From the NCBI GenBank assembly GCA_026416715.1, contig JAOAEQ010000019.1, forward strand, positions 11,163 through 75,162: 64,000 nt of DNA, given 5' to 3'. How positions within the stretch are numbered: position 1 is the stretch's first letter; every line of letters starts with the position of its first letter. Below the pieces are notes generated by a model. That model was not told the origin of the DNA. It saw only the letters and a program-made list of their open reading frames with translations, and did no database searches. A program made the translations under genes and the position numbers. The stretch comes from a bacterium. GTDB taxonomy: Bacteria; UBP4; UBA4092; JAOAEQ01. Below are positions 1 to 64,000 of this stretch, in pieces.

Positions 1-370
1 ACGCTTCCGCTGCAGAAACAATTTTATGGTAGGTATATAGTTTCGCTTCTTCCTCATATCCCGGAAGAACCGAAACGGCCATGATTGCAAACGGATCTGG
101 TGGTCGTGAACGGATATATGCAACCGGTGTGGTAACTTCTATCGGGGTAACTCCGTATCCGTTATTCGGCGGATACGACGTTTCGTCAACATAATATGCT
201 TCTAACGCAGTCGCTATTGACCGCATATCCGCTTTCGTTCGGGAAACTTTCGCCCGGGTTTGCGCTGCAAGAAAATTCGGGATCGCTATCGCTGCAAGTA
301 TCGCAATAATCGCGACGACTATCAATAATTCAATTAACGTAAACCCATTGTTGGTTTTCCGTGGTATCAT
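1..370 (-). CDS. Type IV pilin / type II pseudopilin (3' end outside the window)
   Basis: The protein begins MIPRKTNNG and continues with FTLIELLIVVAIIAILAAIA, a class III prepilin signal: a short basic leader, cleavage after Gly9, Phe at +1, Glu at +5 and a hydrophobic helix. About 123 residues are visible and no stop is reached at position 1. I chose the ATG at 370 because AGGGAGG lies about 10 nt upstream. An in-frame ATG at 403 lies before that ribosome site and would give an unusual leader. The mature part (NFLAAQTRAKVSRTKADMRS) matches the short pilins often found in several copies in uncultured Gram-negative bacteria. It closely resembles the pilin at 8557. Whether it is a pilus or a secretion subunit cannot be told from sequence alone. 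Confidence 0.9.
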   Translation of the reverse strand, partial: MIPRKTNNGFTLIELLIVVAIIAILAAIAIPNFLAAQTRAKVSRTKADMRSIATALEAYYVDETSYPPNNGYGVTPIEVTTPVAYIRSRPPDPFAIMAVSVLPGYEEEAKLYTYHKIVSAAEA

Positions 371-518
371 ACACGCTTTCGCCTCCCTTATCAATTCGTT
401 CATGGTTTAACTAACATCGCCGGAACAAATCTTGAACGATCCATTCACTATCCAGTTACTTCTCGCCTAAACCTCTATGGTTAGTTTATCGCAGAGACGC
501 TTCTTCTGTCAATATAAA

Positions 519-3500
519 TCAGGTACGGTTTCTCAAGGTATTGATTTCTTTCACGCAATGGATATCCTGGATTTGTTGCGCGTATTGTTCTGCGGTATTC
601 AGCCAGGTATTGGTTAAGGACATATTGTTTCTTTGCGAAGCGACTTTCGCCAGCGTTAACGCACACCACGCTAAATCGCGCGGGTTCCCCGCTCGTTTCG
701 CTAGGTCATACGCTTTCCTTGCCTGTAGGTCAGCTTGGTCAAGGTTATGGTTCAGGAGCGCAAGTTCCGCAAGCAGACGATAGGTTATCGTTGCGTTTTG
801 TTCCTGAATTTCGCGTATGAACGGAACAACTTTATCCGCAGTTTGTTCAGCTCGGTCAACTTGTTCATGGCGAATGTATAACTCTAATAGTCCATTGAGA
901 ACTACTACGGAAGTATAATGTTCTTTTGTCGTCTCCGCAACGGTCAATCCCTGCAAGAAATAATCTAACGCCCGCTGGTAATCGTTCAAGAACAAATATA
1001 CATAGCCAAAATTACACAGCACAATCGCTTGTGCGTTTGGGTCGCCCATTTTTTCCGCTTCCGATAACACATACCGATAGATAGTTATCGCTTCTTTCTC
1101 TTTCCCTTGCAGCCAATAGATCCACCCGATATTATTCTGGGCGGCGACTTCACCTTTTTTGAATCCGATTTCGCGCGCTAACCGAACACAATCGTTATAC
1201 GCTGCAACCGCTGCGTCGAGTTTCCCCAGTTTTTCATAGAGTATCCCGAGATTGTTATATCCGGCTACCTGCCCCCTTTTATCGCCGAGTTCTTCCCGCA
1301 ACGCTAGCCCCTGTTGGATATGCTGGATTGCCGCAGTATAATCTCCCATTGACCAGTAGGTTAACCCTAGATTATTATGCGCATGCGCTAACAACCTTAC
1401 ATCCTGCAAGTCTTGACTTAATTTTAACACTTCTTCAAAATAGCGAATTGCGGAATCGAACTGCCCTAAATCCCGCGAAATTACCGCTAGCCGGTTGATA
1501 CAATCGAGTTCCGCTTTCGTATCGCCCTGCTGCTGGCAGAGCGTAAACGCTCGTTGTTCGAAATCAATCGCTAGCTGGAACTCGCCGAGTTGTCGATGGA
1601 GTTCGCCGAGATTCTGATATGCCCGAATGAGTAAAACGGTGTTTCCGATACTCTGGGCGAGTTCCGCAGCGGTCATGTTATCGTGCATGGCGGATTTAAT
1701 ATCGCCAATCAGTTCGGATACCGTTCCCCGGTTCAGACGTAACGTGATTTCTAATTCTATCCGTTGTGATGCGGTGCCAGGAAAATATTCCGTTCGTTTT
1801 AACGCTTGCGTATAGAAATCGAGCGCCGCTTCATTTGCATACAGCAGTCGGCATTTATCTCCGGCTTTCACCAAATATTCGAGCGCTTTCTGGTTATTAT
1901 TACTATTCGAATAATGATGGGCAATCAGTTCATAATGTTCATCTAACCGGTCTGGATACATTATTTCGATACATTGCGCAATTTTCTCGTGATATATTTT
2001 CCGCCGTTTGACTAGCAAGGTATTATAGGTTACCTCTTGGGTTATCGAATGACGAAAGATATATTCGAGTTCTGGAATTACACTCTGCTGAAGAATCAAT
2101 CCGGTTCTCATGAGGTCGGTGAGGTGCTGTTCTAAATCTTGTTCAACTTCTAGAACATAGTCTAACACTTTATAGCGGAACCGGTGCCCGATAACCGAGG
2201 CACACTGCAGCACCCGACGTGGATGCGATGCTAATCGGTCGATTCGGGATAACACCACACCTTGGATCGTATCCGGAATATCGATCTCGTAGAGTGATTT
2301 CGTGAGACGCCAGCCGTCCGCAGATGGTTGTAAGGTTCCACTCTGGCATAAATAGAGAATGACTTCTTCAGCGAAAAACGGGTTCCCTTCCGTTTTCTTG
2401 AGGATGGTTTCCATTAACTCCTGCGGGAATTTCTGGAATCCTAATAAGTGGGAGATGAGTTTTTCGCTATCGTGCTCAGACAATTCTTTCAGTTCGAGCG
2501 TAATCTGTTTTCCGCGAGTAACCCACGGATGCGTGAAATAGGGACGATAGACCAGCACCATTGCCACCGGAACATTGCTGAGTTCAGGGATTAAATAGTT
2601 GATTAAATTGAGTGAAAGCGAATCCGCCCATTGTAAATCTTCAAATTCCAGCACGAGCGGTTTTTTTACTGCGGTATGTTTAATCACCGCAAATACCGCA
2701 TTGAAAATTCGTTTCATTCGCGATTTCGGCTCTTCTTCAAGCACGGATTGCGGCGCTCCTTCCGGTGTAACTAAGTATTGAATATACGGAATCTCATCGC
2801 GCAGGTCAGCAGAGAGATGCAGCAGAAATTCTTCCACTTTTCTTGCCGCATCGAATTTCGATATACTATCCGGAATACCACATAACCCGCGAATGAATAA
2901 ATCAATAAACGGTAGATACGGACTCCCTTTCCCATAGGATAGGCACCGACCGTAGTAGAATTGGAATCCGCGACTACGCGCTTCTTTGCCAAACTCATAC
3001 ATCAGCCGACTTTTTCCAACGCCGGATTCTCCTTTCAGATGCACGACGACACCGTGGGATTGTTTCGTCTCCTCGAGAACATTGAGTAGCAGACAAAGTT
3101 CCGTTTCGCGACCGATAAGTTCTACCGAACTCATTTTCCGCATCGGCATTTTATCATAATCTCGAATTGGCTTTTCAACCGCATAGGCGGTAATCGGAGC
3201 GGATTTCCCTTTCAACTCAATCGTACCGAGCGATTTGAATTCAAATGCATATTGCGTTCGTTCATAAATCCGCTGACTCACTACCGTCTGACCAGGTTCA
3301 GCGATCGACTGCAGCCGACTCGCAAGGTTGACTACATCGCCAATCGCAGTATAATCTAATCGCTGACCGCCACCCAGCCCGCCAACGATAACTTCACCGC
3401 AACTGATTCCAATATGCAGTTTAATTTCCCGATTAAACTTGTTCCCCAATCTGGTCATCGCTGCTTGAATCTCTAACGCTGACCGGAGCGCTCGTTCCGG

Positions 3501-3956
3501 GTCATCTTCATGCGCGACCGGCGCACCGAATAACGCCATCACCGCATCGCCAATGAATTTATCAACGGTTCCGTCATACTTATGGATGATTTCCGTCATA
3601 GTTCCGAGGTAGGTATCTATCAGGTCTTTCAACTCTTCCGGATCGAGCGTTTCTGCTAACGGGGTAAATCCGGCGATATCCGCAAAGAGAATGGTTAGGT
3701 TGCGCCGTTCACCTTCTTCCATCATCTCTGAACCGGATAATATCCCTTCAATAACTTTCGACGGAACAAAACGGGATAACCGCTGGAGTTCGGTTTGGTC
3801 TTCTACGGTTAAACGCGCGCTACCTGGGAACGATACCGATGATGGTGCAGCAGGCGTTGTGTCTATGAGCATTGTCTGGCAATATCGGCATTTAATCGCC
3901 TGCTCTTTAATTTCTTCCGCACAATATGGACAGATTTTATATCCCGGTTGTGGCAT
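519..3956 (-). CDS. Zinc-ribbon / class III nucleotidyl cyclase / ATPase / TPR signalling protein
   Basis: This 1145-residue multidomain protein has, in order: a zinc ribbon (Cys9, Cys12, Cys23, Cys26); a class III adenylate/guanylate cyclase domain at about 85-260 with metal-binding Asp93 (FADIAGFT) and Asp137 (DKFIGDAVMALFG); a STAND-like AAA ATPase domain with Walker A GESGVGKS near 309-316; a helical region; and at least eight TPRs from about 740 to 1120. No membrane segment or signal peptide is seen, so it should be cytoplasmic. The family makes cAMP (or cGMP) and probably senses partners through the TPRs. I start at the ATG at 3956, because the upstream extension reaches only a TTG. A cyclic-nucleotide-binding protein is encoded at 30636, but a link between the two is only inference. 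Confidence 0.9.
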   Translation of the reverse strand: MPQPGYKICPYCAEEIKEQAIKCRYCQTMLIDTTPAAPSSVSFPGSARLTVEDQTELQRLSRFVPSKVIEGILSGSEMMEEGERRNLTILFADIAGFTPLAETLDPEELKDLIDTYLGTMTEIIHKYDGTVDKFIGDAVMALFGAPVAHEDDPERALRSALEIQAAMTRLGNKFNREIKLHIGISCGEVIVGGLGGGQRLDYTAIGDVVNLASRLQSIAEPGQTVVSQRIYERTQYAFEFKSLGTIELKGKSAPITAYAVEKPIRDYDKMPMRKMSSVELIGRETELCLLLNVLEETKQSHGVVVHLKGESGVGKSRLMYEFGKEARSRGFQFYYGRCLSYGKGSPYLPFIDLFIRGLCGIPDSISKFDAARKVEEFLLHLSADLRDEIPYIQYLVTPEGAPQSVLEEEPKSRMKRIFNAVFAVIKHTAVKKPLVLEFEDLQWADSLSLNLINYLIPELSNVPVAMVLVYRPYFTHPWVTRGKQITLELKELSEHDSEKLISHLLGFQKFPQELMETILKKTEGNPFFAEEVILYLCQSGTLQPSADGWRLTKSLYEIDIPDTIQGVVLSRIDRLASHPRRVLQCASVIGHRFRYKVLDYVLEVEQDLEQHLTDLMRTGLILQQSVIPELEYIFRHSITQEVTYNTLLVKRRKIYHEKIAQCIEIMYPDRLDEHYELIAHHYSNSNNNQKALEYLVKAGDKCRLLYANEAALDFYTQALKRTEYFPGTASQRIELEITLRLNRGTVSELIGDIKSAMHDNMTAAELAQSIGNTVLLIRAYQNLGELHRQLGEFQLAIDFEQRAFTLCQQQGDTKAELDCINRLAVISRDLGQFDSAIRYFEEVLKLSQDLQDVRLLAHAHNNLGLTYWSMGDYTAAIQHIQQGLALREELGDKRGQVAGYNNLGILYEKLGKLDAAVAAYNDCVRLAREIGFKKGEVAAQNNIGWIYWLQGKEKEAITIYRYVLSEAEKMGDPNAQAIVLCNFGYVYLFLNDYQRALDYFLQGLTVAETTKEHYTSVVVLNGLLELYIRHEQVDRAEQTADKVVPFIREIQEQNATITYRLLAELALLNHNLDQADLQARKAYDLAKRAGNPRDLAWCALTLAKVASQRNNMSLTNTWLNTAEQYAQQIQDIHCVKEINTLRNRT

Positions 3957-4238
3957 AACGTAGCTGTGCAAATTCGAAATTCGCAGTTCGAAAATCTCGA
4001 ACCGCAAAATATCGCACTGAAAAAAATTTCTGAAGGTTAGAATCAGGAATACCGATTCAGCGCTAGGTTCTTTTCGTTCATTCGTTCTGCGGTTTTTTCG
4101 GCTGCAGGTGGTTAACCTGCGTTCGGTTTGCTGGTTCGATTATTTATCCTAGGGTAAAGTTACTATTTTGTCAATAGCAATTTGCTCGGGTGGTAACCGG
4201 ATTACTCCGATGCCCATAACCAATCGGAGCAAAGAACC

Positions 4239-4577
4239 CTATTCATAGCTAATTTTATCTTCCGGTCGATAGAGATGTTTAATAAAAATGATTTTAACTG
4301 AGCTTTCGGTATCGTTAACAATATTATGGCTTTCTGTAGGCGGGATCCGAAACGCATCACCCGGTTTCACCCGATATGCGATATCATTGACGTATATCAT
4401 CGGCGCACTATCCGGAAAATAAAAGGTTTCTTCAACTTCTCGATGTCCATGTTTTCCGAGTGATTCGCCGGATGGTAAAACGATAACGCCCCAATCAATA
4501 TTCGGTCCGCGAAAAAGGTATTTAACGCCGGAATTGCCTTTCGGAAAAGGTTTATCGAATTCGTTGACTCGTTCCAT
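4239..4577 (-). CDS. Small cupin-domain protein
   Basis: This 112-residue single-domain cupin has the conserved beta-barrel pattern: GKHGHREVEETFYFPDSAPM forms the first histidine/glutamate metal motif and IPPTESHNIVND the second, so a metal site is likely. Such proteins are small isomerases, dioxygenases or sugar/ligand sensors, and the substrate cannot be read from sequence. GGAGGG lies about 7 nt before the ATG. It is followed by the alcohol dehydrogenase gene upstream on the same strand (86 nt between), so the two may be co-transcribed. No signal peptide is present. Confidence 0.85.
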   Translation of the reverse strand: MERVNEFDKPFPKGNSGVKYLFRGPNIDWGVIVLPSGESLGKHGHREVEETFYFPDSAPMIYVNDIAYRVKPGDAFRIPPTESHNIVNDTESSVKIIFIKHLYRPEDKISYE

Positions 4578-4662
4578 ATTCTTCCCTCCGATACCAAACC
4601 ACTGGGCAACGCTGTTTCGACAATAAACCGTGTCAATCAGAGTTAATCAGTGGAATTGATAG

Positions 4663-5826
4663 TTAAATAAGTTTTTGGAATAAGTTGGTTACATCGTCAT
4701 TGGTTAACGGTCGTGGATTATCGCGCAGACTCGCTCCTTGTGCGCCTTGAATGATGAACGGAATATCTGCCGGATTGATTGCATACGATTTGAAATTTCT
4801 CGGGATATTGAGTTCATCGCATAAGGTTCGAACGAACTGTAACCCGTGAACTGCAGCAACTGCATCGTGCACATAATGCATTTTTCCGGTTAGCGCTCTG
4901 CCAATTTCAGCGTATTTCGTTACATTCGCATCTAGATTCAGTTCCATAATATAGGGAAGCAGAATCGCACAGGCTAATCCATGCGGGATATGGTAGTATG
5001 CACCGAGCGGTCGCGCCAGCGCATGGACGGCACCGAGTCCAGCGTTAGCTAACGCTAATCCGCTCAATACCGCCGCAATCGCCATTTTCTCGCGCGCAAT
5101 GAGGTCAGCTCCGTTATGATACGCCGCCAATAACGATTCACCGATCAATTTAATCCCATAAATCGCTAACGCATCCGTGATCGGATTCGCTGATTTCGAT
5201 ACATACGGTTCAATCAATTGCGTTAATGCATCTAAACCGGAATATGCGGTCGGTTCCGGCGGTAACGATACCGTTAATTCCGGATCTATGAGCGCAACGG
5301 TCGGAATTAACTTCGGACTCCGGATACTCACCTTAAACTTGTTCACGGAACTTTCATCAGAACTAATCACCGCATTCTTGGTTACTTCCGACCCGGTTCC
5401 GGCAGTAGTCGGAATAGCAATATAGGGTAACGCTGGTCGAACAAACTTTTTCCCATTCCCAACACCTTCTAAATAATCGAATACTGACCCGCCATTAGTT
5501 ACTACTCCGGCAATCGCTTTTCCAGTATCCAGAACACTACCGCCACCAACTGCAATAACCATATTGCACCGATTCGCTATCGCGAGATTAACGCCGGCAT
5601 CTACGAGCCCAACGGTCGGTTCCTGATGGATGCCTTCATAGAAAGTATATCTCACCGAATTCTGGTCTAATAGTTGCTGCAATCGGTCAACGACACCGAG
5701 GTTCCGCATAGCGGTTCCGCCGAGTACAATCAGTGCAGTATCGCCGAGTTCTTGCGCGATATGACCCGTTAACGAAAAGCTCCCTGACCCGAAAATTAAT
5801 CGTCCCGCTGAATAGAATTCAAACAT
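4663..5826 (-). CDS. Iron-containing alcohol dehydrogenase family protein
   Basis: This 387-residue protein has the normal length and layout of family III (Fe-dependent) alcohol dehydrogenases, which reduce aldehydes or oxidise alcohols with NAD(P). The nucleotide-binding motif GGGSVLDTGKAI lies near residue 97 and is followed by PTTAGTGSEVT. The C-terminal half carries the metal ligands: an Asp in SGLDALTQLIEPYVS and histidines in AVHALARPLGAYYHIPHGLA. Butanol dehydrogenase, lactaldehyde reductase and glycerol dehydrogenase-like members share these features, so the substrate is open. The start is the first ATG and the ribosome site is weak. It precedes the cupin gene on the same strand and may form a two-gene unit with it. 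Confidence 0.9.
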   Translation of the reverse strand: MFEFYSAGRLIFGSGSFSLTGHIAQELGDTALIVLGGTAMRNLGVVDRLQQLLDQNSVRYTFYEGIHQEPTVGLVDAGVNLAIANRCNMVIAVGGGSVLDTGKAIAGVVTNGGSVFDYLEGVGNGKKFVRPALPYIAIPTTAGTGSEVTKNAVISSDESSVNKFKVSIRSPKLIPTVALIDPELTVSLPPEPTAYSGLDALTQLIEPYVSKSANPITDALAIYGIKLIGESLLAAYHNGADLIAREKMAIAAVLSGLALANAGLGAVHALARPLGAYYHIPHGLACAILLPYIMELNLDANVTKYAEIGRALTGKMHYVHDAVAAVHGLQFVRTLCDELNIPRNFKSYAINPADIPFIIQGAQGASLRDNPRPLTNDDVTNLFQKLI

Positions 5827-6036
5827 AGGTTTTAGAAAATCCTTTACTCCCTATAGCAAATTCCATTTTCGCAACGTTGCTACTATAGTATTATATTATG
5901 CGGCAATTTGGGAGTTATAACAACTCCACCTCGATACTGGTTACGTTCTGCTATATATTCTTCGCAACGAGAAACGGTATGTTTGCATTACCGCATCGTG
6001 CTGGTGCGGTATCGGATGCTGAATATAGGGGAATAG

Positions 6037-6081
6037 CGGTACAGAATGAGCATTGAACGGTTCAATTCTCATTCTATACCG
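6037..6081. repeat. Long palindrome, ATTGAACGGTTCAAT family, copy 1
   Basis: An almost perfect inverted repeat lies in the 302-bp gap between the divergent alcohol dehydrogenase and GT-C genes. Arms 6037-6058 and 6060-6081 pair around a single G, with two mismatches. The centre is ATTGAACGGTTCAAT. The same 15-nt core with different, compensating arm bases is found at 37622-37664. No T-run follows on either strand, so it does not look like a simple terminator. I see no other recognisable element in the gap. Confidence 0.8.
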
Positions 6082-6128
6082 TAGTTTCATCTTGGCAAAG
6101 GGACGAATTGTAGGATAGGATAAAACAT

Positions 6129-8177
6129 ATGGAGAACCACACGACAATCGCTACATTCCACCGGATAATCGGAATAATCGGTCGAGAGAAAACGATATTA
6201 CTCGGGATATTTTTGCTAGCGTTTCTGCTACGACTTGGGTATCTCTGGCAGATATCGAGTGCGCCATATTTCGATGACCCGATTGGTGATTCCCAGATAT
6301 ATTATCAACGGGCATTAGAGATTTTAGCCGGTGATCTGCTCGGGAAAGACGTTTTCTTTCACAGTTCACCGCCATATCCATATTTCATCGCTGCAGCGTT
6401 AGCGGTTTCAGGTCACTCGCTCTTTTTTGTCTATCTTCTTCAGATTCTCATCGGCTCTGGAAACTGTATTCTCATATATCTACTCACCAAACGGTTAGCG
6501 AACGGCAGAATCTATCCAGCGATACTCGCCGGATTGTTTGCAGGATTCTACGGTTTATTTGCTTTTTTCGATGGCGATATGCTCATGATTTTTTTGACGG
6601 TATTCTGTGTTGATTTAAGCATACTCCTTCTCCTGAAATATCTGGAAACGAAACAAATCAGATATAGTTTTTTCGCCGGATTATCGTTCGGATTAGCGGT
6701 TCTCGATAAACCGAATCTGCTCCTGTTCGTTCCGGTAGCGATGGTCTTTCTCGTGCGGGATTGGTCGGATCGCGCGATCCGATGCCGACGCTGGCATTGG
6801 AAACCAGCGTTTCTATATCTCGGTGCGATTTTCCTGCTGATGATGCCAGTAACCATACGGAATTATATCGTAGGACATGATTTTGTGCTCATTTCGTCAA
6901 ACGGTGGTGTAAATTTTTATATTGGGAATAACCCGAATAGTCTCGGCACGTTCAAGCTCCCTAAAGGTTCCGGATTGCGTGACCCTGGTCTATATGAGAG
7001 TTCGGTTGCGGTTGCGGAACAAGCGCTCGGTCGGCAACTAAAACCGTCGGAAGTATCTAACTATTGGGCAAGAAAAGCCGGTGAATTTATGCTCAATCAT
7101 CCATGCCAGGCACTGAAATTATTTGCGCGAAAATTATTGCTTTTGCTCAATGCCTACGAAGTGCCAAACCATCAGAATTATTACTATATCCGAACAGAAT
7201 TTGCGCCACTGCTGAATTTCATGCCGGTCGGGTTCTGGTTCATTGCGCCGTTAGCGTTTGCAGGAATCGTTTGGCAGATGAAATCAGGATGTAATCTCGT
7301 TGGGAAATTGTATGGAAGTTTTCTGGTCTGTTATACAGTTTCGCTACTCTTATTTTTTGTTACAGAACGATACCGGCTGCCGATGGTTCCGTTTCTCATC
7401 GCGTTTGCTGCAATGGCAATCGATGCGATCCGGCGAACCGTCCCGAGCTGGCGTGCGTATATTTTCTGGGGAATAACGCTCTTGATATCGGGGATTGTAG
7501 TCTTCTTACCGGTTCAACGGTTCAGGTATAGTTTCGACCGGATTGCGGTTGGCACGAAATATTTCAACCACGCACGGCGCATCCAAGGAACCCAAGGTTA
7601 TATGTATCTGCAGATGGCGATAGTCAATTATAAATGGGCGCTGGAAACCGACCCGACACTCGCGTATGGCCATTATGATTTAGGGTTAGCGTATGAAGTT
7701 ATCGGATACAATTCCGGTGCAATTCGCGAATATGAAACTACCTTGCAACTCGATCCGGGGTTTACCGCAGCTACGCTAGCGATACTGAGTGTTAAAGAAA
7801 AATACGCAAAAATAGGCGATACCATAGAATCAACCGCGATACCTCGCACCCCGTATGAAGATATTCTTGCTCTAGAATCAACCGCTCCTCCGGCAATGAA
7901 TATTCAACGATATCGCGAACTGACCGCTCGTGATCCATTTCATTACGAAGCGTTCAATCGACTCGGTCAACTCTATTTCCAGCAGAAACAGTATACTCAG
8001 GCAATTCGCGCGTATAAAAAAGGGTTAGCGGTTCAACCGAACCATGGTATGCTGTTAAACAACCTTGCGGAAACGTATGCTAAACTTGGGAAATTTGCAC
8101 TCGCGAACCGGCTCTGGCAGCGATGTTTATCTCTCGATCCGAATAACCAAACAATTCGCCAACGAATCCATCAATGA
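6129..8177 (+). CDS. GT-C fold membrane glycosyltransferase (ArnT/PMT-like) with C-terminal TPRs
   Basis: This 682-residue integral membrane protein has about 10-12 hydrophobic helices between residues 20 and 470. After helix 1 a luminal loop contains the acidic stretch DDPIGDSQIYYQRA and HSSPPYPYF, as in family 39/83 GT-C enzymes, which move a sugar from a lipid-phosphate donor onto lipid or protein. Residues about 490-680 form TPRs (for example AYGHYDLGLAYEVIGYNSGA and HYEAFNRLGQLYFQQKQYTQ) outside or inside the membrane. GGATAGGAT upstream of the ATG is a weak ribosome site. The acceptor is unknown; glycosylation of surface protein, including the pilin encoded next, is possible but is inference. 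Confidence 0.85.
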   Translation: MENHTTIATFHRIIGIIGREKTILLGIFLLAFLLRLGYLWQISSAPYFDDPIGDSQIYYQRALEILAGDLLGKDVFFHSSPPYPYFIAAALAVSGHSLFFVYLLQILIGSGNCILIYLLTKRLANGRIYPAILAGLFAGFYGLFAFFDGDMLMIFLTVFCVDLSILLLLKYLETKQIRYSFFAGLSFGLAVLDKPNLLLFVPVAMVFLVRDWSDRAIRCRRWHWKPAFLYLGAIFLLMMPVTIRNYIVGHDFVLISSNGGVNFYIGNNPNSLGTFKLPKGSGLRDPGLYESSVAVAEQALGRQLKPSEVSNYWARKAGEFMLNHPCQALKLFARKLLLLLNAYEVPNHQNYYYIRTEFAPLLNFMPVGFWFIAPLAFAGIVWQMKSGCNLVGKLYGSFLVCYTVSLLLFFVTERYRLPMVPFLIAFAAMAIDAIRRTVPSWRAYIFWGITLLISGIVVFLPVQRFRYSFDRIAVGTKYFNHARRIQGTQGYMYLQMAIVNYKWALETDPTLAYGHYDLGLAYEVIGYNSGAIREYETTLQLDPGFTAATLAILSVKEKYAKIGDTIESTAIPRTPYEDILALESTAPPAMNIQRYRELTARDPFHYEAFNRLGQLYFQQKQYTQAIRAYKKGLAVQPNHGMLLNNLAETYAKLGKFALANRLWQRCLSLDPNNQTIRQRIHQ

Positions 8178-8197
8178 GTTACGAAATAGCATCTGGT

Positions 8198-8380
8198 TAA
8201 TCCCGTTAGGGATGATTGGATACTAGCCCAGCCATTCATGGCTGGGTTCCCATGCACCACCGTATCCGCCCTAGTCCCGTCAGGGACGATTGAATGCATG
8301 GTCAGATTAACCACTCTCATCAGATCAGCCGTCCCTAAAGGGACTCTATCTTTTTTCTCCCTACCGGTTCCCAGCATTCT
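8198..8380. repeat. Interspersed short-stem repeat (GTCCC..GGGAC / CCAGCC..GGCTGG), copy A
   Basis: This is a run of small inverted repeats: TCCCGTTAGGGA, CCCAGCCATTCATGGCTGGG, GTCCCGTCAGGGAC, GTCCCTAAAGGGAC and a last CCCAGCATT. The order and words recur at 19050-19160, 25244-25468 and 25528-25623. It fills most of the 379-bp gap between the GT-C gene and the pilin gene. Short open frames inside it are by-products of the repeat. Confidence 0.8.
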
Positions 8381-8410
8381 ATACGGTTACATAGCGCGAA
8401 TAAATTTACC

Positions 8411-8438
8411 TTGAATTTACCCTAACTTAATTTATATT
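8411..8438 (+). promoter_or_regulatory. Candidate sigma70-type promoter of the pilin gene
   Basis: TTGAAT (8411-8416), a 16-nt spacer and TATATT (8433-8438) lie in A+T-rich DNA about 118 nt before the pilin ATG. The match is fair but there is no experimental support, and the long leader is unexplained. Confidence 0.35.
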
Positions 8439-8556
8439 TAATATTTTTTATTTAGAATAATTGCGCATTTCACATTCGCTCCTTATTAAGAAAAACGAGG
8501 GCTATGTTTAAATTGCGTGACTATTGTTAACTATTGTCAAGGAAGGGGGTGAAATA

Positions 8557-9324
8557 ATGGTATTTACGGCGATAGAAAAAAGAACCGGATTTACGTTAAT
8601 TGAGTTATTGATTGTCGTAGCCATAATTGCTATCCTAGCAGCAATCGCTATCCCGAACTTTTTAGCGGCGCAAACCAGAAGTAAAGTTGCCCGAACCCAG
8701 AACGACCTGCGCGTACAAGCTTCTGCGTTAGAAGCGTATTTTATTGATTACAACGAATATACCCGCGATAGCGACTCAAGTCTTGACCAAAAAGATTGTG
8801 GTATTGGAGCGGTTACTCCGGGCAGTGCATTATGGGGAATCTGCGCGAATGGCGCTTTGCTCTTAACCAGTCCGATTCCGTATATGAGTTCGCTTCTATC
8901 CGACCCGTTCTTGAAAAGTGTTGAAGTTGAAGGTGCGGGAGCGATTGGATATCGTATTGGTTCAGGAACCTGGTCGTATCCTAATCCACCGCCAAATTCG
9001 AAAGACCATCAGGATTCGCATCTGGTTTTTCAACAAATGGGACGACGAAGTTGCTATGTGGTTATCGGAGTCGGGCCGGATGGGCAACGATGCCGGATGG
9101 GTTATAAAAATTTCCCATTTATGAGTATGTACGAAGGTGGCGCTAGCGAAGCTATCATGCCATCAAAAGGACAACCGCTCTGTTATGTTGATTATGACCC
9201 GACGAATGGCACGATTAGTTTAGGAGATATCTATCGGTTTGGAGGAAACTTTACCGACGGACGATTTATGCATAACGGTGCAATTGTCGGTTCACAAACT
9301 TCCCCTGGCGGTGCGTGCTGGTAA
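8557..9324 (+). CDS. Type IV pilin-like / pseudopilin protein
   Basis: This 255-residue prepilin has an N-terminus MVFTAIEKRTG followed by FTLIELLIVVAIIAILAAIA, giving cleavage after Gly11, Phe+1 and Glu+5. The start ATG at 8557 is fixed by the strong ribosome site GGAAGGGGGTGA (8541-8552). The TTG at 8524 lies upstream of this site and is not needed. The mature chain (NFLAAQTRSKVARTQNDLRV) is close to the pilin at the left window edge. The globular part has several cysteines and a Gly/Tyr-rich end, and is larger than a GspG. It stands alone, with its own promoter candidate upstream and a terminator downstream, as expected for an abundant structural subunit. Confidence 0.9.
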   Translation: MVFTAIEKRTGFTLIELLIVVAIIAILAAIAIPNFLAAQTRSKVARTQNDLRVQASALEAYFIDYNEYTRDSDSSLDQKDCGIGAVTPGSALWGICANGALLLTSPIPYMSSLLSDPFLKSVEVEGAGAIGYRIGSGTWSYPNPPPNSKDHQDSHLVFQQMGRRSCYVVIGVGPDGQRCRMGYKNFPFMSMYEGGASEAIMPSKGQPLCYVDYDPTNGTISLGDIYRFGGNFTDGRFMHNGAIVGSQTSPGGACW

Positions 9325-9371
9325 TACGGAATTGCGTTTACGTCCTTAACTGCTAGACGGCGGCGGGCAAA

Positions 9372-9428
9372 AAGATGCGCTTCTTCTCAGATATCATCAT
9401 GATCGTTGAGAACGGAGCGCATTTTTTT
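9372..9428 (+). terminator. Intrinsic terminator after the pilin gene
   Basis: ATGCGCT (9375-9381) pairs with AGCGCAT (9416-9422). A second inner stem TTCTCA/TGAGAA stacks above it, and the structure is followed by a run of seven T. It is 48 nt after the pilin stop. Confidence 0.8.
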
Positions 9429-9519
9429 GCTTAAATATCTCGGGGGGCAAGAAACGCAATTGCGTGATGTCGAGCTCAAGTTGATTGCTGCATTTGCATT
9501 CTAGATTATTGATGCATAT

Positions 9520-9990
9520 TTACGCGGCGAACGCTGGACTATTCTCGGCGTTCAACTCTACGGGGTTAGCATACCCTGGAGGGGTTATCCATTGAACGAT
9601 TACTCCGCCAGAACCGGTACTCCAAAACATTATTTTTCCACGATATCTTCTCTTAAACTGTTTTGCTATTTCAATCGCTAGTTTTGGCTGGTTAGTTTTG
9701 ATTACCATACCATTTTGCGCTGGATTCAGATTAACCTCTATGATTCGAGAACTAGTTTCGGTTTTCCGAACCTGTTTCTCAATACGATAAATTAACGCTA
9801 ACGAATATTTCTGGTGGTGTTTAACAAATTCACCATCTAAAAAAACGGTGCTTATTAAGCTTTTCTGAACTTTAATCTTCTCTTCTTTTTTGCAGGTAGG
9901 ACAAAGGATGTATACGACATTACGGAGATGTTTCGATGGAATCCATCGCTGATTGATTAACACCGCTTTACACTGCTTACAAACTTTCAT
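9520..9990 (-). CDS. Zn-ribbon protein resembling the BCAM0308/NMD3-like family
   Basis: This 156-residue protein begins with a treble-clef or zinc-ribbon pattern: CKQC at residues 4-7 and CPTC at about 30-33. The central part alternates charged and hydrophobic residues. The C-terminal part (LAIEIAKQFKRRYRGKIMFW and VIVQWI) resembles the small BCAM0308-type proteins, which share a fold with the eukaryotic ribosome-export factor NMD3 and have no proven bacterial function. GGAGGA lies 8 nt before the ATG. It follows the winged-helix-like gene on the same strand after 78 nt. The family call rests on remembered pattern similarity only. Confidence 0.6.
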   Translation of the reverse strand: MKVCKQCKAVLINQRWIPSKHLRNVVYILCPTCKKEEKIKVQKSLISTVFLDGEFVKHHQKYSLALIYRIEKQVRKTETSSRIIEVNLNPAQNGMVIKTNQPKLAIEIAKQFKRRYRGKIMFWSTGSGGVIVQWITPPGYANPVELNAENSPAFAA

Positions 9991-10068
9991 CGTGCCATTC
10001 CTCCAAAAACCAATTTATCCGGAGAAGCTCTCATTGTTCATTCGGCAAGATTCGCAAGGTAGCAATGG

Positions 10069-10395
10069 TTAGACCGATATCGGTTCATAAACGAACTCGA
10101 ACCGATTGATAACGTTTTCTACTTGCGCATTCGGATTGAATGAATAGAATTCATAATATTTATTTACATAAATCGGTTTACCCCAAATCGGACCATGGTT
10201 ATGCAATATTCCCTCTCGTTCTAAATATAGGATTATCGGTTCAAGTTCTTCCGGAGTGCGATTGAGAACCGTTGCGAGTTCTTCGATAGTTTTATACGAT
10301 TCCGGATGCTCTTGAAAGTAATATATAACTTCGTTGGCGAGCAGTAACCGGTTAAGACTATCTATGAATTTCGTGAGTAATGGTGAATCAGACAT
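10069..10395 (-). CDS. Small protein with a winged-helix-like N-terminal domain
   Basis: This 108-residue soluble protein has AAAGGAGGA, one of the strongest ribosome sites here, 8 nt before the ATG. Residues 18-65 (ANEVIYYFQEHPESYKTIEE followed by LATVLNRTPEELEPIILYL) have the helix-turn-helix plus wing spacing of MarR/ArsR-like domains, and the tail is Tyr/Phe/Asn rich. It could be a DNA-binding regulator or a protein-binding winged helix. It lies just after phoR on the same strand, but a 187-nt gap with promoter-like sequence separates them. Confidence 0.6.
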   Translation of the reverse strand: MSDSPLLTKFIDSLNRLLLANEVIYYFQEHPESYKTIEELATVLNRTPEELEPIILYLEREGILHNHGPIWGKPIYVNKYYEFYSFNPNAQVENVINRFEFVYEPISV

Positions 10396-10434
10396 AGTCT
10401 ATCCTCCTTTAGATGTTTTCGGTTCGATAATATA

Positions 10435-10474
10435 TTAGCAAAGATACATTAAACCCAAATAAAGTTCATGTAAA
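10435..10474 (-). promoter_or_regulatory. Four direct 7-mers with an 11-bp period, Pho-box-like
   Basis: Reading the minus strand, TTTACAT, TTTATTT, TTAATGT and TTGCTAA are each separated by 4 nt. Tandem 7+4 units are the layout bound by PhoB/PhoP response regulators. The array ends just before A+T-rich sequence that could hold a -10 element for the gene at 10395. A PhoB-type regulator is encoded 2 kb away. The repeats are imperfect and the call is tentative. Confidence 0.3.
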
Positions 10475-10582
10475 ATCTAAATAAAAAATAAATCAATGAG
10501 TATCCAGCACTATAAATGGTTGATATTTACCGCAAACGAATTGAACGACTAAATTCTGAACACTACTGCAAATCACCAGATT

Positions 10583-12418
10583 CTAGTTTTTCATTTTAGG
10601 TAAGGCAAATCGAAAGCAGGAACCTCGCCCGAGTTCGCTGGTAACGGTAATCGTCCCGTTATGTTGGTCGATGATATGTTTCACAATAGCAAGTCCGAGT
10701 CCAGTCCCGCCAAGGTCGCGCGAGCGAGTTTTATCGACGCGATAGAATCGTTCAAAAATTCGGGGTAGGTCTTGTTCCGGTATCCCGATTCCGGTATCGG
10801 AAATTGAAACCGATATTTCACGGTCGGATTCAATCGCGGTAATCTCGATGGTACCATGGACTTGATTAAACTTGATGGCATTATCGAGGAGATTCAGGAA
10901 CACCTCTTTCAATTGTTCACGGTTCGCTCGGATCGCGGATAGCGACGCGGGTAGATTGAGTTTAACCTGAATATCCCGTTGCGCGAGCTGCCGAGTGAAT
11001 ATCGGGAGAATTTCATCGAGCAGCGGTTTGAGTTCGACTGCTTGAAATTCGTTCACAATTCCTTTTGACTCTAACTCGGAGAGCTGAAGGACATCATCCA
11101 CGATTCGGATTAACCGATTTGTATGGGATTCAACTATGGTTAGGAACCGCCGACTATTCTCTCGGTCGTCTATTGCGCCGTCGAGTAACGTTTCGATATA
11201 TCCTTTAATTGCGGTTAACGGCGTTTTGAGTTCGTGGGAAACGTTAGCAACAAATTCTTTTCGCATTCTTTCGAGTTTACGCAGGTCGGTTACGTCGTGG
11301 ATCACCAGAACGCATCCGCTTATCTCGCGATTAGAAAATAAGGGCGAACCGATGACCTCAATCGTTTTCTCGATCGGAACTAAGAGGGTAATTTCTGCCG
11401 TGATATTCTCACCAGATTGAAGTACCTTCGCAGCAAGTTCGTTCAATTCATTATTCCGAATCGTCTCCATCAATAATTTCCCAGTGCTTTCGAGGTGATT
11501 GATATTAAACATCTGCGCGAATGCCGGATTGACCGAAATCACGCGCAAATTGTTATCTACCGCTATGACTCCTTCAACCATACTGTTCACAATCGCGACG
11601 ATTTCGTTTTTCTCATTCTGGATGAGTGTGATTTTCGCCTGAATTTCTTCTGCCATTCGGTTCAAGGTTTCCGCTAATTGGTTGATTTCTGTTACCGAAT
11701 CAACATAAATCTTTTTACTTAAATCGCCAGCGGTATACTGTGCGGAAATCCGGTTAATCTCTTTAATCGGGCTGGTAACGGAACGAGCCATCAGAACGCC
11801 AGTAAGGATACTGACAAACAACGCTATCAACGCTCCAACGAACACGACGTGCCGGATCGACCAGCGCAGCGCTTGCACTGTTTTCAACGGTATCGCTAGT
11901 CGAATGACACCGTTTACTGATGGAGCTAAGGTGGAGGAAATTGCTTCGTTTCTAGCGGTTGAGAATGTGGAAGTTCCCGTTAAGGGGATGGCAACATAGA
12001 GCATTTTCTGTCGTACCGTATCCGAATATCGAATCGAACTAGCAAATTGTCCGGATAACGCTTGTTTCACTTCCGGACGATAGCGATGGTTTTCCATCAG
12101 CGGGATTTTCTCTCGCGGTTCGTCAGAATCGCCGAGTACCTCGCCATCAACCGCAATAATTGTTGTTCGACATCCGGTTAACCGTTTGACTTTTTTCGCT
12201 ATGGCATCGAGCGTGTCAATATCTCGCTGGTCAACTGGAGCAGTATCAACGAATTGCGCAGCAATATTCGCTTGGATACCTAACGATTCTCGGAGATGGT
12301 TAATCGCTTCTTTTTCCAGTGTCAAATCAACAATGAACCCTAGAAAGAAAATTACCAATACCGAAATGATAAGATACGTTACGATGAGCCGATTTTGGAA
12401 CGTTCTCGGTAACTGCAT
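10583..12418 (-). CDS. PhoR-type sensor histidine kinase
   Basis: This 611-residue membrane kinase has TM1 at about 10-30, an extracytoplasmic sensor of roughly 150 residues, TM2 at about 188-208, HAMP to about 260, a PAS domain at about 265-370, HisKA with the phospho-acceptor His near 396 (VSHELKTPLTAIKGYIETLL), and a catalytic ATPase domain with the N box NLLDNAIKFN and the G boxes DTGIGIPEQDL and GGTGLGLAIVKH. This domain order is that of PhoR. Such kinases phosphorylate a partner PhoB-like regulator, here encoded directly upstream on the same strand. The 96-nt space between the genes carries an inverted repeat. The signal sensed is not shown by the sequence, and no pst or phoU genes are nearby. 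Confidence 0.9.
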   Translation of the reverse strand: MQLPRTFQNRLIVTYLIISVLVIFFLGFIVDLTLEKEAINHLRESLGIQANIAAQFVDTAPVDQRDIDTLDAIAKKVKRLTGCRTTIIAVDGEVLGDSDEPREKIPLMENHRYRPEVKQALSGQFASSIRYSDTVRQKMLYVAIPLTGTSTFSTARNEAISSTLAPSVNGVIRLAIPLKTVQALRWSIRHVVFVGALIALFVSILTGVLMARSVTSPIKEINRISAQYTAGDLSKKIYVDSVTEINQLAETLNRMAEEIQAKITLIQNEKNEIVAIVNSMVEGVIAVDNNLRVISVNPAFAQMFNINHLESTGKLLMETIRNNELNELAAKVLQSGENITAEITLLVPIEKTIEVIGSPLFSNREISGCVLVIHDVTDLRKLERMRKEFVANVSHELKTPLTAIKGYIETLLDGAIDDRENSRRFLTIVESHTNRLIRIVDDVLQLSELESKGIVNEFQAVELKPLLDEILPIFTRQLAQRDIQVKLNLPASLSAIRANREQLKEVFLNLLDNAIKFNQVHGTIEITAIESDREISVSISDTGIGIPEQDLPRIFERFYRVDKTRSRDLGGTGLGLAIVKHIIDQHNGTITVTSELGRGSCFRFALPKMKN

Positions 12419-12422
12419 AGAA

Positions 12423-12513
12423 AACTAACGGAAGAAATGAAAAACAAAGGTACTAACCGCTGCAAACGTCAACCATTACATTTTGTTCTTTTTAGTTCTT
12501 CCGTTCTTTAGTT
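12423..12513. repeat. Inverted repeat between the response regulator and kinase genes
   Basis: AACGGAAGAA (12427-12436) pairs with TTCTTCCGTT (12496-12505), and the outer AACT and AGTT extend the match. The right arm region is similar to the right arm at 30559-30624 (both read roughly CTTT-A-TT-TTC-GTTCTTT-GTT). It occupies the whole space between the two genes and will form an RNA hairpin inside the operon transcript. Confidence 0.6.
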
Positions 12514-12514
12514 C

Positions 12515-13216
12515 CTACGTTTCGAGGTCGAATCGGTATCCCACATTTTTTACCGTTATAATTCGCGCTCCTTCGCTGCCCAGCTTTTTCCGTAACTGCG
12601 CGATATGGACATCAATCGTTCTGGTTTCTATTTCACTCGAGTCAGCTATCCCCCAGACACGGTCGAGGAGATAATCTCGGGTTAAAACCCTGCCTTTTGC
12701 CGCTATGAGAGTTTTTAATAACTCGATTTCTTTCGAAGTCAAGTCGATCGCTCGATTATTCACGGTAACAATATATTTCGCGAAATCGAATTTCAATTGT
12801 CCGACTTTAATGGTTTCGCTAACCGGTTCTGATTTCAGTTCGCTTGTTCGACGCAGTATCGCTTTAATTCGAGCGACTAATTCCCGCGGGCTAAACGGTT
12901 TCGTTACATAATCATCTGCTCCGAGTTCAAGCCCGACAACTTTATCGGTTTCCGTGGATTTTGCGGTTACCATCAGAATTGGGATACTTGCGGTTTGAAC
13001 GTTGCGTTTGAGCAGTTTACATACTTCTAACCCATCAAGTTCCGGCAGCATTAAATCTAACACAATCAGATTCGGTACCTCTTTTTCCGCAAGTTTTAAC
13101 GCTCCCGTTCCATCGTTTGCAGAAATAACTCGATAGCCTTCTTTTTCCAGATTGTATCGAATCAATTCAACGATATCTTTCTCATCATCAACAACCAGTA
13201 TCTTCGGTTTCAGCAT
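12515..13216 (-). CDS. PhoB/OmpR-family response regulator
   Basis: This 233-residue protein has a receiver domain with acidic Asp10-Asp11, phospho-acceptor Asp54 (LIVLDLMLPELDG) and the conserved Lys in TKPFSPREL. A winged-helix OmpR/PhoB output domain follows (LTSKEIELLKTLIAAKGRVL, then RTIDVHIAQLRKKLG). I start at the ATG at 13216, which has AGAGGT 8 nt upstream; a longer frame begins nine residues earlier without a better site. It precedes the kinase gene on the same strand. The pair is a typical PhoB-PhoR system and may control phosphate or another envelope response. Confidence 0.92.
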   Translation of the reverse strand: MLKPKILVVDDEKDIVELIRYNLEKEGYRVISANDGTGALKLAEKEVPNLIVLDLMLPELDGLEVCKLLKRNVQTASIPILMVTAKSTETDKVVGLELGADDYVTKPFSPRELVARIKAILRRTSELKSEPVSETIKVGQLKFDFAKYIVTVNNRAIDLTSKEIELLKTLIAAKGRVLTRDYLLDRVWGIADSSEIETRTIDVHIAQLRKKLGSEGARIITVKNVGYRFDLET

Positions 13217-13391
13217 AACCAAATACCTCTGCCAAAGATGCACCTCGAACCCTAGGTTGCCCTAAAGGTATCGTTGGTAAATCGCGCTGGTCTTGCTGTA
13301 TGCTGGATGTAGTAAATCAGGTTAATCGGTAAAATTCTATACCGAATATCGTGGGGTTCGCAACTCAAGATAGGAATTCGAATTTCAGAAC

Positions 13392-14471
13392 TTATAGTTG
13401 GATGGGGTATTTTCCAAACTCTCGGCAAGTTTCAACCATGGCGCGATAATTCTGCACTGGCACATAGTTCGGAACGGTATTCGATGAACCCAGCGCATAT
13501 CCGCCACCAGGCGCAACGTCTTTAATTCGCTGTTTCACTTCAGCGGCAACCTCTTCCGGCGTACCCCGGGTTAACGTATATCCTAAATCAATATTGCCGA
13601 TAACCGCAACTTTCCCCGCTAACCGCTGTTTTACTTCAACGATATCCATCGCTTTCGGTTCAATCGGATGCAAAGCGTTAATCCCGCAATCAATCAAATC
13701 GTCCATAACTTCCCATAACACACCGTCGGTATGGTAAATGAACGGGATATTCCGTTTCTTGCAGAGGTCACCGATTTTTTTCATCCACGGGAATAAATAT
13801 TTCCGTAATACTGACGGCGCAACTAATAATCCTTCCGTATACGCTATATCATCACTATACCACAACGCACCTATATTCGGCACTTCAGCCATCGTCGCAA
13901 ACATAGCATATTCTATTTCACCGAGTTTATTGATTAACGCTTCGACTAATTCCGGCTGTTCTACCAACGCGTAGGAAAACTGTTCGAACCCCATAAATTC
14001 CCAAGCAAACGTGAATATATCGCCATACTGCCCGATAATTTTCATTCCATCCGGAAGCAGCGGCTGGACTCGTTCGAACACCGAATAATCTATCTCGTTT
14101 AGGTTAGGCCATTGGAATGATTCGAACTCCTGCATTGACGTGATAAATCCGGTTCCTTCTGGCGCCCAAGCTCGTTCTCGACCGGTATCATTCTCGGCAG
14201 AAATTCGGGCACCTTCTTTCGGTTTTATCCCTGCAGGATTTAAGTTGACTGACGGCGAAAGTTTAACGTAATCGTAGCCGGCAGTACACCAGAATTCGAG
14301 ATAATCCGGTAACCGGTCTCGCAGTTTTGGTTCCCAACAAGGTTTGCCCATAAACTGCTCCATCACAACCGGGTCGACCATCAATTCCGCTAATGGTACC
14401 CGGTCGGGTTCACCTTGGCATAATAGTGCTTTTCGTAAACGGTTGTCGAAATCCGGTTGTGGTTTTTGCAT
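13392..14471 (-). CDS. Uroporphyrinogen decarboxylase (URO-D) family protein
   Basis: This protein of about 359 residues has the URO-D/methyltransferase TIM-barrel fold. Visible marks are the early GEPDRVPLAELMVDPVV stretch, YSDDIAYTEGLLVAPSVLRK, IPFIYHTDGVLWEVMDDLID and INALHPIEPKAMDIVEVKQR. These match the large MtaA/CmuA-like group, in which many members act on corrinoid or methyl carriers or are unknown, rather than heme-pathway HemE. No other heme gene is near. I chose the ATG at 14471; the frame runs ten codons further to a TTG. No ribosome site is convincing. No neighbour is in the same operon. Confidence 0.8.
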   Translation of the reverse strand: MQKPQPDFDNRLRKALLCQGEPDRVPLAELMVDPVVMEQFMGKPCWEPKLRDRLPDYLEFWCTAGYDYVKLSPSVNLNPAGIKPKEGARISAENDTGRERAWAPEGTGFITSMQEFESFQWPNLNEIDYSVFERVQPLLPDGMKIIGQYGDIFTFAWEFMGFEQFSYALVEQPELVEALINKLGEIEYAMFATMAEVPNIGALWYSDDIAYTEGLLVAPSVLRKYLFPWMKKIGDLCKKRNIPFIYHTDGVLWEVMDDLIDCGINALHPIEPKAMDIVEVKQRLAGKVAVIGNIDLGYTLTRGTPEEVAAEVKQRIKDVAPGGGYALGSSNTVPNYVPVQNYRAMVETCREFGKYPIQL

Positions 14472-14730
14472 TCCGAAAACTGACGACCCCGATGATCCCA
14501 ACCGATTACCACAAACTTAACCGCATTGGGTATCGATGGGAATAATCGCTATGGTCGCTACTTCCTTTCATATTTTATGCATTCTCTTGCGTTCGGTCGT
14601 TCTTTTCGAAAACATAGGTTTCCATAATTATATTTACAACTATCGCAGAGAAATTCGTCACGTAATCCTAACCATCGTTTCAGTTTCTGCAACCACATCG
14701 TGCGTTTCAATTACGATAAAAAATATTTTC

Positions 14731-14762
14731 GCCACGGCACGAAGACCACGCTGAACGCAGAA
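14731..14762. repeat. Fragment of the CGCAGAG interspersed repeat in the 14472-14814 gap
   Basis: On the minus strand the piece reads TTCTGCGTTCAGCGTGG followed by TCTTCGTGCCGTGGCG, a degenerate form of the CGCAGAG-type interspersed repeat. The rest of this gap of about 340 bp shows nothing I can name. Confidence 0.45.
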
Positions 14763-14814
14763 TAATCGTTATGTACCTTTATATCTAGGTGGCTTAGTGC
14801 CATTGGATATTCGG

Positions 14815-15267
14815 CTATTTCTTTTCTGGTTTCTCCCAGTTGCCGATATCATCTTCTGAGCCATCTTGTCCATCGGGTCCCATTGACCAAATATCATATT
14901 CTTCCGGATTATGGTCTCCTGGACATTTATATTTATATTCGTTGCCCCACGGGTCTACCGGAACCTGTTTCTTCTTAAGATACGGACCACGCCAGTCTTT
15001 CGGTATTGGCGCTGAAGTCGGTTTCTCAATTAACGCTTGGAGTCCTTGGTCAGTCGTCGGATAATTGCCGTTATGCATATAATATAAATCAATCACGTTG
15101 CTAATATTGACAATATCGGCTTTCGTCCGGTCAATTTTTACGCCCGGTAGCTGTTTAACCGCATTGGGTATAATAAACCCAGCCAGAATAGCAATAATAA
15201 CCACTACGAGCATTATTTCCATTAATGTGAATCCATGAGGAAAATAACATAATCTTTTCTTTCTCAT
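14815..15267 (-). CDS. gspG: Type II secretion major pseudopilin GspG
   Basis: This 150-residue protein has a prepilin leader MRKKRLCYFPHG followed by FTLMEIMLVVVIIAILAGFI (Phe+1, Glu+5). The mature part has the GspG signature: YYMHNGNYPTTDQGLQALI, DWRGPYLKKKQVPVDPWGN and a C-terminal IWSMGPDGQDGSEDDIGNW, which holds the calcium-binding loop residues. GspG forms the shaft of the periplasmic pseudopilus. I start at the ATG at 15267; the longer frame begins with TTG at 15285. It is far from the other secretion genes (43-51 kb), so this system is split. It lies just downstream of dnaA on the same strand. Confidence 0.95.
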   Translation of the reverse strand: MRKKRLCYFPHGFTLMEIMLVVVIIAILAGFIIPNAVKQLPGVKIDRTKADIVNISNVIDLYYMHNGNYPTTDQGLQALIEKPTSAPIPKDWRGPYLKKKQVPVDPWGNEYKYKCPGDHNPEEYDIWSMGPDGQDGSEDDIGNWEKPEKK

Positions 15268-15301
15268 ATATTCCCGATTACCCAATTCAAAATTTTAGTT
15301 A

Positions 15302-15350
15302 GCATTTTTATTTTTGAAACTTACAATGCTAATTTTGCAATTTGAAATGA
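15302..15350. repeat. A+T-rich intergenic repeat, copy 1
   Basis: GCATTTTTATTTTTGAAAC followed by TTACAATGCTAATTTTGCAA matches, base for base over much of its length, the element at 23205-23260. It also holds an inverted repeat AGCAT/ATGCT. It sits between dnaA and gspG. Confidence 0.55.
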
Positions 15351-15362
15351 ATCTTTTCTCCT

Positions 15363-16829
15363 TTATTCTTTAATCTGTTGAATAATATGGTTAACTACCC
15401 GGCGGAAATTCGCATCGGTTTGCAAATCCTGTTCGATTTTATTGCAAGCGTGGATAACCGTCGTATGGTCACGTTTTCCGAACGCTGCGCCTATTTCCGG
15501 AAAAGAACAATTGGTTAAATTCCGACATAAATACATCGCTACCTGCCGCGGCTGAACGATTCCTTTCGTTCGTTTCTGCCCTAAGAGTTCTTCGAGAGTA
15601 ATATTGTAATACGCAGCTACCCGCTTTTGAATTAACTCAATATTTATAGTCGCCACTTTCTTTTCGGTCAGCAGCCGACTTAACGCGGTTTTTGCCATCT
15701 CGAGCGTTATCGGCTGGCTGGTAAACGCAGCAGTCGCACCAAGTTTAACCAAACATCCTTCCAGCTCGCGGATATTTGACGTGATATTCTCAGCAATATA
15801 ATACGTCACCTCGTCGGGGATAGAAATCCGGTCTTGATATGCTTTCTTCTTAAGAATCGCAACCCGAGTTTCAAAATCCGGCGGCTGAATATCCGCAATT
15901 AGCCCCCATTCAAACCGAGAACGAAGCCGTTCTTCCAGCGTCGGAATTTCTTTCGGGGGTCGGTCGCTACTTACCACAATCTGTTTACTCGCTTCATGGA
16001 GCGCATTAAAGGTATGGAAAAAAACTTCTTGCGTCTGTTCTTTTCCGGCAATAAACTGGATATCGTCAATAATTAAAATATCTACGTTGCGATATCGTGC
16101 GTTAAACTCTTGAATTTGGGTGGATTGCATAGCGTAAATAAACGCATTTAAAAATTTCTCGCTGGTAATATATACCACTTTCGCTTGCGGATTGGTTTTT
16201 TGGATATAATGGCCGATAGCTTGCATCAGATGCGTTTTCCCTAATCCTACGCCGCCATACAAAAACAGTGGATTATATTGTTTTGCCGGATTCTGCGCAA
16301 CCGCTAACGCTGCCGCTTGCGCTAAACGATTGCTCGCACCTACCACAAACGTTTCAAACGTATATCGCGGATTCAGATAACTGCGTTCAAAAGTTTCGCC
16401 ACGATATTGGTCTTGTGAAATGACTCCTGATTTTACCTGGTGAATAGATCCATAGGTGTATGGGTAAAGAGTAGACCGTTCTTCGATGCGCCGCATGGTT
16501 GGTTCTCCGGATTCCGCATTCTCTAAATCTCTGGTTCGGTTCCGCAACCCCAGTTCACCAATCTGGAATTGGATGATAATTCGTTGCCCGGTGATTTCTT
16601 CAACCGCATTCATAATATCTTCGAGAAAATGGGAACTAATCCAATCCTGATAATATTTACTGGGAACGAATAGACTAAGTTTACCCTCCGCGAATTCATA
16701 CCCGCGAATCGCCTGAAACCAAACCTGTAAATTCTCACGACTAATCCGCTTCTCTAAAATGCGCAACGTCTCCTGCCATAAATCTAATGATGAAGTAGTA
16801 GAATTATTATTTATTATCTTTTCATACAT
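15363..16829 (-). CDS. dnaA: Chromosomal replication initiator DnaA
   Basis: This 488-residue protein has the complete DnaA layout: an N-terminal domain I (SLDLWQETLRILEKRISREN, with the LQVWFQ motif), a variable linker, an AAA+ domain from about 150 with Walker A GGVGLGKTH near 193 and Walker B LIIDDIQF near 250, the sensor region RLRSRFEWGL, and a C-terminal helix-turn-helix ending in the DnaA-box-contacting signature KRDHTTVIHACNKIEQ. GGAGGA precedes the ATG by 7 nt. The 600-bp region upstream carries clustered DnaA boxes, so the gene sits next to the probable origin. No dnaN follows; gspG does. Confidence 0.98.
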   Translation of the reverse strand: MYEKIINNNSTTSSLDLWQETLRILEKRISRENLQVWFQAIRGYEFAEGKLSLFVPSKYYQDWISSHFLEDIMNAVEEITGQRIIIQFQIGELGLRNRTRDLENAESGEPTMRRIEERSTLYPYTYGSIHQVKSGVISQDQYRGETFERSYLNPRYTFETFVVGASNRLAQAAALAVAQNPAKQYNPLFLYGGVGLGKTHLMQAIGHYIQKTNPQAKVVYITSEKFLNAFIYAMQSTQIQEFNARYRNVDILIIDDIQFIAGKEQTQEVFFHTFNALHEASKQIVVSSDRPPKEIPTLEERLRSRFEWGLIADIQPPDFETRVAILKKKAYQDRISIPDEVTYYIAENITSNIRELEGCLVKLGATAAFTSQPITLEMAKTALSRLLTEKKVATINIELIQKRVAAYYNITLEELLGQKRTKGIVQPRQVAMYLCRNLTNCSFPEIGAAFGKRDHTTVIHACNKIEQDLQTDANFRRVVNHIIQQIKE

Positions 16830-17431
16830 AATTTATCCTCCACTTATTAACAACAAATTCGGTTATCAGAAACAAGTTTTCCACAGGTTCTTTCATGGTT
16901 ATCCACAGGATATTCACAGCTGTGGAGAATTAGCGCTTTGCAAAATGTCCCGGATAAAATCGGTATCAATCGAGAAACTATTATCTGATTGATTTGATTG
17001 AAGATATATCGATTCACCTGAATCCGAATATCATTTAAACCGTATTTCGCTTTTTCAGTTTTTATGTTCTGCGGTCAGACGAGATTACGAATCCCGCTAT
17101 TTTGCTCGGGCTCGTTGGGGTTGATACTTAAGATACTCCGATAACTTTTTTTAGTATAGCAGCAAGAAGAATTTATTGATAAACCCTAAATTGATAAAGC
17201 CGTTGACTATCGTCCGACCTATGGTTTTCTGTTTACAGTTTCAACGTAATACCAATAACTGAAAACCTTTACCTACCACGGAATACTGATTGATTTCCTC
17301 CACGTATCTGTGTAAAATATCCACAGAATCCGAATTGAAATAAAATGTTATAGAAAAATTCTAAGGCATACTACCATACTTAGTATGATAATTTCAAGTG
17401 GAAAATTTGCTATTTTAGCTAAAAAAATTTA
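16830..17431. other. Probable chromosomal replication origin (oriC)
   Basis: This 602-bp gene-free region lies directly upstream of dnaA. DnaA boxes are TTTTCCACA (16877-16885), a perfect TTATCCACA (16899-16907), TATTCACA (16911-16918), TGTGGAGAA (16921-16929, reverse), TGTGTAAAA (17309-17317, reverse) and ATATCCACA (17317-17325). They form two clusters about 390 bp apart. The right cluster is followed by A+T-rich sequence (17331-17430), a good candidate for the unwinding element. A possible dnaA -10 (TATACT, minus, 17153-17158) lies between. Spacing and box quality are typical of bipartite origins, but function is inferred. Confidence 0.8.
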
Positions 17432-18850
17432 CTAATCGATTACCCGAAATCTATCAAATTGGTATAATTTTTGATACCACGAAATGGATTCTTGCGGATG
17501 TCCTACAATATATTGCGCTGCTTCCCTGCCCATGATTATTGAATGGTCAAGATTATTATGGTGGAATAATCCTTGCCGCCCTGTAGTAATTAGGTTAACA
17601 AATCTGGCTAAATATTCAAACAACTTATTGAGTTTAATTTGATAGGCTAAATCATATATCGGATACGCATGAGAAATCCGGATAACTAAATAATCTTCTA
17701 TTTCATCTTCGTCCTCGATTAATTCCGCTTGTTTGAGAAACGGAATTAGGGCACTATATATCTCAGCATCGGGACTCGACCATAGCGCATCTGTCGGAGA
17801 ACAGGTTACTTCAACAACGATCGAGCTTTTACCTTCAGGACATAAGGTTTGACTAAAATTTTTCGGTTCGTAGATACGCGTAAACGGGAACTGTTTTTCT
17901 GGAAAATAGAGCCAGGTTTCTTGCGTTATTTCCGCTTTGTTCACCATCACATTGAGTAGAATGATATTCCGAAATTTAAGCGAAGAACTTATCGTTCGCA
18001 GTTTTTGGTCTTCCGTTAACAATGCGATGAGGGTTGGCAAGGGGATCGTCGAAATCAGATGGTTTATGGGAAGCTCGATGCGTGAGGAATCAAGCTTATT
18101 TTCTATCACAATCTTGGTAATGCTACCATCGGATTTCTGTAAACCAACGACTGAATGGTTTACATAGATTATTCCATTTTTTTTCCGAATTGATTCCGCA
18201 AGTTTTTCCGCAATCAGACCAATCCCGCTTTTGGGATAGAGAAACTCAGGCACTGCGGTTTGGATACTCTCTTGTTTATGCCCACGAAATACATCCCGGA
18301 TTGTTTCCATTAAATTCTCTTGCGCCAGTCGTTTTTTTGCAATATCGCAAGATAATTCCTCCGGCGGTATTCCCCATACTTTTTGGGCATAGGGTTCAAA
18401 AAAAAATTCGGTCATCGCTTTCCCGAAACGATTGGTCAACCACCCGCTATAACTTAATTCATCCGGTATCGAAAACCAGTTTTTTATTCCGGTAAAAAAA
18501 TAACTCGCGAGAAATGTTACTGGTAAGACCGGAGAAAAATATCGAAAGAGTTCCCCAGCACGTAACGGATACTGATAATACCGATTATGTAACCGGAGCC
18601 GGCTCCGACGTTTGACCGAAATCAACTCATCTTTGCAAAGTTCCTGAATAAACTGGATTATTTCCGGGAATTCTGAATAGATTCGATGCGGTCCCAAATC
18701 GAAGGTAAATCCACGATAATGAATACTTGATGCTAATCCACCTATTGTGGGTTCCGATTCAATAATTTCAACTGGAATATCTTTCTGTACCAACTCATAC
18801 CCGGCAGCTAATCCAGCTAAACCAGCGCCTAGTATCGTTACCTTTTGCAT
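17432..18850 (-). CDS. FAD-dependent oxidoreductase (protoporphyrinogen oxidase / UDP-galactopyranose mutase-like)
   Basis: This 472-residue flavoprotein begins MQKVTILGAGLAGLAAGYEL, an ADP-binding GxGxxG motif, followed by the acidic strand end and GGLASSIHYRGFTFDLGPHR, the second flavin signature of the amine oxidase superfamily. The middle (GWLTNRFGKAMTEFFFEPYA, then QKVWGIPPEELSCDIAKKRL) is typical of sugar-nucleotide mutase-like proteins often found beside polysaccharide genes. The C-terminus holds the GRQGLFHHNNLDHSI flavin segment. The ATG at 18850 is preceded by GAGGAGC; a GTG further up overlaps that site. Substrate is unknown. Its neighbour toward lower coordinates is the origin region. 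Confidence 0.8.
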   Translation of the reverse strand: MQKVTILGAGLAGLAAGYELVQKDIPVEIIESEPTIGGLASSIHYRGFTFDLGPHRIYSEFPEIIQFIQELCKDELISVKRRSRLRLHNRYYQYPLRAGELFRYFSPVLPVTFLASYFFTGIKNWFSIPDELSYSGWLTNRFGKAMTEFFFEPYAQKVWGIPPEELSCDIAKKRLAQENLMETIRDVFRGHKQESIQTAVPEFLYPKSGIGLIAEKLAESIRKKNGIIYVNHSVVGLQKSDGSITKIVIENKLDSSRIELPINHLISTIPLPTLIALLTEDQKLRTISSSLKFRNIILLNVMVNKAEITQETWLYFPEKQFPFTRIYEPKNFSQTLCPEGKSSIVVEVTCSPTDALWSSPDAEIYSALIPFLKQAELIEDEDEIEDYLVIRISHAYPIYDLAYQIKLNKLFEYLARFVNLITTGRQGLFHHNNLDHSIIMGREAAQYIVGHPQESISWYQKLYQFDRFRVID

Positions 18851-18958
18851 AAAGCTCCTCACTTATCCCGCAATTTCTGATGTTAACCGAACTCTGCAGG
18901 AATTTACTGGTTGAAATGAGTACAACGTTCAGAACTTCACGTTGGGCTCAACTGTACT

Positions 18959-19028
18959 CACCGCAGAGGAAGCTGAGTTCGCTGAGAAAAATGAGACCGG
19001 TTTATTGTAACCTCGGCGAACTCTGCAA
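18959..19028. repeat. CGCAGAG interspersed repeat, degenerate copy
   Basis: CACCGCAGAGGAAGCTGAG with GTTCGCTGAGAAAAATGAG, and the returning arm CCTCGGCGAACTCTGCAATG, form an imperfect inverted repeat like the one at 25142-25232. It lies in the 648-bp gap between the flavoprotein and molybdoenzyme genes. Confidence 0.65.
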
Positions 19029-19049
19029 TGCAAAAATTCTTGTTCATTC

Positions 19050-19160
19050 AGCCGTCCCAAACGGGACTAACTCAATTTTTTCTCCTACCGCATCCTCAGC
19101 ATTGCATGCTGGAGTAAACCCAATCGCCCGTATCAGGGCTATCAACCTGCAACTCGAAAC
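19050..19160. repeat. Interspersed short-stem repeat (GTCCC..GGGAC), copy B
   Basis: GCCGTCCCAAACGGGACTAA, then CAGCATTGCATGCTGG, CCAATCGCCCGTATCAGGGC and ATCAACCTGCAACTCG repeat the second half of the element at 25244-25468 in the same order. It follows directly on the CGCAGAG copy. The remainder of the gap to 19498 shows nothing I can name. Confidence 0.7.
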
Positions 19161-19498
19161 ACAAACCGTATCTCTGTATCCCCAGCTTTCCGACCTGAAA
19201 AGCTCGAAGCTAGTCAGGTTGCCTAATATTCTATTTTCTAACTATTGTACCCTATTTTACTGGTTTTTTGCTTTTGATACAAGTTTCGGGATTCGCTATC
19301 TATCAAGTTGTTGATTTTCTGCTAACCATCCCTACGCCTGGAGTATATTCGCTAACTAATAATAGGTTAGCTTACCACAACACGTAATCGAATTTCACAT
19401 CTTAGATTGATATAACCTACAATTCTATCCGAGTTTATGTTATTATTTTTTATACCATGGTTCTATGAGAATATCGCATAATACCTAGCATATACCGC

Positions 19499-21820
19499 AT
19501 GAATAAACAATATCAATATATAGGCAAGTCCCCGATTCGGATAGATGCACGAGATAAAGTTACCGGCGCTGCGCACTATATTGCTGACCTGAATTTCCCG
19601 AACCAACTGTATGGGAAAATGGTTCTCGCTGGACTCCCGCATGCGATGATTAACAGGATTGATACGAGTCAAGCGGAAAAACTGCCCGGTGTTGTAGCTG
19701 TTCTTACGGCAAAGCATATTCCGGGGAAAAATCAGGTCGGTGTGGTTATTGCTGACCAGCCGTTGTTAGCGGAAAGGAAAGTTCGATATTCCGGAGATTG
19801 CGTTGCGTTAATCGCTGCGGAATCGAAATCGCTCGCTGACCAAGCGAGCCGGTTAATTCATATTGAATATCAAGAGTTACCGGGGATATTTTCTCCGCTC
19901 GAAGGAATCAAACCTACTGCCGCTAAAATTCATGATTCCGGTAATCTATTAACGCATTATAGAATCCGAAAAGGGAATATTGAAAAAGGATTTAACGAGG
20001 CAGATATTGTCGTTGAACAGACGCTCGAAACCGGTCATCAGGAACATTTGTATTTAGAAACGCTCGGTGCGATTGCCGTACCGCAATCGAACGGTGAAAT
20101 GACGATTTATGGCTCACTCCAATGTCCGTTCTATGTTCAGAAAGCAGTCGCTACGGCGTTAGGTATCGGACTGAATTATGTTCGGGTTATCCAGACGGTC
20201 ACCGGTGGCGGGTTCGGGGGAAAAGAAGATGTGCCGAGCGAAATCTGTGCGCGTGCTGCGGTTCTTGCGCAAGCGACTAACCGACCGGTTAAACTTATTC
20301 TTGACCGAGAAGAAGATATTATCACTACTTCGAAACGGCATCCCGCAATACTGCATTATAAATATGGTGCGAAAAAAAATGGGAAGTTGACCGCTGCGGA
20401 AATCGAAATCTATTCTGATATTGGCGCTTATGCGACGTTAAGTACGATCGTGTTATATCGAATGACCGTTCATGCTCCGGGTCCCTATATCATTCCGAAC
20501 GTTAACGTTGATACCTATGGAATATATACCAACCATCCGCCGTGCGGTGCATTGCGCGGGTTCGGAACACCTCAAGCGAATTTCGGTTCTGAACTGACGA
20601 TGGATTTGCTCGCGGAAAAACTAGGAATCGACCCGATTACGTTGCGATTACGGAACGCACTTACAGTTGGTTCGCGCACAGCGACCAACCAGTTACTTAA
20701 AGAAAGTGTTGGATTAAAGGAAACGTTACGGAAAGCAAAACAGGCTGCAAACTGGACTAAAAAAACTAAACAGACAGCAAGAGTCAAAAATATTTTGCGG
20801 AATCAGGATTCTATCCGACCGAGAAAACTATACGGTATCGGATGTGCAACGATGTATTATGGAGTTAGTTTAGGCGCTAAAGGATGGAGTTTAGATGCTG
20901 CGGGCGCGCATCTCCAGTTACTGGCTGACGGAACGGTTAGCGTTGCTATCGGGAACACCGAAATGGGGCAGGGCGCAGAAACCGTTCTTGCACAAATCAC
21001 CGCTGAATCGCTCGGTGTATCATTAGATTCCGTTCGAGTTATGCCAGTTGATACTAGCTACGTTCCTGATAGCGGACCCACGGTTGCCTCGCGTACTACG
21101 GTTTTATCCGGAAACGCTATTGTTAACGCGGCTAACCAATTGAAACAAAACCTTATTCCGATAGCTGCGCGTTTATTAGCAACGAAAAAATTGAACGAAA
21201 TTATGTTCCAAAACGGTTACGTTTTTTTGAAACGGAATCCCCAAAAAAAGGTTCCGTTTTCAATGGTAGCGCAAGAAGCGTTTCGCCGAAATGTCTGTAT
21301 GTTCGCTATCGGGTGGTACCATGCGCCGGAAGTGAAATGGGACACAGCCACCGGGTTAGGAGATGCCTATTATGTATATTCTTATGGAACACAAATTGCC
21401 GAAGTTGAAGTTGATACGCTCACGGGTAAAGTGAACGTATTAACCATCACAGCAGCACATGATGTTGGAAAAGCGATAAATCCAACGCAAATCGAACAGC
21501 AGGTTGAAGGTGGTGTGGTCCAAGGGATTGGCTATGCGTTATATGAAAAATTCTTAATTCAGAACGGCACAATATTGACGGATACATGCGCAACCTATAC
21601 GATTCCAACGGCATTGGATACGCCAGCAAATATTAAAACGATTATTGTCGAATCGGAATCGAAAGAAGGTCCCTTCGGAGCAAAAGGGGTCGGGGAGCCG
21701 CCGATTATACCGACCGCAGCCGCGATTGCGAATGCGGTATCAAACGCTCTCGGGAAACGAATCACTCGAATCCCGATTACTCCAGAAGCTATTTTAGATA
21801 TAAAAAAACAACATGAGTAA
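19499..21820 (+). CDS. Xanthine dehydrogenase / aldehyde oxidase family molybdenum-binding subunit
   Basis: This 773-residue protein has the full length of the large molybdopterin-binding subunit. Signatures in order are the N-terminal IGKSPIRIDARDKVTGAAHY, TGGGFGGKEDVPSEICARAA, GALRGFGTPQANFGSELTMD, IGNTEMGQGAETVLAQITAE and the C-terminal GPFGAKGVGEPPIIPTAAAI, in which Glu733 corresponds to the catalytic base. The family hydroxylates purines, N-heterocycles or aldehydes. The FAD and [2Fe-2S] partner subunits, normally adjacent, are not in this window. The stop overlaps the start of the sugar-binding lipoprotein gene by 8 nt, so both are translated from one transcript. The ribosome site is weak. 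Confidence 0.93.
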   Translation: MNKQYQYIGKSPIRIDARDKVTGAAHYIADLNFPNQLYGKMVLAGLPHAMINRIDTSQAEKLPGVVAVLTAKHIPGKNQVGVVIADQPLLAERKVRYSGDCVALIAAESKSLADQASRLIHIEYQELPGIFSPLEGIKPTAAKIHDSGNLLTHYRIRKGNIEKGFNEADIVVEQTLETGHQEHLYLETLGAIAVPQSNGEMTIYGSLQCPFYVQKAVATALGIGLNYVRVIQTVTGGGFGGKEDVPSEICARAAVLAQATNRPVKLILDREEDIITTSKRHPAILHYKYGAKKNGKLTAAEIEIYSDIGAYATLSTIVLYRMTVHAPGPYIIPNVNVDTYGIYTNHPPCGALRGFGTPQANFGSELTMDLLAEKLGIDPITLRLRNALTVGSRTATNQLLKESVGLKETLRKAKQAANWTKKTKQTARVKNILRNQDSIRPRKLYGIGCATMYYGVSLGAKGWSLDAAGAHLQLLADGTVSVAIGNTEMGQGAETVLAQITAESLGVSLDSVRVMPVDTSYVPDSGPTVASRTTVLSGNAIVNAANQLKQNLIPIAARLLATKKLNEIMFQNGYVFLKRNPQKKVPFSMVAQEAFRRNVCMFAIGWYHAPEVKWDTATGLGDAYYVYSYGTQIAEVEVDTLTGKVNVLTITAAHDVGKAINPTQIEQQVEGGVVQGIGYALYEKFLIQNGTILTDTCATYTIPTALDTPANIKTIIVESESKEGPFGAKGVGEPPIIPTAAAIANAVSNALGKRITRIPITPEAILDIKKQHE

Positions 21821-23183
21821 ACGATATCATTTAGTTAACCACCGACGTACTAAGATACCACGGAAATCACATGCTCGGTTGATAGTATCTTTTTCTCTGA
21901 GTATCTTGGTAGCGATATCTTCCTGTGGCGGACCGCCGAAACGTAATCCGAACGAACTCACCTTCGGTTATTGGTCTAGTGTTACCGATAAATCGCTTAT
22001 TGAAGAGACCATTGCTAATTTCGAACAATTACATCCGGGCGTGAAAATTAAGGGTGAATCTACCCCTTGGGTACAATATTTTAATAAAATGTTAGTTCGG
22101 TTCGTTGCCGAAACCGCTCCTGACGTTATCATGACCTCAACGGAACGAGTTTCTGGGTATATTGAAGCAGAGGTATTAGTTGACCTGATGCCATTTATCC
22201 AAAACGATACGACGTTTTCGCTAGCAGATTATTATCCGGAATTAATTGAACGGATGAGTAATAATGGTAAACTCTATGTTCTGCCACGGGATATTGATGT
22301 TATCGCTTGCGTGTTTTATAACAAAGATATGTTTAAAAAGGAAGGTATCCCTTTTCCACACGATGATTGGACTTGGGCTGAGTTTTTAGATGCGAGTTTG
22401 AAATGTACCAAAGATTTTAACCACGATGGGAAAATTGACCAGTGGGGAGTAAGTATCTATGGATTCATTGATGCGTTTATCTATAGTAACGGCGGAACGC
22501 TGGTTGACGATTGGCGGCATCCGACCCGATGCACGTTTGACGACCCACGAACGATTGAAGCGGTTAAATTCTGGCAAGATTTGATGTATACCTATAAAGT
22601 TATGCCCACAGGGGTAACGTTAAGTTCGCTGGGAATGTCGGAACCGGACCTGTTTTTCGATGGGAAAATGGGGATGTTTATTGCCGGGATTTGGATGACT
22701 CCGACATTCAGCAAAATCACCGCATTCGATTGGGATGTCGTCATGATTCCGCGCGGACCGAGCGGAGAACGGCGGTTTATCGCAGAAGGTTCCGGATATT
22801 CAATGACTAAATTCTGTCAGAATCGGGAACTCGCATGGGAATTTATTAAATATCTCGGCGGAAAAGAAGGGCAAACGATCCTATCTCGTCCGGGGTTAAC
22901 TCAGCCAGCGTTAATGTCGCTTGCGCGATCAACCGTTTTCCTGAATGGCCAGAAACCGGCGAATCGGAAAGTAGTCGTTGAAGCAGCAAAATTAGGCATG
23001 TATCGACCGGCAACCGCAAAATGGGATGAAGTTGAACAGAGTTATTGGCAGCCAATGCTTGATCGAATTATGTCCGCAGATGCGAAATTGCGAATTCCAG
23101 CAGATATTGGACTGAAAGAAGTTACTGAAAAAGTTAATAAAGAGATATTTAAAATACCATCCGCTACAGAGGAACGCAGATAA
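21813..23183 (+). CDS. ABC transporter sugar-binding lipoprotein (family 1)
   Basis: This 456-residue extracellular solute-binding protein has an N-terminal hydrophobic stretch (LIVSFSLSILVAISSCGG) with a lipobox ISSC; Cys39 would be lipidated, anchoring it in the periplasm. The mature chain has MalE/UgpB family marks: NELTFGYWSSVTDKSLIEET, VIMTSTERVSGYIEAEVLVD, YVLPRDIDVIACVFYNKDMF and WTWAEFLDASLKCTKDFN. It overlaps the molybdoenzyme gene by 8 nt and is followed by two permease genes, so it is the binding component of a carbohydrate importer. The ligand is not predictable. Confidence 0.92.
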   Translation: MSKRYHLVNHRRTKIPRKSHARLIVSFSLSILVAISSCGGPPKRNPNELTFGYWSSVTDKSLIEETIANFEQLHPGVKIKGESTPWVQYFNKMLVRFVAETAPDVIMTSTERVSGYIEAEVLVDLMPFIQNDTTFSLADYYPELIERMSNNGKLYVLPRDIDVIACVFYNKDMFKKEGIPFPHDDWTWAEFLDASLKCTKDFNHDGKIDQWGVSIYGFIDAFIYSNGGTLVDDWRHPTRCTFDDPRTIEAVKFWQDLMYTYKVMPTGVTLSSLGMSEPDLFFDGKMGMFIAGIWMTPTFSKITAFDWDVVMIPRGPSGERRFIAEGSGYSMTKFCQNRELAWEFIKYLGGKEGQTILSRPGLTQPALMSLARSTVFLNGQKPANRKVVVEAAKLGMYRPATAKWDEVEQSYWQPMLDRIMSADAKLRIPADIGLKEVTEKVNKEIFKIPSATEERR

Positions 23184-23204
23184 TCAATTCCCATTGAGTA
23201 TAGC

Positions 23205-23260
23205 GCATTTTTTAAATTTAAACTTTACAATGCTACTTTTGCGATTACGATTGGAATTGA
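23205..23260. repeat. A+T-rich intergenic repeat, copy 2
   Basis: GCATTTTTTAAATTTAAACT followed by TTACAATGCTACTTTTGCGA aligns with 15302-15350. It fills the space between the binding-protein and first permease genes. Confidence 0.55.
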
Positions 23261-23285
23261 GAAAAAGATTTCGTGGTAAAAAGAT

Positions 23286-24239
23286 ATGGTTAAATTCTTA
23301 AAGAAAAATCTCCCTGGATATCTATTCATTTCACCGTGGCTATTCGGATTCATTATTTTCACTGCGTTCCCGATACTTGCTTCGATCGTTATCAGCTTTT
23401 GCGATTGGAATCTATTAAGCGGGTTCAAACATATCAAATGGGTCGGTTTCGATAACTATATTAAACTGCTCGGATTCCACCAAGAAGCGGGTCAATGGGT
23501 GCCACGCGACCCGTTATTCTGGAAAAGTCTAAAGGTTACCTTTGTATATACCATTTTTGCGGTTCCACTTGGTCTATGCGGAGCAATAGCGATTGCTATG
23601 TTAATGAACCAAAAGATTAAAGGTATAACTACCTATCGTACGATATACTATCTTCCAGCGGTGGTATCCGGCGTAGCTACCGCAGTGTTATGGCGATGGA
23701 TATTCAATCCAGAATTCGGCTTGCTGAATTATTTCTTGACCATTATTGGGGTAAAATGGCTCCTAGCGCAATTCGGAATGGAATTACCGTTATGGCTTGC
23801 GAGTCCGACTTGGGCACTCCCCGCATTCATTTTTATGTCACTTTGGGGAGTCGGCGGCGCTATGGTCATTTATCTCGCGGGTTTGCAAGGAATTCCGCGG
23901 GAACTCTACGAAGTCGCTGAACTCGATGGCGCTGGCGTCTGGAAAAAGTTTACTCATGTTACACTCCCATTACTATCGCCAACGATATTTTTCAATCTGA
24001 TTATGGGCATAATCGGGTCGTTTCAAGTCTTCACATCCGCTTACATCATGACTGGCGGCGGGCCATCGAACGCAACTCTATTTTATGGTTTATACTTATT
24101 CCGGCATGCGTTTGTTTATTACCGCATGGGGTATGCGAGCGCTATGGCGTGGATTCTGTTTGTTATCATTCTCTTTTTCACGCTGCTCCAGTTTAAGTAT
24201 GCAAAACGTTGGGTATATTATCATGGTGAGAAAATCTAG
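23286..24239 (+). CDS. ABC transporter permease, MalF/UgpA type
   Basis: This 317-residue inner-membrane protein has six hydrophobic helices starting with YLFISPWLFGFIIFTAFPIL. The cytoplasmic EAA loop reads ELYEVAELDGAGVWKKFTHV and TLPLLSPTIFFNLIMG, the contact site for the transport ATPase. This is the MalF/UgpA-like member of a carbohydrate uptake (CUT1) system. The start is the ATG at 23286; no strong ribosome site is seen. It is 102 nt after the binding-protein gene. Confidence 0.93.
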   Translation: MVKFLKKNLPGYLFISPWLFGFIIFTAFPILASIVISFCDWNLLSGFKHIKWVGFDNYIKLLGFHQEAGQWVPRDPLFWKSLKVTFVYTIFAVPLGLCGAIAIAMLMNQKIKGITTYRTIYYLPAVVSGVATAVLWRWIFNPEFGLLNYFLTIIGVKWLLAQFGMELPLWLASPTWALPAFIFMSLWGVGGAMVIYLAGLQGIPRELYEVAELDGAGVWKKFTHVTLPLLSPTIFFNLIMGIIGSFQVFTSAYIMTGGGPSNATLFYGLYLFRHAFVYYRMGYASAMAWILFVIILFFTLLQFKYAKRWVYYHGEKI

Positions 24240-24280
24240 TTTATTCGCTTTGTACAATTGTGCAATACGGGATTAATCTC

Positions 24281-25132
24281 ATGGCTTTACTAAAGAGTAA
24301 AAAAATTCGATACCGGCTATTTATCGCGGTAGTATATCTGCTCTGTACCGCTGGGGCAATATTATTCATTTTACCGTTTCTCTGGATGGTATCAACCTCA
24401 TTGAAAGATTCAACCGCAGTGTTTACCTTTCCGCCCAAATGGATACCGCAGCCGATCAAATGGAGTAATTATCCGGAATCTTGGACATTGCTACCGTTTA
24501 CTCGGTTTCTGATAAATACGTGTATTATCACCTTCTCGTGCATTATTGGCCAAGTGGTTTCAGCGGCGTTAGTCGCTTATGGTTTTGCTCGTATCCCGTT
24601 TAAAGGCAACCGTATCCTGTTCCTTATCCTGATCAGCACGATGATGTTACCTGGTCAGGTAACCATGATTCCATCGTTTCTCATTTTTAAAGCATTACAT
24701 TGGATAGATACATTCAAACCGCTGATTGTCCCTGCATTTTTCGGCGGCGGCGCATTTTTCATCTTTTTGCTCCGCCAGTTCTTTTTAACGATCCCTCGGG
24801 ATTTAGATGAAGCAGCGACCATTGATGGATGTAACAAATTCGATATCTTCTGGCGAATAATCCTACCGCTATCGAAACCAGCGTTAGCAACGGTGGTGGT
24901 TTTCTCCTTTATCGGACATTGGAACGATTTTATGGGTCCCTTAATTTATCTGAATAGCGAACATAATTTCACGCTCGCTGTCGGATTAAACTTATTCCAG
25001 GGATATCATACTACCGCATATAACCTGCTTATGGCAGCGTCGTTAATCGTCTTAGCGCCAGTTTTAATTATCTTTTTCCTCGCCCAGCGATATTTTATTG
25101 AAGGAATAACGTTAACGGGAATTAAAGGATAA
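24281..25132 (+). CDS. ABC transporter permease, MalG/UgpE type
   Basis: This 283-residue inner-membrane protein has six helices. The N-terminal ILFILPFLWMVSTSLKDSTA is typical of MalG-like permeases, and the EAA loop is DLDEAATIDGCNKFDIFWRI followed by ILPLSKPALATVVVFSF. It pairs with the preceding permease. I start at the ATG at 24281; a GTG at 24260 would add seven residues. No ATPase gene follows, so the two permeases must use an ATPase encoded elsewhere, as is common for CUT1 systems that share an MsmK/UgpC-type subunit. Downstream lies a repeat block, with no clear terminator. Confidence 0.93.
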   Translation: MALLKSKKIRYRLFIAVVYLLCTAGAILFILPFLWMVSTSLKDSTAVFTFPPKWIPQPIKWSNYPESWTLLPFTRFLINTCIITFSCIIGQVVSAALVAYGFARIPFKGNRILFLILISTMMLPGQVTMIPSFLIFKALHWIDTFKPLIVPAFFGGGAFFIFLLRQFFLTIPRDLDEAATIDGCNKFDIFWRIILPLSKPALATVVVFSFIGHWNDFMGPLIYLNSEHNFTLAVGLNLFQGYHTTAYNLLMAASLIVLAPVLIIFFLAQRYFIEGITLTGIKG

Positions 25133-25141
25133 CCCAGGGTT

Positions 25142-25232
25142 TACCGCAGAGAACGCTGAGTTCGCTGAGAAAAAAATTAGAATGGTTTATAACCAAGAAA
25201 AACCTCTGCGCGCTCTGCGGTGAAAAAAAAAA
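25142..25232. repeat. CGCAGAG interspersed repeat, full copy
   Basis: TACCGCAGAGAACGCTGAG with TTCGCTGAGAAA returns as CCTCTGCGCGCTCTGCGGTG about 55 nt later, giving an inverted repeat. Other copies or parts are at 18959, 25481, 52495 and 14731. Confidence 0.75.
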
Positions 25233-25243
25233 TTACTTTTTAT

Positions 25244-25468
25244 TAATCCCGTTAGGGATGTCTGATTCTAGCCCAGCTATTCATAGCTGGGTTCCCGCGC
25301 CGCTTTGATTTCGGTAGTCCCCTCAGGGACAACTGATTGGTCGCATTAACTAATCTTATCGGTTCAGCCGTCCCTTGCGGGACTACATCGTTCCTCTCTC
25401 AACCTAAGTCCCAGCATTTCATGCTGGGCTAATTCCAATCGCCCTTACCAGGGCTAACAAACTGCAAC
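25244..25468. repeat. Interspersed short-stem repeat (CCCAGC..GCTGGG), longest copy
   Basis: The order is TCCCGTTAGGGA, CCCAGCTATTCATAGCTGGG, GTCCCCTCAGGGAC, GTCCCTTGCGGGAC, CCCAGCATTTCATGCTGGG and GCCCTTACCAGGGC. The first 95 bp are repeated almost exactly at 25528-25623. It is the longest copy in the window. Confidence 0.8.
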
Positions 25469-25480
25469 AAACCTTTGTTT

Positions 25481-25516
25481 ACCTCGGCGCGCTCTGCGCG
25501 CTCTGCGGTGAAAAAA
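25481..25516. repeat. CGCAGAG interspersed repeat, right arm only
   Basis: ACCTCGGCGCGCTCTGCGCG followed by CTCTGCGGTGAAAA is the right half of the copy at 25142-25232. It separates the two near-identical short-stem repeats. Confidence 0.65.
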
Positions 25517-25527
25517 TTGCTTTTTGT

Positions 25528-25623
25528 TAATCCCGAAGGGATGTTTGATTCTAGCCCAGCTATTCATAGCTGGGTTCCCATGTCGCTTTGATTTCGGTAG
25601 TCCCCTCAGGGACGACTGATTGG
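25528..25623. repeat. Interspersed short-stem repeat, second tandem copy (truncated)
   Basis: This repeats 25244-25339 with only a few differences (TCCCGAAGGGA instead of TCCCGTTAGGGA, and GGGTTCCCATGTCGC instead of GGGTTCCCGCGCCGC) and then stops. Together with the half CGCAGAG copy it suggests a recent local duplication. Confidence 0.8.
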
Positions 25624-25723
25624 TTTCAGCAATGCACATTCGCTTGACAGTATAATTCCTCGTATGCTACACAATATAGATAGAAATCAGAGGTAATAAT
25701 ATTTTTCAACGGAGGAACCGATT

Positions 25724-28700
25724 ATGGTTTGGCTAAAAACCTGGTCTATTGCTGGAGTAGGAGTAGTATTATTATGCCTGGTTATCTCGGTGTATGCAAC
25801 CGAGTTGGTTATAACTACTGAACCGATTCCCGGCGTGCCTTTATTCCCGGCAGAGGTAGCGCCGGCAGAAAATCTCGCTGTAACCAATTCGGGTCCGGCG
25901 ATATTAGCTGCGCCAAATCTAACCCCCTATAAACCTTCCGGCTGGTCGGATAAAGTGGTGGTAAATTCGGTATTTCCCTCAACCATGTCAACCGTTACCG
26001 AAGGTGCAGTCTATGCTGGCCAACCGAGTTATATCAGTTGGGCGGTTATCAATAACGGCACAGCAAATATCCCGCCTTTTATCCGATTCTATTGTTATCT
26101 TTACATCAACAGTAATTTTACTACCGGCTGGTATACTGACGGGCTTCTGCAGAATTATTATGTCTACGCTACCGGATATCAATATATTTTTACAAATAGT
26201 GGAACGAACGCGATCCAAATCACTGCGGATGTTACTGGCGCGGTAACCGAATCAGACGAATCGGATAATAACTATAGTCGAAACGTTAATGTTAATCCGG
26301 GCATACCAGCAGAACCTGATATCCGGATTAATCCAACCAAATTAGATTTTAATCTGACGTCGTTGATGGAATCATTTATTCCATCATCAGAATTAACGGA
26401 TAACCCTGACCCAAATGTCGTAGATACCTCTAGTCCAAAAGGACAGCTTGCTCCGCTAAATCCAGCGTTTATTCGATATCGAGAAAACCTCGCGAGCGGA
26501 AAACTTCAAAGATTAACGAAATCTGGTTTCCCACTAGGACATATTCCGGCGCCGCGGGATTTATCCTACCTGAAAGACATACCAGCTAGTTCGGAAGCAG
26601 CGTTTGCGTTACCAGTCGCGTATGACTGTAGAACCGCTAATAAAGTTACTGCGGTACGCGACCAAGGAAACGCGGGGAGCTGCTGGGCGCATGCAACGTA
26701 TGGCTCGCTCGAATCCTGCTTATTACCAGGGGAACTCTGGGATTTTTCAGAAAACAATATGAAAAACATGTTAAGTTCTGCATATCCGGAAGGGTTCGAC
26801 CGTGCTCATGACGAAGGTGGTAATTGTTTTATGGCAACCGCATATTTATCGCGTTGGTCCGGACCGATTTCTGAATCTGACGACCCATATAATCCATATA
26901 GCGGGACTTCACCGGTAGGATTAACGGTACGGAAACATATCCAGAATGTTATCTATCCGACCAGTAGAACTAGTGCAACGGATAATACGACGTTAAAACA
27001 AGCGATTTTAAACTACGGCGGGGTTGATAGCGGAATATATTACGATGACGCTTATTATAATTCAACAACTTATTCCTATTATTATAACGGAAGCGAAAAT
27101 GAGAATCACGACATAACCATTGTCGGTTGGGACGATAATTATCCGGCAAGTAATTTCAATCCGGCTGCGCCGGGGAATGGTGCGTTTTTGATTAAGAATA
27201 GCTGGGGTACGGATTGGGGACAAAATGGCTATTTCTATATGTCATACTATGATTCGAAAATCGGAAAGACGAACGCTCAGTTTCGCTATGCAGAATCAAC
27301 TACTAACTATAATAAAGTATATAGCTACGACCCGCTCGGTTGGATTAACTCGTATGGATTTGGAACTACTGTCGGCTGGTTTGCGAATGTATTTACCGCT
27401 GGTGGTTCTGAAGAGCTTACTGCGGTTAGCTGGTATACTCCGGTTCCGAGCACACCGTATGAACTTCGGATATATCAGAATCCTAATTCCGGTCCGATTA
27501 ATTCAAGTGGTGCCGTATTCACGAAAACCGGAACTATCGCTGAACCTGGTTACGTAACGATTGCACTTGGGACAACAATTAGTCTTACCGCTGGGCAGAA
27601 ATTTTCTGCAGTGGTTAAATTAACTACGCCGGGATATAATTATCCGATACCAATCGAATATCCAGAACCGGGGTATTCAACCAAGGCGAAAGGCGGTCCT
27701 GGTGAAAGTTATATCAGTAGTAATGGAAGTAGCTGGTCGGATATTAGCTCTGCATTTATGCCGAAATCAAATGTCTGCTTGAAAGCGTTTACGAAAACGA
27801 CGTCGCTTTCTGGCACTACGCAGAGTTTCACCGTATATAATGATGGGTTTAGTATTCTGACCGTAACCAATATAACGAAAACCAATAATAAATCATGGAT
27901 AACCAGCATAAGTCCGACGGCATTCACGGTTCCGCCATCGGGAACACAAACGGTAAATGTTACCGTTTCCGCTAGTGGATTAACGGTAGCGAAAGATACA
28001 GAAGTTCTCAAAATCTGGTCAAATGACCCGGACGAAAACCCATATTCTGGTCCAACGGTTACGATTACCGGCAGACCGCAGGCTCCGGTTAACAGCTATG
28101 GTTATTTCTCAACGGCAAGCGATACCAGCCGCTGGTATTTTGAAGTATACGGCGATGGAACCGGTCCGGGAACGCTCTCTTGGCTACCAGGGTTCAGCGG
28201 ACAGACCGGCGTGGTTAGAATCATCCAAACTCCTGGACAGAAAGGGAAATTGACTATGCTTTTTTCAGTATCAAGTGCCGGCTGGTATACTGCGCGGGCA
28301 AAAGTTGCTACCGATATTACTAACTCAGCGAAACAACCAAAAATATATTTATACCTACAAGAGTTAACTGGCAGTTCGACGATAATCGGTTGCGCGAATG
28401 AAGTTATTGCTGCTGGCGCAGGCGGATTCTCTGCTGCAAGTTCTTGGAAGAATCTAGAAATATCATACTATGCTAGCGGAACTAGTCTTGCGGTTCAGGT
28501 AGTGAGCATTAATTCAGGGAATAGCGGAGTTATTGGCGGAATATATTTCGATGATATTCTCGTTTATGCTTCTGCGCCAAAAGGATATAACGGAACAACG
28601 GCTTCTCTAACGAATGCAAGTTTCACTTCGAATACGTCCGGCTGGTCAGTTCAGGTTTACGGAGATGCGACTGCAATGGGAACTTGGAGTTGGGCTACCG

Positions 28701-29083
28701 GCTGGTATGGTCGTTCTGGGCTGATGAAAGGAACTCAATCCAGCGGACAGAAAGCTAAAGTTAGCCAGCTGTTCGCTTTACCAAACGGTAGTAATAAGAA
28801 TGCATTTGTATCAATTTGGGTGTTTAGCGGTGCAACTGCTAAAAGTAATACACAAAAAGTTTACCTTTACCTTTATTCTTGGGATTCTGGATATACCAAA
28901 ATTATTGAAAGCGGAAACGCGATACTCTATCCCGGTCAATGGAATCAGAACCAGTGGAGAGAATTGAAATTTGGATATACTCCATATAGCGGAACAAATG
29001 CACTCCAGTTTGTCGCTATCAATCCCAGCGGGAAACCAGTTCAAACGATCTATTTCGATGCCGTAACCGTAAAACAAGAATAA
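25724..29083 (+). CDS. Secreted papain-family (C1A) peptidase with beta-sandwich modules
   Basis: This 1119-residue exported protein has a signal peptide (KTWSIAGVGVVLLCLVISVY, cleavage near ATE). A CARDB-like beta domain lies at about 70-190. A C1A peptidase domain at about 295-515 has catalytic Cys320 in GSCWAH, His462 in ENHDITIVGWDDNY and Asn492 in IKNSWGTDWGQNGYFY. A lectin-like domain typical of bacterial C1A proteins lies at about 530-690, then an ASH/choice-of-anchor D-like domain at about 695-780. Two related carbohydrate-binding-like modules start near 793 and 960 (WYFEVYGDG and WSVQVYGDA share the motif). GGAGG precedes the ATG. No anchor or sorting signal is seen at the C-terminus. 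Confidence 0.9.
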   Translation: MVWLKTWSIAGVGVVLLCLVISVYATELVITTEPIPGVPLFPAEVAPAENLAVTNSGPAILAAPNLTPYKPSGWSDKVVVNSVFPSTMSTVTEGAVYAGQPSYISWAVINNGTANIPPFIRFYCYLYINSNFTTGWYTDGLLQNYYVYATGYQYIFTNSGTNAIQITADVTGAVTESDESDNNYSRNVNVNPGIPAEPDIRINPTKLDFNLTSLMESFIPSSELTDNPDPNVVDTSSPKGQLAPLNPAFIRYRENLASGKLQRLTKSGFPLGHIPAPRDLSYLKDIPASSEAAFALPVAYDCRTANKVTAVRDQGNAGSCWAHATYGSLESCLLPGELWDFSENNMKNMLSSAYPEGFDRAHDEGGNCFMATAYLSRWSGPISESDDPYNPYSGTSPVGLTVRKHIQNVIYPTSRTSATDNTTLKQAILNYGGVDSGIYYDDAYYNSTTYSYYYNGSENENHDITIVGWDDNYPASNFNPAAPGNGAFLIKNSWGTDWGQNGYFYMSYYDSKIGKTNAQFRYAESTTNYNKVYSYDPLGWINSYGFGTTVGWFANVFTAGGSEELTAVSWYTPVPSTPYELRIYQNPNSGPINSSGAVFTKTGTIAEPGYVTIALGTTISLTAGQKFSAVVKLTTPGYNYPIPIEYPEPGYSTKAKGGPGESYISSNGSSWSDISSAFMPKSNVCLKAFTKTTSLSGTTQSFTVYNDGFSILTVTNITKTNNKSWITSISPTAFTVPPSGTQTVNVTVSASGLTVAKDTEVLKIWSNDPDENPYSGPTVTITGRPQAPVNSYGYFSTASDTSRWYFEVYGDGTGPGTLSWLPGFSGQTGVVRIIQTPGQKGKLTMLFSVSSAGWYTARAKVATDITNSAKQPKIYLYLQELTGSSTIIGCANEVIAAGAGGFSAASSWKNLEISYYASGTSLAVQVVSINSGNSGVIGGIYFDDILVYASAPKGYNGTTASLTNASFTSNTSGWSVQVYGDATAMGTWSWATGWYGRSGLMKGTQSSGQKAKVSQLFALPNGSNKNAFVSIWVFSGATAKSNTQKVYLYLYSWDSGYTKIIESGNAILYPGQWNQNQWRELKFGYTPYSGTNALQFVAINPSGKPVQTIYFDAVTVKQE

Positions 29084-29408
29084 CTTCCGGAGAAACGTCA
29101 TTTTTACGAGAAAGAAGGTAGGCGCGCGGATTCTTTTTCGTCTTTACGGCTTGTAGTAGGAGCAGGATACTTCTGCCTGAGGTTGTTTTTCCAAAAGCTG
29201 GATTCTTCCTCACGCAGCCAATATACTCTGATATTTCTTTTAGCGATACCAATAATTTGACTAAATTAAGAATTTTAGGATAGGATATTTTTCGCGTGTA
29301 GATTTTTTTATTTTTTTTCAGGTTTTTGTTTGATTATTATCACCCTTGTAACTTGAAATCTAGCGAATTGTCGTTCGGGGAAAAACAGGTTTCAGAAAAT
29401 AATTAGAC
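29084..29408. other. 325-bp intergenic region with no recognised feature
   Basis: This gap lies between the peptidase and hydrogenase genes. I see no terminator stem with a T-run, no riboswitch core and no clear -35/-10 pair. It becomes A+T-rich from 29290 on, where the hydB promoter would be expected. Confidence 0.4.
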
Positions 29409-30554
29409 ATGGTTAATCAAAAAGAACTATATCTCGTATCGCGTAAGAATTTTGCTGCTCTATTCGATTCGCTTTGTTTCTATGGATATACGGTAATAGG
29501 TCCCACGCATACACCATCTGGTATCGCTTATGAACCAATCGAATCAGTAGAAGATTTACCTATTGGTTGGTCAGATGAACAATTCGCTGGGTCATATCGT
29601 CTCATTAAGCTTGATACACCGCAGGTATTCCATTATGTTGTCAGTCAGCATTCTTGGAAAACCTTCTTAAACCCAGCGGTTCGCCAGCTCTGGAAAGCAG
29701 AGAAAAAAGGAAAATCATTTGAAACTCGAAATCGGGTCTCAGAAGAAGCAAGACATCAGAAATATGCTTTTCTTGGCGTTCGGACTTGCGAACTCCATGC
29801 GATTCTCATTCAGGATAAAGTGTATACCACCGCACCATTTATTGACCCATACTATGCGGAGTTGCGGAAAACTACGTTTATCGTTGCGGTTAACTGTTCG
29901 GTTGCACGAAATACCTGTTTTTGTAGTTCTATGCACACTGGACCAAAAGTTTCGGCAGAGTTACCATTCGACTTAGCGATAACGGAACTATTTGACACAA
30001 CTCGGCATGATTTTCTTATCGAAATCGGCTCTGACCGTGGTAGGGATATAATGGGTCGGGTTCCGAAGCAACCTGCTACTACCGCTGATATACAATCTGC
30101 AGAATCGGTGGTCGCGACAACCATATCGCAAATATCTAAAACGATGAATATAACCAATGTTAAACAACTCCTAGAACAAAATCTTGACCATCCACATTGG
30201 CAGGATATCGCGCGTCGTTGTTTAACCTGCGGGAATTGTACTATGGTGTGTCCGACCTGTTTCTGTTCAACGGTAGAAGATTATACTGATTTACTCGGCA
30301 CAACCGCAGAACGAATCCGAAAACAAGATGTATGTTTCAATCTTGATTTTTCTTATATTCATGGAGGAAGCATTCGTACCAGTCCGGCATCTCGTTATCG
30401 GCAATGGTTAACGCATAAACTTGCGCGGTGGTTCGACCAATTCGGCTGTTCTGGTTGTGTTGGCTGTGGTAGATGTATCACTTGGTGTCCGGTCGGAATA
30501 GACATAACCGAAGAAGTTCGTTTTTTTCAGGATGCGGGAAAAAATAACCCCTAA
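29409..30554 (+). CDS. hydB: [NiFe] hydrogenase group 3b, beta subunit (4Fe-4S)
   Basis: This 381-residue iron-sulfur protein is like the beta subunit of sulfhydrogenase / group 3b hydrogenases. The N-terminal half has the family marks [20 protein letters not shown] and [20 protein letters not shown]. Two ferredoxin-type clusters follow: [16 protein letters not shown] at about 270-285 and [17 protein letters not shown] near 346-362. It passes electrons between the hydrogenase dimer and the flavin subunit (HydG), so the enzyme couples H2 to NAD(P)H. It is the first gene of the order hydB-CNB-hydG-hydD-hydA. Cytoplasmic; no signal peptide. Confidence 0.92.
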
Positions 30555-30558
30555 TAAA

Positions 30559-30624
30559 ACAAAAGAACGAAGAACCGGTGGAACCATACCGTTTTTTGCT
30601 CTTTAATTTTTTCGTTCTTTTGTT
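30559..30624. repeat. Inverted repeat between hydB and the CNB gene
   Basis: AACAAAAGAACGAA (30559-30572) and TTCGTTCTTTTGTT (30611-30624) are perfect 14-bp arms around 38 nt, which contain a smaller CGG/CCG stem. It begins just after the hydB stop and ends 11 nt before the next start. The right arm resembles the element at 12423-12513. A role in mRNA processing or partial termination is possible. Confidence 0.7.
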
Positions 30625-30635
30625 AAGAATCAGTT

Positions 30636-31097
30636 ATGTTCGAAACGTTAGTGCCGTTGTTAAAGAAACATCCGTTTCTAAAAGATTTAAGCGAAGAGTA
30701 TATTGAACGGTTGGTTTCCTGTGCAAAGAATGTGCGGTTTAACCAAGATGAATATATTTGCCGGGAAGGACAAGAAGCCGAATCGTTTTATCTGATTCGA
30801 GAAGGACGCGCCGCTATTGAAATCTATTCCCCAGTAAAAGGTTCGATTCGAATTCAAACGATAGAAGCGGGTGACGTTCTCGGTTGGTCATGGTTATTTG
30901 CGCCGTATCGCTGGCATTTTGATATTCGAGCGATTGAACCGATTCGCGCCTTCGAATTCGACGGGAAATGTCTGCGGAGTAAATGCGAAGAAGACCATGA
31001 TTTGGGATATGAACTGATGAAACGATTTGCCCGGCTTATGGAAGAGCGGTTACAGGCAACCCGATTACAACTCCTAGATATGTACGGTGAGAAGTAA
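30636..31097 (+). CDS. Cyclic-nucleotide-binding (CNB) domain protein
   Basis: This 153-residue protein consists almost only of a Crp-like CNB domain: EYICREGQEAESFYLIREGR is the beta-roll start, then IQTIEAGDVLGWSWLF and YRWHFDIRAIEPIRAFEFDG. The C-terminus ends in the long helix with no DNA-binding helix-turn-helix, so it is not a transcription factor of the usual kind. The phosphate-binding cassette is divergent (WSWLFAPYRW, without the canonical GE..L..RA), so nucleotide binding is uncertain. It sits inside the hydrogenase operon between hydB and hydG; a structural or regulatory role for the enzyme is inferred. Confidence 0.85.
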   Translation: MFETLVPLLKKHPFLKDLSEEYIERLVSCAKNVRFNQDEYICREGQEAESFYLIREGRAAIEIYSPVKGSIRIQTIEAGDVLGWSWLFAPYRWHFDIRAIEPIRAFEFDGKCLRSKCEEDHDLGYELMKRFARLMEERLQATRLQLLDMYGEK

Positions 31098-31167
31098 CGT
31101 AAAAATCAGACTTAATCGCTTCCATTCGCGCGATTCGATTTACTATAATAATAAAATAAAAAAATAT

Positions 31168-31995
31168 ATGAACGACCTGTTCTCTCCGCAATTAGCGAAA
31201 GTAACTAGAGTTTATCAGGATACTTACGATACGGTAACACTGGAATTATCGCTGCAAAATTCACAAAAAACCTTCACCTTTTTTCCAGGTCAGTTCAACA
31301 TGCTCTATGTTTTCGGTGTCGGTGAAGTGCCTATCTCCATTAGCGGCGACCCGAACAAACCGAAAAGGTTAGTGCATACTATTCGAAAAGTCGGTCCGGT
31401 TACGAACGCGCTCGGTGTATTAAAACCGGGGGATTATCTCGGAGTACGCGGTCCGTTTGGAAGCAAATGGCCGGTTGAATTAGCATACGGTAAAGATGTA
31501 GTTATTGTTACCGGCGGAATCGGATTAGCGCCGTTACGACCGGCAATATATCAGATATTAAAACAGCGGAAGTTATATCATAGATTTATCCTACTCTATG
31601 GCGCGCGTACACCGAACGATTTGTTATATCTTGAAGAATTGCAACAATGGCGGGGAAGATTCGATTTCGAAGTCTTGGTGACTGTTGACCGCGGCAATGA
31701 ACAGTGGCATGGTTCCGTCGGTGTAGTGACCACCTTATTTCCCAAAATTTCGTTTGAACCTGAAAATACGATAGCAATGATTTGTGGACCGGAAATTATG
31801 ATGCGGTTTACTATCGTTGAACTGCAAAAACGTGAGGTTCCGGATTCTAACATTTATATTTCTATGGAACGGAACATGAAATGTGGTATCGGATTTTGCG
31901 GCCATTGTCAATGCGGTCCGTTATTTATATGTAAAGATGGACCGGTATTCAATTATGCACAAATTAAACCGCATTTTGGAAAACGAGAATTATAA
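31168..31995 (+). CDS. hydG: [NiFe] hydrogenase group 3b, gamma subunit (FAD/NAD(P)-binding)
   Basis: This protein of about 275 residues belongs to the ferredoxin-NADP reductase-like family. The flavin domain has FFPGQFNMLYVFGVGEVPIS, the NAD(P) domain has VIVTGGIGLAPLRPAIYQIL, and a C-terminal CGIGFCGHCQCGPLFICKDG motif binds a [2Fe-2S] cluster. It is the site where NAD(P) is reduced or oxidised in group 3b hydrogenases. I start at the ATG at 31168 because the family begins close to there. A GTG at 31087 would overlap the CNB gene and add 27 mostly basic residues; neither start has a good ribosome site. Confidence 0.9.
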   Translation: MNDLFSPQLAKVTRVYQDTYDTVTLELSLQNSQKTFTFFPGQFNMLYVFGVGEVPISISGDPNKPKRLVHTIRKVGPVTNALGVLKPGDYLGVRGPFGSKWPVELAYGKDVVIVTGGIGLAPLRPAIYQILKQRKLYHRFILLYGARTPNDLLYLEELQQWRGRFDFEVLVTVDRGNEQWHGSVGVVTTLFPKISFEPENTIAMICGPEIMMRFTIVELQKREVPDSNIYISMERNMKCGIGFCGHCQCGPLFICKDGPVFNYAQIKPHFGKREL

Positions 31996-32082
31996 TAACC
32001 TGATTCCTATTTCAACGAGGGTATTAGTTCTAAATAGAGAATAACTGTGAACGGTTGATTCACCTCGATAGAATCTAACGTT

Positions 32083-32859
32083 ATGAAAAAGAAACCAACT
32101 TTAGCGGTATGGAAATTTGCTTCTTGTGACGGATGCCAATTAAATCTGCTCAATTGCGAAGACGAACTATTAGCGGTCGCAGCGGTGATTGATATTGCCA
32201 ATTTTCTCGAAGCGTCACGCGCGGTTAAATCCGGTCCGTATGATATTTCTTTAGTTGAAGGCAGTATTACCAACGCGCATGATGCAGAACGAATCCAGCA
32301 TATTCGTCGTATATCGAAACTGCTCATTACCATTGGTGCATGTGCTACAGCTGGTGGAATACAAGCGTTACGGAATTTTAAAGATGTACATAAATTTATC
32401 AACCTGGTTTATCCGACTCCGGAATATATCCAAGTCCTCGACCACTCAACCCCGATATCGGCGCATGTGAAGGTAGATTTTGAACTGCGTGGATGCCCGA
32501 TTAACCAGCAGCAACTGGTAGAAGTCATCAGTGCACTATTGAATCATCGCAAGGCAAATATCCCGCAATATAGCGTATGTATGGAATGTAAACGGCGGGG
32601 AACAATTTGTGTGATGGTTGCAACCGGTGTTCCATGTCTTGGTCCGGTAACCCAAGCGGGCTGCGGCGCAATATGTCCTGCGTATAGTCGAGGATGTTAT
32701 GGTTGTTTCGGTCCGATGGAGTCACCGAATCCGAGTTCGTTAAGTCAATGGTTCAAACAGAATTTACAGATTGCTACTCCGGACATTATTCGTTTATATC
32801 GTGGGTTTAATGCGTATGCAGAAGCGTTTCGAAAAGAAAGCGAAGCGCACGAAAAGTAA
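32083..32859 (+). CDS. hydD: [NiFe] hydrogenase group 3b, small (delta) subunit
   Basis: This 258-residue protein is the small hydrogenase subunit. The proximal cluster ligands are [13 protein letters not shown] near residue 15, GACATAGG near residue 90 and [13 protein letters not shown]. The C-terminal part has [20 protein letters not shown] and [20 protein letters not shown] for further 4Fe-4S clusters. It has no Tat signal, in line with a cytoplasmic enzyme. It pairs with the large subunit encoded 101 nt downstream. Confidence 0.92.
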
Positions 32860-32960
32860 ACACTGAGATTACTCCAATTGTTTAAAAAACGATTTCATAG
32901 AGTATCGCTGGTTCAAATCTGTTTGATCTAAGCTTTGTTAATCTAGGATAATTATGTAAT

Positions 32961-34253
32961 ATGAAAAAGAGTAAAACAATTAAAGTTGAAGCGCTAGCCC
33001 GAGTTGAAGGTGAAGGCGGTATATATATCAAAGTGAAAGATAATCGGGTAGTTGATGTTAAACTCCACATTTTTGAGCCGCCACGGTTTTTTGAAGCGTT
33101 TCTTATCGGGCGAAGTTATAAAGAAGTACCGGATATCGTTGCGAGAATTTGTGGGATTTGTCCGATAGCATATCAGATGAGTTCCGTGCATGCGCTTGAG
33201 AACGCTTTTGGTGTCAAGGTTGATGGCCAGCTGCGCGAACTCCGTCGGCTATTCTACTGCGGAGAATGGATTGAAAGTCATGTGCTTCACATCTATATGT
33301 TGCACGCACCGGATTTTCTCGGGTATCAAGATGCATTTCAGCTCGCAAAAGACGCTCCGGATGTGGTTGAACGCGCACTACGGTTGAAAAAAATCGGGAA
33401 TGAAATTGTTGCGTTACTCGGTGGGCGGTCGGTACATCCGGTATCCGCTTGTGTTGGTGGATTTTATAAAGTCCCGTCGAAAAAAGAATTACTGGCGTTG
33501 GTTCCGGATTTAGAATGGGCGAAAGAAGCTGCTCTGGAAACGATTCGGTTTACCGCAACATTACCGTTTCCGGCGTTTGAGTCGAATTATGAATATGTCG
33601 CGTTACGTCATCCGGATGAATACCCTTTCAATGAAGGGCGAATCGTTTCTAATCAGGGATTGGATATTGCTATTGAACAATTTTTCGAATATTTTATGGA
33701 ATTCCAGGTTCCGCATTCAACCTCGCTACATGCTAAACTGAAACCGCGCGATGCTTATTTTGTTGGCCCGTTAGCGCGAGTCAATTTAAATTTCGATAAG
33801 TTAACCCCGTTATCTCAACAAGCAGCGAGAGATGCAGGATTAACGATACCGTGTTACAATCCGTTTAAAAGCATCATCGCTCGGAGTGTTGAAACGTTGT
33901 ATGCTATCGAAGAAGCGCTCCGAATCATCAATCAATACCAGATGCCTGAACAAGCGTCGGTTACGATTAAGCCGCGTGCTGGTGTAGGTCATGGATGCAC
34001 GGAAGCACCTCGGGGGATTCTCTACCATCGCTATCGCGTCGATGACCACGGTCTCGTTGTAGAATCGAAAATCGTTCCGCCTACTTCACAGAACCAGCGG
34101 AGTATCGAACAAGATTTATGGAAAATCGTCCCGCATATGATAGATGCACCTACGGAAGAACTCACGTGGCGATGCGAACAAGCGGTCCGGAATTATGACC
34201 CTTGCATTTCTTGCTCTTGCCATTTCTTGAAATTATCTATTGAAAAAGAATAG
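32961..34253 (+). CDS. hydA: [NiFe] hydrogenase group 3b, large (alpha) subunit
   Basis: This 430-residue catalytic subunit has an L1 motif [14 protein letters not shown] with Cys64 and Cys67, and an L2 motif [10 protein letters not shown] with Cys415 and Cys418, together giving the four nickel ligands. Group 3b enzymes most often have Ala-Thr/Ser or Ser-Val after the last cysteine; here it is Ser-Cys, adding an extra Cys420. The chain ends only ten residues after His421. The enzyme oxidises H2 or reduces protons with NAD(P)(H), and some family members also reduce sulfur. No maturation protease or hyp genes are present in the window. Confidence 0.93.
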
Positions 34254-34294
34254 AGTAATATACTCATCTTGGTTGTTCGCTCGGTACATTCGAT

Positions 34295-34323
34295 TTGTTT
34301 TAATAAAAATCGTATGATATAAT
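34295..34323 (+). promoter_or_regulatory. Promoter of the tRNA-Gly gene
   Basis: TTGTTT, a 17-nt spacer and TATAAT (34318-34323) with an extended -10 (TGATATAAT). It lies 84 nt before the tRNA. Confidence 0.6.
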
Positions 34324-34406
34324 AATTGTATTGAGAAATTCAGTGATTTAGGTTTACCTCAGAGGAATTAACGCCTGCTAATCTTTTTCCCAAACGATGT
34401 TTGGTT

Positions 34407-34482
34407 GCGGGAGTAGTTCAGTTGGTAGAATACTACCTTGCCAAGGTAGGTGTCGCGGGTTCGAATCCCGTCTCCCGCTCCA
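34407..34482 (+). tRNA. tRNA-Gly (anticodon GCC)
   Basis: The acceptor arms GCGGGAG (34407-34413) and CTCCCGC (34472-34478) pair perfectly. The D arm holds AGTTCAGTTGGTAGA, the anticodon loop TTGCCAA lies between CTACC and GGTAG, and the T arm is GCGGGTTCGAATCCCGT. The discriminator is T and CCA is encoded (34480-34482). Confidence 0.97.
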
Positions 34483-34548
34483 TCCTTATCAACCAATTCA
34501 CTTCGAAATGAGCTAATGAGCATTGCGTAATATGGCTAAGCTGCATTG

Positions 34549-35568
34549 CTAATAGTTCATTTGCCCTTGTTTCGTTTTCAGCCATGCTAGCGTTTTAACT
34601 AATCCTTCTTTCAACGGGATATGGGTATATCCGAGTTCTTGTTCTGCTTTTGCAGAAGTATAGGTCCAATCGTGCTTATAGATTTCGATAGTTCCGCGGG
34701 TATTCTGCGGAATGCGATTGCTGAACCTAGCGTACACTTCTTCGCAGCCGGCAACGAATTTTGCTAGCCAATATGGGATATGCCGTTTCGGTGCAGGAAT
34801 GTTCGAGAGCGATTCAAGTAAACTGATAAACGTTTGGATGCTCGCATTTTCGCCACCAAGGATATATCTTGCTCCAAGCGGCGCTTTTTCAAGCGCTAGA
34901 ATATGCCCGGTTACCACATCATCAACATAAACATAATTCCATTGCTTCGAGCCGTCACCGAGCAATCCGGGCAGCTTCCGGTTAAGATATTGCTGAATTA
35001 GGTTGACAACGATATTCCCTTGCGTCATTTCGCCTGGTCCGTAAATTACCCCAGGATACAGGATAACGACCGGATATCCTTCATTCGCATATTTCCGCGC
35101 TAGTTGGTCCGCAAGATATTTCGTTCGTTCATAATCGTTATGAAAGGCGGTGCTGATGGTCAAACGGTGTGGTGAGATATAATTCTCGTCGGCTACTACT
35201 CCATCCGTTGGACCAAGCGCAATAAATGACGAGGTATAAATAATTTTCTGTACTCCGGCTCGGGTAGCGCAAGTTAGAACATTTCCGAGCCCTTCAACAT
35301 TAACCCGGTCAAACTGAACTCGATCGCGTACCCAAGTTTTAACCAACGCCGCAGTATGCAAAACGTATTGACAACCCGCTACCGCTTTGGTGAGTGAAAT
35401 TTCATCGGTTATATCGCCTTCCGCCAATTCTATCCCCAATTCTTTAAGGGCACAGCTAGCTTCGCTTTTCCTTGAGCGAACAAACGCACGCACCGGTTCA
35501 TTTCTTCTCCGGAGTTCCGTAGCTAAATTTTTACCGAGAAATCCTGTTGCACCAGTAACTAATATCAT
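34549..35568 (-). CDS. NAD-dependent epimerase/dehydratase (extended SDR, HpnA/dihydroflavonol-reductase-like)
   Basis: This 339-residue extended short-chain dehydrogenase begins MILVTGATGFLGKNLATELR, with the TGxxGxxG nucleotide motif. Further marks are AEGDITDEISLTKAVAGCQY, KIIYTSSFIALGPTDG, the catalytic pair in YERTKYLADQ and PVVILYPGVIYGPGEMTQGN. The sequence resembles hopanoid-associated sugar epimerases and dihydroflavonol reductases; the substrate is unknown. The start is the first ATG, with no clear ribosome site. It lies downstream of the MFS gene on the same strand (90 nt), so the two may be co-transcribed. Confidence 0.85.
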   Translation of the reverse strand: MILVTGATGFLGKNLATELRRRNEPVRAFVRSRKSEASCALKELGIELAEGDITDEISLTKAVAGCQYVLHTAALVKTWVRDRVQFDRVNVEGLGNVLTCATRAGVQKIIYTSSFIALGPTDGVVADENYISPHRLTISTAFHNDYERTKYLADQLARKYANEGYPVVILYPGVIYGPGEMTQGNIVVNLIQQYLNRKLPGLLGDGSKQWNYVYVDDVVTGHILALEKAPLGARYILGGENASIQTFISLLESLSNIPAPKRHIPYWLAKFVAGCEEVYARFSNRIPQNTRGTIEIYKHDWTYTSAKAEQELGYTHIPLKEGLVKTLAWLKTKQGQMNY

Positions 35569-35658
35569 AAGTTACAAAATAACGAATGCGTGAACCAGTA
35601 AATCGGTGAAGGATGAGAAAATTATTTATCCCGTTCTCCGAGTTTCCGGCTTCCCGAT

Positions 35659-36903
35659 TCAGTGTTTGGATTTACCGCCCGGACCGGAAAAAGCATACAC
35701 CGTAACACCAAGCGTTCCGATAATGAACGCGAGATAAAATGGATATTCCGGTTTAATCGTCCAGAGCCAACCGCCAACCAGCGACGCTGGGAAAACAATA
35801 ATCCCGCGCAGTAAATAGTATACTCCAACCGCACGAGCGCGTGCATCCGGTTGCGCTAAATCAACAATCAGTGCTTTTCGCGCAGGTTCACCAATTTCGC
35901 GAAAACCAGCGATGATAAACGCTACTGTCAACCCAATCGTTAATGGGGCGAATTCATCTGCAGTAACCACCATTAGCGGAAACAGGGAAAAAAAGATAAA
36001 GGTTAAAAGCACAAACGGTTTCCGTTCAGTAACATCCGCAAGTTTAGCGATAGGAATATAGATTAAAATTGCGGTTAGCATCTGGATGCTGGTTAACCAG
36101 CCGAAGGTGAACGTGTCCACATTAAGAATATTCATGAGATAGAGAACAATGAAAACCTTTGGGATACCTTCCGCCCAACGCGCAAGGATATCGGAAACTA
36201 ACAATCGTTTCAATTGCGTATCCATTTTCCGCCAGATATCGGAGAATCGAAACGAATCGGTTACCGATACTGGTTTTTCAATATAATACCTGCGAACGAT
36301 AATCATTGATATGAGAGAGAGAATAATGGTGATAACGAGACAGAGCCGAATACCGGTTACGAAACCTTTTTGCTCGCCTAACTGCGAACATGCGACCGCA
36401 ATAATTGCTCCGCCGAGCGGTGGCGCGAGAACAATCGGAATCCGTTTAAGAATTGATTGCATACTGAATCCGATAACCCGTCGAGATTTCGGCAGGTTAT
36501 CCCCGATAATTGCAAATATCGCAGGTAGCGTTAAACTACTCCACGACATAACGAAGAGCGTCCCAATAATAACGAACAGCCAATTCTGACTTATTAGGTA
36601 AAGGATATAACCGAATATAGCTAGCCAAATGAAAATAAGTAACGCAATTCGGCGACCTAGTTTGTCTGTTAACCATCCGCCAGGGTACTGATACAACGCA
36701 TCTAGGATATCTTTTAACGTACCGTAGAACGCAATGATCCACGCCGATGCACCGAGAAGTTCCAAATATTTCGGGATAAATCGGCTCCAAAGTTCTTCAC
36801 CCATCCCGATAATCAGAACCGTAACTAACATGACCAGAATGTTCCTTTTCAAACCCAACCAATCAAGGATACGAGATGCTATAAGGAGGTTTTCCTGTTT
36901 CAT
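35659..36903 (-). CDS. Major facilitator superfamily (MFS) transporter
   Basis: This 414-residue protein has 12 predicted membrane helices. The loop between helices 2 and 3 has the MFS motif GGWLTDKLGRR, and related PARKALIVDLAQPDARARAV appears in the second half. It is a single-polypeptide secondary carrier of the inner membrane, and its substrate cannot be predicted. The large cytoplasmic centre (about 200-225) is normal. No ribosome site is obvious before the ATG at 36903. It is followed by the SDR gene. Confidence 0.88.
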   Translation of the reverse strand: MKQENLLIASRILDWLGLKRNILVMLVTVLIIGMGEELWSRFIPKYLELLGASAWIIAFYGTLKDILDALYQYPGGWLTDKLGRRIALLIFIWLAIFGYILYLISQNWLFVIIGTLFVMSWSSLTLPAIFAIIGDNLPKSRRVIGFSMQSILKRIPIVLAPPLGGAIIAVACSQLGEQKGFVTGIRLCLVITIILSLISMIIVRRYYIEKPVSVTDSFRFSDIWRKMDTQLKRLLVSDILARWAEGIPKVFIVLYLMNILNVDTFTFGWLTSIQMLTAILIYIPIAKLADVTERKPFVLLTFIFFSLFPLMVVTADEFAPLTIGLTVAFIIAGFREIGEPARKALIVDLAQPDARARAVGVYYLLRGIIVFPASLVGGWLWTIKPEYPFYLAFIIGTLGVTVYAFSGPGGKSKH

Positions 36904-37021
36904 GTAACATTTTGATAGTTCGATAGAGATTAGGAATGCAACTTTGCGCTAAATCGGAAAAGAAAATTGAACGATACGTTGCTAACTTCGCCTATTGACC
37001 GATTCAGCTATTTATAGCAAA

Positions 37022-37450
37022 TCAGCTTTTTTCTTCTTTAATTTTGTTCTGGCAATAGGCATAAAGCGCATCATAAACGATAAACTCTTTCTCCAGAATT
37101 TCATGGTCATCATTACAGATTAAAGCAAATCCTTGAGCGATAGCCTTTAATCCCGGTCCTTCCGGTGCGCTATCTCGGTCGGTGGAAACATCTGCAGCAT
37201 GAACAATTTTCGCTAGCGCTACTAGAGCTGGATCTGAGAGGTTGTATTTTTCGATAATCACTTCAAAACTGCATTTGCCACTATGATGCCCTAGTTCGAC
37301 TCCCGCTGCATCGAACGGTATTCCTTCTGTTACAGCAATTTTATCCGCTGGAACGAATATGAATTCTGCTTGCGGATCAATAAACTTTTTAATCAACCAA
37401 GGGCAAGCAACTCGGTCAACCTTAATATGTTCTCTCGTCACCCATTTCAT
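37022..37450 (-). CDS. ChrB-like chromate-resistance domain protein
   Basis: This 142-residue protein corresponds to the C-terminal domain of ChrB: KWVTREHIKVDRVACPWLIK, FIDPQAEFIFVPADKI, GVELGHHSGKCSFEVIIEKY and IVHAADVSTDRDSAPEGPGL are the family marks. ChrB regulates or supports chromate efflux in some bacteria, but the isolated domain is widespread without chrA and its role is then unclear. No chrA is in the window. GAGGG lies 6 nt before the ATG. It stands as a probable single gene. Confidence 0.85.
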   Translation of the reverse strand: MKWVTREHIKVDRVACPWLIKKFIDPQAEFIFVPADKIAVTEGIPFDAAGVELGHHSGKCSFEVIIEKYNLSDPALVALAKIVHAADVSTDRDSAPEGPGLKAIAQGFALICNDDHEILEKEFIVYDALYAYCQNKIKEEKS

Positions 37451-37621
37451 ATATCCCTCACGATGTATTGTGTAAAGTATTTATATTTGACAAATAAATT
37501 GGTTTAAGTCTCTTGGCACGTTAAATGTAAAATATGACAAGCAAATATACTTTACTAGTTTTGTTTTTATCTTTTCGATTGACTTTTGTTGTCGCGTAAA
37601 ACAATTTAATATTCCTATAAT

Positions 37622-37664
37622 GGAGTAGAATCGGAATTGAACGGTTCAATTCCGATTCTACTCC
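37622..37664. repeat. Perfect 43-bp palindrome, ATTGAACGGTTCAAT family, copy 2
   Basis: Arms 37622-37642 and 37644-37664 are perfect 21-bp complements around one G. The core ATTGAACGGTTCAAT and the AGAAT/ATTCT blocks are identical to copy 1 (6037-6081), while the bases between are different and still paired. It lies between the HIT and chrB-like genes, 20 nt after the HIT stop. No T-run follows. Confidence 0.85.
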
Positions 37665-37683
37665 AGAGTCAAGCTAAAACTAC

Positions 37684-38196
37684 CTATGGTTTTTTCTTTA
37701 GTGTAGCAAGTTTTTTTACGAAAGCATCGGTTAGTTTCTGTTTGGTTTCATTCGGGTCTTCAACGATAATTTTCGACCCGCCAATGATATCGAGGAAGCC
37801 AAGTTCGTTATAATATCGGGGAACAATATGCAAATGGAGATGCTCGATACTTGCTCCGCTAGCTTCCCTGACATTGAATCCGATAGTAAACCCTCGTGGA
37901 TTATAGATTTCTTCGAGTACATCCATTGTTAAATTTTGGATTTTATAGAGTTCGTTAACCTCTTTTATGGTCAATTCTCGCGGGTCAACGATATGCCGAT
38001 TCGGAAATAACATTACATGACCAGGATTATAGGGATAAAGATTTAAACTAACCGAAAATAATTTAGACTTATATATCGTTAGGTTTACCACATCCGGTGC
38101 GTTGTTTAATATTCCACAAAGAATGCATCCTTGTAACCGCTTTCGTTCATGAATATATTTTCGTTTGCCTGGAACAAATAAATGCTTTTTTAGCAT
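37684..38196 (-). CDS. HIT-family nucleotide hydrolase/phosphorylase
   Basis: This 170-residue protein has the histidine-triad motif HLHLHIVPR. The N-terminal CILCGILNNAPDVVNL has a CxxC typical of bacterial HIT/Ap4A phosphorylase-like proteins. FSVSLNLYPYNPGHVMLFPN and RHIVDPRELTIKEVNELYKI complete the fold. The family cleaves nucleoside mono- or dinucleotides such as Ap4A. GGTTAGGA is near the ATG. It follows parB on the same strand after 72 nt and may be the third gene of the parAB operon. Confidence 0.9.
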   Translation of the reverse strand: MLKKHLFVPGKRKYIHERKRLQGCILCGILNNAPDVVNLTIYKSKLFSVSLNLYPYNPGHVMLFPNRHIVDPRELTIKEVNELYKIQNLTMDVLEEIYNPRGFTIGFNVREASGASIEHLHLHIVPRYYNELGFLDIIGGSKIIVEDPNETKQKLTDAFVKKLATLKKKP

Positions 38197-38268
38197 AAGA
38201 ATCCTAACCTCGTAACTATAGGAAAAGTAAATATTTAGGAAATAAAAGAATGAACTGCTTAAAACCTA

Positions 38269-39147
38269 TTATTCCGGTTTTACACCGAGTTTTAGCAGAA
38301 TTCGGTCTAGCTCATCGAGTGAATGGAATTCAATTTCGATTTTCCCTTTCTTTCCGCGAACAGACAACCGAACTTTAGTACCCAGCGCACGTTGAATCTG
38401 TTCTTCAAGGTGAGCTACTTCAGGTGCTGGAGTTGTTTTCCTTTCGAGACCCTTATGACCTGATTTAATCCGTTTAACTAAATTCTCTGTTTGTCGAACC
38501 GATAAAAATTTTTTTAGAATAATAGTACATACTTCTTCTTGCTGATGAACGGTTGGAAGAGATAACAACGCGCGGGCGTGTCCGAAAGAAATTGTTCCAC
38601 GTGAAACCTTTTCCTGGATAGATTCAGGTAACTCTAATAATCTCAATATATTTGAAACAGAACTACGATCTAATCCGGTCTTTTTCGCTATATCTTCATG
38701 CCGTAAATTGAATTGCGTAATTAGTTGCTGGAATCCTTTTGCTTTTTCAATTGGATTCAAATCGTCACGTTGGAGATTTTCAATCAACGCTAATTCTAAC
38801 GCCTCTTGGTCTGAAACCTGTTTAATAATTGCCGGAATCGTTGGGAGATTAAGCTTAACCGCAGCGCGATACCTTCGTTCTCCAGCAATGATTTCATAGC
38901 CAGAATCAACCTGACGAACCGTTATCGGTAAGATTATTCCCTTTTCTCGAATAGAAGCAGCTAATTCTTCAAGGGAAGTATCTGAAAAATTTTGTCGCGG
39001 TTGTAGCTTATTCGGCTTAAGACTAGCGAGTGGAATTTCCACTACTTGCTCTTGTTTCTGCTGGTCTCTCGCTAACGTTTCGAGCATTTGTTTTTTCTCT
39101 GTAGGAATTAATGCAGATAATCCCCTACCGAGCGCTTGTTTCTTCAC
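38269..39147 (-). CDS. parB: Chromosome-partitioning protein ParB (Spo0J)
   Basis: This 292-residue DNA-binding CTPase begins KKQALGRGLSALIPTEKKQM. The ParB N-terminal domain has IPLASLKPNKLQPRQNF and the box II motif GYEIIAGERRYRAAVKL. The helix-turn-helix (LRHEDIAKKTGLDRSSVSNI) and the C-terminal dimer domain follow. I start at the GTG at 39147, with AGAGGTG 7 nt before it. A TTG two codons earlier is too close to the site. The start overlaps the end of parA by 23 nt. A parS site lies inside the gene (38593-38608) and another upstream of parA. Confidence 0.95.
   Translation of the reverse strand: MKKQALGRGLSALIPTEKKQMLETLARDQQKQEQVVEIPLASLKPNKLQPRQNFSDTSLEELAASIREKGIILPITVRQVDSGYEIIAGERRYRAAVKLNLPTIPAIIKQVSDQEALELALIENLQRDDLNPIEKAKGFQQLITQFNLRHEDIAKKTGLDRSSVSNILRLLELPESIQEKVSRGTISFGHARALLSLPTVHQQEEVCTIILKKFLSVRQTENLVKRIKSGHKGLERKTTPAPEVAHLEEQIQRALGTKVRLSVRGKKGKIEIEFHSLDELDRILLKLGVKPE
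38593..38608. promoter_or_regulatory. parS site inside parB
   Basis: TGTTCCACGTGAAACC matches the bacterial parS consensus TGTTNCACGTGAAACA in 15 of 16 positions. Confidence 0.85.
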
Positions 39148-39901
39148 GTTCAATCACCTCTTGAGTTAGTTTAATATAAGCTTCGGCTCCGGAAGAGCGG
39201 AAATCATAAAAAATAATCGGTTTGCCAAACCCTGGCGCTTCGCTTAATCTGATCGACCGTGGGATAACCGTTTTGAATACTCGGTCGCCAAAATGTTGCC
39301 TGACTTCATCAGCTACCTGCGAAGATAAATTAGTTCTACTATCATACATAGTTAAAATGATTCCCAGAATCGCTAGTTCCGGATTGAGTGATGATTTAAC
39401 TAATTCTATGGTTTCGAGCAGTTTCGCAAACCCTTCCAGCGCATAATACTCACATTGGAGCGGGATTAATATCTTATTCCCTGCAACGAGAGCGTTAACT
39501 GTTAATAAACCTAGCGAAGGTGGAGTGTCAATTAGAATATAATCATAACTATTTTTTATCGAATTAATGGCTTGCTGAAGGAGAAATTCACGATTCTCAA
39601 TCTCAACTAGTTCAACTTGTGCTCCGTTTAGCTGGTCGTTTGCGGGCAACAAATCAAGCAGCGGAACAAAAGTATGTACTAAAATTTGGTCAATAGGGGT
39701 TGAATTAATGATACCGTCATAGATGCTTTTTGCAATTAATCTTTTATCTAGTCCGAGTCCGCTCGTTGCGTTTGCTTGCGGGTCAAGGTCGATCAGCAGC
39801 GTTTTTTTACCTGCTGCAGCTAAACAAGCGGCAAGGTTGACCGCAGTTGTGGTTTTTCCGACACCACCTTTTTGATTCGCAATAGTAATAATTCTATTCA
39901 T
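39125..39901 (-). CDS. parA: Chromosome-partitioning ATPase ParA (Soj)
   Basis: This 258-residue Walker-type ATPase begins MNRIITIANQKGGVGKTTTA, with the deviant Walker A box (Lys11 and Lys16). Walker A' is LLIDLDPQANATSGL and Walker B YILIDTPPSLGLLTVNALVA. It has no N-terminal helix-turn-helix, so it is the chromosomal Soj type. With ParB it segregates the origin region. It overlaps parB, and the operon has a promoter candidate at 39949-39977 next to a parS site, which suggests autoregulation. Confidence 0.96.
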   Translation of the reverse strand: MNRIITIANQKGGVGKTTTAVNLAACLAAAGKKTLLIDLDPQANATSGLGLDKRLIAKSIYDGIINSTPIDQILVHTFVPLLDLLPANDQLNGAQVELVEIENREFLLQQAINSIKNSYDYILIDTPPSLGLLTVNALVAGNKILIPLQCEYYALEGFAKLLETIELVKSSLNPELAILGIILTMYDSRTNLSSQVADEVRQHFGDRVFKTVIPRSIRLSEAPGFGKPIIFYDFRSSGAEAYIKLTQEVIEREETSAR

Positions 39902-39933
39902 TCCTGATATTTAACATTTATATTTCACGTGTA

Positions 39934-39949
39934 TGTTTCACGTGGAACA
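39934..39949. promoter_or_regulatory. parS site upstream of parA
   Basis: TGTTTCACGTGGAACA is a perfect parS sequence (consensus on the reverse strand). A second partial TTTCACGTG lies immediately to its left (39923-39931). Confidence 0.93.
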
Positions 39950-39977
39950 TTTTATAAATAATAGATAACTCTGTTAA
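39949..39977 (-). promoter_or_regulatory. Candidate parAB promoter
   Basis: On the minus strand, TTAACA (39977-39972), a 17-nt spacer and TAAAAT (39954-39949). The -10 touches the parS site, so ParB bound there would affect transcription. Confidence 0.45.
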
Positions 39978-40083
39978 GATACCATAGGATAGATTATCTT
40001 GTCTAGAGGAAATTTAGATTTTTTAGGTGAGCTGATTATTTTGCTAAGAATTGAAATTAAAAGTTGATTTTTAGGGAAAATAA

Positions 40084-40188
40084 AAAAGCTCGGAAACTGA
40101 CCAAGGGATTTGAGGGGAACGCGTTTAAATTTTTCATTTCGTGCCCGGCAAGGGAACGATATTGCGTTTATAGTCAGTCCGAGCTTTT
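40084..40188 (-). ncRNA. Candidate structured RNA or long terminator stem before parA
   Basis: AAAAGCTCGG (40084-40093) pairs with CCGAGCTTTT (40179-40188). After a two-base bulge, ACTGAC pairs with GTCAGT (40173-40178), giving a 16-bp stem. Inside, AACGC (40118-40122) pairs with GCGTT (40164-40168), and the loop has two GGGAACG copies and TGCCCGGCA. On the minus strand the structure ends in six T, as for a transcript ending here, 49 nt after the 62-residue protein gene. It matches no RNA family I know; it is clearly not tRNA, SRP, tmRNA or RNase P. It could be a small RNA or a large terminator. Confidence 0.5.
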
Positions 40189-40236
40189 CGCAGCAATTGC
40201 TTTCTTTCTAAACAACATCAATAATATCTTACTATC

Positions 40237-40425
40237 TTAATTGAGCATTTTTACATGGAGAACACTAGTGCCATTCTTATAGCAATGACCCTTTTTAACT
40301 CCGGCGAATCCTTTCGCTTTCTGCATAGCTTCAAGGATATTATTCGCCCGAATTAATAATTTCCGTTCGACATATCGACCGGAGCCAACATGTCCCCCTT
40401 TAACTAAACAATGGTAAATATTCAA
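40237..40425 (-). CDS. 62-residue protein of unknown function with TTG start
   Basis: This small basic protein begins MNIYHCLVKGGHVGSGRYVE and then has AMQKAKGFAGVKKGHCYKNG. It has no signal peptide or membrane helix. The start is TTG at 40425, fixed by GAAGGGGGTGA 6 nt upstream, one of the best ribosome sites here. The composition (many Lys, Gly, His and a regular beta-alpha-beta feel) and strong site argue that it is a real, well-expressed gene. I do not recognise a family. An extended -10 (TGGTATAAA, 40464-40472) lies 39 nt upstream, and the candidate RNA lies directly downstream. Confidence 0.75.
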   Translation of the reverse strand: MNIYHCLVKGGHVGSGRYVERKLLIRANNILEAMQKAKGFAGVKKGHCYKNGTSVLHVKMLN

Positions 40426-40463
40426 ATATATTCACCCCCTTCGATAAATCTATTTAAGCAAAT

Positions 40464-40472
40464 TTTATACCA
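40464..40472 (-). promoter_or_regulatory. Extended -10 element for the 62-residue protein gene
   Basis: TGGTATAAA on the minus strand, 39 nt before the TTG start. No clear -35 is seen. Confidence 0.4.
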
Positions 40473-40569
40473 AATAATAATATTGGCACCGATTGTATTG
40501 CAACAATAATAAAATCAAATATTTATAAAATATCGGTTTGTCGGTTATGTTTTTGTAACCCAACACAAC

Positions 40570-40607
40570 CGTTCAGAAAATTAACGATACCGTTCATTTT
40601 CTGAACG
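40570..40607. repeat. Hairpin in the 40426-40839 gap
   Basis: CGTTCAGAAAAT (40570-40581) and ATTTTCTGAACG (40596-40607) are perfect 12-bp arms. The 14-nt loop itself holds AACG/CGTT. It looks like the nested palindromes at 6037 and 37622 in shape, but not in sequence. No T-run follows. Confidence 0.7.
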
Positions 40608-40724
40608 CTATTTCGCATTTGCATAATTCCGATACATAAACTACCCGCTCGAACGAAAACCTATTACCTTCTCTATCATTCTGTTCCAGCAACTTTTATT
40701 TCAACGAAAAAAGGAGATATCGTG

Positions 40725-40738
40725 AAGATGCGCATCTT
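40725..40738. promoter_or_regulatory. Perfect 14-bp palindrome AAGATGCGCATCTT
   Basis: A perfect dyad lies in the 40426-40839 gap, downstream of the activator gene. Just before it AAAGGAGATATC precedes GTG, opening a 13-codon frame that contains the dyad. A role as an operator or as the remnant of a gene cannot be decided. Confidence 0.3.
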
Positions 40739-40839
40739 GCCAAATGCAATTCCAAAAATGTAGAGATTAAACTATCATTGTGGTAATCGAAAGATGGAAA
40801 AAATTAGGATTTGATATAGAGGAGATAAGAAATATAAAT

Positions 40840-42831
40840 TTATCCTGTAGGTGTTGGTTTAACCAAATTATATTTTCTTATTTTTTCATACAACGTAACC
40901 TTGCTAACCCGCAATTGTTCAGCGGTTCTGGTGATATTCCAATTATTGATATTCAGCGCATGCAAAATATATTTTTTTTCTATTTCTTCTAAGGGAAGGA
41001 TTTTCGAAGTGGTAGTATCTGTTGGTGCCATAATCTCTGAAATTGATGCTCCGGCATCAAGCGCATAAAGGTCAGCTGGCCGGATAACGTTAGAGGTTGC
41101 CATGACTACAATCCGTTCAATCATATTTTCTAATTCACGAACGTTTCCAGGCCAATCCCGATGCTGGAGAATATGCATCGTTTCAGGAGCTATAGTTATC
41201 GCTCCTGCTTTATCATATTTACGCAAAAAATGCGCCACTAAATAAGGGATATCTTCTCGTCGTTCGCGCAACGAAGGCATATGGATTGGAATAATATTCA
41301 GACGATAAAATAAATCTTCGCGGAATCGCTTTTCCGCGATCGCTTGATATAAATCCTGATTCGTTGCCGCGATGATTCGAACATCTACTTTAATAGTCTC
41401 ATTTCCACCGACTCGTTCAAACGCTTTATCTTGCAGAACCCGGAGTAACTTCAGTTGTAAAACAGGACTTATATCTCCTATTTCTTCAAGGAATATCGTT
41501 CCGTGGTTAGCGGATTCAAACCTACCGATGCGGCGGTTAGTGGCTCCGGTAAACGACCCTTTTTCGTGTCCAAATAGTTCTGATTCCAGTAATGATTCCG
41601 GCAACGCAGCGCAATTTACCACCACAAACGGTTGATTTTTCCGCGGACTATTCTGATGGATAATCTGGGCAATGAGCGTTTTCCCGGTACCGTTTTCTCC
41701 CGTAATTAAAACCGTCGAATCGATTGCCGCTGCCAGTCTCGCTTTTCGAACCACCTCGCGCATTTTGGGACTCGTCCCGATAATTCGTAATCCGCCTGCT
41801 CCTGTAGCGGTATCTACTAACGACCCGGTTGGACTTCCGCCCGGTTTAACCATATCGAACGTAAACGAAGCGCCTTCCATAAAACTGATAAACTCGCGGA
41901 AATCTTTCGAATCAAGCATAGTACGGTCGGTTGCTGATTTCCCGAGCCCGTGTTTCGCATAAATCAACCCGAGGTTATATATTGCATTTGCGTTTCCTGG
42001 CTCTCGGCGGATGATTTCATTAAACTGCTCGATCGCTTTCTGAATTTGCCCGGATCTATAATATGCAATACCGAGATTATTTCGTGTGGCTAAAGTATCT
42101 AAAACGCTGGGGGTTAATTCGATGACACGAAGATACGCGCCGATTGCTTTTTCAAACTCATTTTGTCCGAGATAACAATCGCCAAGTACCTGATACGCGG
42201 AAACTAGATATGGATTCAATCGAATTGCTTCCTGTAAGTCAGTTATCGCTGACTTAGGGTTAGCGCTTTTTGACCGCGCTACCCCAAGATAGAAATATAT
42301 ATCCGCAATAAACAACGATTTCTGCGGATAGAATAATCCGAGATAATATTTATTCGGTTGATATTCATTATGGAGCGAGAGCGCGGTGGTGAAACAGTCG
42401 ATTGCTTCCGCTATTTCATTGCGATAAAGCTTGATTAACCCTAGATTGAAATAAAGGTCTAATCCTTTATATTTCAATTTCAATGCACGCTGATATGCTT
42501 GATATGCCTGCGAATGTTTACCCGCATGAAGATAACAATGCCCGAGGTCACATAACAGTTGCGGTTGATTTAATCCCGGATTTTCTTTCAGGAGTTTCTC
42601 ATATCCTAGTAAAGCAGATTCATAATCGCCGAGCATAAATTTATATTGTACTTCCTGGTATTCAGGGGTAGATAAAAGCGAAATTCGCGACCGTTTAACC
42701 TTCTTTCCCGGCGAGCTATCGGTTGATTGGATCTCAGGCGATTTGAGTTCAGGGCGAGCAATCGCGGTTCCGCAATTCGGACAGTATCGGCTGGTTTTAG
42801 AAACACTCCTCCCGCAGTTTTGACATAGCAA
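40840..42831 (-). CDS. Sigma54-dependent activator with zinc ribbon and TPR sensor region
   Basis: This 663-residue protein starts at TTG 42831, fixed by AAAGGAGGTGA 7 nt upstream. A zinc ribbon ([19 protein letters not shown]) is followed by about seven TPRs (to about 320), then a short linker and an AAA+ domain with Walker [10 protein letters not shown], the sigma54-contact loop GSFTGA (GAFTGA in most), [20 protein letters not shown] and a sensor arginine region. The C-terminal HTH is Fis-like ([20 protein letters not shown]). There is no receiver, GAF or PAS domain; the TPRs probably sense a protein partner. It follows the pilus/secretion genes and may control them. Confidence 0.9.
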
Positions 42832-42898
42832 TGGATTTTCACCTCCTTTACAAAATATCGTATCTTCAAAACCTGCAATTCGAAACCATACTTTACGG

Positions 42899-43267
42899 TT
42901 ACATTTTCCCGTTGCTAGGTTTTTCCGTTTGGTTCGAGTCTCGAGATTCAAGCTTCACGTTTGCTTCTCGATTGAGCCATTTAATTCGTTCTTCCGCAAT
43001 ATACGCAAACTTCGGATATTTTTCAATTAACGTGCGATAGATTTCTTCCGCCTGTCGGAACTGGTTTTGATGCTCTAGTTCGTATCCTTTCCGAAATTCC
43101 TTTTCGAATCGGATTAGTTCTTCTCGGTCTTGTTCGCTAAGCGATTTTAAAAGATACCCCAAACCACCGAGCGCGGATGCGGCTAAAAAACTAATAAAAT
43201 ATGGCGGAAAGGCTAATGATAATAATAAAAACCCAACCGCAGCTAACCCATATTCTTCCTTACGCAT
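42899..43267 (-). CDS. Small membrane protein with a TPR
   Basis: This 122-residue protein has one or two hydrophobic helices near the N-terminus ([20 protein letters not shown], then [15 protein letters not shown]). A charged helical tail follows with one TPR ([20 protein letters not shown]). It lies between the secretin and activator genes on the same strand. A promoter candidate sits 53 nt before its ATG, so it may start a two-gene unit with the sigma54 activator, and might present a signal to its TPRs (inference). I do not recognise a family. Confidence 0.7.
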
Positions 43268-43319
43268 ACCGTTGAAAAAATATACTTGTTAAAAACTCGT
43301 GTAATTGCTCTAAAATAGT

Positions 43320-43349
43320 ATTATACAACTACCCAGACTATAGGCACAA
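43320..43349 (-). promoter_or_regulatory. Promoter candidate for the membrane protein and activator genes
   Basis: Minus strand TTGTGC (43349-43344), an 18-nt spacer and TATAAT (43325-43320), 53 nt before the ATG at 43267. Confidence 0.5.
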
Positions 43350-43371
43350 ACCCTATGGTAATAGAAATAGG

Positions 43372-45327
43372 TTATTTTGGTATCTCCGGAGCTTCACGGT
43401 CAGTCGGTTCTACGCTGGTTTTCTTCTGTGCTGGTTGATTTGTATCCGTTGGGAATGCTCGCGCTTTCATCAATGCATCGTATGCTTCCGGTTGAACAGC
43501 ATTCATTGCCGCAGTAGTCCCGGAAACAATATGCGGAGTCAAAAATAATAACAGGTTTCGTTTTGCGTGTTTGGTATCTTTAGCACTAAAGAGGGTCGAG
43601 CCCAAGACCGGAATTTTTTCTAAAATCGGGATACCGGTTCTGGAGTTTGATTTACTCTGCGAAACCAATCCGCCGATAACGACGGTCTGATTATTCCGCG
43701 CCTGAATTTTCGTTTCGGCTTTACTTGTGGTCGTCTTGACGCCGGTATATTTAGTACCGCCAGCTTCGAGAGTCATCGTATCTGCGGAAGTATTTTCGAT
43801 GGTTATATCCATATCAATGACATTATCGTCGTTAATATGCGGTTTTACCGAAAGTTTAATTCCATAATCTTGATTCACTTGAGAATAATATTGGCTATAC
43901 GTTGATGTGGTAGTTGCAGGTTGGGTTACCACGGTAGTATACGGCAACGTACCGCCGATAATGATAGATGCTTTTTCATCATTTTTTATCAGAATCCGTG
44001 GCGAAGCAAGGATATCGGTATCTCCGGTTGATGCGGTCGGAAGTTTTGCCGTAGCGGATAAAGTTCCGGTGATAAAACTGGTGTTATGACTAAAGAAATT
44101 GCGTACTTGGTCTTCCCAGGAACTTCCCCCAGGCAGCGGGATAGTAAAATTTGCTGACGGCGAAAAACTGGTTGCTCCGCTTGTCGTATCGGTACTACTC
44201 GCGCCGGAAATATTAAAACTTAATCCATAATTCCAGTTTATCCCGAGCGAAACGGATTTGTTATAATCCATATCAACAATTTCCGCCTCGATATACACTA
44301 GTTTATCCGGTGCATCTAATGCAGCAACTACTTGTTTCACCTTTTCAATTCGGCTCGGGATATCATCTACAATCAACCGATTATTCCGTTTATCAACCTG
44401 AGAATATCCCTTTTTCGAGAGCAATTCTTTTATTTTCGTCTGAATCTCTTCCGCTTTCGCATAGTTGATTATGAACACTTCTAACTGGGTATTGATATCC
44501 AATTGTTTAACCAACTCGCGCATCTTAACAATAGACGGCTCTACATCGGTCGCAACTATGGTATTCAGCCGGGTATCAACTTCAATTTTCCCTTTAGGGC
44601 TTTTCACTCCTTCAAGTTTTTTAGCAATATCATCAGGGTCAGCATATTTGATTGCGAAAACTTCCGTGGTGACCGGAATATCAATATTCGCAATTAACGC
44701 ATCTATTTTCGCTAACGTCTCTGGGGTATCTGTGATGAATAGCTGGTTGGTTCGGTCATCGCGGGTAATTTTCCCCGCGGAAGATAAGAGCGATTGAATT
44801 GCATTCTGCACATCCGCTGCTGTGGTATATTGAATCTGATACGTTTTCTGAATTACCAACTCTTTCTGTTTCTCTTGATATTCAGGAATGGTCATGATCG
44901 TAATCGTGTTCTCTTCTCGGTAATATTTCCAGCTATTCGGTCCAGTAATCGCATCCAGTGCTTGTTCCAACGTAGCGTTGGTTAACGCTAAACTGATCTT
45001 ATTTCCTTTAACTCCTTTCGAAACGACGATATTCACCCCGAACCGTTTCGACATGGTACCGACAACATTATCAATGACCGTATCAGTTAAGGTAACCGTC
45101 CACCGAATTTCACCGGTCGATTCCACAGTTGAACGAACCGGAGCGGAAGCCGGCGGTGGAACCGGCGTAGGCGTAACTTGTGGCGGAACCTCTCCACCTA
45201 TCGGTGGGGGTGGCATAGGCGGCGGTACCTGCTCTTGGGTAAAACCAGGCGATAACAAGCAGGAGATACACAATTGTAAACAAAATATAATCATCCATAT
45301 TCCAGGGGCAGTAACTAGTTTTTTCAT
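43372..45327 (-). CDS. Secretin (GspD/PilQ family)
   Basis: This 651-residue outer-membrane channel protein has a signal peptide (MKKLVTAPGIWMIIFCLQLC). A Pro-rich linker is followed by an STN/N0-like domain, then three N-domain repeats (TEVFAIKYADPDDIAKKLEG, LEVFIINYAKAEEIQTKIKE). The C-terminal secretin domain has VYIEAEIVDMDYNKSVSLGI, ASPRILIKNDEKASIIIGGT and VVIGGLVSQSKSNSRTGIPI. I start at the ATG at 45327, preceded by GGAAGGA; the ATG is about 15 codons into the longest frame. It is the last gene of the PilMN-PilO-GspC/PilP-secretin order. It could serve a type IV pilus or a type II system. Confidence 0.93.
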   Translation of the reverse strand: MKKLVTAPGIWMIIFCLQLCISCLLSPGFTQEQVPPPMPPPPIGGEVPPQVTPTPVPPPASAPVRSTVESTGEIRWTVTLTDTVIDNVVGTMSKRFGVNIVVSKGVKGNKISLALTNATLEQALDAITGPNSWKYYREENTITIMTIPEYQEKQKELVIQKTYQIQYTTAADVQNAIQSLLSSAGKITRDDRTNQLFITDTPETLAKIDALIANIDIPVTTEVFAIKYADPDDIAKKLEGVKSPKGKIEVDTRLNTIVATDVEPSIVKMRELVKQLDINTQLEVFIINYAKAEEIQTKIKELLSKKGYSQVDKRNNRLIVDDIPSRIEKVKQVVAALDAPDKLVYIEAEIVDMDYNKSVSLGINWNYGLSFNISGASSTDTTSGATSFSPSANFTIPLPGGSSWEDQVRNFFSHNTSFITGTLSATAKLPTASTGDTDILASPRILIKNDEKASIIIGGTLPYTTVVTQPATTTSTYSQYYSQVNQDYGIKLSVKPHINDDNVIDMDITIENTSADTMTLEAGGTKYTGVKTTTSKAETKIQARNNQTVVIGGLVSQSKSNSRTGIPILEKIPVLGSTLFSAKDTKHAKRNLLLFLTPHIVSGTTAAMNAVQPEAYDALMKARAFPTDTNQPAQKKTSVEPTDREAPEIPK

Positions 45328-45447
45328 AAGATTATATCCTTCCTTTTGATAAACGATACGTCCAAAATCCAACTTTTCACAGTATCGATTTTAAAAAATC
45401 AATTGGATTTAATTTGGTTCTTGATAATATGAATATTGATATTGACA

Positions 45448-46173
45448 TTAAAATCCTCCCATTTTAATTATTCTTCTTTGGGTACCATATTTTAGTTCGA
45501 TACCGTCATCTCGAACTTTTTCGAGTCGGATATGGTCAAACGTTGTCCCTTCAGACAATGGCATTGATCTGCCATATCGTTCAATAAACACGTATGCCTC
45601 TCCGGTGTCTGGAGAAACCCCTTCTAATTTCCAGCCACGGGTCACTGTTTCGATATCCTGCAAAACCAACCATTTCGATTCGTTTTTATAGATCAATTCA
45701 ACCCGGTTCGTTTCCGGTTCAATTCTCCCGATAGTAACCCCACCAATCTCATCCCCGGGCGATACCGTATGCGGAGCACGACGCGTATCGGTTATAATCG
45801 CTTCGTTAGCGCTAATGATTTCTTCCACAACCCAGTTGATGGTTAATTCATGGACTCCTCGTTCTTTTGGTTTCGGTGGCGGTGGTGGCGGAATTAATGG
45901 GGTAAATAAATCGCGGGTGCCAATGTTCCGGTAGAACCGTTTGGTTACGACCGCATTACCATCAAATGAAGTTTCGACTCGAATTTCGTTAGTTCCACTC
46001 AGTTCGCTGCCTGCGGATGGAACCTGAATTCGGTCAGAAGTGGGTTTAGCCGGAACTGTTTTACGGGCGATACGAGCCCCCCCTTGATTCCGCTGGTAGA
46101 AAAAATAATAACCGAGCAAACCGAGTATGATGATGATTAAAATAGTGTTCGTGATAAGTTTTTTTCGATTCAT
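45448..46173 (-). CDS. GspC/PilP-like inner membrane assembly protein
   Basis: This 241-residue protein has one N-terminal membrane helix (ITNTILIIIILGLLGYYFFY). A Pro-rich segment (RDLFTPLIPPPPPPKPKERG) precedes a beta-rich HR/PDZ-like domain with INWVVEEIISANEAIITDTR and HTVSPGDEIGGVTIGRIEPE. This is the layout of GspC and PilP, which link inner-membrane parts to the secretin. It lies directly before the secretin gene and after pilO. The name is by position and domain; it could be either family. Confidence 0.75.
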   Translation of the reverse strand: MNRKKLITNTILIIIILGLLGYYFFYQRNQGGARIARKTVPAKPTSDRIQVPSAGSELSGTNEIRVETSFDGNAVVTKRFYRNIGTRDLFTPLIPPPPPPKPKERGVHELTINWVVEEIISANEAIITDTRRAPHTVSPGDEIGGVTIGRIEPETNRVELIYKNESKWLVLQDIETVTRGWKLEGVSPDTGEAYVFIERYGRSMPLSEGTTFDHIRLEKVRDDGIELKYGTQRRIIKMGGF

Positions 46174-46295
46174 GGGTTACGTAAACATGACAAAGTTAAC
46201 CGGTTATATTTGTGGTGTCATATCGTTGATCGGTTGTGTTCTTGATCTTCCCTTAACTTTTGATGCAACCGTAACGTCTATTGACACTATTGTAA

Positions 46296-46862
46296 CTATT
46301 CTTTCTCCACCGGTTTCGCAACGATTTTCGCTAAGGTTAAATCAACTGATAACCTCGGATTATTCACTCCACTTTTCCGGTTAATCACCAGCCGATGCAC
46401 ATAAATCGCTCGATGCTGCATTTCACCTAAGAACTCGCCAAGTTGCGCTAAATCCGACTCGAAACTTATCGGCAAAAGATATTCTTCATATCCTGGTAAA
46501 TCTTTCAATTTAACCTTCGTGATTTGGCGAATACTGAACACAATCCCAAGCTGTTCTCCAACATTGTTTGCGTCAAGCATCAACATATCTTCCGGCAATT
46601 TCGTTTCGGTTATTCCTTTCATTTCAATCTGCGATTGATATCGGGCAAACTCCTGTTCGATTTGCGTTTTCCGATTAACTAACGCGAGAACTTTTTTTAG
46701 TTCTGCTTCTTGCCGTTGCAATTTCCGGGTTAGCGCAAACCATTTCCCTGCAAGCGGCAATATTACCCAGTATAACAGAAGTGCGATGACTAACATTGCC
46801 GCAGTAGTATATAACAGATACCGTTCCCGTTGTGTTGTAACTAATTTATCTAACCATTTCAT
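46296..46862 (-). CDS. PilO-like pilus assembly protein
   Basis: This 188-residue protein has one N-terminal helix (YLLYTTAAMLVIALLLYWVI), then a coiled-coil stretch (LTRKLQRQEAELKKVLALVN) and an alpha/beta domain with ISFESDLAQLGEFLGEMQHR. This is the PilO/GspM pattern: a periplasmic dimer that works with PilN and PilM. It is 70 nt after the PilM-PilN gene and precedes the GspC/PilP-like gene. Confidence 0.85.
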   Translation of the reverse strand: MKWLDKLVTTQRERYLLYTTAAMLVIALLLYWVILPLAGKWFALTRKLQRQEAELKKVLALVNRKTQIEQEFARYQSQIEMKGITETKLPEDMLMLDANNVGEQLGIVFSIRQITKVKLKDLPGYEEYLLPISFESDLAQLGEFLGEMQHRAIYVHRLVINRKSGVNNPRLSVDLTLAKIVAKPVEKE

Positions 46863-46932
46863 ATCGACTCACTTCAAAATTATGCATTATCAATTTTCAA
46901 GGTAAAATGAAGCTTGCATATTGACCATTGAC

Positions 46933-48660
46933 TTATATTTTTCTAGCACCGAGTTCTTGTTGTGTTTTCTTAAGTTTACATTCTATCGTAAAGAATTGAA
47001 CCGGTTTACCTTCCATGAGTCCAGCGCGAGTATCGCGGAGTTTAACGAGTTCAAATAATCCGGATTTATCTAGTGTTTCACGGAACATGATTATATCCGG
47101 TAGAGTTAACGCTGCTCCGTCTATTGTCAATTGGCTGTTCCGTTTATAATCAAATCGGATTATCGCCAGTTGGCTCGGAATAAAATCTAACTGACTGAGT
47201 GTAACTAACACATCTATTGCTGGGTCATCCGGTGAAATCATTGCTTTAATTCGTTCGATTTGGGATTGCATCTCGGTTAATTTCGACGCGAGCGGTGTCA
47301 ATTCTCGCAATTTGAGATTAATATCAATAAGGCGTTGTTCCCGAACAATATATTCGCGATATCCGGTTCCGAGCGCGGTTAATACTATTACTCCCGCAAG
47401 CGCGCTGCTCGCGATATATTTCCGTCGCTGAACATTTCGATATCGTTGCCGTAATAATTCACGAGGGAGTAAATTTAGACCAGCGCCGAGTTCGGTATCA
47501 AACCCACGAAGCGCTAAACCAATTGCTCCGTTCAGGCGTGGTTGCCATAGGTTCAGTTCTTTGGTAACCTGACTGCGATGAATCGAAATATAGTTGAGTG
47601 GATTCGCTGGGATAATTTCTAGATTCAGCTCTTTCATAAGATGCGCGGCTAGCCCGTTCATCTGGGATAAACCGCCACTTACAATCATTGAATCGAGTTG
47701 CGCTACGCCTGATTCTGACCGGAAATACTCCAGCGACTGTTTAATTTCGTTATCGAGCGATTCTAGCCAACCGCTTATAGCTGATTCGAGCGCCGGACGA
47801 TGATATGTGTCTAATCCGAAATCTGACCGCGTTAAATCGATGCGCGGAACCATCGCTTCCGCAGAGAGTTCATCAATCTGCAGTTGGTCACGGAGCCGAT
47901 GCACTAATTGATTCCCCGCAACCGGTACACTTCGTGAATACACGAGAATCCGGTTCCGAACCAGGGTTAAATCGGTTATACTAGCGCCAATATCGAGCAA
48001 AACCTGAACCGCACCTTCTTCGAGTTGGTCGCTTTGTTTCGCGGCGGTATAGAACGCTACGGAACTGACGGTAACGATTTCCGGTTCAATCCCTATGTTC
48101 TTAAACAGCGCAAGATGATTATCAACAATCTGTTTTCTCACTGCAACAAGTAATACCTGGGAACCGCCAAGCGGAGAAGAACCCATAATCTGGAAGTCGA
48201 GGATATCATCTTCAGATAAAAACGGTATCTGTTTCGCAGCTTCAAACCGAATCATCTGGGCGATTTCAGCGGGTGAATCCGTTGGTAGCGTTATTGACCG
48301 TATGGTAGTAAGATGTTTCGGGATCGCGGTGATTACATGGGTCGGTCGAATTTTTTGCGCATTAAAAAGCTGTTCGATCGTTTCTGCAATCTGTTCGGGA
48401 TTCGCTGTACGGGGTTGTTCCGCCGAATATACGGTTCGTGGTTCAGACAGTGGACTGGGAATTTCACTGATAGCAAAATTAACCAACTGGATAGTACCGC
48501 GACCCGGTATCCTTTTCAGTTCAGGCTCCCCCGGCGTTGGTTCAACCTGAGAAAATCGCGCTCGTTGCTGGTTACGAACCACAGTACCCCGTCCTCGTTT
48601 CAATTGTACCAGTTTAATCGTTTTGCTGCCGATATCTAACCCAGTAAATATTTTTGCCAT
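46933..48660 (-). CDS. PilM-PilN fusion protein
   Basis: This 575-residue protein has two parts. Residues 1-380 are a PilM actin-like ATPase (FTGLDIGSKTIKLVQLKRGR, PTDSPAEIAQMIRFEAAKQI, VLLDIGASITDLTLVRNRIL, MIVSGGLSQMNGLAAHLMKE). Residues about 400-575 are PilN-like: a membrane helix near 415-432 (YIASSALAGVIVLTALGTGY), a coiled-coil linker and a ferredoxin-like domain with LAIIRFDYKRNSQLTIDGAA. In most bacteria PilM and PilN are separate proteins (or GspL in type II systems, which is itself such a fusion). A promoter candidate precedes it. Confidence 0.88.
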   Translation of the reverse strand: MAKIFTGLDIGSKTIKLVQLKRGRGTVVRNQQRARFSQVEPTPGEPELKRIPGRGTIQLVNFAISEIPSPLSEPRTVYSAEQPRTANPEQIAETIEQLFNAQKIRPTHVITAIPKHLTTIRSITLPTDSPAEIAQMIRFEAAKQIPFLSEDDILDFQIMGSSPLGGSQVLLVAVRKQIVDNHLALFKNIGIEPEIVTVSSVAFYTAAKQSDQLEEGAVQVLLDIGASITDLTLVRNRILVYSRSVPVAGNQLVHRLRDQLQIDELSAEAMVPRIDLTRSDFGLDTYHRPALESAISGWLESLDNEIKQSLEYFRSESGVAQLDSMIVSGGLSQMNGLAAHLMKELNLEIIPANPLNYISIHRSQVTKELNLWQPRLNGAIGLALRGFDTELGAGLNLLPRELLRQRYRNVQRRKYIASSALAGVIVLTALGTGYREYIVREQRLIDINLKLRELTPLASKLTEMQSQIERIKAMISPDDPAIDVLVTLSQLDFIPSQLAIIRFDYKRNSQLTIDGAALTLPDIIMFRETLDKSGLFELVKLRDTRAGLMEGKPVQFFTIECKLKKTQQELGARKI

Positions 48661-48739
48661 AAATTCTTAATTTCAACATTGTATTTCGACACTGTGTAGG
48701 CGGTTAATCTATCTCTATAACCATAATATTATAACAATA

Positions 48740-48748
48740 ATTATACCA
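48740..48748 (-). promoter_or_regulatory. Extended -10 promoter candidate for the PilMN operon
   Basis: Minus strand TGGTATAAT, about 80 nt before the PilMN ATG. The -35 is weak (TATTGT at a 17-nt spacing). It suggests separate transcription from the gspIJK genes upstream. Confidence 0.45.
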
Positions 48749-48898
48749 GAGTTTAACGAATTACAATAATTAGCTTATATCGTCTATGATGCGGTTGATT
48801 GTATCCAATATATACGACAAACCGCAAAGATTTGTTGACTTACCCAGCTACTTGTACGCATTATGGTTATGGTATCCGTCGGCAATAGGTTATAGAAG

Positions 48899-50020
48899 TT
48901 ATTGTTCAATCCATTGTTTAATCCGCAGGGACACGCCTTCTTTCGTTGTTTTCGTTTTGTCTTCGTTATACTCCTTTTCCTGTTCCGTAAGTTGACGAAC
49001 TACCCAATCTCGCGAGACCAAAACCGTAATGGTTTTCTTCGCACGATGTATCTCCCCGGTAGCAGTGATTCGAAATAAATTAGTTGCTACCTGTCCCCGC
49101 GACAACAGAACCGAAATATACCCGGGGTTGAGCCCAGGTAAGGTTCCGAGTTCAGCGAGTGAATGAAACGGTTTATCGTCATCAGTTCCAGGAATTTCAT
49201 CTAGTCCTTCTCGGCGGTCGATAACCTGTTGGGCTAATTCCGTAGCAGCTTCCATATCAGGAACGCTACCACGAAACCAGCTCACCAACACCGGTTTCGG
49301 TGCAGTATTGATATTAATCAATCCGGAACCATGGACGGTAAATAATTCATATAGACTGCGTTCTTGTCCGTTTTCAATATCTATCGGTACTTTTTTGTAT
49401 AACAATTCTGGGGTAAACCCCGGCAGATTCAGCAGTTCATCTACCGTTTCAAATAAACCATTTTTCATCAGATACTTCGGGGAAATCATATCCGTGGATT
49501 CCGGATTATAATAAGCAAGTTCGTCAATGGTAGTATCTTTCCAATATTGGGTATCCGAGTCACGATAATCCTGCCAAGCGTCCGCAATAAAATTCAGCCG
49601 TTCTTCTTCATCTTCTAATTCTGGATGAACCACCGTTAATGCTGCTATAAACATCTCCCGGCTAATATAGTTGATATTCAGTTTGCTATATTCATCAACA
49701 ACGGTAACCGAGTATTTTCCATCACCGAGTTTGACATTCTGATAATATTCTTCTGAAAATTCGTTATTTGCCCAGGATTCCCCTAACGAATCGATACTTT
49801 GCGGGCGTGCTTTTCGGTCAAGGATTAAGTCGTTTTTCAATTCCACGAACGCTCGATGGAGTCCTGCTTGTGCTACATAAGATGCCGTATATCGGTCAAG
49901 CTGATATCGAGCGACCCGGGATTCAAGATGGATTTCGAAAGCAAACCCAAGCGCAATAGTCGAGAGAATCAGTAGGATCCATAAGGTTATGATTAAAACC
50001 ACTCCGGATTGAGGTTGCAT
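48899..50020 (-). CDS. gspK: Type II secretion minor pseudopilin GspK
   Basis: This 373-residue protein has a short N-terminal leader and a hydrophobic helix (SGVVLIITLWILLILSTIAL) without Glu at +5, as in GspK. The two-part globular domain has YTASYVAQAGLHRAFVELKN, YSVTVVDEYSKLNINYISRE and INTAPKPVLVSWFRGSVPDM. A helix-hairpin-helix-like piece LAELGTLPGLNPGYISVLLS lies near the end. GspK caps the pseudopilus tip together with GspI and GspJ, whose genes precede it here. Confidence 0.9.
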   Translation of the reverse strand: MQPQSGVVLIITLWILLILSTIALGFAFEIHLESRVARYQLDRYTASYVAQAGLHRAFVELKNDLILDRKARPQSIDSLGESWANNEFSEEYYQNVKLGDGKYSVTVVDEYSKLNINYISREMFIAALTVVHPELEDEEERLNFIADAWQDYRDSDTQYWKDTTIDELAYYNPESTDMISPKYLMKNGLFETVDELLNLPGFTPELLYKKVPIDIENGQERSLYELFTVHGSGLININTAPKPVLVSWFRGSVPDMEAATELAQQVIDRREGLDEIPGTDDDKPFHSLAELGTLPGLNPGYISVLLSRGQVATNLFRITATGEIHRAKKTITVLVSRDWVVRQLTEQEKEYNEDKTKTTKEGVSLRIKQWIEQ

Positions 50021-50083
50021 ATAACGTTGTTTTCGTTGAGTTATCCGTTCTCAGGTTAAATACTGAAAACAGAATAACGATAA

Positions 50084-50887
50084 TTACCAACTCGCGGTTG
50101 CAGTTGGAATCAAAATTATTGTCTGGTATTCATGCACAATTGGTCTTCTTGTGTCGGGTTCAGAAATAGCAAAGGTAATCTCTACCGCTTCCGGCAGTAG
50201 ATCTGGATATATCCGCAGCGGAACGGTACGTCGGGTGATTATTTCCGAGTCATCCTTCGGTTCACGCGGATGCCGATACACATCCCGCCGGGAATCCCAA
50301 GTATCTACCCAGAACCATTTATTTTCTTTCACGTATCCATATCGAACCCGAAACTTCTCTACATTATCCGCTATTTCTTCACCCACTGCGGTTTCAGCAA
50401 GTGCTGTTATCCCGGCTCGTTCCCGGTATAGTTTATTTTCCTCCAAATAATATCGGACAGCCATAATCTGTTCCCGAAGTAATGATTGACGAACTACCGG
50501 AATAGTACGAATGGTGTAAAACGATATCTCCGTAGTATTTCCTGAAAAAGGATATGGATTTCGGCTATACATTGTTTCTTCTATAATAATGGTATCTTCA
50601 CCATAGGTCGGCTCTTCTGTTTGTGGTTGCGGGGGCGGTGGCGGAACATCATAGTATGTCTCTTCAATTGCACAGACCGACCGTAAATCTAGTCGAATAG
50701 TCTCGGTTATCGCTCGGACCGAAACATAGACCGATTTCATTGCGATCCCGCTACGATATACCGCTAACCCCGTTCGGAACGTGGTATATACCGCTACGAT
50801 AACCATTGTGAAAATCAGAACCCCGAGGATTATTTCGAGCAGGGTGAATCCGATTTCAGATTTTTTTTGGTATTTGGCATCGGCCAT
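50084..50887 (-). CDS. gspJ: Type II secretion minor pseudopilin GspJ-like
   Basis: This 267-residue prepilin has leader MADAKYQKKSEIG, then FTLLEIILGVLIFTMVIVAV (Phe+1, Glu+5). The mature part has ITETIRLDLRSVCAIEETYY, ISFYTIRTIPVVRQSLLREQ, MAVRYYLEENKLYRERAG and ITFAISEPDTRRPIVHEYQT, typical of GspJ. It starts 7 nt after the gspI-like stop and is followed by gspK after 63 nt. Confidence 0.85.
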   Translation of the reverse strand: MADAKYQKKSEIGFTLLEIILGVLIFTMVIVAVYTTFRTGLAVYRSGIAMKSVYVSVRAITETIRLDLRSVCAIEETYYDVPPPPPQPQTEEPTYGEDTIIIEETMYSRNPYPFSGNTTEISFYTIRTIPVVRQSLLREQIMAVRYYLEENKLYRERAGITALAETAVGEEIADNVEKFRVRYGYVKENKWFWVDTWDSRRDVYRHPREPKDDSEIITRRTVPLRIYPDLLPEAVEITFAISEPDTRRPIVHEYQTIILIPTATASW

Positions 50888-50894
50888 TTGCGAT

Positions 50895-51440
50895 TTATTC
50901 TAAAAATGACTGTGGGTTGGTTATATAGGTAACCAGCTCGATTGGAACAATTGATTTCCCTTGTTCTTCATATTTTATTCGGAGTGTGATCCGATAATAT
51001 TTTTCCGGCTCCAGTGATATTTCAGAGTCAAGCTCAGGAAATTCAGAATCACATTCTTCAACTTCATATTCCCAGGAATACTCTGGGTATTGGTCACCAA
51101 ACTCGCCACTATCTCGGGTACGCCAAGAATCAATTGGCATTGTTTGTAGTTCGAACATTTTCTGTTCCGCAAGTCGAATCGCTTCAGCATATCGTTTCGA
51201 GGTAGCAATGATTTTAGTCGATGACGAAAACGCTCCCAGCACAGCCACGAGACCAATTGATAGAATCAATATCGAAACCAGAACCTCCAACAAGATAAAT
51301 CCGCGATCCGTAATAAAATCTAACCGCAGAGAAAATATGTTCTTGCGGTTATTACCACAACATAATCTCCACGACCACTGCGGATTCCGCAGTAAAGACC
51401 CTGTTTGGGTTTCGGTATTCATTCTTCGAGCTCGGTGCAT
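50895..51440 (-). CDS. gspI: Type II secretion minor pseudopilin GspI-like
   Basis: This prepilin of about 181 residues has a cleavage motif RG followed by FILLEVLVSILILSIGLVAV (Phe+1, Glu+5) and AIRLAEQKMFELQTMPIDSW, typical of GspI. The leader is unusually long: about 47 residues from the ATG at 51440, or 52 from a TTG at 51455. An ATG at 51422 would give about 41. No start has a good ribosome site, so the true N-terminus is open. It starts just after the acyltransferase stop (51457) and forms the I-J-K order. Confidence 0.8.
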   Translation of the reverse strand: MHRARRMNTETQTGSLLRNPQWSWRLCCGNNRKNIFSLRLDFITDRGFILLEVLVSILILSIGLVAVLGAFSSSTKIIATSKRYAEAIRLAEQKMFELQTMPIDSWRTRDSGEFGDQYPEYSWEYEVEECDSEFPELDSEISLEPEKYYRITLRIKYEEQGKSIVPIELVTYITNPQSFLE

Positions 51441-51456
51441 AAATTTTTTCTTCAAT

Positions 51457-52488
51457 TTAAGTTTCGTTTTGAACTTTGGATTTTTGCTTGTCGAGTTTAT
51501 TTGGCATTTGCAATTGAGCAGCTGATATTTCCGTAAAGTATGGTGGTTCGCTTCCGAATAACCGCGCGATCTGCTCTGGGTAGGTAACCAGATAATAAGC
51601 GATACGTTCCGCGAATTTTCGGGTATTCAACTCCAGATCTGCAGATTCGTTTCCGGTATTCTGCAGCGCGAGTGGCGGTTCAATGATAATTTTATGGATA
51701 TACTTTTTCGCAGTTCGGAGAACGAACGTTGGCAGTAATGGTGCACCGGTTCGCATCGCCATAGCTATCGGTCCGGTTGATAACGAGAGAACGCGTCCTG
51801 CAACGTCAACCAGGACACGATTATCCCCTGCAAGTCCATCAATCGCAATGGCAACAATTTCGTTTTTTTTCAAACAACGGAACGCCGGTAATAGCGTTTG
51901 GTGGATGTAAATATATTTCGCTGGAAGTGTTTGTTCTAGCTGATGGATTAAATTCAGGATTCGGTTCAGCGTCGGGCTCATCGGCGGTAACCCGAGCGGC
52001 GGTACCGTGTCGGATTGTATCTGATTTAAGGTTGGTAATGCGCGACCAACTTGATTAATCCGGAAATTCCGATACCCAAGCGCTGGCATTAACAATTGCG
52101 GATTCCCGAAATGGGGGTGCGCGAGGATAACCCCCTGGTTCTTTTGTAATGCGGATTGCAGTTCTTGCAATCCTTCCACTTCAGTATAATATTCGACTGG
52201 AACTCGAGCAAGTTTCGGATACAGCATGATATCGATATAGTTTAAAACCAAACTGACCATCGCCTCGCGAACGATACGGTTGATGGTTTTCTGGTCGAGT
52301 TGCGTTGTAACCGTTAACGACAACAGTTCGGTTTTCGTTTTTTTCCGTCTTCGTCCTGCGCTTCCATAATAGACATAACCAAGCCAAGTCCCAACCGTAT
52401 ATGCTACCGGCAATGGTAATACCGTTAACATGTTCCGTAGCGGAAACCAGAACATCCAACGGAAGATATCTTTTAGAAATAGAACCAT
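51457..52488 (-). CDS. LpxL/HtrB-family lipid acyltransferase-like protein, lacking the usual acid residue
   Basis: This 343-residue protein has an N-terminal hydrophobic stretch and the fold of lauroyl/myristoyl acyltransferases (LVLNYIDIMLYPKLARVPVE, VILAHPHFGNPQLLMPALGY, IVAIAIDGLAGDNRVLVDVA, MRTGAPLLPTFVLRTAKKYI). The family motif HxxxxD/E is usually HFGNWE; here it is HFGNPQ, so His126 is kept but the acidic partner is Gln131. The enzyme may be altered or act on a different acceptor. The ATG at 52488 is chosen; the upstream extension runs into a repeat. It lies between the flippase and gspI-like genes. Confidence 0.75.
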   Translation of the reverse strand: MVLFLKDIFRWMFWFPLRNMLTVLPLPVAYTVGTWLGYVYYGSAGRRRKKTKTELLSLTVTTQLDQKTINRIVREAMVSLVLNYIDIMLYPKLARVPVEYYTEVEGLQELQSALQKNQGVILAHPHFGNPQLLMPALGYRNFRINQVGRALPTLNQIQSDTVPPLGLPPMSPTLNRILNLIHQLEQTLPAKYIYIHQTLLPAFRCLKKNEIVAIAIDGLAGDNRVLVDVAGRVLSLSTGPIAMAMRTGAPLLPTFVLRTAKKYIHKIIIEPPLALQNTGNESADLELNTRKFAERIAYYLVTYPEQIARLFGSEPPYFTEISAAQLQMPNKLDKQKSKVQNET

Positions 52489-52494
52489 AAAATT

Positions 52495-52604
52495 TTTCAC
52501 CGCAGAGAACCTCACGCATACAGGAACTCGGTTACGTTCACAATCCTATATCTTCAAACCTTCTTTTGCTTTTCTCGGTGGTGGTTGCACGGTCTGCGGT
52601 TAAA
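52495..52604. repeat. CGCAGAG interspersed repeat between flippase and acyltransferase genes
   Basis: CACCGCAGAGAACCTCACGC opens the copy and TTTTCTCGGTGGTGG with TTGCACGGTCTGCGGTTAAA closes it. It ends 7 nt from the ATG of the acyltransferase and 3 nt from the flippase stop. It fills the whole space. Confidence 0.7.
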
Positions 52605-52606
52605 TC

Positions 52607-54109
52607 TTATTTCGGATTTGGGTTATTGGGTTTTAGGATACTTTTAAGCCCTTCAATTTCACGCGCCGAAAACCCTTTTATCAGAATAATCAGAACGAAA
52701 TAGACCACGAAACTTATTCCGCTTAGTATGAAAAGACTAATCAGTTCTTGATGCTGCTGCGCATAATAGAGAAATGGTATCATACCGATTCCAGCGATAA
52801 TCGGTTTAGGTAAAGTTTTAAGCAGCGGGGATATACCGGTATGTTTCTGGATAAAAAAGAGCACTGCAAAAAACAGAACTATATATGCACCTACGGTAGC
52901 CCAGCTTGCACCGATAGCACCGTAAGTCGGTATCAAAATGAAATTCAGGAGCAGATTGGTTACTAGACAAAGTGAGTTGCAGAGCAGAATTAATTTCTGC
53001 TGTTTTATACTAACCAGAAAATTATTCATGAGGAGTTCCAAGAAGGTTACCGGAAACGAAATGATGAGAATCTGTAAACAGGAGACCGCCGGTAAAAATT
53101 TCTCTCCGAAAATCAGTAGGATTATTGGTCGGGCGAGGAAAAGGAATGAAACGATTATCGGCACACACAGAATAATCGAGAACTTAAATGCACGAACGAA
53201 TACCCGCGATAATTCTTCCTGTTTTTCGAACAGGTTATTTTCCGGACTACGGACGTTTTTTGCCGCACGCGAAAATATCGGAAACAACGCGGTGCTTAAC
53301 GCAAACGGGATAAACTGGAATTGGAATAAAAGCCGTAACGGGGCATAAAATAATGCAACTTGTTCTTCCGAGCTTAACGCTTGCAGTAATAATACGCCGG
53401 ATTTCATATACGCTTGGGTAATTAAAAATGCGAGTGCAAGCGGAAACGATTGTTTTATCAGATAACCGGTGGTAGGTGCTGGTGGTACCTCTGTCGCTAT
53501 ATCCGCCTGCGGAACGGTTCTCCGATATATGATTCCAAGAAACACTGCTTTAGCAAAAGCGGCAAGTGCGACCGCTAAGAATATATGCCAGAGCACTCCG
53601 TTCAGAACGATGACTCCAACGGTAATCGCTAGGGTGGTTAACCGATAGATAAACGTGGCAATCGCATCGTAGTACATGAGTTCATAGGCAATTAGAATAT
53701 CTAGAAAACTTACTGAAATGATACTGACCGACTCCGCCAGTATCATCATTAGAAAAGCGAGAACAAGACCGAGCGAATCCTGTCGAATAAATACCGAGAT
53801 GCTTAAAATAATGCTTGCCAGAATAACACTCAATCCGCTGCGCAGGTACAAACTTAATGTAAGATATCGTTTCGCACGGGAACGAGTCTGTGCGACATCG
53901 CGAATCGTAATTTGCGAAATACCGATATATCCGAGGGAAAAAAGAAAGGTGACTAACGTAGCAATAAAACCATATTGACCAAACGTTCCGATTCCAAACT
54001 GGGCGGTGAGATATCGTGCAATAAGAAAAATCAATATAAATACACTTACGACATCAACGATACGCGCAATGAAAATAAAAAATGAATTTCGGGCGACGGT
54101 TGCAAACAT
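52607..54109 (-). CDS. Polysaccharide flippase, Wzx/PST family
   Basis: This 500-residue inner-membrane protein has about 14 hydrophobic helices and the family pattern MFATVARNSFFIFIARIVDV and GTFGQYGFIATLVTFLFSLG. It moves lipid-linked sugar units across the inner membrane for polymerisation or export. Its neighbours (Wzc-like, Wza-like) place it in the exopolysaccharide operon. No polymerase (Wzy) or initiating transferase is in the window. Confidence 0.9.
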   Translation of the reverse strand: MFATVARNSFFIFIARIVDVVSVFILIFLIARYLTAQFGIGTFGQYGFIATLVTFLFSLGYIGISQITIRDVAQTRSRAKRYLTLSLYLRSGLSVILASIILSISVFIRQDSLGLVLAFLMMILAESVSIISVSFLDILIAYELMYYDAIATFIYRLTTLAITVGVIVLNGVLWHIFLAVALAAFAKAVFLGIIYRRTVPQADIATEVPPAPTTGYLIKQSFPLALAFLITQAYMKSGVLLLQALSSEEQVALFYAPLRLLFQFQFIPFALSTALFPIFSRAAKNVRSPENNLFEKQEELSRVFVRAFKFSIILCVPIIVSFLFLARPIILLIFGEKFLPAVSCLQILIISFPVTFLELLMNNFLVSIKQQKLILLCNSLCLVTNLLLNFILIPTYGAIGASWATVGAYIVLFFAVLFFIQKHTGISPLLKTLPKPIIAGIGMIPFLYYAQQHQELISLFILSGISFVVYFVLIILIKGFSAREIEGLKSILKPNNPNPK

Positions 54110-54160
54110 AGCGATATGCTAATTCCAGCGATAAGCCCAGGTGGTACTACGTTATACCGG

Positions 54161-56167
54161 TTAGGAAACGCGATTTACAATAATCCCTGTAATTGCTATT
54201 GATTGCGATGAAGTTAAATCAGCAAGCCATTGTTTAGTTTCCGTGACCGTACTCATTCCGGAACCGATAACCAATACGACGGTGTCGGTATATGGTGCGA
54301 TAACTCGAGCAACGGTCGACTCGGTTAGTGCCGCGGTATCAAATAATACCATCTGATATGTTTGGGATAGTGTTTCGAGATATTGCTTAAGGTTCTCCGG
54401 TTGAGTTAAAACCGATTGCGGGAATCTACTGAGTATATCTAGTCCTTCAACAGCCGTTGCCACGGGACCCATTTCCTGACTCGTGGCAATTTGAAATAAT
54501 TGCGCTAATTGTGGAGATTTAATATTCCCGTCAACCAAGATCGTTTTCTTTCCAGAACGAGCAAATGCGATACCGAGCGCAGCGGTAACGAACGATTTCC
54601 CTTCCTGTTTATTGATACTCATAATCGCAATCCGTTTACTCGAATTTTTTATTCCTAGGAGCATCGCTAGATCAGCAAATTTTTCTTGGATCGCCGGTGG
54701 CAGAGCTGTAATTGAACTGATACCCTGTGAAATCTGCGGGATTACGCTTAATATCGGCAAATCGGTTATTGTCCGAATTTGTTCTTCCCGATAAATCCGG
54801 TCATCGAGATATTCGATGAAATAGACGAGGAATAATCCGAACGCTACTCCGAAAAACGCACCGATTATCATCACCCATTTTCGTTTCGGAAAGTAGATAT
54901 ATGATTTCAATACCGTCTTCGATTTGGGTACTTCTGCTGCGGAAAGAAGAACGGCATTCGTTACTTCCATTTGTTCAGCAAGTTTTGCGGTCTGTAATTG
55001 GGATAATAAGGTATTGTATCGGTTTCGTAACGAAACGGTTATCCGGTCTAATCGAGATAACTCGAGCGCTTTCCGGTCTAACGCATCTAATTTCGCGGTC
55101 ACTTCGTTAATCTGGTTTTGCAACACTTCGAGATTCGCTTTCGTCACTACCAACTCGATTTCATTATTCCCATAACTTTGGATTAACGAATCATAATACG
55201 GGTTTCGACCTAATCCGGAATTTGCGAATGTTTTTTCAACTTGTTCTTTAATTTGCGATTTCGTCTGGGCAATTTGTTCTCGTTTTGATTTCACGTCTGG
55301 ATGCTCTTCGGTATATTGTGTTAACAACTGCGCTAAATCGCGTTCTAATCCATATAAGGTGGATTTTAACGATTGGAGTATCGGGTTCGCTTCCGTATTA
55401 ACCGTCGCCTGTTGTAATTCCGGCTGTTGCGCGAGTTCTGCTTTAATCGCTTGTCGCCGTTTCTCGTCAGCGGTAAGGGTTCGTTTCGCCGCTAATACTG
55501 CGCCGTTTAAATTGTCTAATTGATTCGCGAGATTCGTTCGCTGGGTTTCGATATTTGCCAGATGTTCAGTTTCGATATATGTCTGCTGGATTTCTTCCGC
55601 GCGGGTTAATTCTGCTTTAACCAGCGGCAGCTGCTGCGTGATATATGCGATTGCTTTTTTCGCTTCCTGCCGGTTAGTTAACGATTTCAAGGCTAGATAC
55701 CGTTGAACCAATCCATTCGCAATATTAACCGCTTGTTCCGGCTCGGTTGAAATCCCGCTAATTTCAATAATATCGGTATCTTCCGGATTTGAAATCTTCA
55801 CACCGATTTTCTGAAACACAATCGTTAAAAAACCGGGGTTGGTAAATTTTTGTGGTGAATATGGTTCCCCGCTTTTATCTTTCAAATCGAGTTCTTTAAT
55901 TACCTGGGCGATTAACCCATCGCTCTGGAGCGTTTCTACCTCATTTAACGCCGGAGATGTCGCATTGATTCGACCGAAATTCGCTGGCATATCGCCAACG
56001 AATTGCGGTTGTAAATCCTGTGCGGTAATTTGCAGTTTTGCGGAAATAGAATATATCCGTTTCGGGATAAAGCAAATCAATAACGAGACCGCGAGAAACA
56101 CGACGACCGCCTGAATGAATATCCATTTCCGTCGAACGAATATTTCCCAATATTTACGTATTTCCAT
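54161..56167 (-). CDS. Polysaccharide co-polymerase / tyrosine autokinase, Wzc/GumC type
   Basis: This 668-residue protein has a Wzz domain between two membrane helices (ending KRKWVMIIGAFFGVAFGLFL near 435) with a long coiled coil between (about 185-400). A C-terminal BY-kinase-like domain has SINKQEGKSFVTAALGIAFA, a degenerate Walker A, then KKTILVDGNIKSPQL (Walker A'). The chain ends at ITGIIVNRVS, so the tyrosine cluster of true autokinases is missing and Gly/Ser of the P-loop is altered. It may control polymer length without autophosphorylation. It lies next to the Wzx gene. I start at the ATG at 56167. Confidence 0.88.
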   Translation of the reverse strand: MEIRKYWEIFVRRKWIFIQAVVVFLAVSLLICFIPKRIYSISAKLQITAQDLQPQFVGDMPANFGRINATSPALNEVETLQSDGLIAQVIKELDLKDKSGEPYSPQKFTNPGFLTIVFQKIGVKISNPEDTDIIEISGISTEPEQAVNIANGLVQRYLALKSLTNRQEAKKAIAYITQQLPLVKAELTRAEEIQQTYIETEHLANIETQRTNLANQLDNLNGAVLAAKRTLTADEKRRQAIKAELAQQPELQQATVNTEANPILQSLKSTLYGLERDLAQLLTQYTEEHPDVKSKREQIAQTKSQIKEQVEKTFANSGLGRNPYYDSLIQSYGNNEIELVVTKANLEVLQNQINEVTAKLDALDRKALELSRLDRITVSLRNRYNTLLSQLQTAKLAEQMEVTNAVLLSAAEVPKSKTVLKSYIYFPKRKWVMIIGAFFGVAFGLFLVYFIEYLDDRIYREEQIRTITDLPILSVIPQISQGISSITALPPAIQEKFADLAMLLGIKNSSKRIAIMSINKQEGKSFVTAALGIAFARSGKKTILVDGNIKSPQLAQLFQIATSQEMGPVATAVEGLDILSRFPQSVLTQPENLKQYLETLSQTYQMVLFDTAALTESTVARVIAPYTDTVVLVIGSGMSTVTETKQWLADLTSSQSIAITGIIVNRVS

Positions 56168-56190
56168 AGTCAAACAGAGTATACAGATTT

Positions 56191-57408
56191 TCAGTGTTTA
56201 GAAATCTGGGTAATCAGTTTATATAAATCAAATATATGCGGCGCACAACCGAGAACGACGTTCGCATTCGCGTTCCGAATACTCTCTTGGGTACTTAATC
56301 CCACCGCACAGTTCCCAAATAACCAGATATCACCTATCCATGTAGGTAAATTCGCTACATTCGGCATAGGGATACCAACATAAATTGTTAACGGCGTATA
56401 TTTTTCCAGTTTCTTTTCGAAATGAAGTTTATCCAGGGTATGCCGTAACGCAGATAGACATCCACTACACGCTCCACCCTCGATAACATTTACCTTGTTG
56501 AATACACCAACACTACTGATTACCGGCCGTTTAAATTTCCGTTGTACTCGATTAATTTGCGTTCCTTGAATATTAATTTTCGTTAGGTCGCTCAACCCAA
56601 ACCCGGAACATGCCGCAATTCGATTCGTTGCCACCTTATCTGGTTCAATCCCCATCACCGCACAACCTACACTATCCACTGCTACCGGGTCAGTTCCCGC
56701 AATGAGCGTATTCATATCCGCAATGGTAGTGCCTGACAACGGCGATTGTCCTTCCATCGCATAAATCCCATCTATGACCGTTAATTGGGGCTTGACAGCG
56801 CGTAGGATATCTACTAATTTTAAATTCACATCGTTTCGATGGAATAATAACCGTTCGTGGTCATAGAGCAATCCGTGGAGATTCTTGATTCCAAGCGTTA
56901 CCAGTGTATGCATATGCGTTTTCATTTTCGGCAGATTAATCAATAGTTCCGCTTCCAGCACCGCTTTCGGCAAATCCATTTCGGTCATAACTAGCGCATC
57001 GGGCACTTTAACTCGAACCGCAGGTTCACTATCAAACGAAACGAGTTTCGCACCATATTTCCTCAACGATTTATCCAGTCCGGATAAGGCAAACGCTTCC
57101 TTAGCAGATAATTTATATCCCGGATTTTCACCAACCTTGATTTCCCTTGCGCCAGCATCTCGAAGTAACTGCACTAAACTCAAGATAACCCGCGCATCCG
57201 TTGTTATCGCTGGGAACTGGTTTAGGTTCGGTCGAACCAGATTCGGTTTGATTAATACTGATTTATGCTTAACCAGTTGCGATAGAGTAACGGTATATCC
57301 TATCGCTTCTTCAAGCATCGAATAGATAACGGATAAACTTTTATTCGTATATGTTACAGGAGTTTCCGGTATCTCGTCTCGATATGCTATTCCGACAATT
57401 GATTGCAT
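56191..57408 (-). CDS. DUF362-domain protein
   Basis: This 405-residue protein has the DUF362 core: SVLIKPNLVRPNLNQFPAIT, AGAREIKVGENPGYKLSAKE, LLINLPKMKTHMHTLVTLGI, LTVIDGIYAMEGQSPLSGTT and GTDPVAVDSVGCAVMGIEPD. A C-terminal CSGCLSAL and other cysteines follow. The family often has an iron-sulfur part and no proven reaction. It lies 70 nt after the Wza-like gene and 24 nt before the Wzc-like gene, so it belongs to the exopolysaccharide operon. Confidence 0.88.
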   Translation of the reverse strand: MQSIVGIAYRDEIPETPVTYTNKSLSVIYSMLEEAIGYTVTLSQLVKHKSVLIKPNLVRPNLNQFPAITTDARVILSLVQLLRDAGAREIKVGENPGYKLSAKEAFALSGLDKSLRKYGAKLVSFDSEPAVRVKVPDALVMTEMDLPKAVLEAELLINLPKMKTHMHTLVTLGIKNLHGLLYDHERLLFHRNDVNLKLVDILRAVKPQLTVIDGIYAMEGQSPLSGTTIADMNTLIAGTDPVAVDSVGCAVMGIEPDKVATNRIAACSGFGLSDLTKINIQGTQINRVQRKFKRPVISSVGVFNKVNVIEGGACSGCLSALRHTLDKLHFEKKLEKYTPLTIYVGIPMPNVANLPTWIGDIWLFGNCAVGLSTQESIRNANANVVLGCAPHIFDLYKLITQISKH

Positions 57409-57477
57409 AGAATATAGACTATTTTGGTTTAAGTTCTTACCTTGGCAAAAATGACATTATGAACTACACCATTACTA

Positions 57478-58434
57478 TTAAGGGCTAATGGTTATTCCGG
57501 TTCCGCTTTTCCCCTGGATAGCTTTAATGGCACTATCGCCAAGAACAATCGTACGTAACGACGGCGTGATTTCTTCCAGCACAAAGTTCAGTTTGCCAAT
57601 AAGCCCTTTCGGCACGTATACGATATCATTCGGTTGCAGGTTCTGCTGTTTCGGAATCGTTCCTTTAAGAATCTGATTTCTAATATTCACCTTGATAATT
57701 TCCGGTTTCGTTAAATCCCCGCGAATGATGCAAACTTGGCTTAGATTCGCTTCCTCGGTATACGACCCGGCTTTAGCAATCGCTTCTAACACCGTCAATC
57801 GGCCGCCAAGATCGTACAGTCCCGGATTATGCACCGCACCGAGAACAAACACCCGCGAATTGATGTTATCCGGTATAAACACGGTATCCCCCGGTTCCAG
57901 TGGGATATCAAGTTTCATATTCTTTTCGTAGAGCAATTCATATAAATCTACTTCGATAACCGTTTCGGTACCACGGAATACCGCACAGTGATGTAATTGC
58001 GCTGAGACGGTTGGTCCTCCCGCACGAGATACCGCTTCTAACAGCGTTATCCGCCCAGTAAACGGTATCGACCCGGGATTAGATACCTGACCGAGAACAC
58101 GAACCCGCCGTCCGCCATATTCTACAATCGTTATGGTTACTATCGGTTCCTTAATATACTTTTTGAGTTTTGTAGTAATCTTTTCTCTCGCCTCTTGTTT
58201 CGTCAATCCGTTAACCGCGATTTCGCCTACTAACGGCATTGAAATTGTTCCATCCGGACCAACGACTGCGGTTATATTTAAATCATTATGCTGCCAAACC
58301 GAAACCGCAATCGTATCCTCAATATTTATTCGATACGAGGCAGAACCGGTTTCCTCGGGTCTAACAGTAGCTCCGTGTAATAGCAATATGAATACGGTTA
58401 ATAAACGGAGTAAAACCGTTTGATTTTTACCCAT
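57478..58434 (-). CDS. Polysaccharide export protein, Wza family (SLBB domains)
   Basis: This 318-residue protein has a signal peptide (LLRLLTVFILLLHGATVRPE). The Poly_export domain (YRINIEDTIAVSVWQHNDLN, DGTISMPLVGEIAVNGLTKQ) is followed by two SLBB domains (VRVLGQVSNPGSIPFTGRIT, VFVLGAVHNPGLYDLGGRLT). It forms the outer part of a Wza-type export channel. It has no lipobox cysteine in the signal, unlike E. coli Wza. It is the first gene of the exopolysaccharide operon. Confidence 0.9.
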   Translation of the reverse strand: MGKNQTVLLRLLTVFILLLHGATVRPEETGSASYRINIEDTIAVSVWQHNDLNITAVVGPDGTISMPLVGEIAVNGLTKQEAREKITTKLKKYIKEPIVTITIVEYGGRRVRVLGQVSNPGSIPFTGRITLLEAVSRAGGPTVSAQLHHCAVFRGTETVIEVDLYELLYEKNMKLDIPLEPGDTVFIPDNINSRVFVLGAVHNPGLYDLGGRLTVLEAIAKAGSYTEEANLSQVCIIRGDLTKPEIIKVNIRNQILKGTIPKQQNLQPNDIVYVPKGLIGKLNFVLEEITPSLRTIVLGDSAIKAIQGKSGTGITISP

Positions 58435-58495
58435 AATCGCCTCTCATTTCATCAGGGTTTCTATACATACCATATACATTCTTTAAACCATTTAG

Positions 58496-58523
58496 GATAT
58501 ACTAACACGATAAACATTGTCAA
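58496..58523 (-). promoter_or_regulatory. Promoter of the exopolysaccharide operon
   Basis: Minus strand TTGACA (58523-58518), a 16-nt spacer and TATATC (58501-58496), 62 nt before the ATG at 58434. Confidence 0.55.
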
Positions 58524-58535
58524 ACACATTAGCAA

Positions 58536-58577
58536 TAAAAAAACGCGGAGGATACCTTTACACATCTCTCCGCGTTC
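58536..58577 (-). terminator. Intrinsic terminator after the GT2 gene
   Basis: AACGCGGAG (58542-58550) pairs with CTCCGCGTT (58568-58576). On the minus strand the stem is followed by a run of seven T. It ends the glycosyltransferase transcript and insulates the exopolysaccharide operon. Confidence 0.88.
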
Positions 58578-58611
58578 TCAGAATGTTACCTATGTCTCCG
58601 GTAAGTAGAAA

Positions 58612-60195
58612 TTATTTCTTGCGCTTTTTAGCTTTAACCGCCGGTTTCGATGGTGCGGTTAGTTGTTTAGCTAATTGTTTCGCGAGCTGTTGGTTCAGTT
58701 TAATTCGTCGCGCTAACGCATGTTGGCGTGCTACCGTTTTATTCCGAATTTTCATCCACGGGTCGCGTTTCACGTCGGTATTATCCGGATGCCGCCGGTA
58801 ATAATAGCAGACGGCATGTACCTTCCCGATATCATACTTTTCAGATATTTTTAAGTTCATATCAAAATCTTCGCCGAAATGACCGAATTCCGTCTCATCA
58901 AACCCACCGAATTCGTTCAGCACTACTTCCCGATGATATACCCGCAACGCACCCGCACCATCAACTCGCATAACATTGTTTCGGTCATACTCCAGATGTT
59001 TGATTACTCCCAGCTCTTTAATCACCTGACTGTTTTCATCAATGAGTTCATAGTAGGAGATAGCTTCCGCTGCTGTAGGGTGAGTTTCGAGATAATGAAC
59101 CATTTTTTCTAAACAGGTTGGCGCATATTCATCATCGGAATCGAGTTGCGCATAGTATTTCCCTTTCGCCGCACGTAACCCTTTATTGAGTGAAACAGCT
59201 ATAACATTCACATTATTTTTAATCAATCGTATCCGTTTATCTTTTTTCATTAACTCTTCAACCACCGCAATACTGTTATCGCTCGACCCGTTATCCACCA
59301 CGATGATTTCGAAATTTTGATAGGTTTGTCGTAACACACTCTCGATAGCTTTCCCGATAAACGCACCGCGGTTATAACACGGGATAATCACGCTAACCAT
59401 AACCGGCCATTTTTTCCCTTTCGGATACGTAACCACTTGCGGTTCGTGATAGAGATACGCTCCACGACGACGCAGCATATCTTCAAACGCTTTTTCGATT
59501 TCGTATTCTTTATCTTTCTCCAGAAACATATACGAGAACACGCCGAACTTCCCTTCTTCCGTCGTATGCAGTTTGGAAACAATCGCGGCACGTTGCGGAG
59601 TCGTATCGGCTACATAATATACATAACTCGGTTGGTTGATTCGCGCAAACGTATAGTTATCATCTAATTTCAATCGTAAATCATATTCTGCCATATGGTA
59701 GAACTGTTCATCGCAGCCGCCAACTTCGAAGACATACTGTAACCGATACATGCGCACAAACCCAAAATTCGCTCGTTCGGTGATATCGCCAATATAATCG
59801 AACAGAACCTTCTCTTCCTTTTTCCCGTCAGGATGAATTTGGGTATAATCGCTATACACCATCGCTAGTTTCGGATTCGAAATCAGCTTGTTCCGGAACA
59901 CCTCAACGGTATTCGGTAGAAACTCAACATTTTTCGGCAGCGTGATTAAATAACTTGATTTCGCTAAATTGAACGCATAATTATACAATGCCGCATCGTT
60001 TTTGAAGGTTTTCGCGACATAGACAATTCGCGCATCCGTTGAAAATATTTCGATATCCTTCCGTTCTTCTTCCGGTCGCTGGTCGAGCACCAGCAGTTCG
60101 AGTTCATCAACCGTCTGGTTCATCACTCCGAGAACCGCTTTTTCGTTCACCTGCATTCCCGGATATAACGGCATTAATACACTCGCTTTTTGCAT
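58612..60195 (-). CDS. Glycosyltransferase with two GT2-like domains
   Basis: This 527-residue protein has a degenerate GT-A domain in residues 1-210 (SVLMPLYPGMQVNEKAVLGV, but no clear DxD) and a complete GT2 domain at about 250-480 (SVIIPCYNRGAFIGKAIESV, IIVVDNGSSDNSIAVVEEL, YYAQLDSDDEYAPTCLEKMV, FGHFGEDFDMNLKISEKYDI). The Lys-rich tail (AVKAKKRKK) is unusual. I start at the ATG at 60195, after GGAAGGA. The two-domain layout recalls polymerising or multi-step enzymes, but only the second domain appears catalytic. Its own promoter and leader hairpin precede it. Confidence 0.88.
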   Translation of the reverse strand: MQKASVLMPLYPGMQVNEKAVLGVMNQTVDELELLVLDQRPEEERKDIEIFSTDARIVYVAKTFKNDAALYNYAFNLAKSSYLITLPKNVEFLPNTVEVFRNKLISNPKLAMVYSDYTQIHPDGKKEEKVLFDYIGDITERANFGFVRMYRLQYVFEVGGCDEQFYHMAEYDLRLKLDDNYTFARINQPSYVYYVADTTPQRAAIVSKLHTTEEGKFGVFSYMFLEKDKEYEIEKAFEDMLRRRGAYLYHEPQVVTYPKGKKWPVMVSVIIPCYNRGAFIGKAIESVLRQTYQNFEIIVVDNGSSDNSIAVVEELMKKDKRIRLIKNNVNVIAVSLNKGLRAAKGKYYAQLDSDDEYAPTCLEKMVHYLETHPTAAEAISYYELIDENSQVIKELGVIKHLEYDRNNVMRVDGAGALRVYHREVVLNEFGGFDETEFGHFGEDFDMNLKISEKYDIGKVHAVCYYYRRHPDNTDVKRDPWMKIRNKTVARQHALARRIKLNQQLAKQLAKQLTAPSKPAVKAKKRKK

Positions 60196-60226
60196 AATAG
60201 CATCCTTCCTTTCTGATATAAAAATA

Positions 60227-60247
60227 GGGGCGCAATATAATCGCCCC
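60227..60247 (-). promoter_or_regulatory. Leader hairpin / attenuator before the GT2 gene
   Basis: On the minus strand GGGGCG pairs with CGCCCC across a 9-nt loop and is followed by TATTTTTATA. It lies between the promoter (60270-60298) and the ribosome site, so it would form in the first 40 nt of the RNA. It looks like an early terminator or stability hairpin. Confidence 0.6.
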
Positions 60248-60269
60248 AATGAAATAATGTTGCTATAAA

Positions 60270-60298
60270 ATTATACCTAAATTTTCAAGGCTGGTCAA
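60270..60298 (-). promoter_or_regulatory. Strong sigma70-type promoter of the GT2 gene
   Basis: Minus strand TTGACC (60298-60293), a 17-nt spacer and TATAAT (60275-60270). Confidence 0.75.
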
Positions 60299-60345
60299 AC
60301 AATCCGCTCGGTCAGTCGTTCATCAAGTCAACTTAACCTAACGAA

Positions 60346-60762
60346 TTAAATGTTGAGCTTCTGGGCATATTTACCGAGTACCGGCATTTCCCAATATTTC
60401 CCGTTCAAACTCTGAACGATACCGATGATTGATAACGCAAAAAACCCGAGTACACAAACTAACCAAAGTAATCCAATTAACATACCAATGATACCGCCGA
60501 GAATACTGTGAATCAACCCAGCAATCATACTGATAATCATTCCGCCAATTCCCAGCACAAGAAAAACGATTATTTCTACGATAAATAATACCAACCCTTG
60601 TTTACCATGAAATAATGCAAATTTATTATCTTTTTTCGCTAGGAGCGGAACTAAACAGAGAATCCCGAGATAAGCTAGAACCGCGAAAATTTTCCCATCT
60701 TCAATAATCTGCTGTTCAGATTGTGGCGATGGCGCCGCTGCGCTTGTAGGTTGTTCTGACAT
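60346..60762 (-). CDS. DUF4870 membrane protein
   Basis: This 138-residue protein has the DUF4870 pattern IFAVLAYLGILCLVPLLAKK followed by FALFHGKQGLVLFIVEIIV, with three to four hydrophobic helices. The N-terminus is Pro/Ala/Ser/Gln rich. The fold resembles the Tic20 family, but the function is not known. AAAGGAGGTG lies 5 nt before the ATG. A promoter candidate with a palindrome in the leader is at 60802-60853. Confidence 0.85.
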   Translation of the reverse strand: MSEQPTSAAAPSPQSEQQIIEDGKIFAVLAYLGILCLVPLLAKKDNKFALFHGKQGLVLFIVEIIVFLVLGIGGMIISMIAGLIHSILGGIIGMLIGLLWLVCVLGFFALSIIGIVQSLNGKYWEMPVLGKYAQKLNI

Positions 60763-60801
60763 ATCGCACCTCCTTTTTGTATTTCAGAATAAGTTGCTAT
60801 C

Positions 60802-60853
60802 GAGCGAATCGCTCTAGCGAGATATTATACTACCTGCAAATAGAATTCCGCAA
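60802..60853 (-). promoter_or_regulatory. Promoter of the DUF4870 gene with a leader palindrome
   Basis: Minus strand TTGCGG (60853-60848), an 18-nt spacer and TATAAT (60829-60824). Downstream, GAGCGA (60802-60807) and TCGCTC (60809-60814) form a dyad around one base at about the start of transcription, a possible operator. The rest of the 60763-61143 gap shows only the next promoter. Confidence 0.5.
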
Positions 60854-61078
60854 GTTTCAAACCTGACTTTCTTTTTTCACTGCCGCGATCGCGGCTCCGT
60901 CGCTGAAAAACTATTCCAGTTCATTACTTACCCAGAAAATTGCTGCGCACTCCGCTGGGAAGAGATTTACTTCAATCCGATTTGAGCTGAGGGTTAAACT
61001 GGCGGTATCGTTATCCTGAATAAATGAGTTAAGCTATTCGGTTAAATTTGCCTATGCAAAGAAAAAATATTTCATACC

Positions 61079-61087
61079 TGCTATAAT
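61079..61087 (+). promoter_or_regulatory. Extended -10 promoter of the diguanylate cyclase gene
   Basis: TGCTATAAT lies 57 nt before the ATG at 61144. The -35 is poor, which an extended -10 can allow. Confidence 0.5.
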
Positions 61088-61143
61088 ATATAAAACCGTT
61101 TAGTTTAAACTATACCCATATTTATGGATTTTAAGAAATAACC

Positions 61144-63210
61144 ATGCGGTTCGTGATGTTCTTGGTGATTATCATCACCGTAACACTCATTACCTTAATT
61201 ATCATTTCCGCACCGAATACCGTCGAAGCGTGGACTCCGGCAGTACTCCTGTTTGTTTCCAGCGGTATTCTCTGGATAACGATATCCGCCTCGTTCTACG
61301 AACAGTTCAATCGGGCGAAATCCGCAAAAAACCAGCCGTTAGCCGTTACGTTAGCGGTATTAATTCTCGCGACCGTTGGGGTTGCACTTGATAACTTTTA
61401 TGCGACGATTCTAACTCTATCCGCGAAAAATATCATTTTTCCGTTCAGCTGGTATCAGAACTTTTTCGATAAACCGCTCCCTTGGTCAGTTCCGGCGGTC
61501 GTCTATAATCTCGTTGCGGTATTAATGCTCTTGTTATTTCAGCGGAAAGTTTTTGAACAGGTTCTTGCTGACCAGGAACAACGGAAATTGTTGGAAGAAA
61601 CCACGCAACGATTAGAAGAAAAAAATCGGATTCTCGCTACGATTGAAGCGATTTCACGCGCGTTAAACCAATCGTTGGATTTACGGACGATTCTTGACGA
61701 GTTAACCCATCAGGTTGTGCGCTATTTCAAGGTAGATATGTGTACGGTTCGGTTAGTTACCGCACAGAAAGAGTTGGTCGTTGAAGCGGCGTATGGCGAA
61801 AATGCTACTCGGCTATTACATACCAGCCAGAAGGTTGATGAAGGAATCAGCGGTTGGGTTTTTACGCAACAGCGTATTGCGCAAATTAACGATGTCTATC
61901 ACGACCCGCGCGTTGCGCCGGAAGATTTCCTGCGGAAAATGAAAGTATTTTCGTATATCGGGTTACCGTTAAACCTGCCGTTACGGGGAACACTCGGTTG
62001 TTTGGAAATATATACATACACTGTCCGGCAGTTTACTGCAGATGAAGTTGAAGCGTTCACGCTGATTGCGAACGAAGCGGCGATTGCGATTCAGAACGCG
62101 CGCAACTTCGAAGAAGCCGAACGGCATCGCAAAGAACTGGAAGCGTTAAACCAATTTTCGAGTTTAATTGATGCGAGTATTTCCGAATCGGAGATATACA
62201 GGCTATTTTTAAATGAAATCAGTAAACGGTTTGAGGTCTCGCAGGTGATTATTTTGCAGAAAAGTTCGGAAGCGGATTTTCTCGAAATCGCAACTTCATT
62301 AAATCCGCTAACGAAAAAACAAGCACAATTGCCGATTCTTGAAGACCCGCATCAATGTCGCGCGATTCGCACCGGAAAAGAAATGGTGGTCGCGAATGTC
62401 CAGACGGATATAATTTGCGACTGTGAATTATTAGTTCCGAAGCAGGGGAGTTATTTCTGTCATCCGCTGATTATCGGCGGGAAAATCCTCGGTCTCGTTC
62501 ATCTCGCTTCACCGAAAACAGATTATTGGGATACGGATAAACAGCGCATCGTCGCTGCGTTCGCTGCAACGATTGCACCAGCGATAGCTAATCTCCAGTT
62601 AATGGCGCAGGAGAAGACCCGCGCGATTACCGACCAGTTAACCCAAGTTCATAACCGCCGGTTTTTAGATGAATATTTAGCGAAACAACTGCATATCTTG
62701 AAACGACAGCAGGCACAAACGAGAACTCCACTCGCGATTCTCATGCTCGATTTAGACCATTTCAAATATTTCAATGATAATTTCGGACACGAAGTCGGTG
62801 ACCAGGTTCTCCAAAACTTCGGGCGGATGCTAGTAGCAACCGTTCGCGCCAGCGATTTAGTTGCGCGATATGGCGGAGAAGAATTCTGTGTTATTCTAAC
62901 CGGCACAGATTTAGCGGGCGCTATCGAGACAGCAGAAAAAATCCGCTCGGCTACAGAACGACTTGATGTATCTTCGTTTGGTGCAAAAGCGCCGAAAAAG
63001 ATTACGGTAAGTATCGGGATAGCAGTATATCCTGACCACGGAACCAACCCACAGGATTTATTAAAAAAATCCGACCAAGCGCTTTATGCGGCGAAAGAAG
63101 CAGGGCGGAACCGGATTTGCATAGCGGAATTGAATAATCTTAAAGAACCGGCTCTGGAAATAAAGAAGAAACCTGATAAACCAGAAGATACTACCAAAAA
63201 GCTGTTATAA
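61144..63210 (+). CDS. Membrane diguanylate cyclase with GAF domains (GGDEF)
   Basis: This 688-residue protein has four hydrophobic helices in residues 1-145 and a short coiled coil. Two GAF-like domains follow (about 165-325, VDMCTVRLVTAQKELVVEAA; and about 345-490, FEVSQVIILQKSSEADFLEI). The C-terminal GGDEF domain has TDQLTQVHNRRFLDEYL, LDLDHFKYFNDNFGHEVGDQ and the active loop GGEEF near 576. The inhibitory I-site RASD lies five residues before it. It should make c-di-GMP with product feedback. It is transcribed away from the minus-strand surface genes, which it may regulate. Confidence 0.93.
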   Translation: MRFVMFLVIIITVTLITLIIISAPNTVEAWTPAVLLFVSSGILWITISASFYEQFNRAKSAKNQPLAVTLAVLILATVGVALDNFYATILTLSAKNIIFPFSWYQNFFDKPLPWSVPAVVYNLVAVLMLLLFQRKVFEQVLADQEQRKLLEETTQRLEEKNRILATIEAISRALNQSLDLRTILDELTHQVVRYFKVDMCTVRLVTAQKELVVEAAYGENATRLLHTSQKVDEGISGWVFTQQRIAQINDVYHDPRVAPEDFLRKMKVFSYIGLPLNLPLRGTLGCLEIYTYTVRQFTADEVEAFTLIANEAAIAIQNARNFEEAERHRKELEALNQFSSLIDASISESEIYRLFLNEISKRFEVSQVIILQKSSEADFLEIATSLNPLTKKQAQLPILEDPHQCRAIRTGKEMVVANVQTDIICDCELLVPKQGSYFCHPLIIGGKILGLVHLASPKTDYWDTDKQRIVAAFAATIAPAIANLQLMAQEKTRAITDQLTQVHNRRFLDEYLAKQLHILKRQQAQTRTPLAILMLDLDHFKYFNDNFGHEVGDQVLQNFGRMLVATVRASDLVARYGGEEFCVILTGTDLAGAIETAEKIRSATERLDVSSFGAKAPKKITVSIGIAVYPDHGTNPQDLLKKSDQALYAAKEAGRNRICIAELNNLKEPALEIKKKPDKPEDTTKKLL

Positions 63211-63223
63211 GGACGCTTCCACC

Positions 63224-63257
63224 TGTCATGGCGAGCGGTTTTAGCGAAGCAATCTCA
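63224..63257. repeat. Fragment of a GTCATGGCGAGCG interspersed repeat
   Basis: TGTCATGGCGAGCGGTTTTA followed by GCGAAGCAATCTCAG resembles the common intergenic repeat GTCATTGCGAGCGAAGCGAAGCAATCTC known from many genomes. It lies in the 316-bp gap after the GGDEF gene. The rest (to 63526) holds a terminator and CT-rich, low-complexity sequence. Confidence 0.6.
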
Positions 63258-63300
63258 GCTTAGGTATAAAATCAAACTCACACGGCGTGAGAATGGGAGA

Positions 63301-63331
63301 TCAGATTCTCCTTTTGAGAAACTGATTTTTT
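63301..63331 (+). terminator. Intrinsic terminator after the diguanylate cyclase gene
   Basis: TCAGATTCTC (63301-63310) pairs with GAGAAACTGA (63316-63325) with one mismatch, and six T follow. Confidence 0.6.
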
Positions 63332-63526
63332 AGGAGATTCTCTTCCATCTTCCTTCTTGCTTCATCCTTCAGGTTTTATTCTGACCTCTGACTTCTATCT
63401 TTTATTTTTTCTTAGCTTCCAGCTTCTATCCTGGCTTCGTTAAAACTTCTGACTATGCTAAAGCTTCGTCAGACTTGTCGTCAGGTAAACTTCTGCTTTT
63501 TCTGACAACTAACAACCAACATACTT

Positions 63527-64000
63527 CTATTCATACACCTGCCATTGTCGTTCTATTTCCGTCGGTGCCGGGGGATAGGCAAATTGGAAGTACATAGGAC
63601 CATTTCCAAAAACAGATTCAAATGGAAATTTATAACCTGTTGCCACCAGATTTCCATCATCCTGAATTGCAAAAGTCTCTAAAATATGATGGTCATTCAC
63701 TACTAGATATTTTCCATCCGGAGATACAATCATTTGCCATACCCAATACCCTACAGGAATCCGCCAGCCGGTATCTTCATAGCGACCACTAGAACCCTCA
63801 ACTCGGCGTAAAACCACAATCGGCCATCTCTCGTCCCAGAATCCTACATAAATATATCTATCATCCTTACTTATGGCTATAGCTTTCGCATTACTCCCAA
63901 TATCAAATTGTTGTACTCGGGTAGTATCTAACCTGCCATCGGATAACACTGGATATATTTCCACATCTACTCGACTGGTTAAAGAAAGCATAGCAAATGC
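63527..64000 (-). CDS. Beta-propeller protein, C-terminal part (5' end outside the window)
   Basis: About 157 residues are visible. They have the repeat pattern of lactonase/YVTN-type propellers: SRVDVEIYPVLSDGRLDTTR, AIAISKDDRYIYVGFWDERW, QMIVSPDGKYLVVNDHHILE, and a last blade. The reading frame is open to the window end before the first ATG at 63991, and a propeller needs six or seven blades, so the N-terminus is missing. It may act on sugars or bind ligands, but function is unknown. Confidence 0.7.
   Translation of the reverse strand, partial: AFAMLSLTSRVDVEIYPVLSDGRLDTTRVQQFDIGSNAKAIAISKDDRYIYVGFWDERWPIVVLRRVEGSSGRYEDTGWRIPVGYWVWQMIVSPDGKYLVVNDHHILETFAIQDDGNLVATGYKFPFESVFGNGPMYFQFAYPPAPTEIERQWQVYE

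Follow-up and report, generated by a model that had tools for sequence, protein, structure and literature searches.

The canonical limits for intrinsic (Rho-independent) terminators, as set for TransTermHP, are a loop of 3–13 nt and a total length of at most 59 nt (PMC1852404), and in a Term-seq survey the median terminator loop was 4 nt (PMC12207403). A terminator stem also forms the end of GlnZ, a small RNA (sRNA) from the 3'UTR of glnA (PMC9731577). Here, we analyzed a hairpin in a 64,000-nucleotide stretch of DNA (the window) from a bacterium of the phylum UBP4, for which the initial annotation had proposed an unnamed structured RNA. Our analysis weakens that reading, and we consider it likely that the hairpin is an intrinsic terminator with an oversized loop that ends the single-gene sigma-54-type mRNA of the 62-residue gene ahead of it. 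The hairpin resembles intrinsic terminators in its GC-rich stem foot, the A-tract before and the U-tract after it, and its site just behind a same-strand gene; it differs from them in an interior of ~67 nt and a total length of 105 nt. The locus is also similar to units composed of a sigma-54 promoter and an NtrC-type activator in that an activator gene, a palindrome ~100 bp upstream, a -24/-12-like site, and a target gene are present in both genomes compared, and it differs from such units in that the target is an uncharacterised small protein and the promoter-like site matches only 10/13 consensus positions. The features are, along the minus strand:

40840–42951, minus: gene for a TPR-containing sigma-54-dependent activator with AAA+ and Fis-type HTH domains, adjoining the small gene
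40570–40607, no strand assigned: paired palindromic 17-mers CGTTCAGAAAATKAACG, a candidate activator-binding site ~100 bp upstream of the promoter-like site
40457–40473, minus: sigma-54-type -24/-12-like promoter TTGGTATAAAATTTGCT, with 10/13 consensus positions (reached in 1.6% of upstream-region shuffles)
40237–40425, minus: gene for a 62-aa small protein, with a TTG start and an SD-like GGGGGTG ahead of it
40084–40188, minus: terminator-like hairpin, with 5' arm 40188–40171, interior 40170–40104, and 3' arm 40103–40084 containing a 2-nt bulge
40077–40087, minus: U-tract TTTTTTATTTT (U6-A-U4) at the 3' foot of the stem
39934–39949, no strand assigned: exact parS site, outside the hairpin unit
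39125–39901, minus: parA, the next gene downstream, whose own promoter-like sites lie in the stretch from the hairpin to the gene start

Stem, interior, and U-tract of the hairpin

The stem, which is directly observed, is formed by AAAAGCTCGGACTGAC and GTCAG-TT-TCCGAGCTTTT and contains 16 pairs plus two weaker inner pairs and one 2-nt bulge, enclosing an interior of 67–71 nt, in agreement with the 16-bp stem and 71-nt interior originally described. The minimum free energy of the minus strand is -36.3 kcal/mol as compared to -22.7 ± 3.5 kcal/mol for shuffled sequences (z -3.9). The longest unbroken stem of 11 bp was matched by 0.8% of shuffles of the region, a figure in which the further seven pairs and the T-run are not counted. 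Because the plus strand folds as well (z -2.5), the strand is not decided by folding alone. At 40087–40077, directly after the stem on the minus strand, lies the U-tract, in line with both the strand and the T-run end that had been reported.

The interior had been described as having its own paired segment and two GGGAACG repeats. While both repeats are present (at 40115 and 40152), a 7-nt direct repeat of this type occurred in 29% of shuffled interiors, and the pairing did not exceed chance, with z -0.98 on the minus and -0.87 on the plus strand and 16% and 19% of shuffles, respectively, folding equally well. We conclude that the real signal is the stem, with interior pairing and repeats at chance level. 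In equilibrium folding of the growing transcript, the long stem became the minimum-energy fold once the 3' end reached 40086, i.e. during synthesis of the U-tract. A local 5-bp hairpin (CTTGG-UCAGUUU-CCGAG, 17 nt, -4.4 kcal/mol) precedes the U-tract and is of a size within the TransTermHP limits; this hairpin might aid termination, though it is weak.

To place the hairpin within its own genome (2.96 Mb, with the window on contig C19), we surveyed 435 kb, composed of the window and 19 further stretches, for stems followed by a T-run. Most strong cases in these 435 kb have loops of 3–17 nt and lie 10–200 nt behind a same-strand gene. Stems with a loop of >25 nt and a score of at least 12 numbered 10 in the surveyed sequence, several of them within genes, as compared to ~1 in shuffled sequence, and among intergenic stems with a loop of >25 nt in the survey the hairpin scored highest. 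Thus, the hairpin looks like the ordinary terminators of its own genome in position and U-tract, and its loop length makes it an outlier.

Homology searches were consistent with the initial statement that no known RNA family matches. Rfam gave no match at the hairpin at gathering or relaxed thresholds, and the two matches at relaxed thresholds have E >3. DNA searches of its own genome and of 40 other genomes returned only short chance matches, with neither a second copy nor a homologue of the hairpin, and the exact stem pattern was absent from viral contigs. An integron attC site was also considered and set aside by eye: attC arms carry a GTTRRRY/RYYYAAC core, and because the arms here are without this core, the attC reading was dropped.

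Elsewhere in the window, two matches to Acido-Lenti-1 RNA (RF01687) were found on the minus strand at 25245–25291 and 25529–25574, the latter only slightly above threshold; they lie in a repeated stretch of the type CCGCAGAG...CTCTGCGG. Long-looped inverted repeats at 30559–30623, between two opposite-strand genes, and at 12427–12505 are rich in AACGAAGAAC-type sequence, and a perfect 22-bp palindrome with a 1-nt centre (37621–37665) lies just beyond the end of a HIT-like gene.

The small gene, its control region, and its counterpart in UBA6127

A gap of 48–49 nt separates the hairpin from the small gene ahead of it on the same strand, matching the 49 nt given initially. The minus-strand gene order, as directly observed, is secretion/pilus-like operon, activator, 62-aa gene, hairpin, parS, and parAB. 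The operon, which runs from 51455 to 43372 on the minus strand ahead of the activator gene, is type II secretion/type IV pilus-like and encodes a secretin, T2SSM, PilM/PilN, T2SSK, and pseudopilin-like proteins. The paired 17-mer palindrome has a full match at the 40570–40607 locus only, and RpoN is encoded in this genome. With the paired palindrome, the -24/-12-like site, and RpoN, the small gene resembles a sigma-54 unit composed of one gene. This sigma-54-type context, which was absent from the initial annotation, changes the reading of the hairpin.

No family in Pfam, NCBIfam, or PHROGs matched the small protein at cut-off, and a profile search of solved structures yielded a single weak match, a designed protein (E 0.007). 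An AlphaFold2 model based on two sequences is of moderate confidence (pLDDT 76.5) and has a beta-beta-alpha-beta arrangement. We note an unnamed small-protein family with the motif GHxG...GVKKG...SVL at 40237–40425 of the window, L047:1501–1674, and L048:1501–1671. Relatives of the small protein are an ortholog in UBP4 bacterium UBA6127 (50% identity) and one paralog in its own genome, which has a pilin-type gene immediately behind it and no such hairpin; a scan of genome contigs detected the protein in UBA6127 only, and none was found in viral contigs.

The comparison within the phylum is limited to two UBP4 genomes, the one analyzed here and UBA6127. As directly observed, UBA6127 keeps the order of activator, paired palindrome, -24/-12-like promoter, small gene, and stem with T-run. 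Specifically, its activator ortholog is 48% identical, its paired palindrome is of the 18-nt type (L047:1844–1883), RpoN is encoded, and a GG-N10-GC element with the -24/-12 consensus is found as in the window (10/13 positions), with the UBA6127 site TTGGCATATATCTTGCA matching 11/13 positions (0.15% of shuffles). A perfect 13-bp stem with a 25-nt loop, followed by TTTCTTTT, lies 31 nt after the stop of the small gene; the sequence of this stem is unrelated to that of the stem in the window. In UBA6127, the small gene is not adjacent to parA, and the parA region contains two parS-like sites and no comparable stem. Because UBA6127 has a stem at its small gene and none at its parA, we suggest that the stem goes with the small gene and can vary freely in sequence and interior. 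Based on the two sequences, what is kept is the position of a putative terminator behind the small gene, as for terminators whose sequence changes, and not an RNA fold. Also in UBA6127, a short frame similar to the N-terminus of a pilin (VTLIELLIVVAFIS; L047 at about 1460–1500, plus strand; read by eye) abuts the end of the small gene on the opposite strand and is possibly the remnant of a pilin gene.

With an interior at shuffle level, no homologue in its own genome and the 40 others searched, and only a simple stem of different sequence behind the UBA6127 ortholog, the proposal of a distinct structured RNA is not supported; relatives with a simple terminator stem only were the outcome that the initial annotation itself had set against its proposal, and this is what we find in the one relative, UBA6127.

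Weighing the readings

Several lines of evidence argue for an intrinsic terminator of the small gene. The stem exceeds chance, has a GC-rich foot, and is followed by a U-tract; it lies 49 nt after a same-strand gene, within the distances of terminators in its own genome; it takes over the growing transcript at 40086; the small gene with the same layout in UBA6127 also has a stem and T-run behind it; and the interior has no excess of structure. In our working model, an NtrC-type activator from the adjoining gene probably binds the paired palindrome at 40570–40607 and would activate sigma-54 RNA polymerase at the -24/-12 site (40473–40457), giving a transcript of ~370 nt in which a strong ribosome-binding site would precede the small gene. 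On leaving the polymerase, the 3' arm would pair with its 5' partner, and release of the RNA by the U6-A-U4 tract, ahead of parS/parA, would insulate the latter; the interior of ~67 nt probably forms a neutral loop. Stable stem, U-rich tract directly after it, and same-strand gene ahead are as in intrinsic terminators. Because the loop was tested against the limit of 3–13 nt (total ≤59 nt) and, at 67 nt in a hairpin of 105 nt, exceeds it, we file the hairpin as a terminator-like variant rather than a plain member. Counting against the terminator reading are this loop and length beyond canonical limits, the plus strand that also folds well, and a UBA6127 stem that comes from one genome.

We also considered that the terminator hairpin and interior are cut from the small-gene mRNA as a 3'UTR-derived sRNA acting on other mRNAs, which is compatible with a terminator role. 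The long interior on a terminator-bearing 3'UTR, Hfq encoded in both genomes, and the precedent of GlnZ (PMC9731577) speak for such an sRNA; however, the interior is not conserved in UBA6127 and is no more structured than shuffles, no homologue was found in its own genome and 40 others, and beyond the long interior the sequence offers nothing in favor, making this reading unlikely. Similarly to GlnZ, the hairpin lies in a 3'UTR, ends in a terminator stem, and occurs in a genome with Hfq, whereas here there is no conserved seed or interior, and target and processing are hypothetical. Slightly less probable still is a more specific version, in which a small-protein mRNA under sigma-54 control, encoded beside a secretion/pilus-like operon in UBP4, gives rise to an sRNA that depends on Hfq and consists of the 3' hairpin and its long interior. 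We regard it as very improbable that the hairpin belongs to an independent sRNA transcribed from a separate promoter behind the small gene and ahead of the stem: stem and U-tract are the usual 3' end of such RNAs, but no minus-strand promoter-like site was detected at the threshold used from the small-gene end to the stem, only 48–49 nt are free there without gene overlap, and no conservation was found in its own genome and the 40 others searched.

The initial annotation had also stated that the hairpin precedes parS/parA near the origin. Both lie where described, and because dnaA is on the same contig (near window position 15435), "near the origin" is reasonable. A riboswitch-like leader or attenuator of the parAB operon, imposing a conditional stop before parA, would be in keeping with the U-tract at the end of the hairpin and with the hairpin position, 183 nt upstream of parA and on the parA strand. 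However, there is no antiterminator, as neither arm pairs with upstream sequence better than shuffles; the stretch from the hairpin to parA contains promoter-like sites, one of which has an extended -10, in a number only modestly above that in shuffled sequence; Rfam gave no match; and the stem in UBA6127 is at the small gene, not at parA. We therefore give this reading very little weight. Because the parA region of UBA6127 has parS without such a stem, nothing ties the stem to parA, and the association of the hairpin with parS/parA is, on sequence evidence, positional only. An RNA from the plus strand or a DNA-level palindrome, in favor of which the plus strand folds at least as well, has the least to commend it, as the neighbouring genes are all on the minus strand, no plus-strand promoter-like site was found from parA to the stem, the plus-strand stem is followed only by TTTT and then CGC, and the genome has no second copy.

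If an Hfq-dependent sRNA were released, a single transcript would serve as message for a small protein and as source of a regulatory RNA, in a phylum (UBP4) about which little is known. As a terminator, the hairpin itself matters little, although standard predictors limited to short loops would miss such a case. The more useful result is the surrounding unit, in which an unnamed family of small proteins, with a control region of the sigma-54 type that is conserved, lies beside secretion/pilus genes in UBP4.
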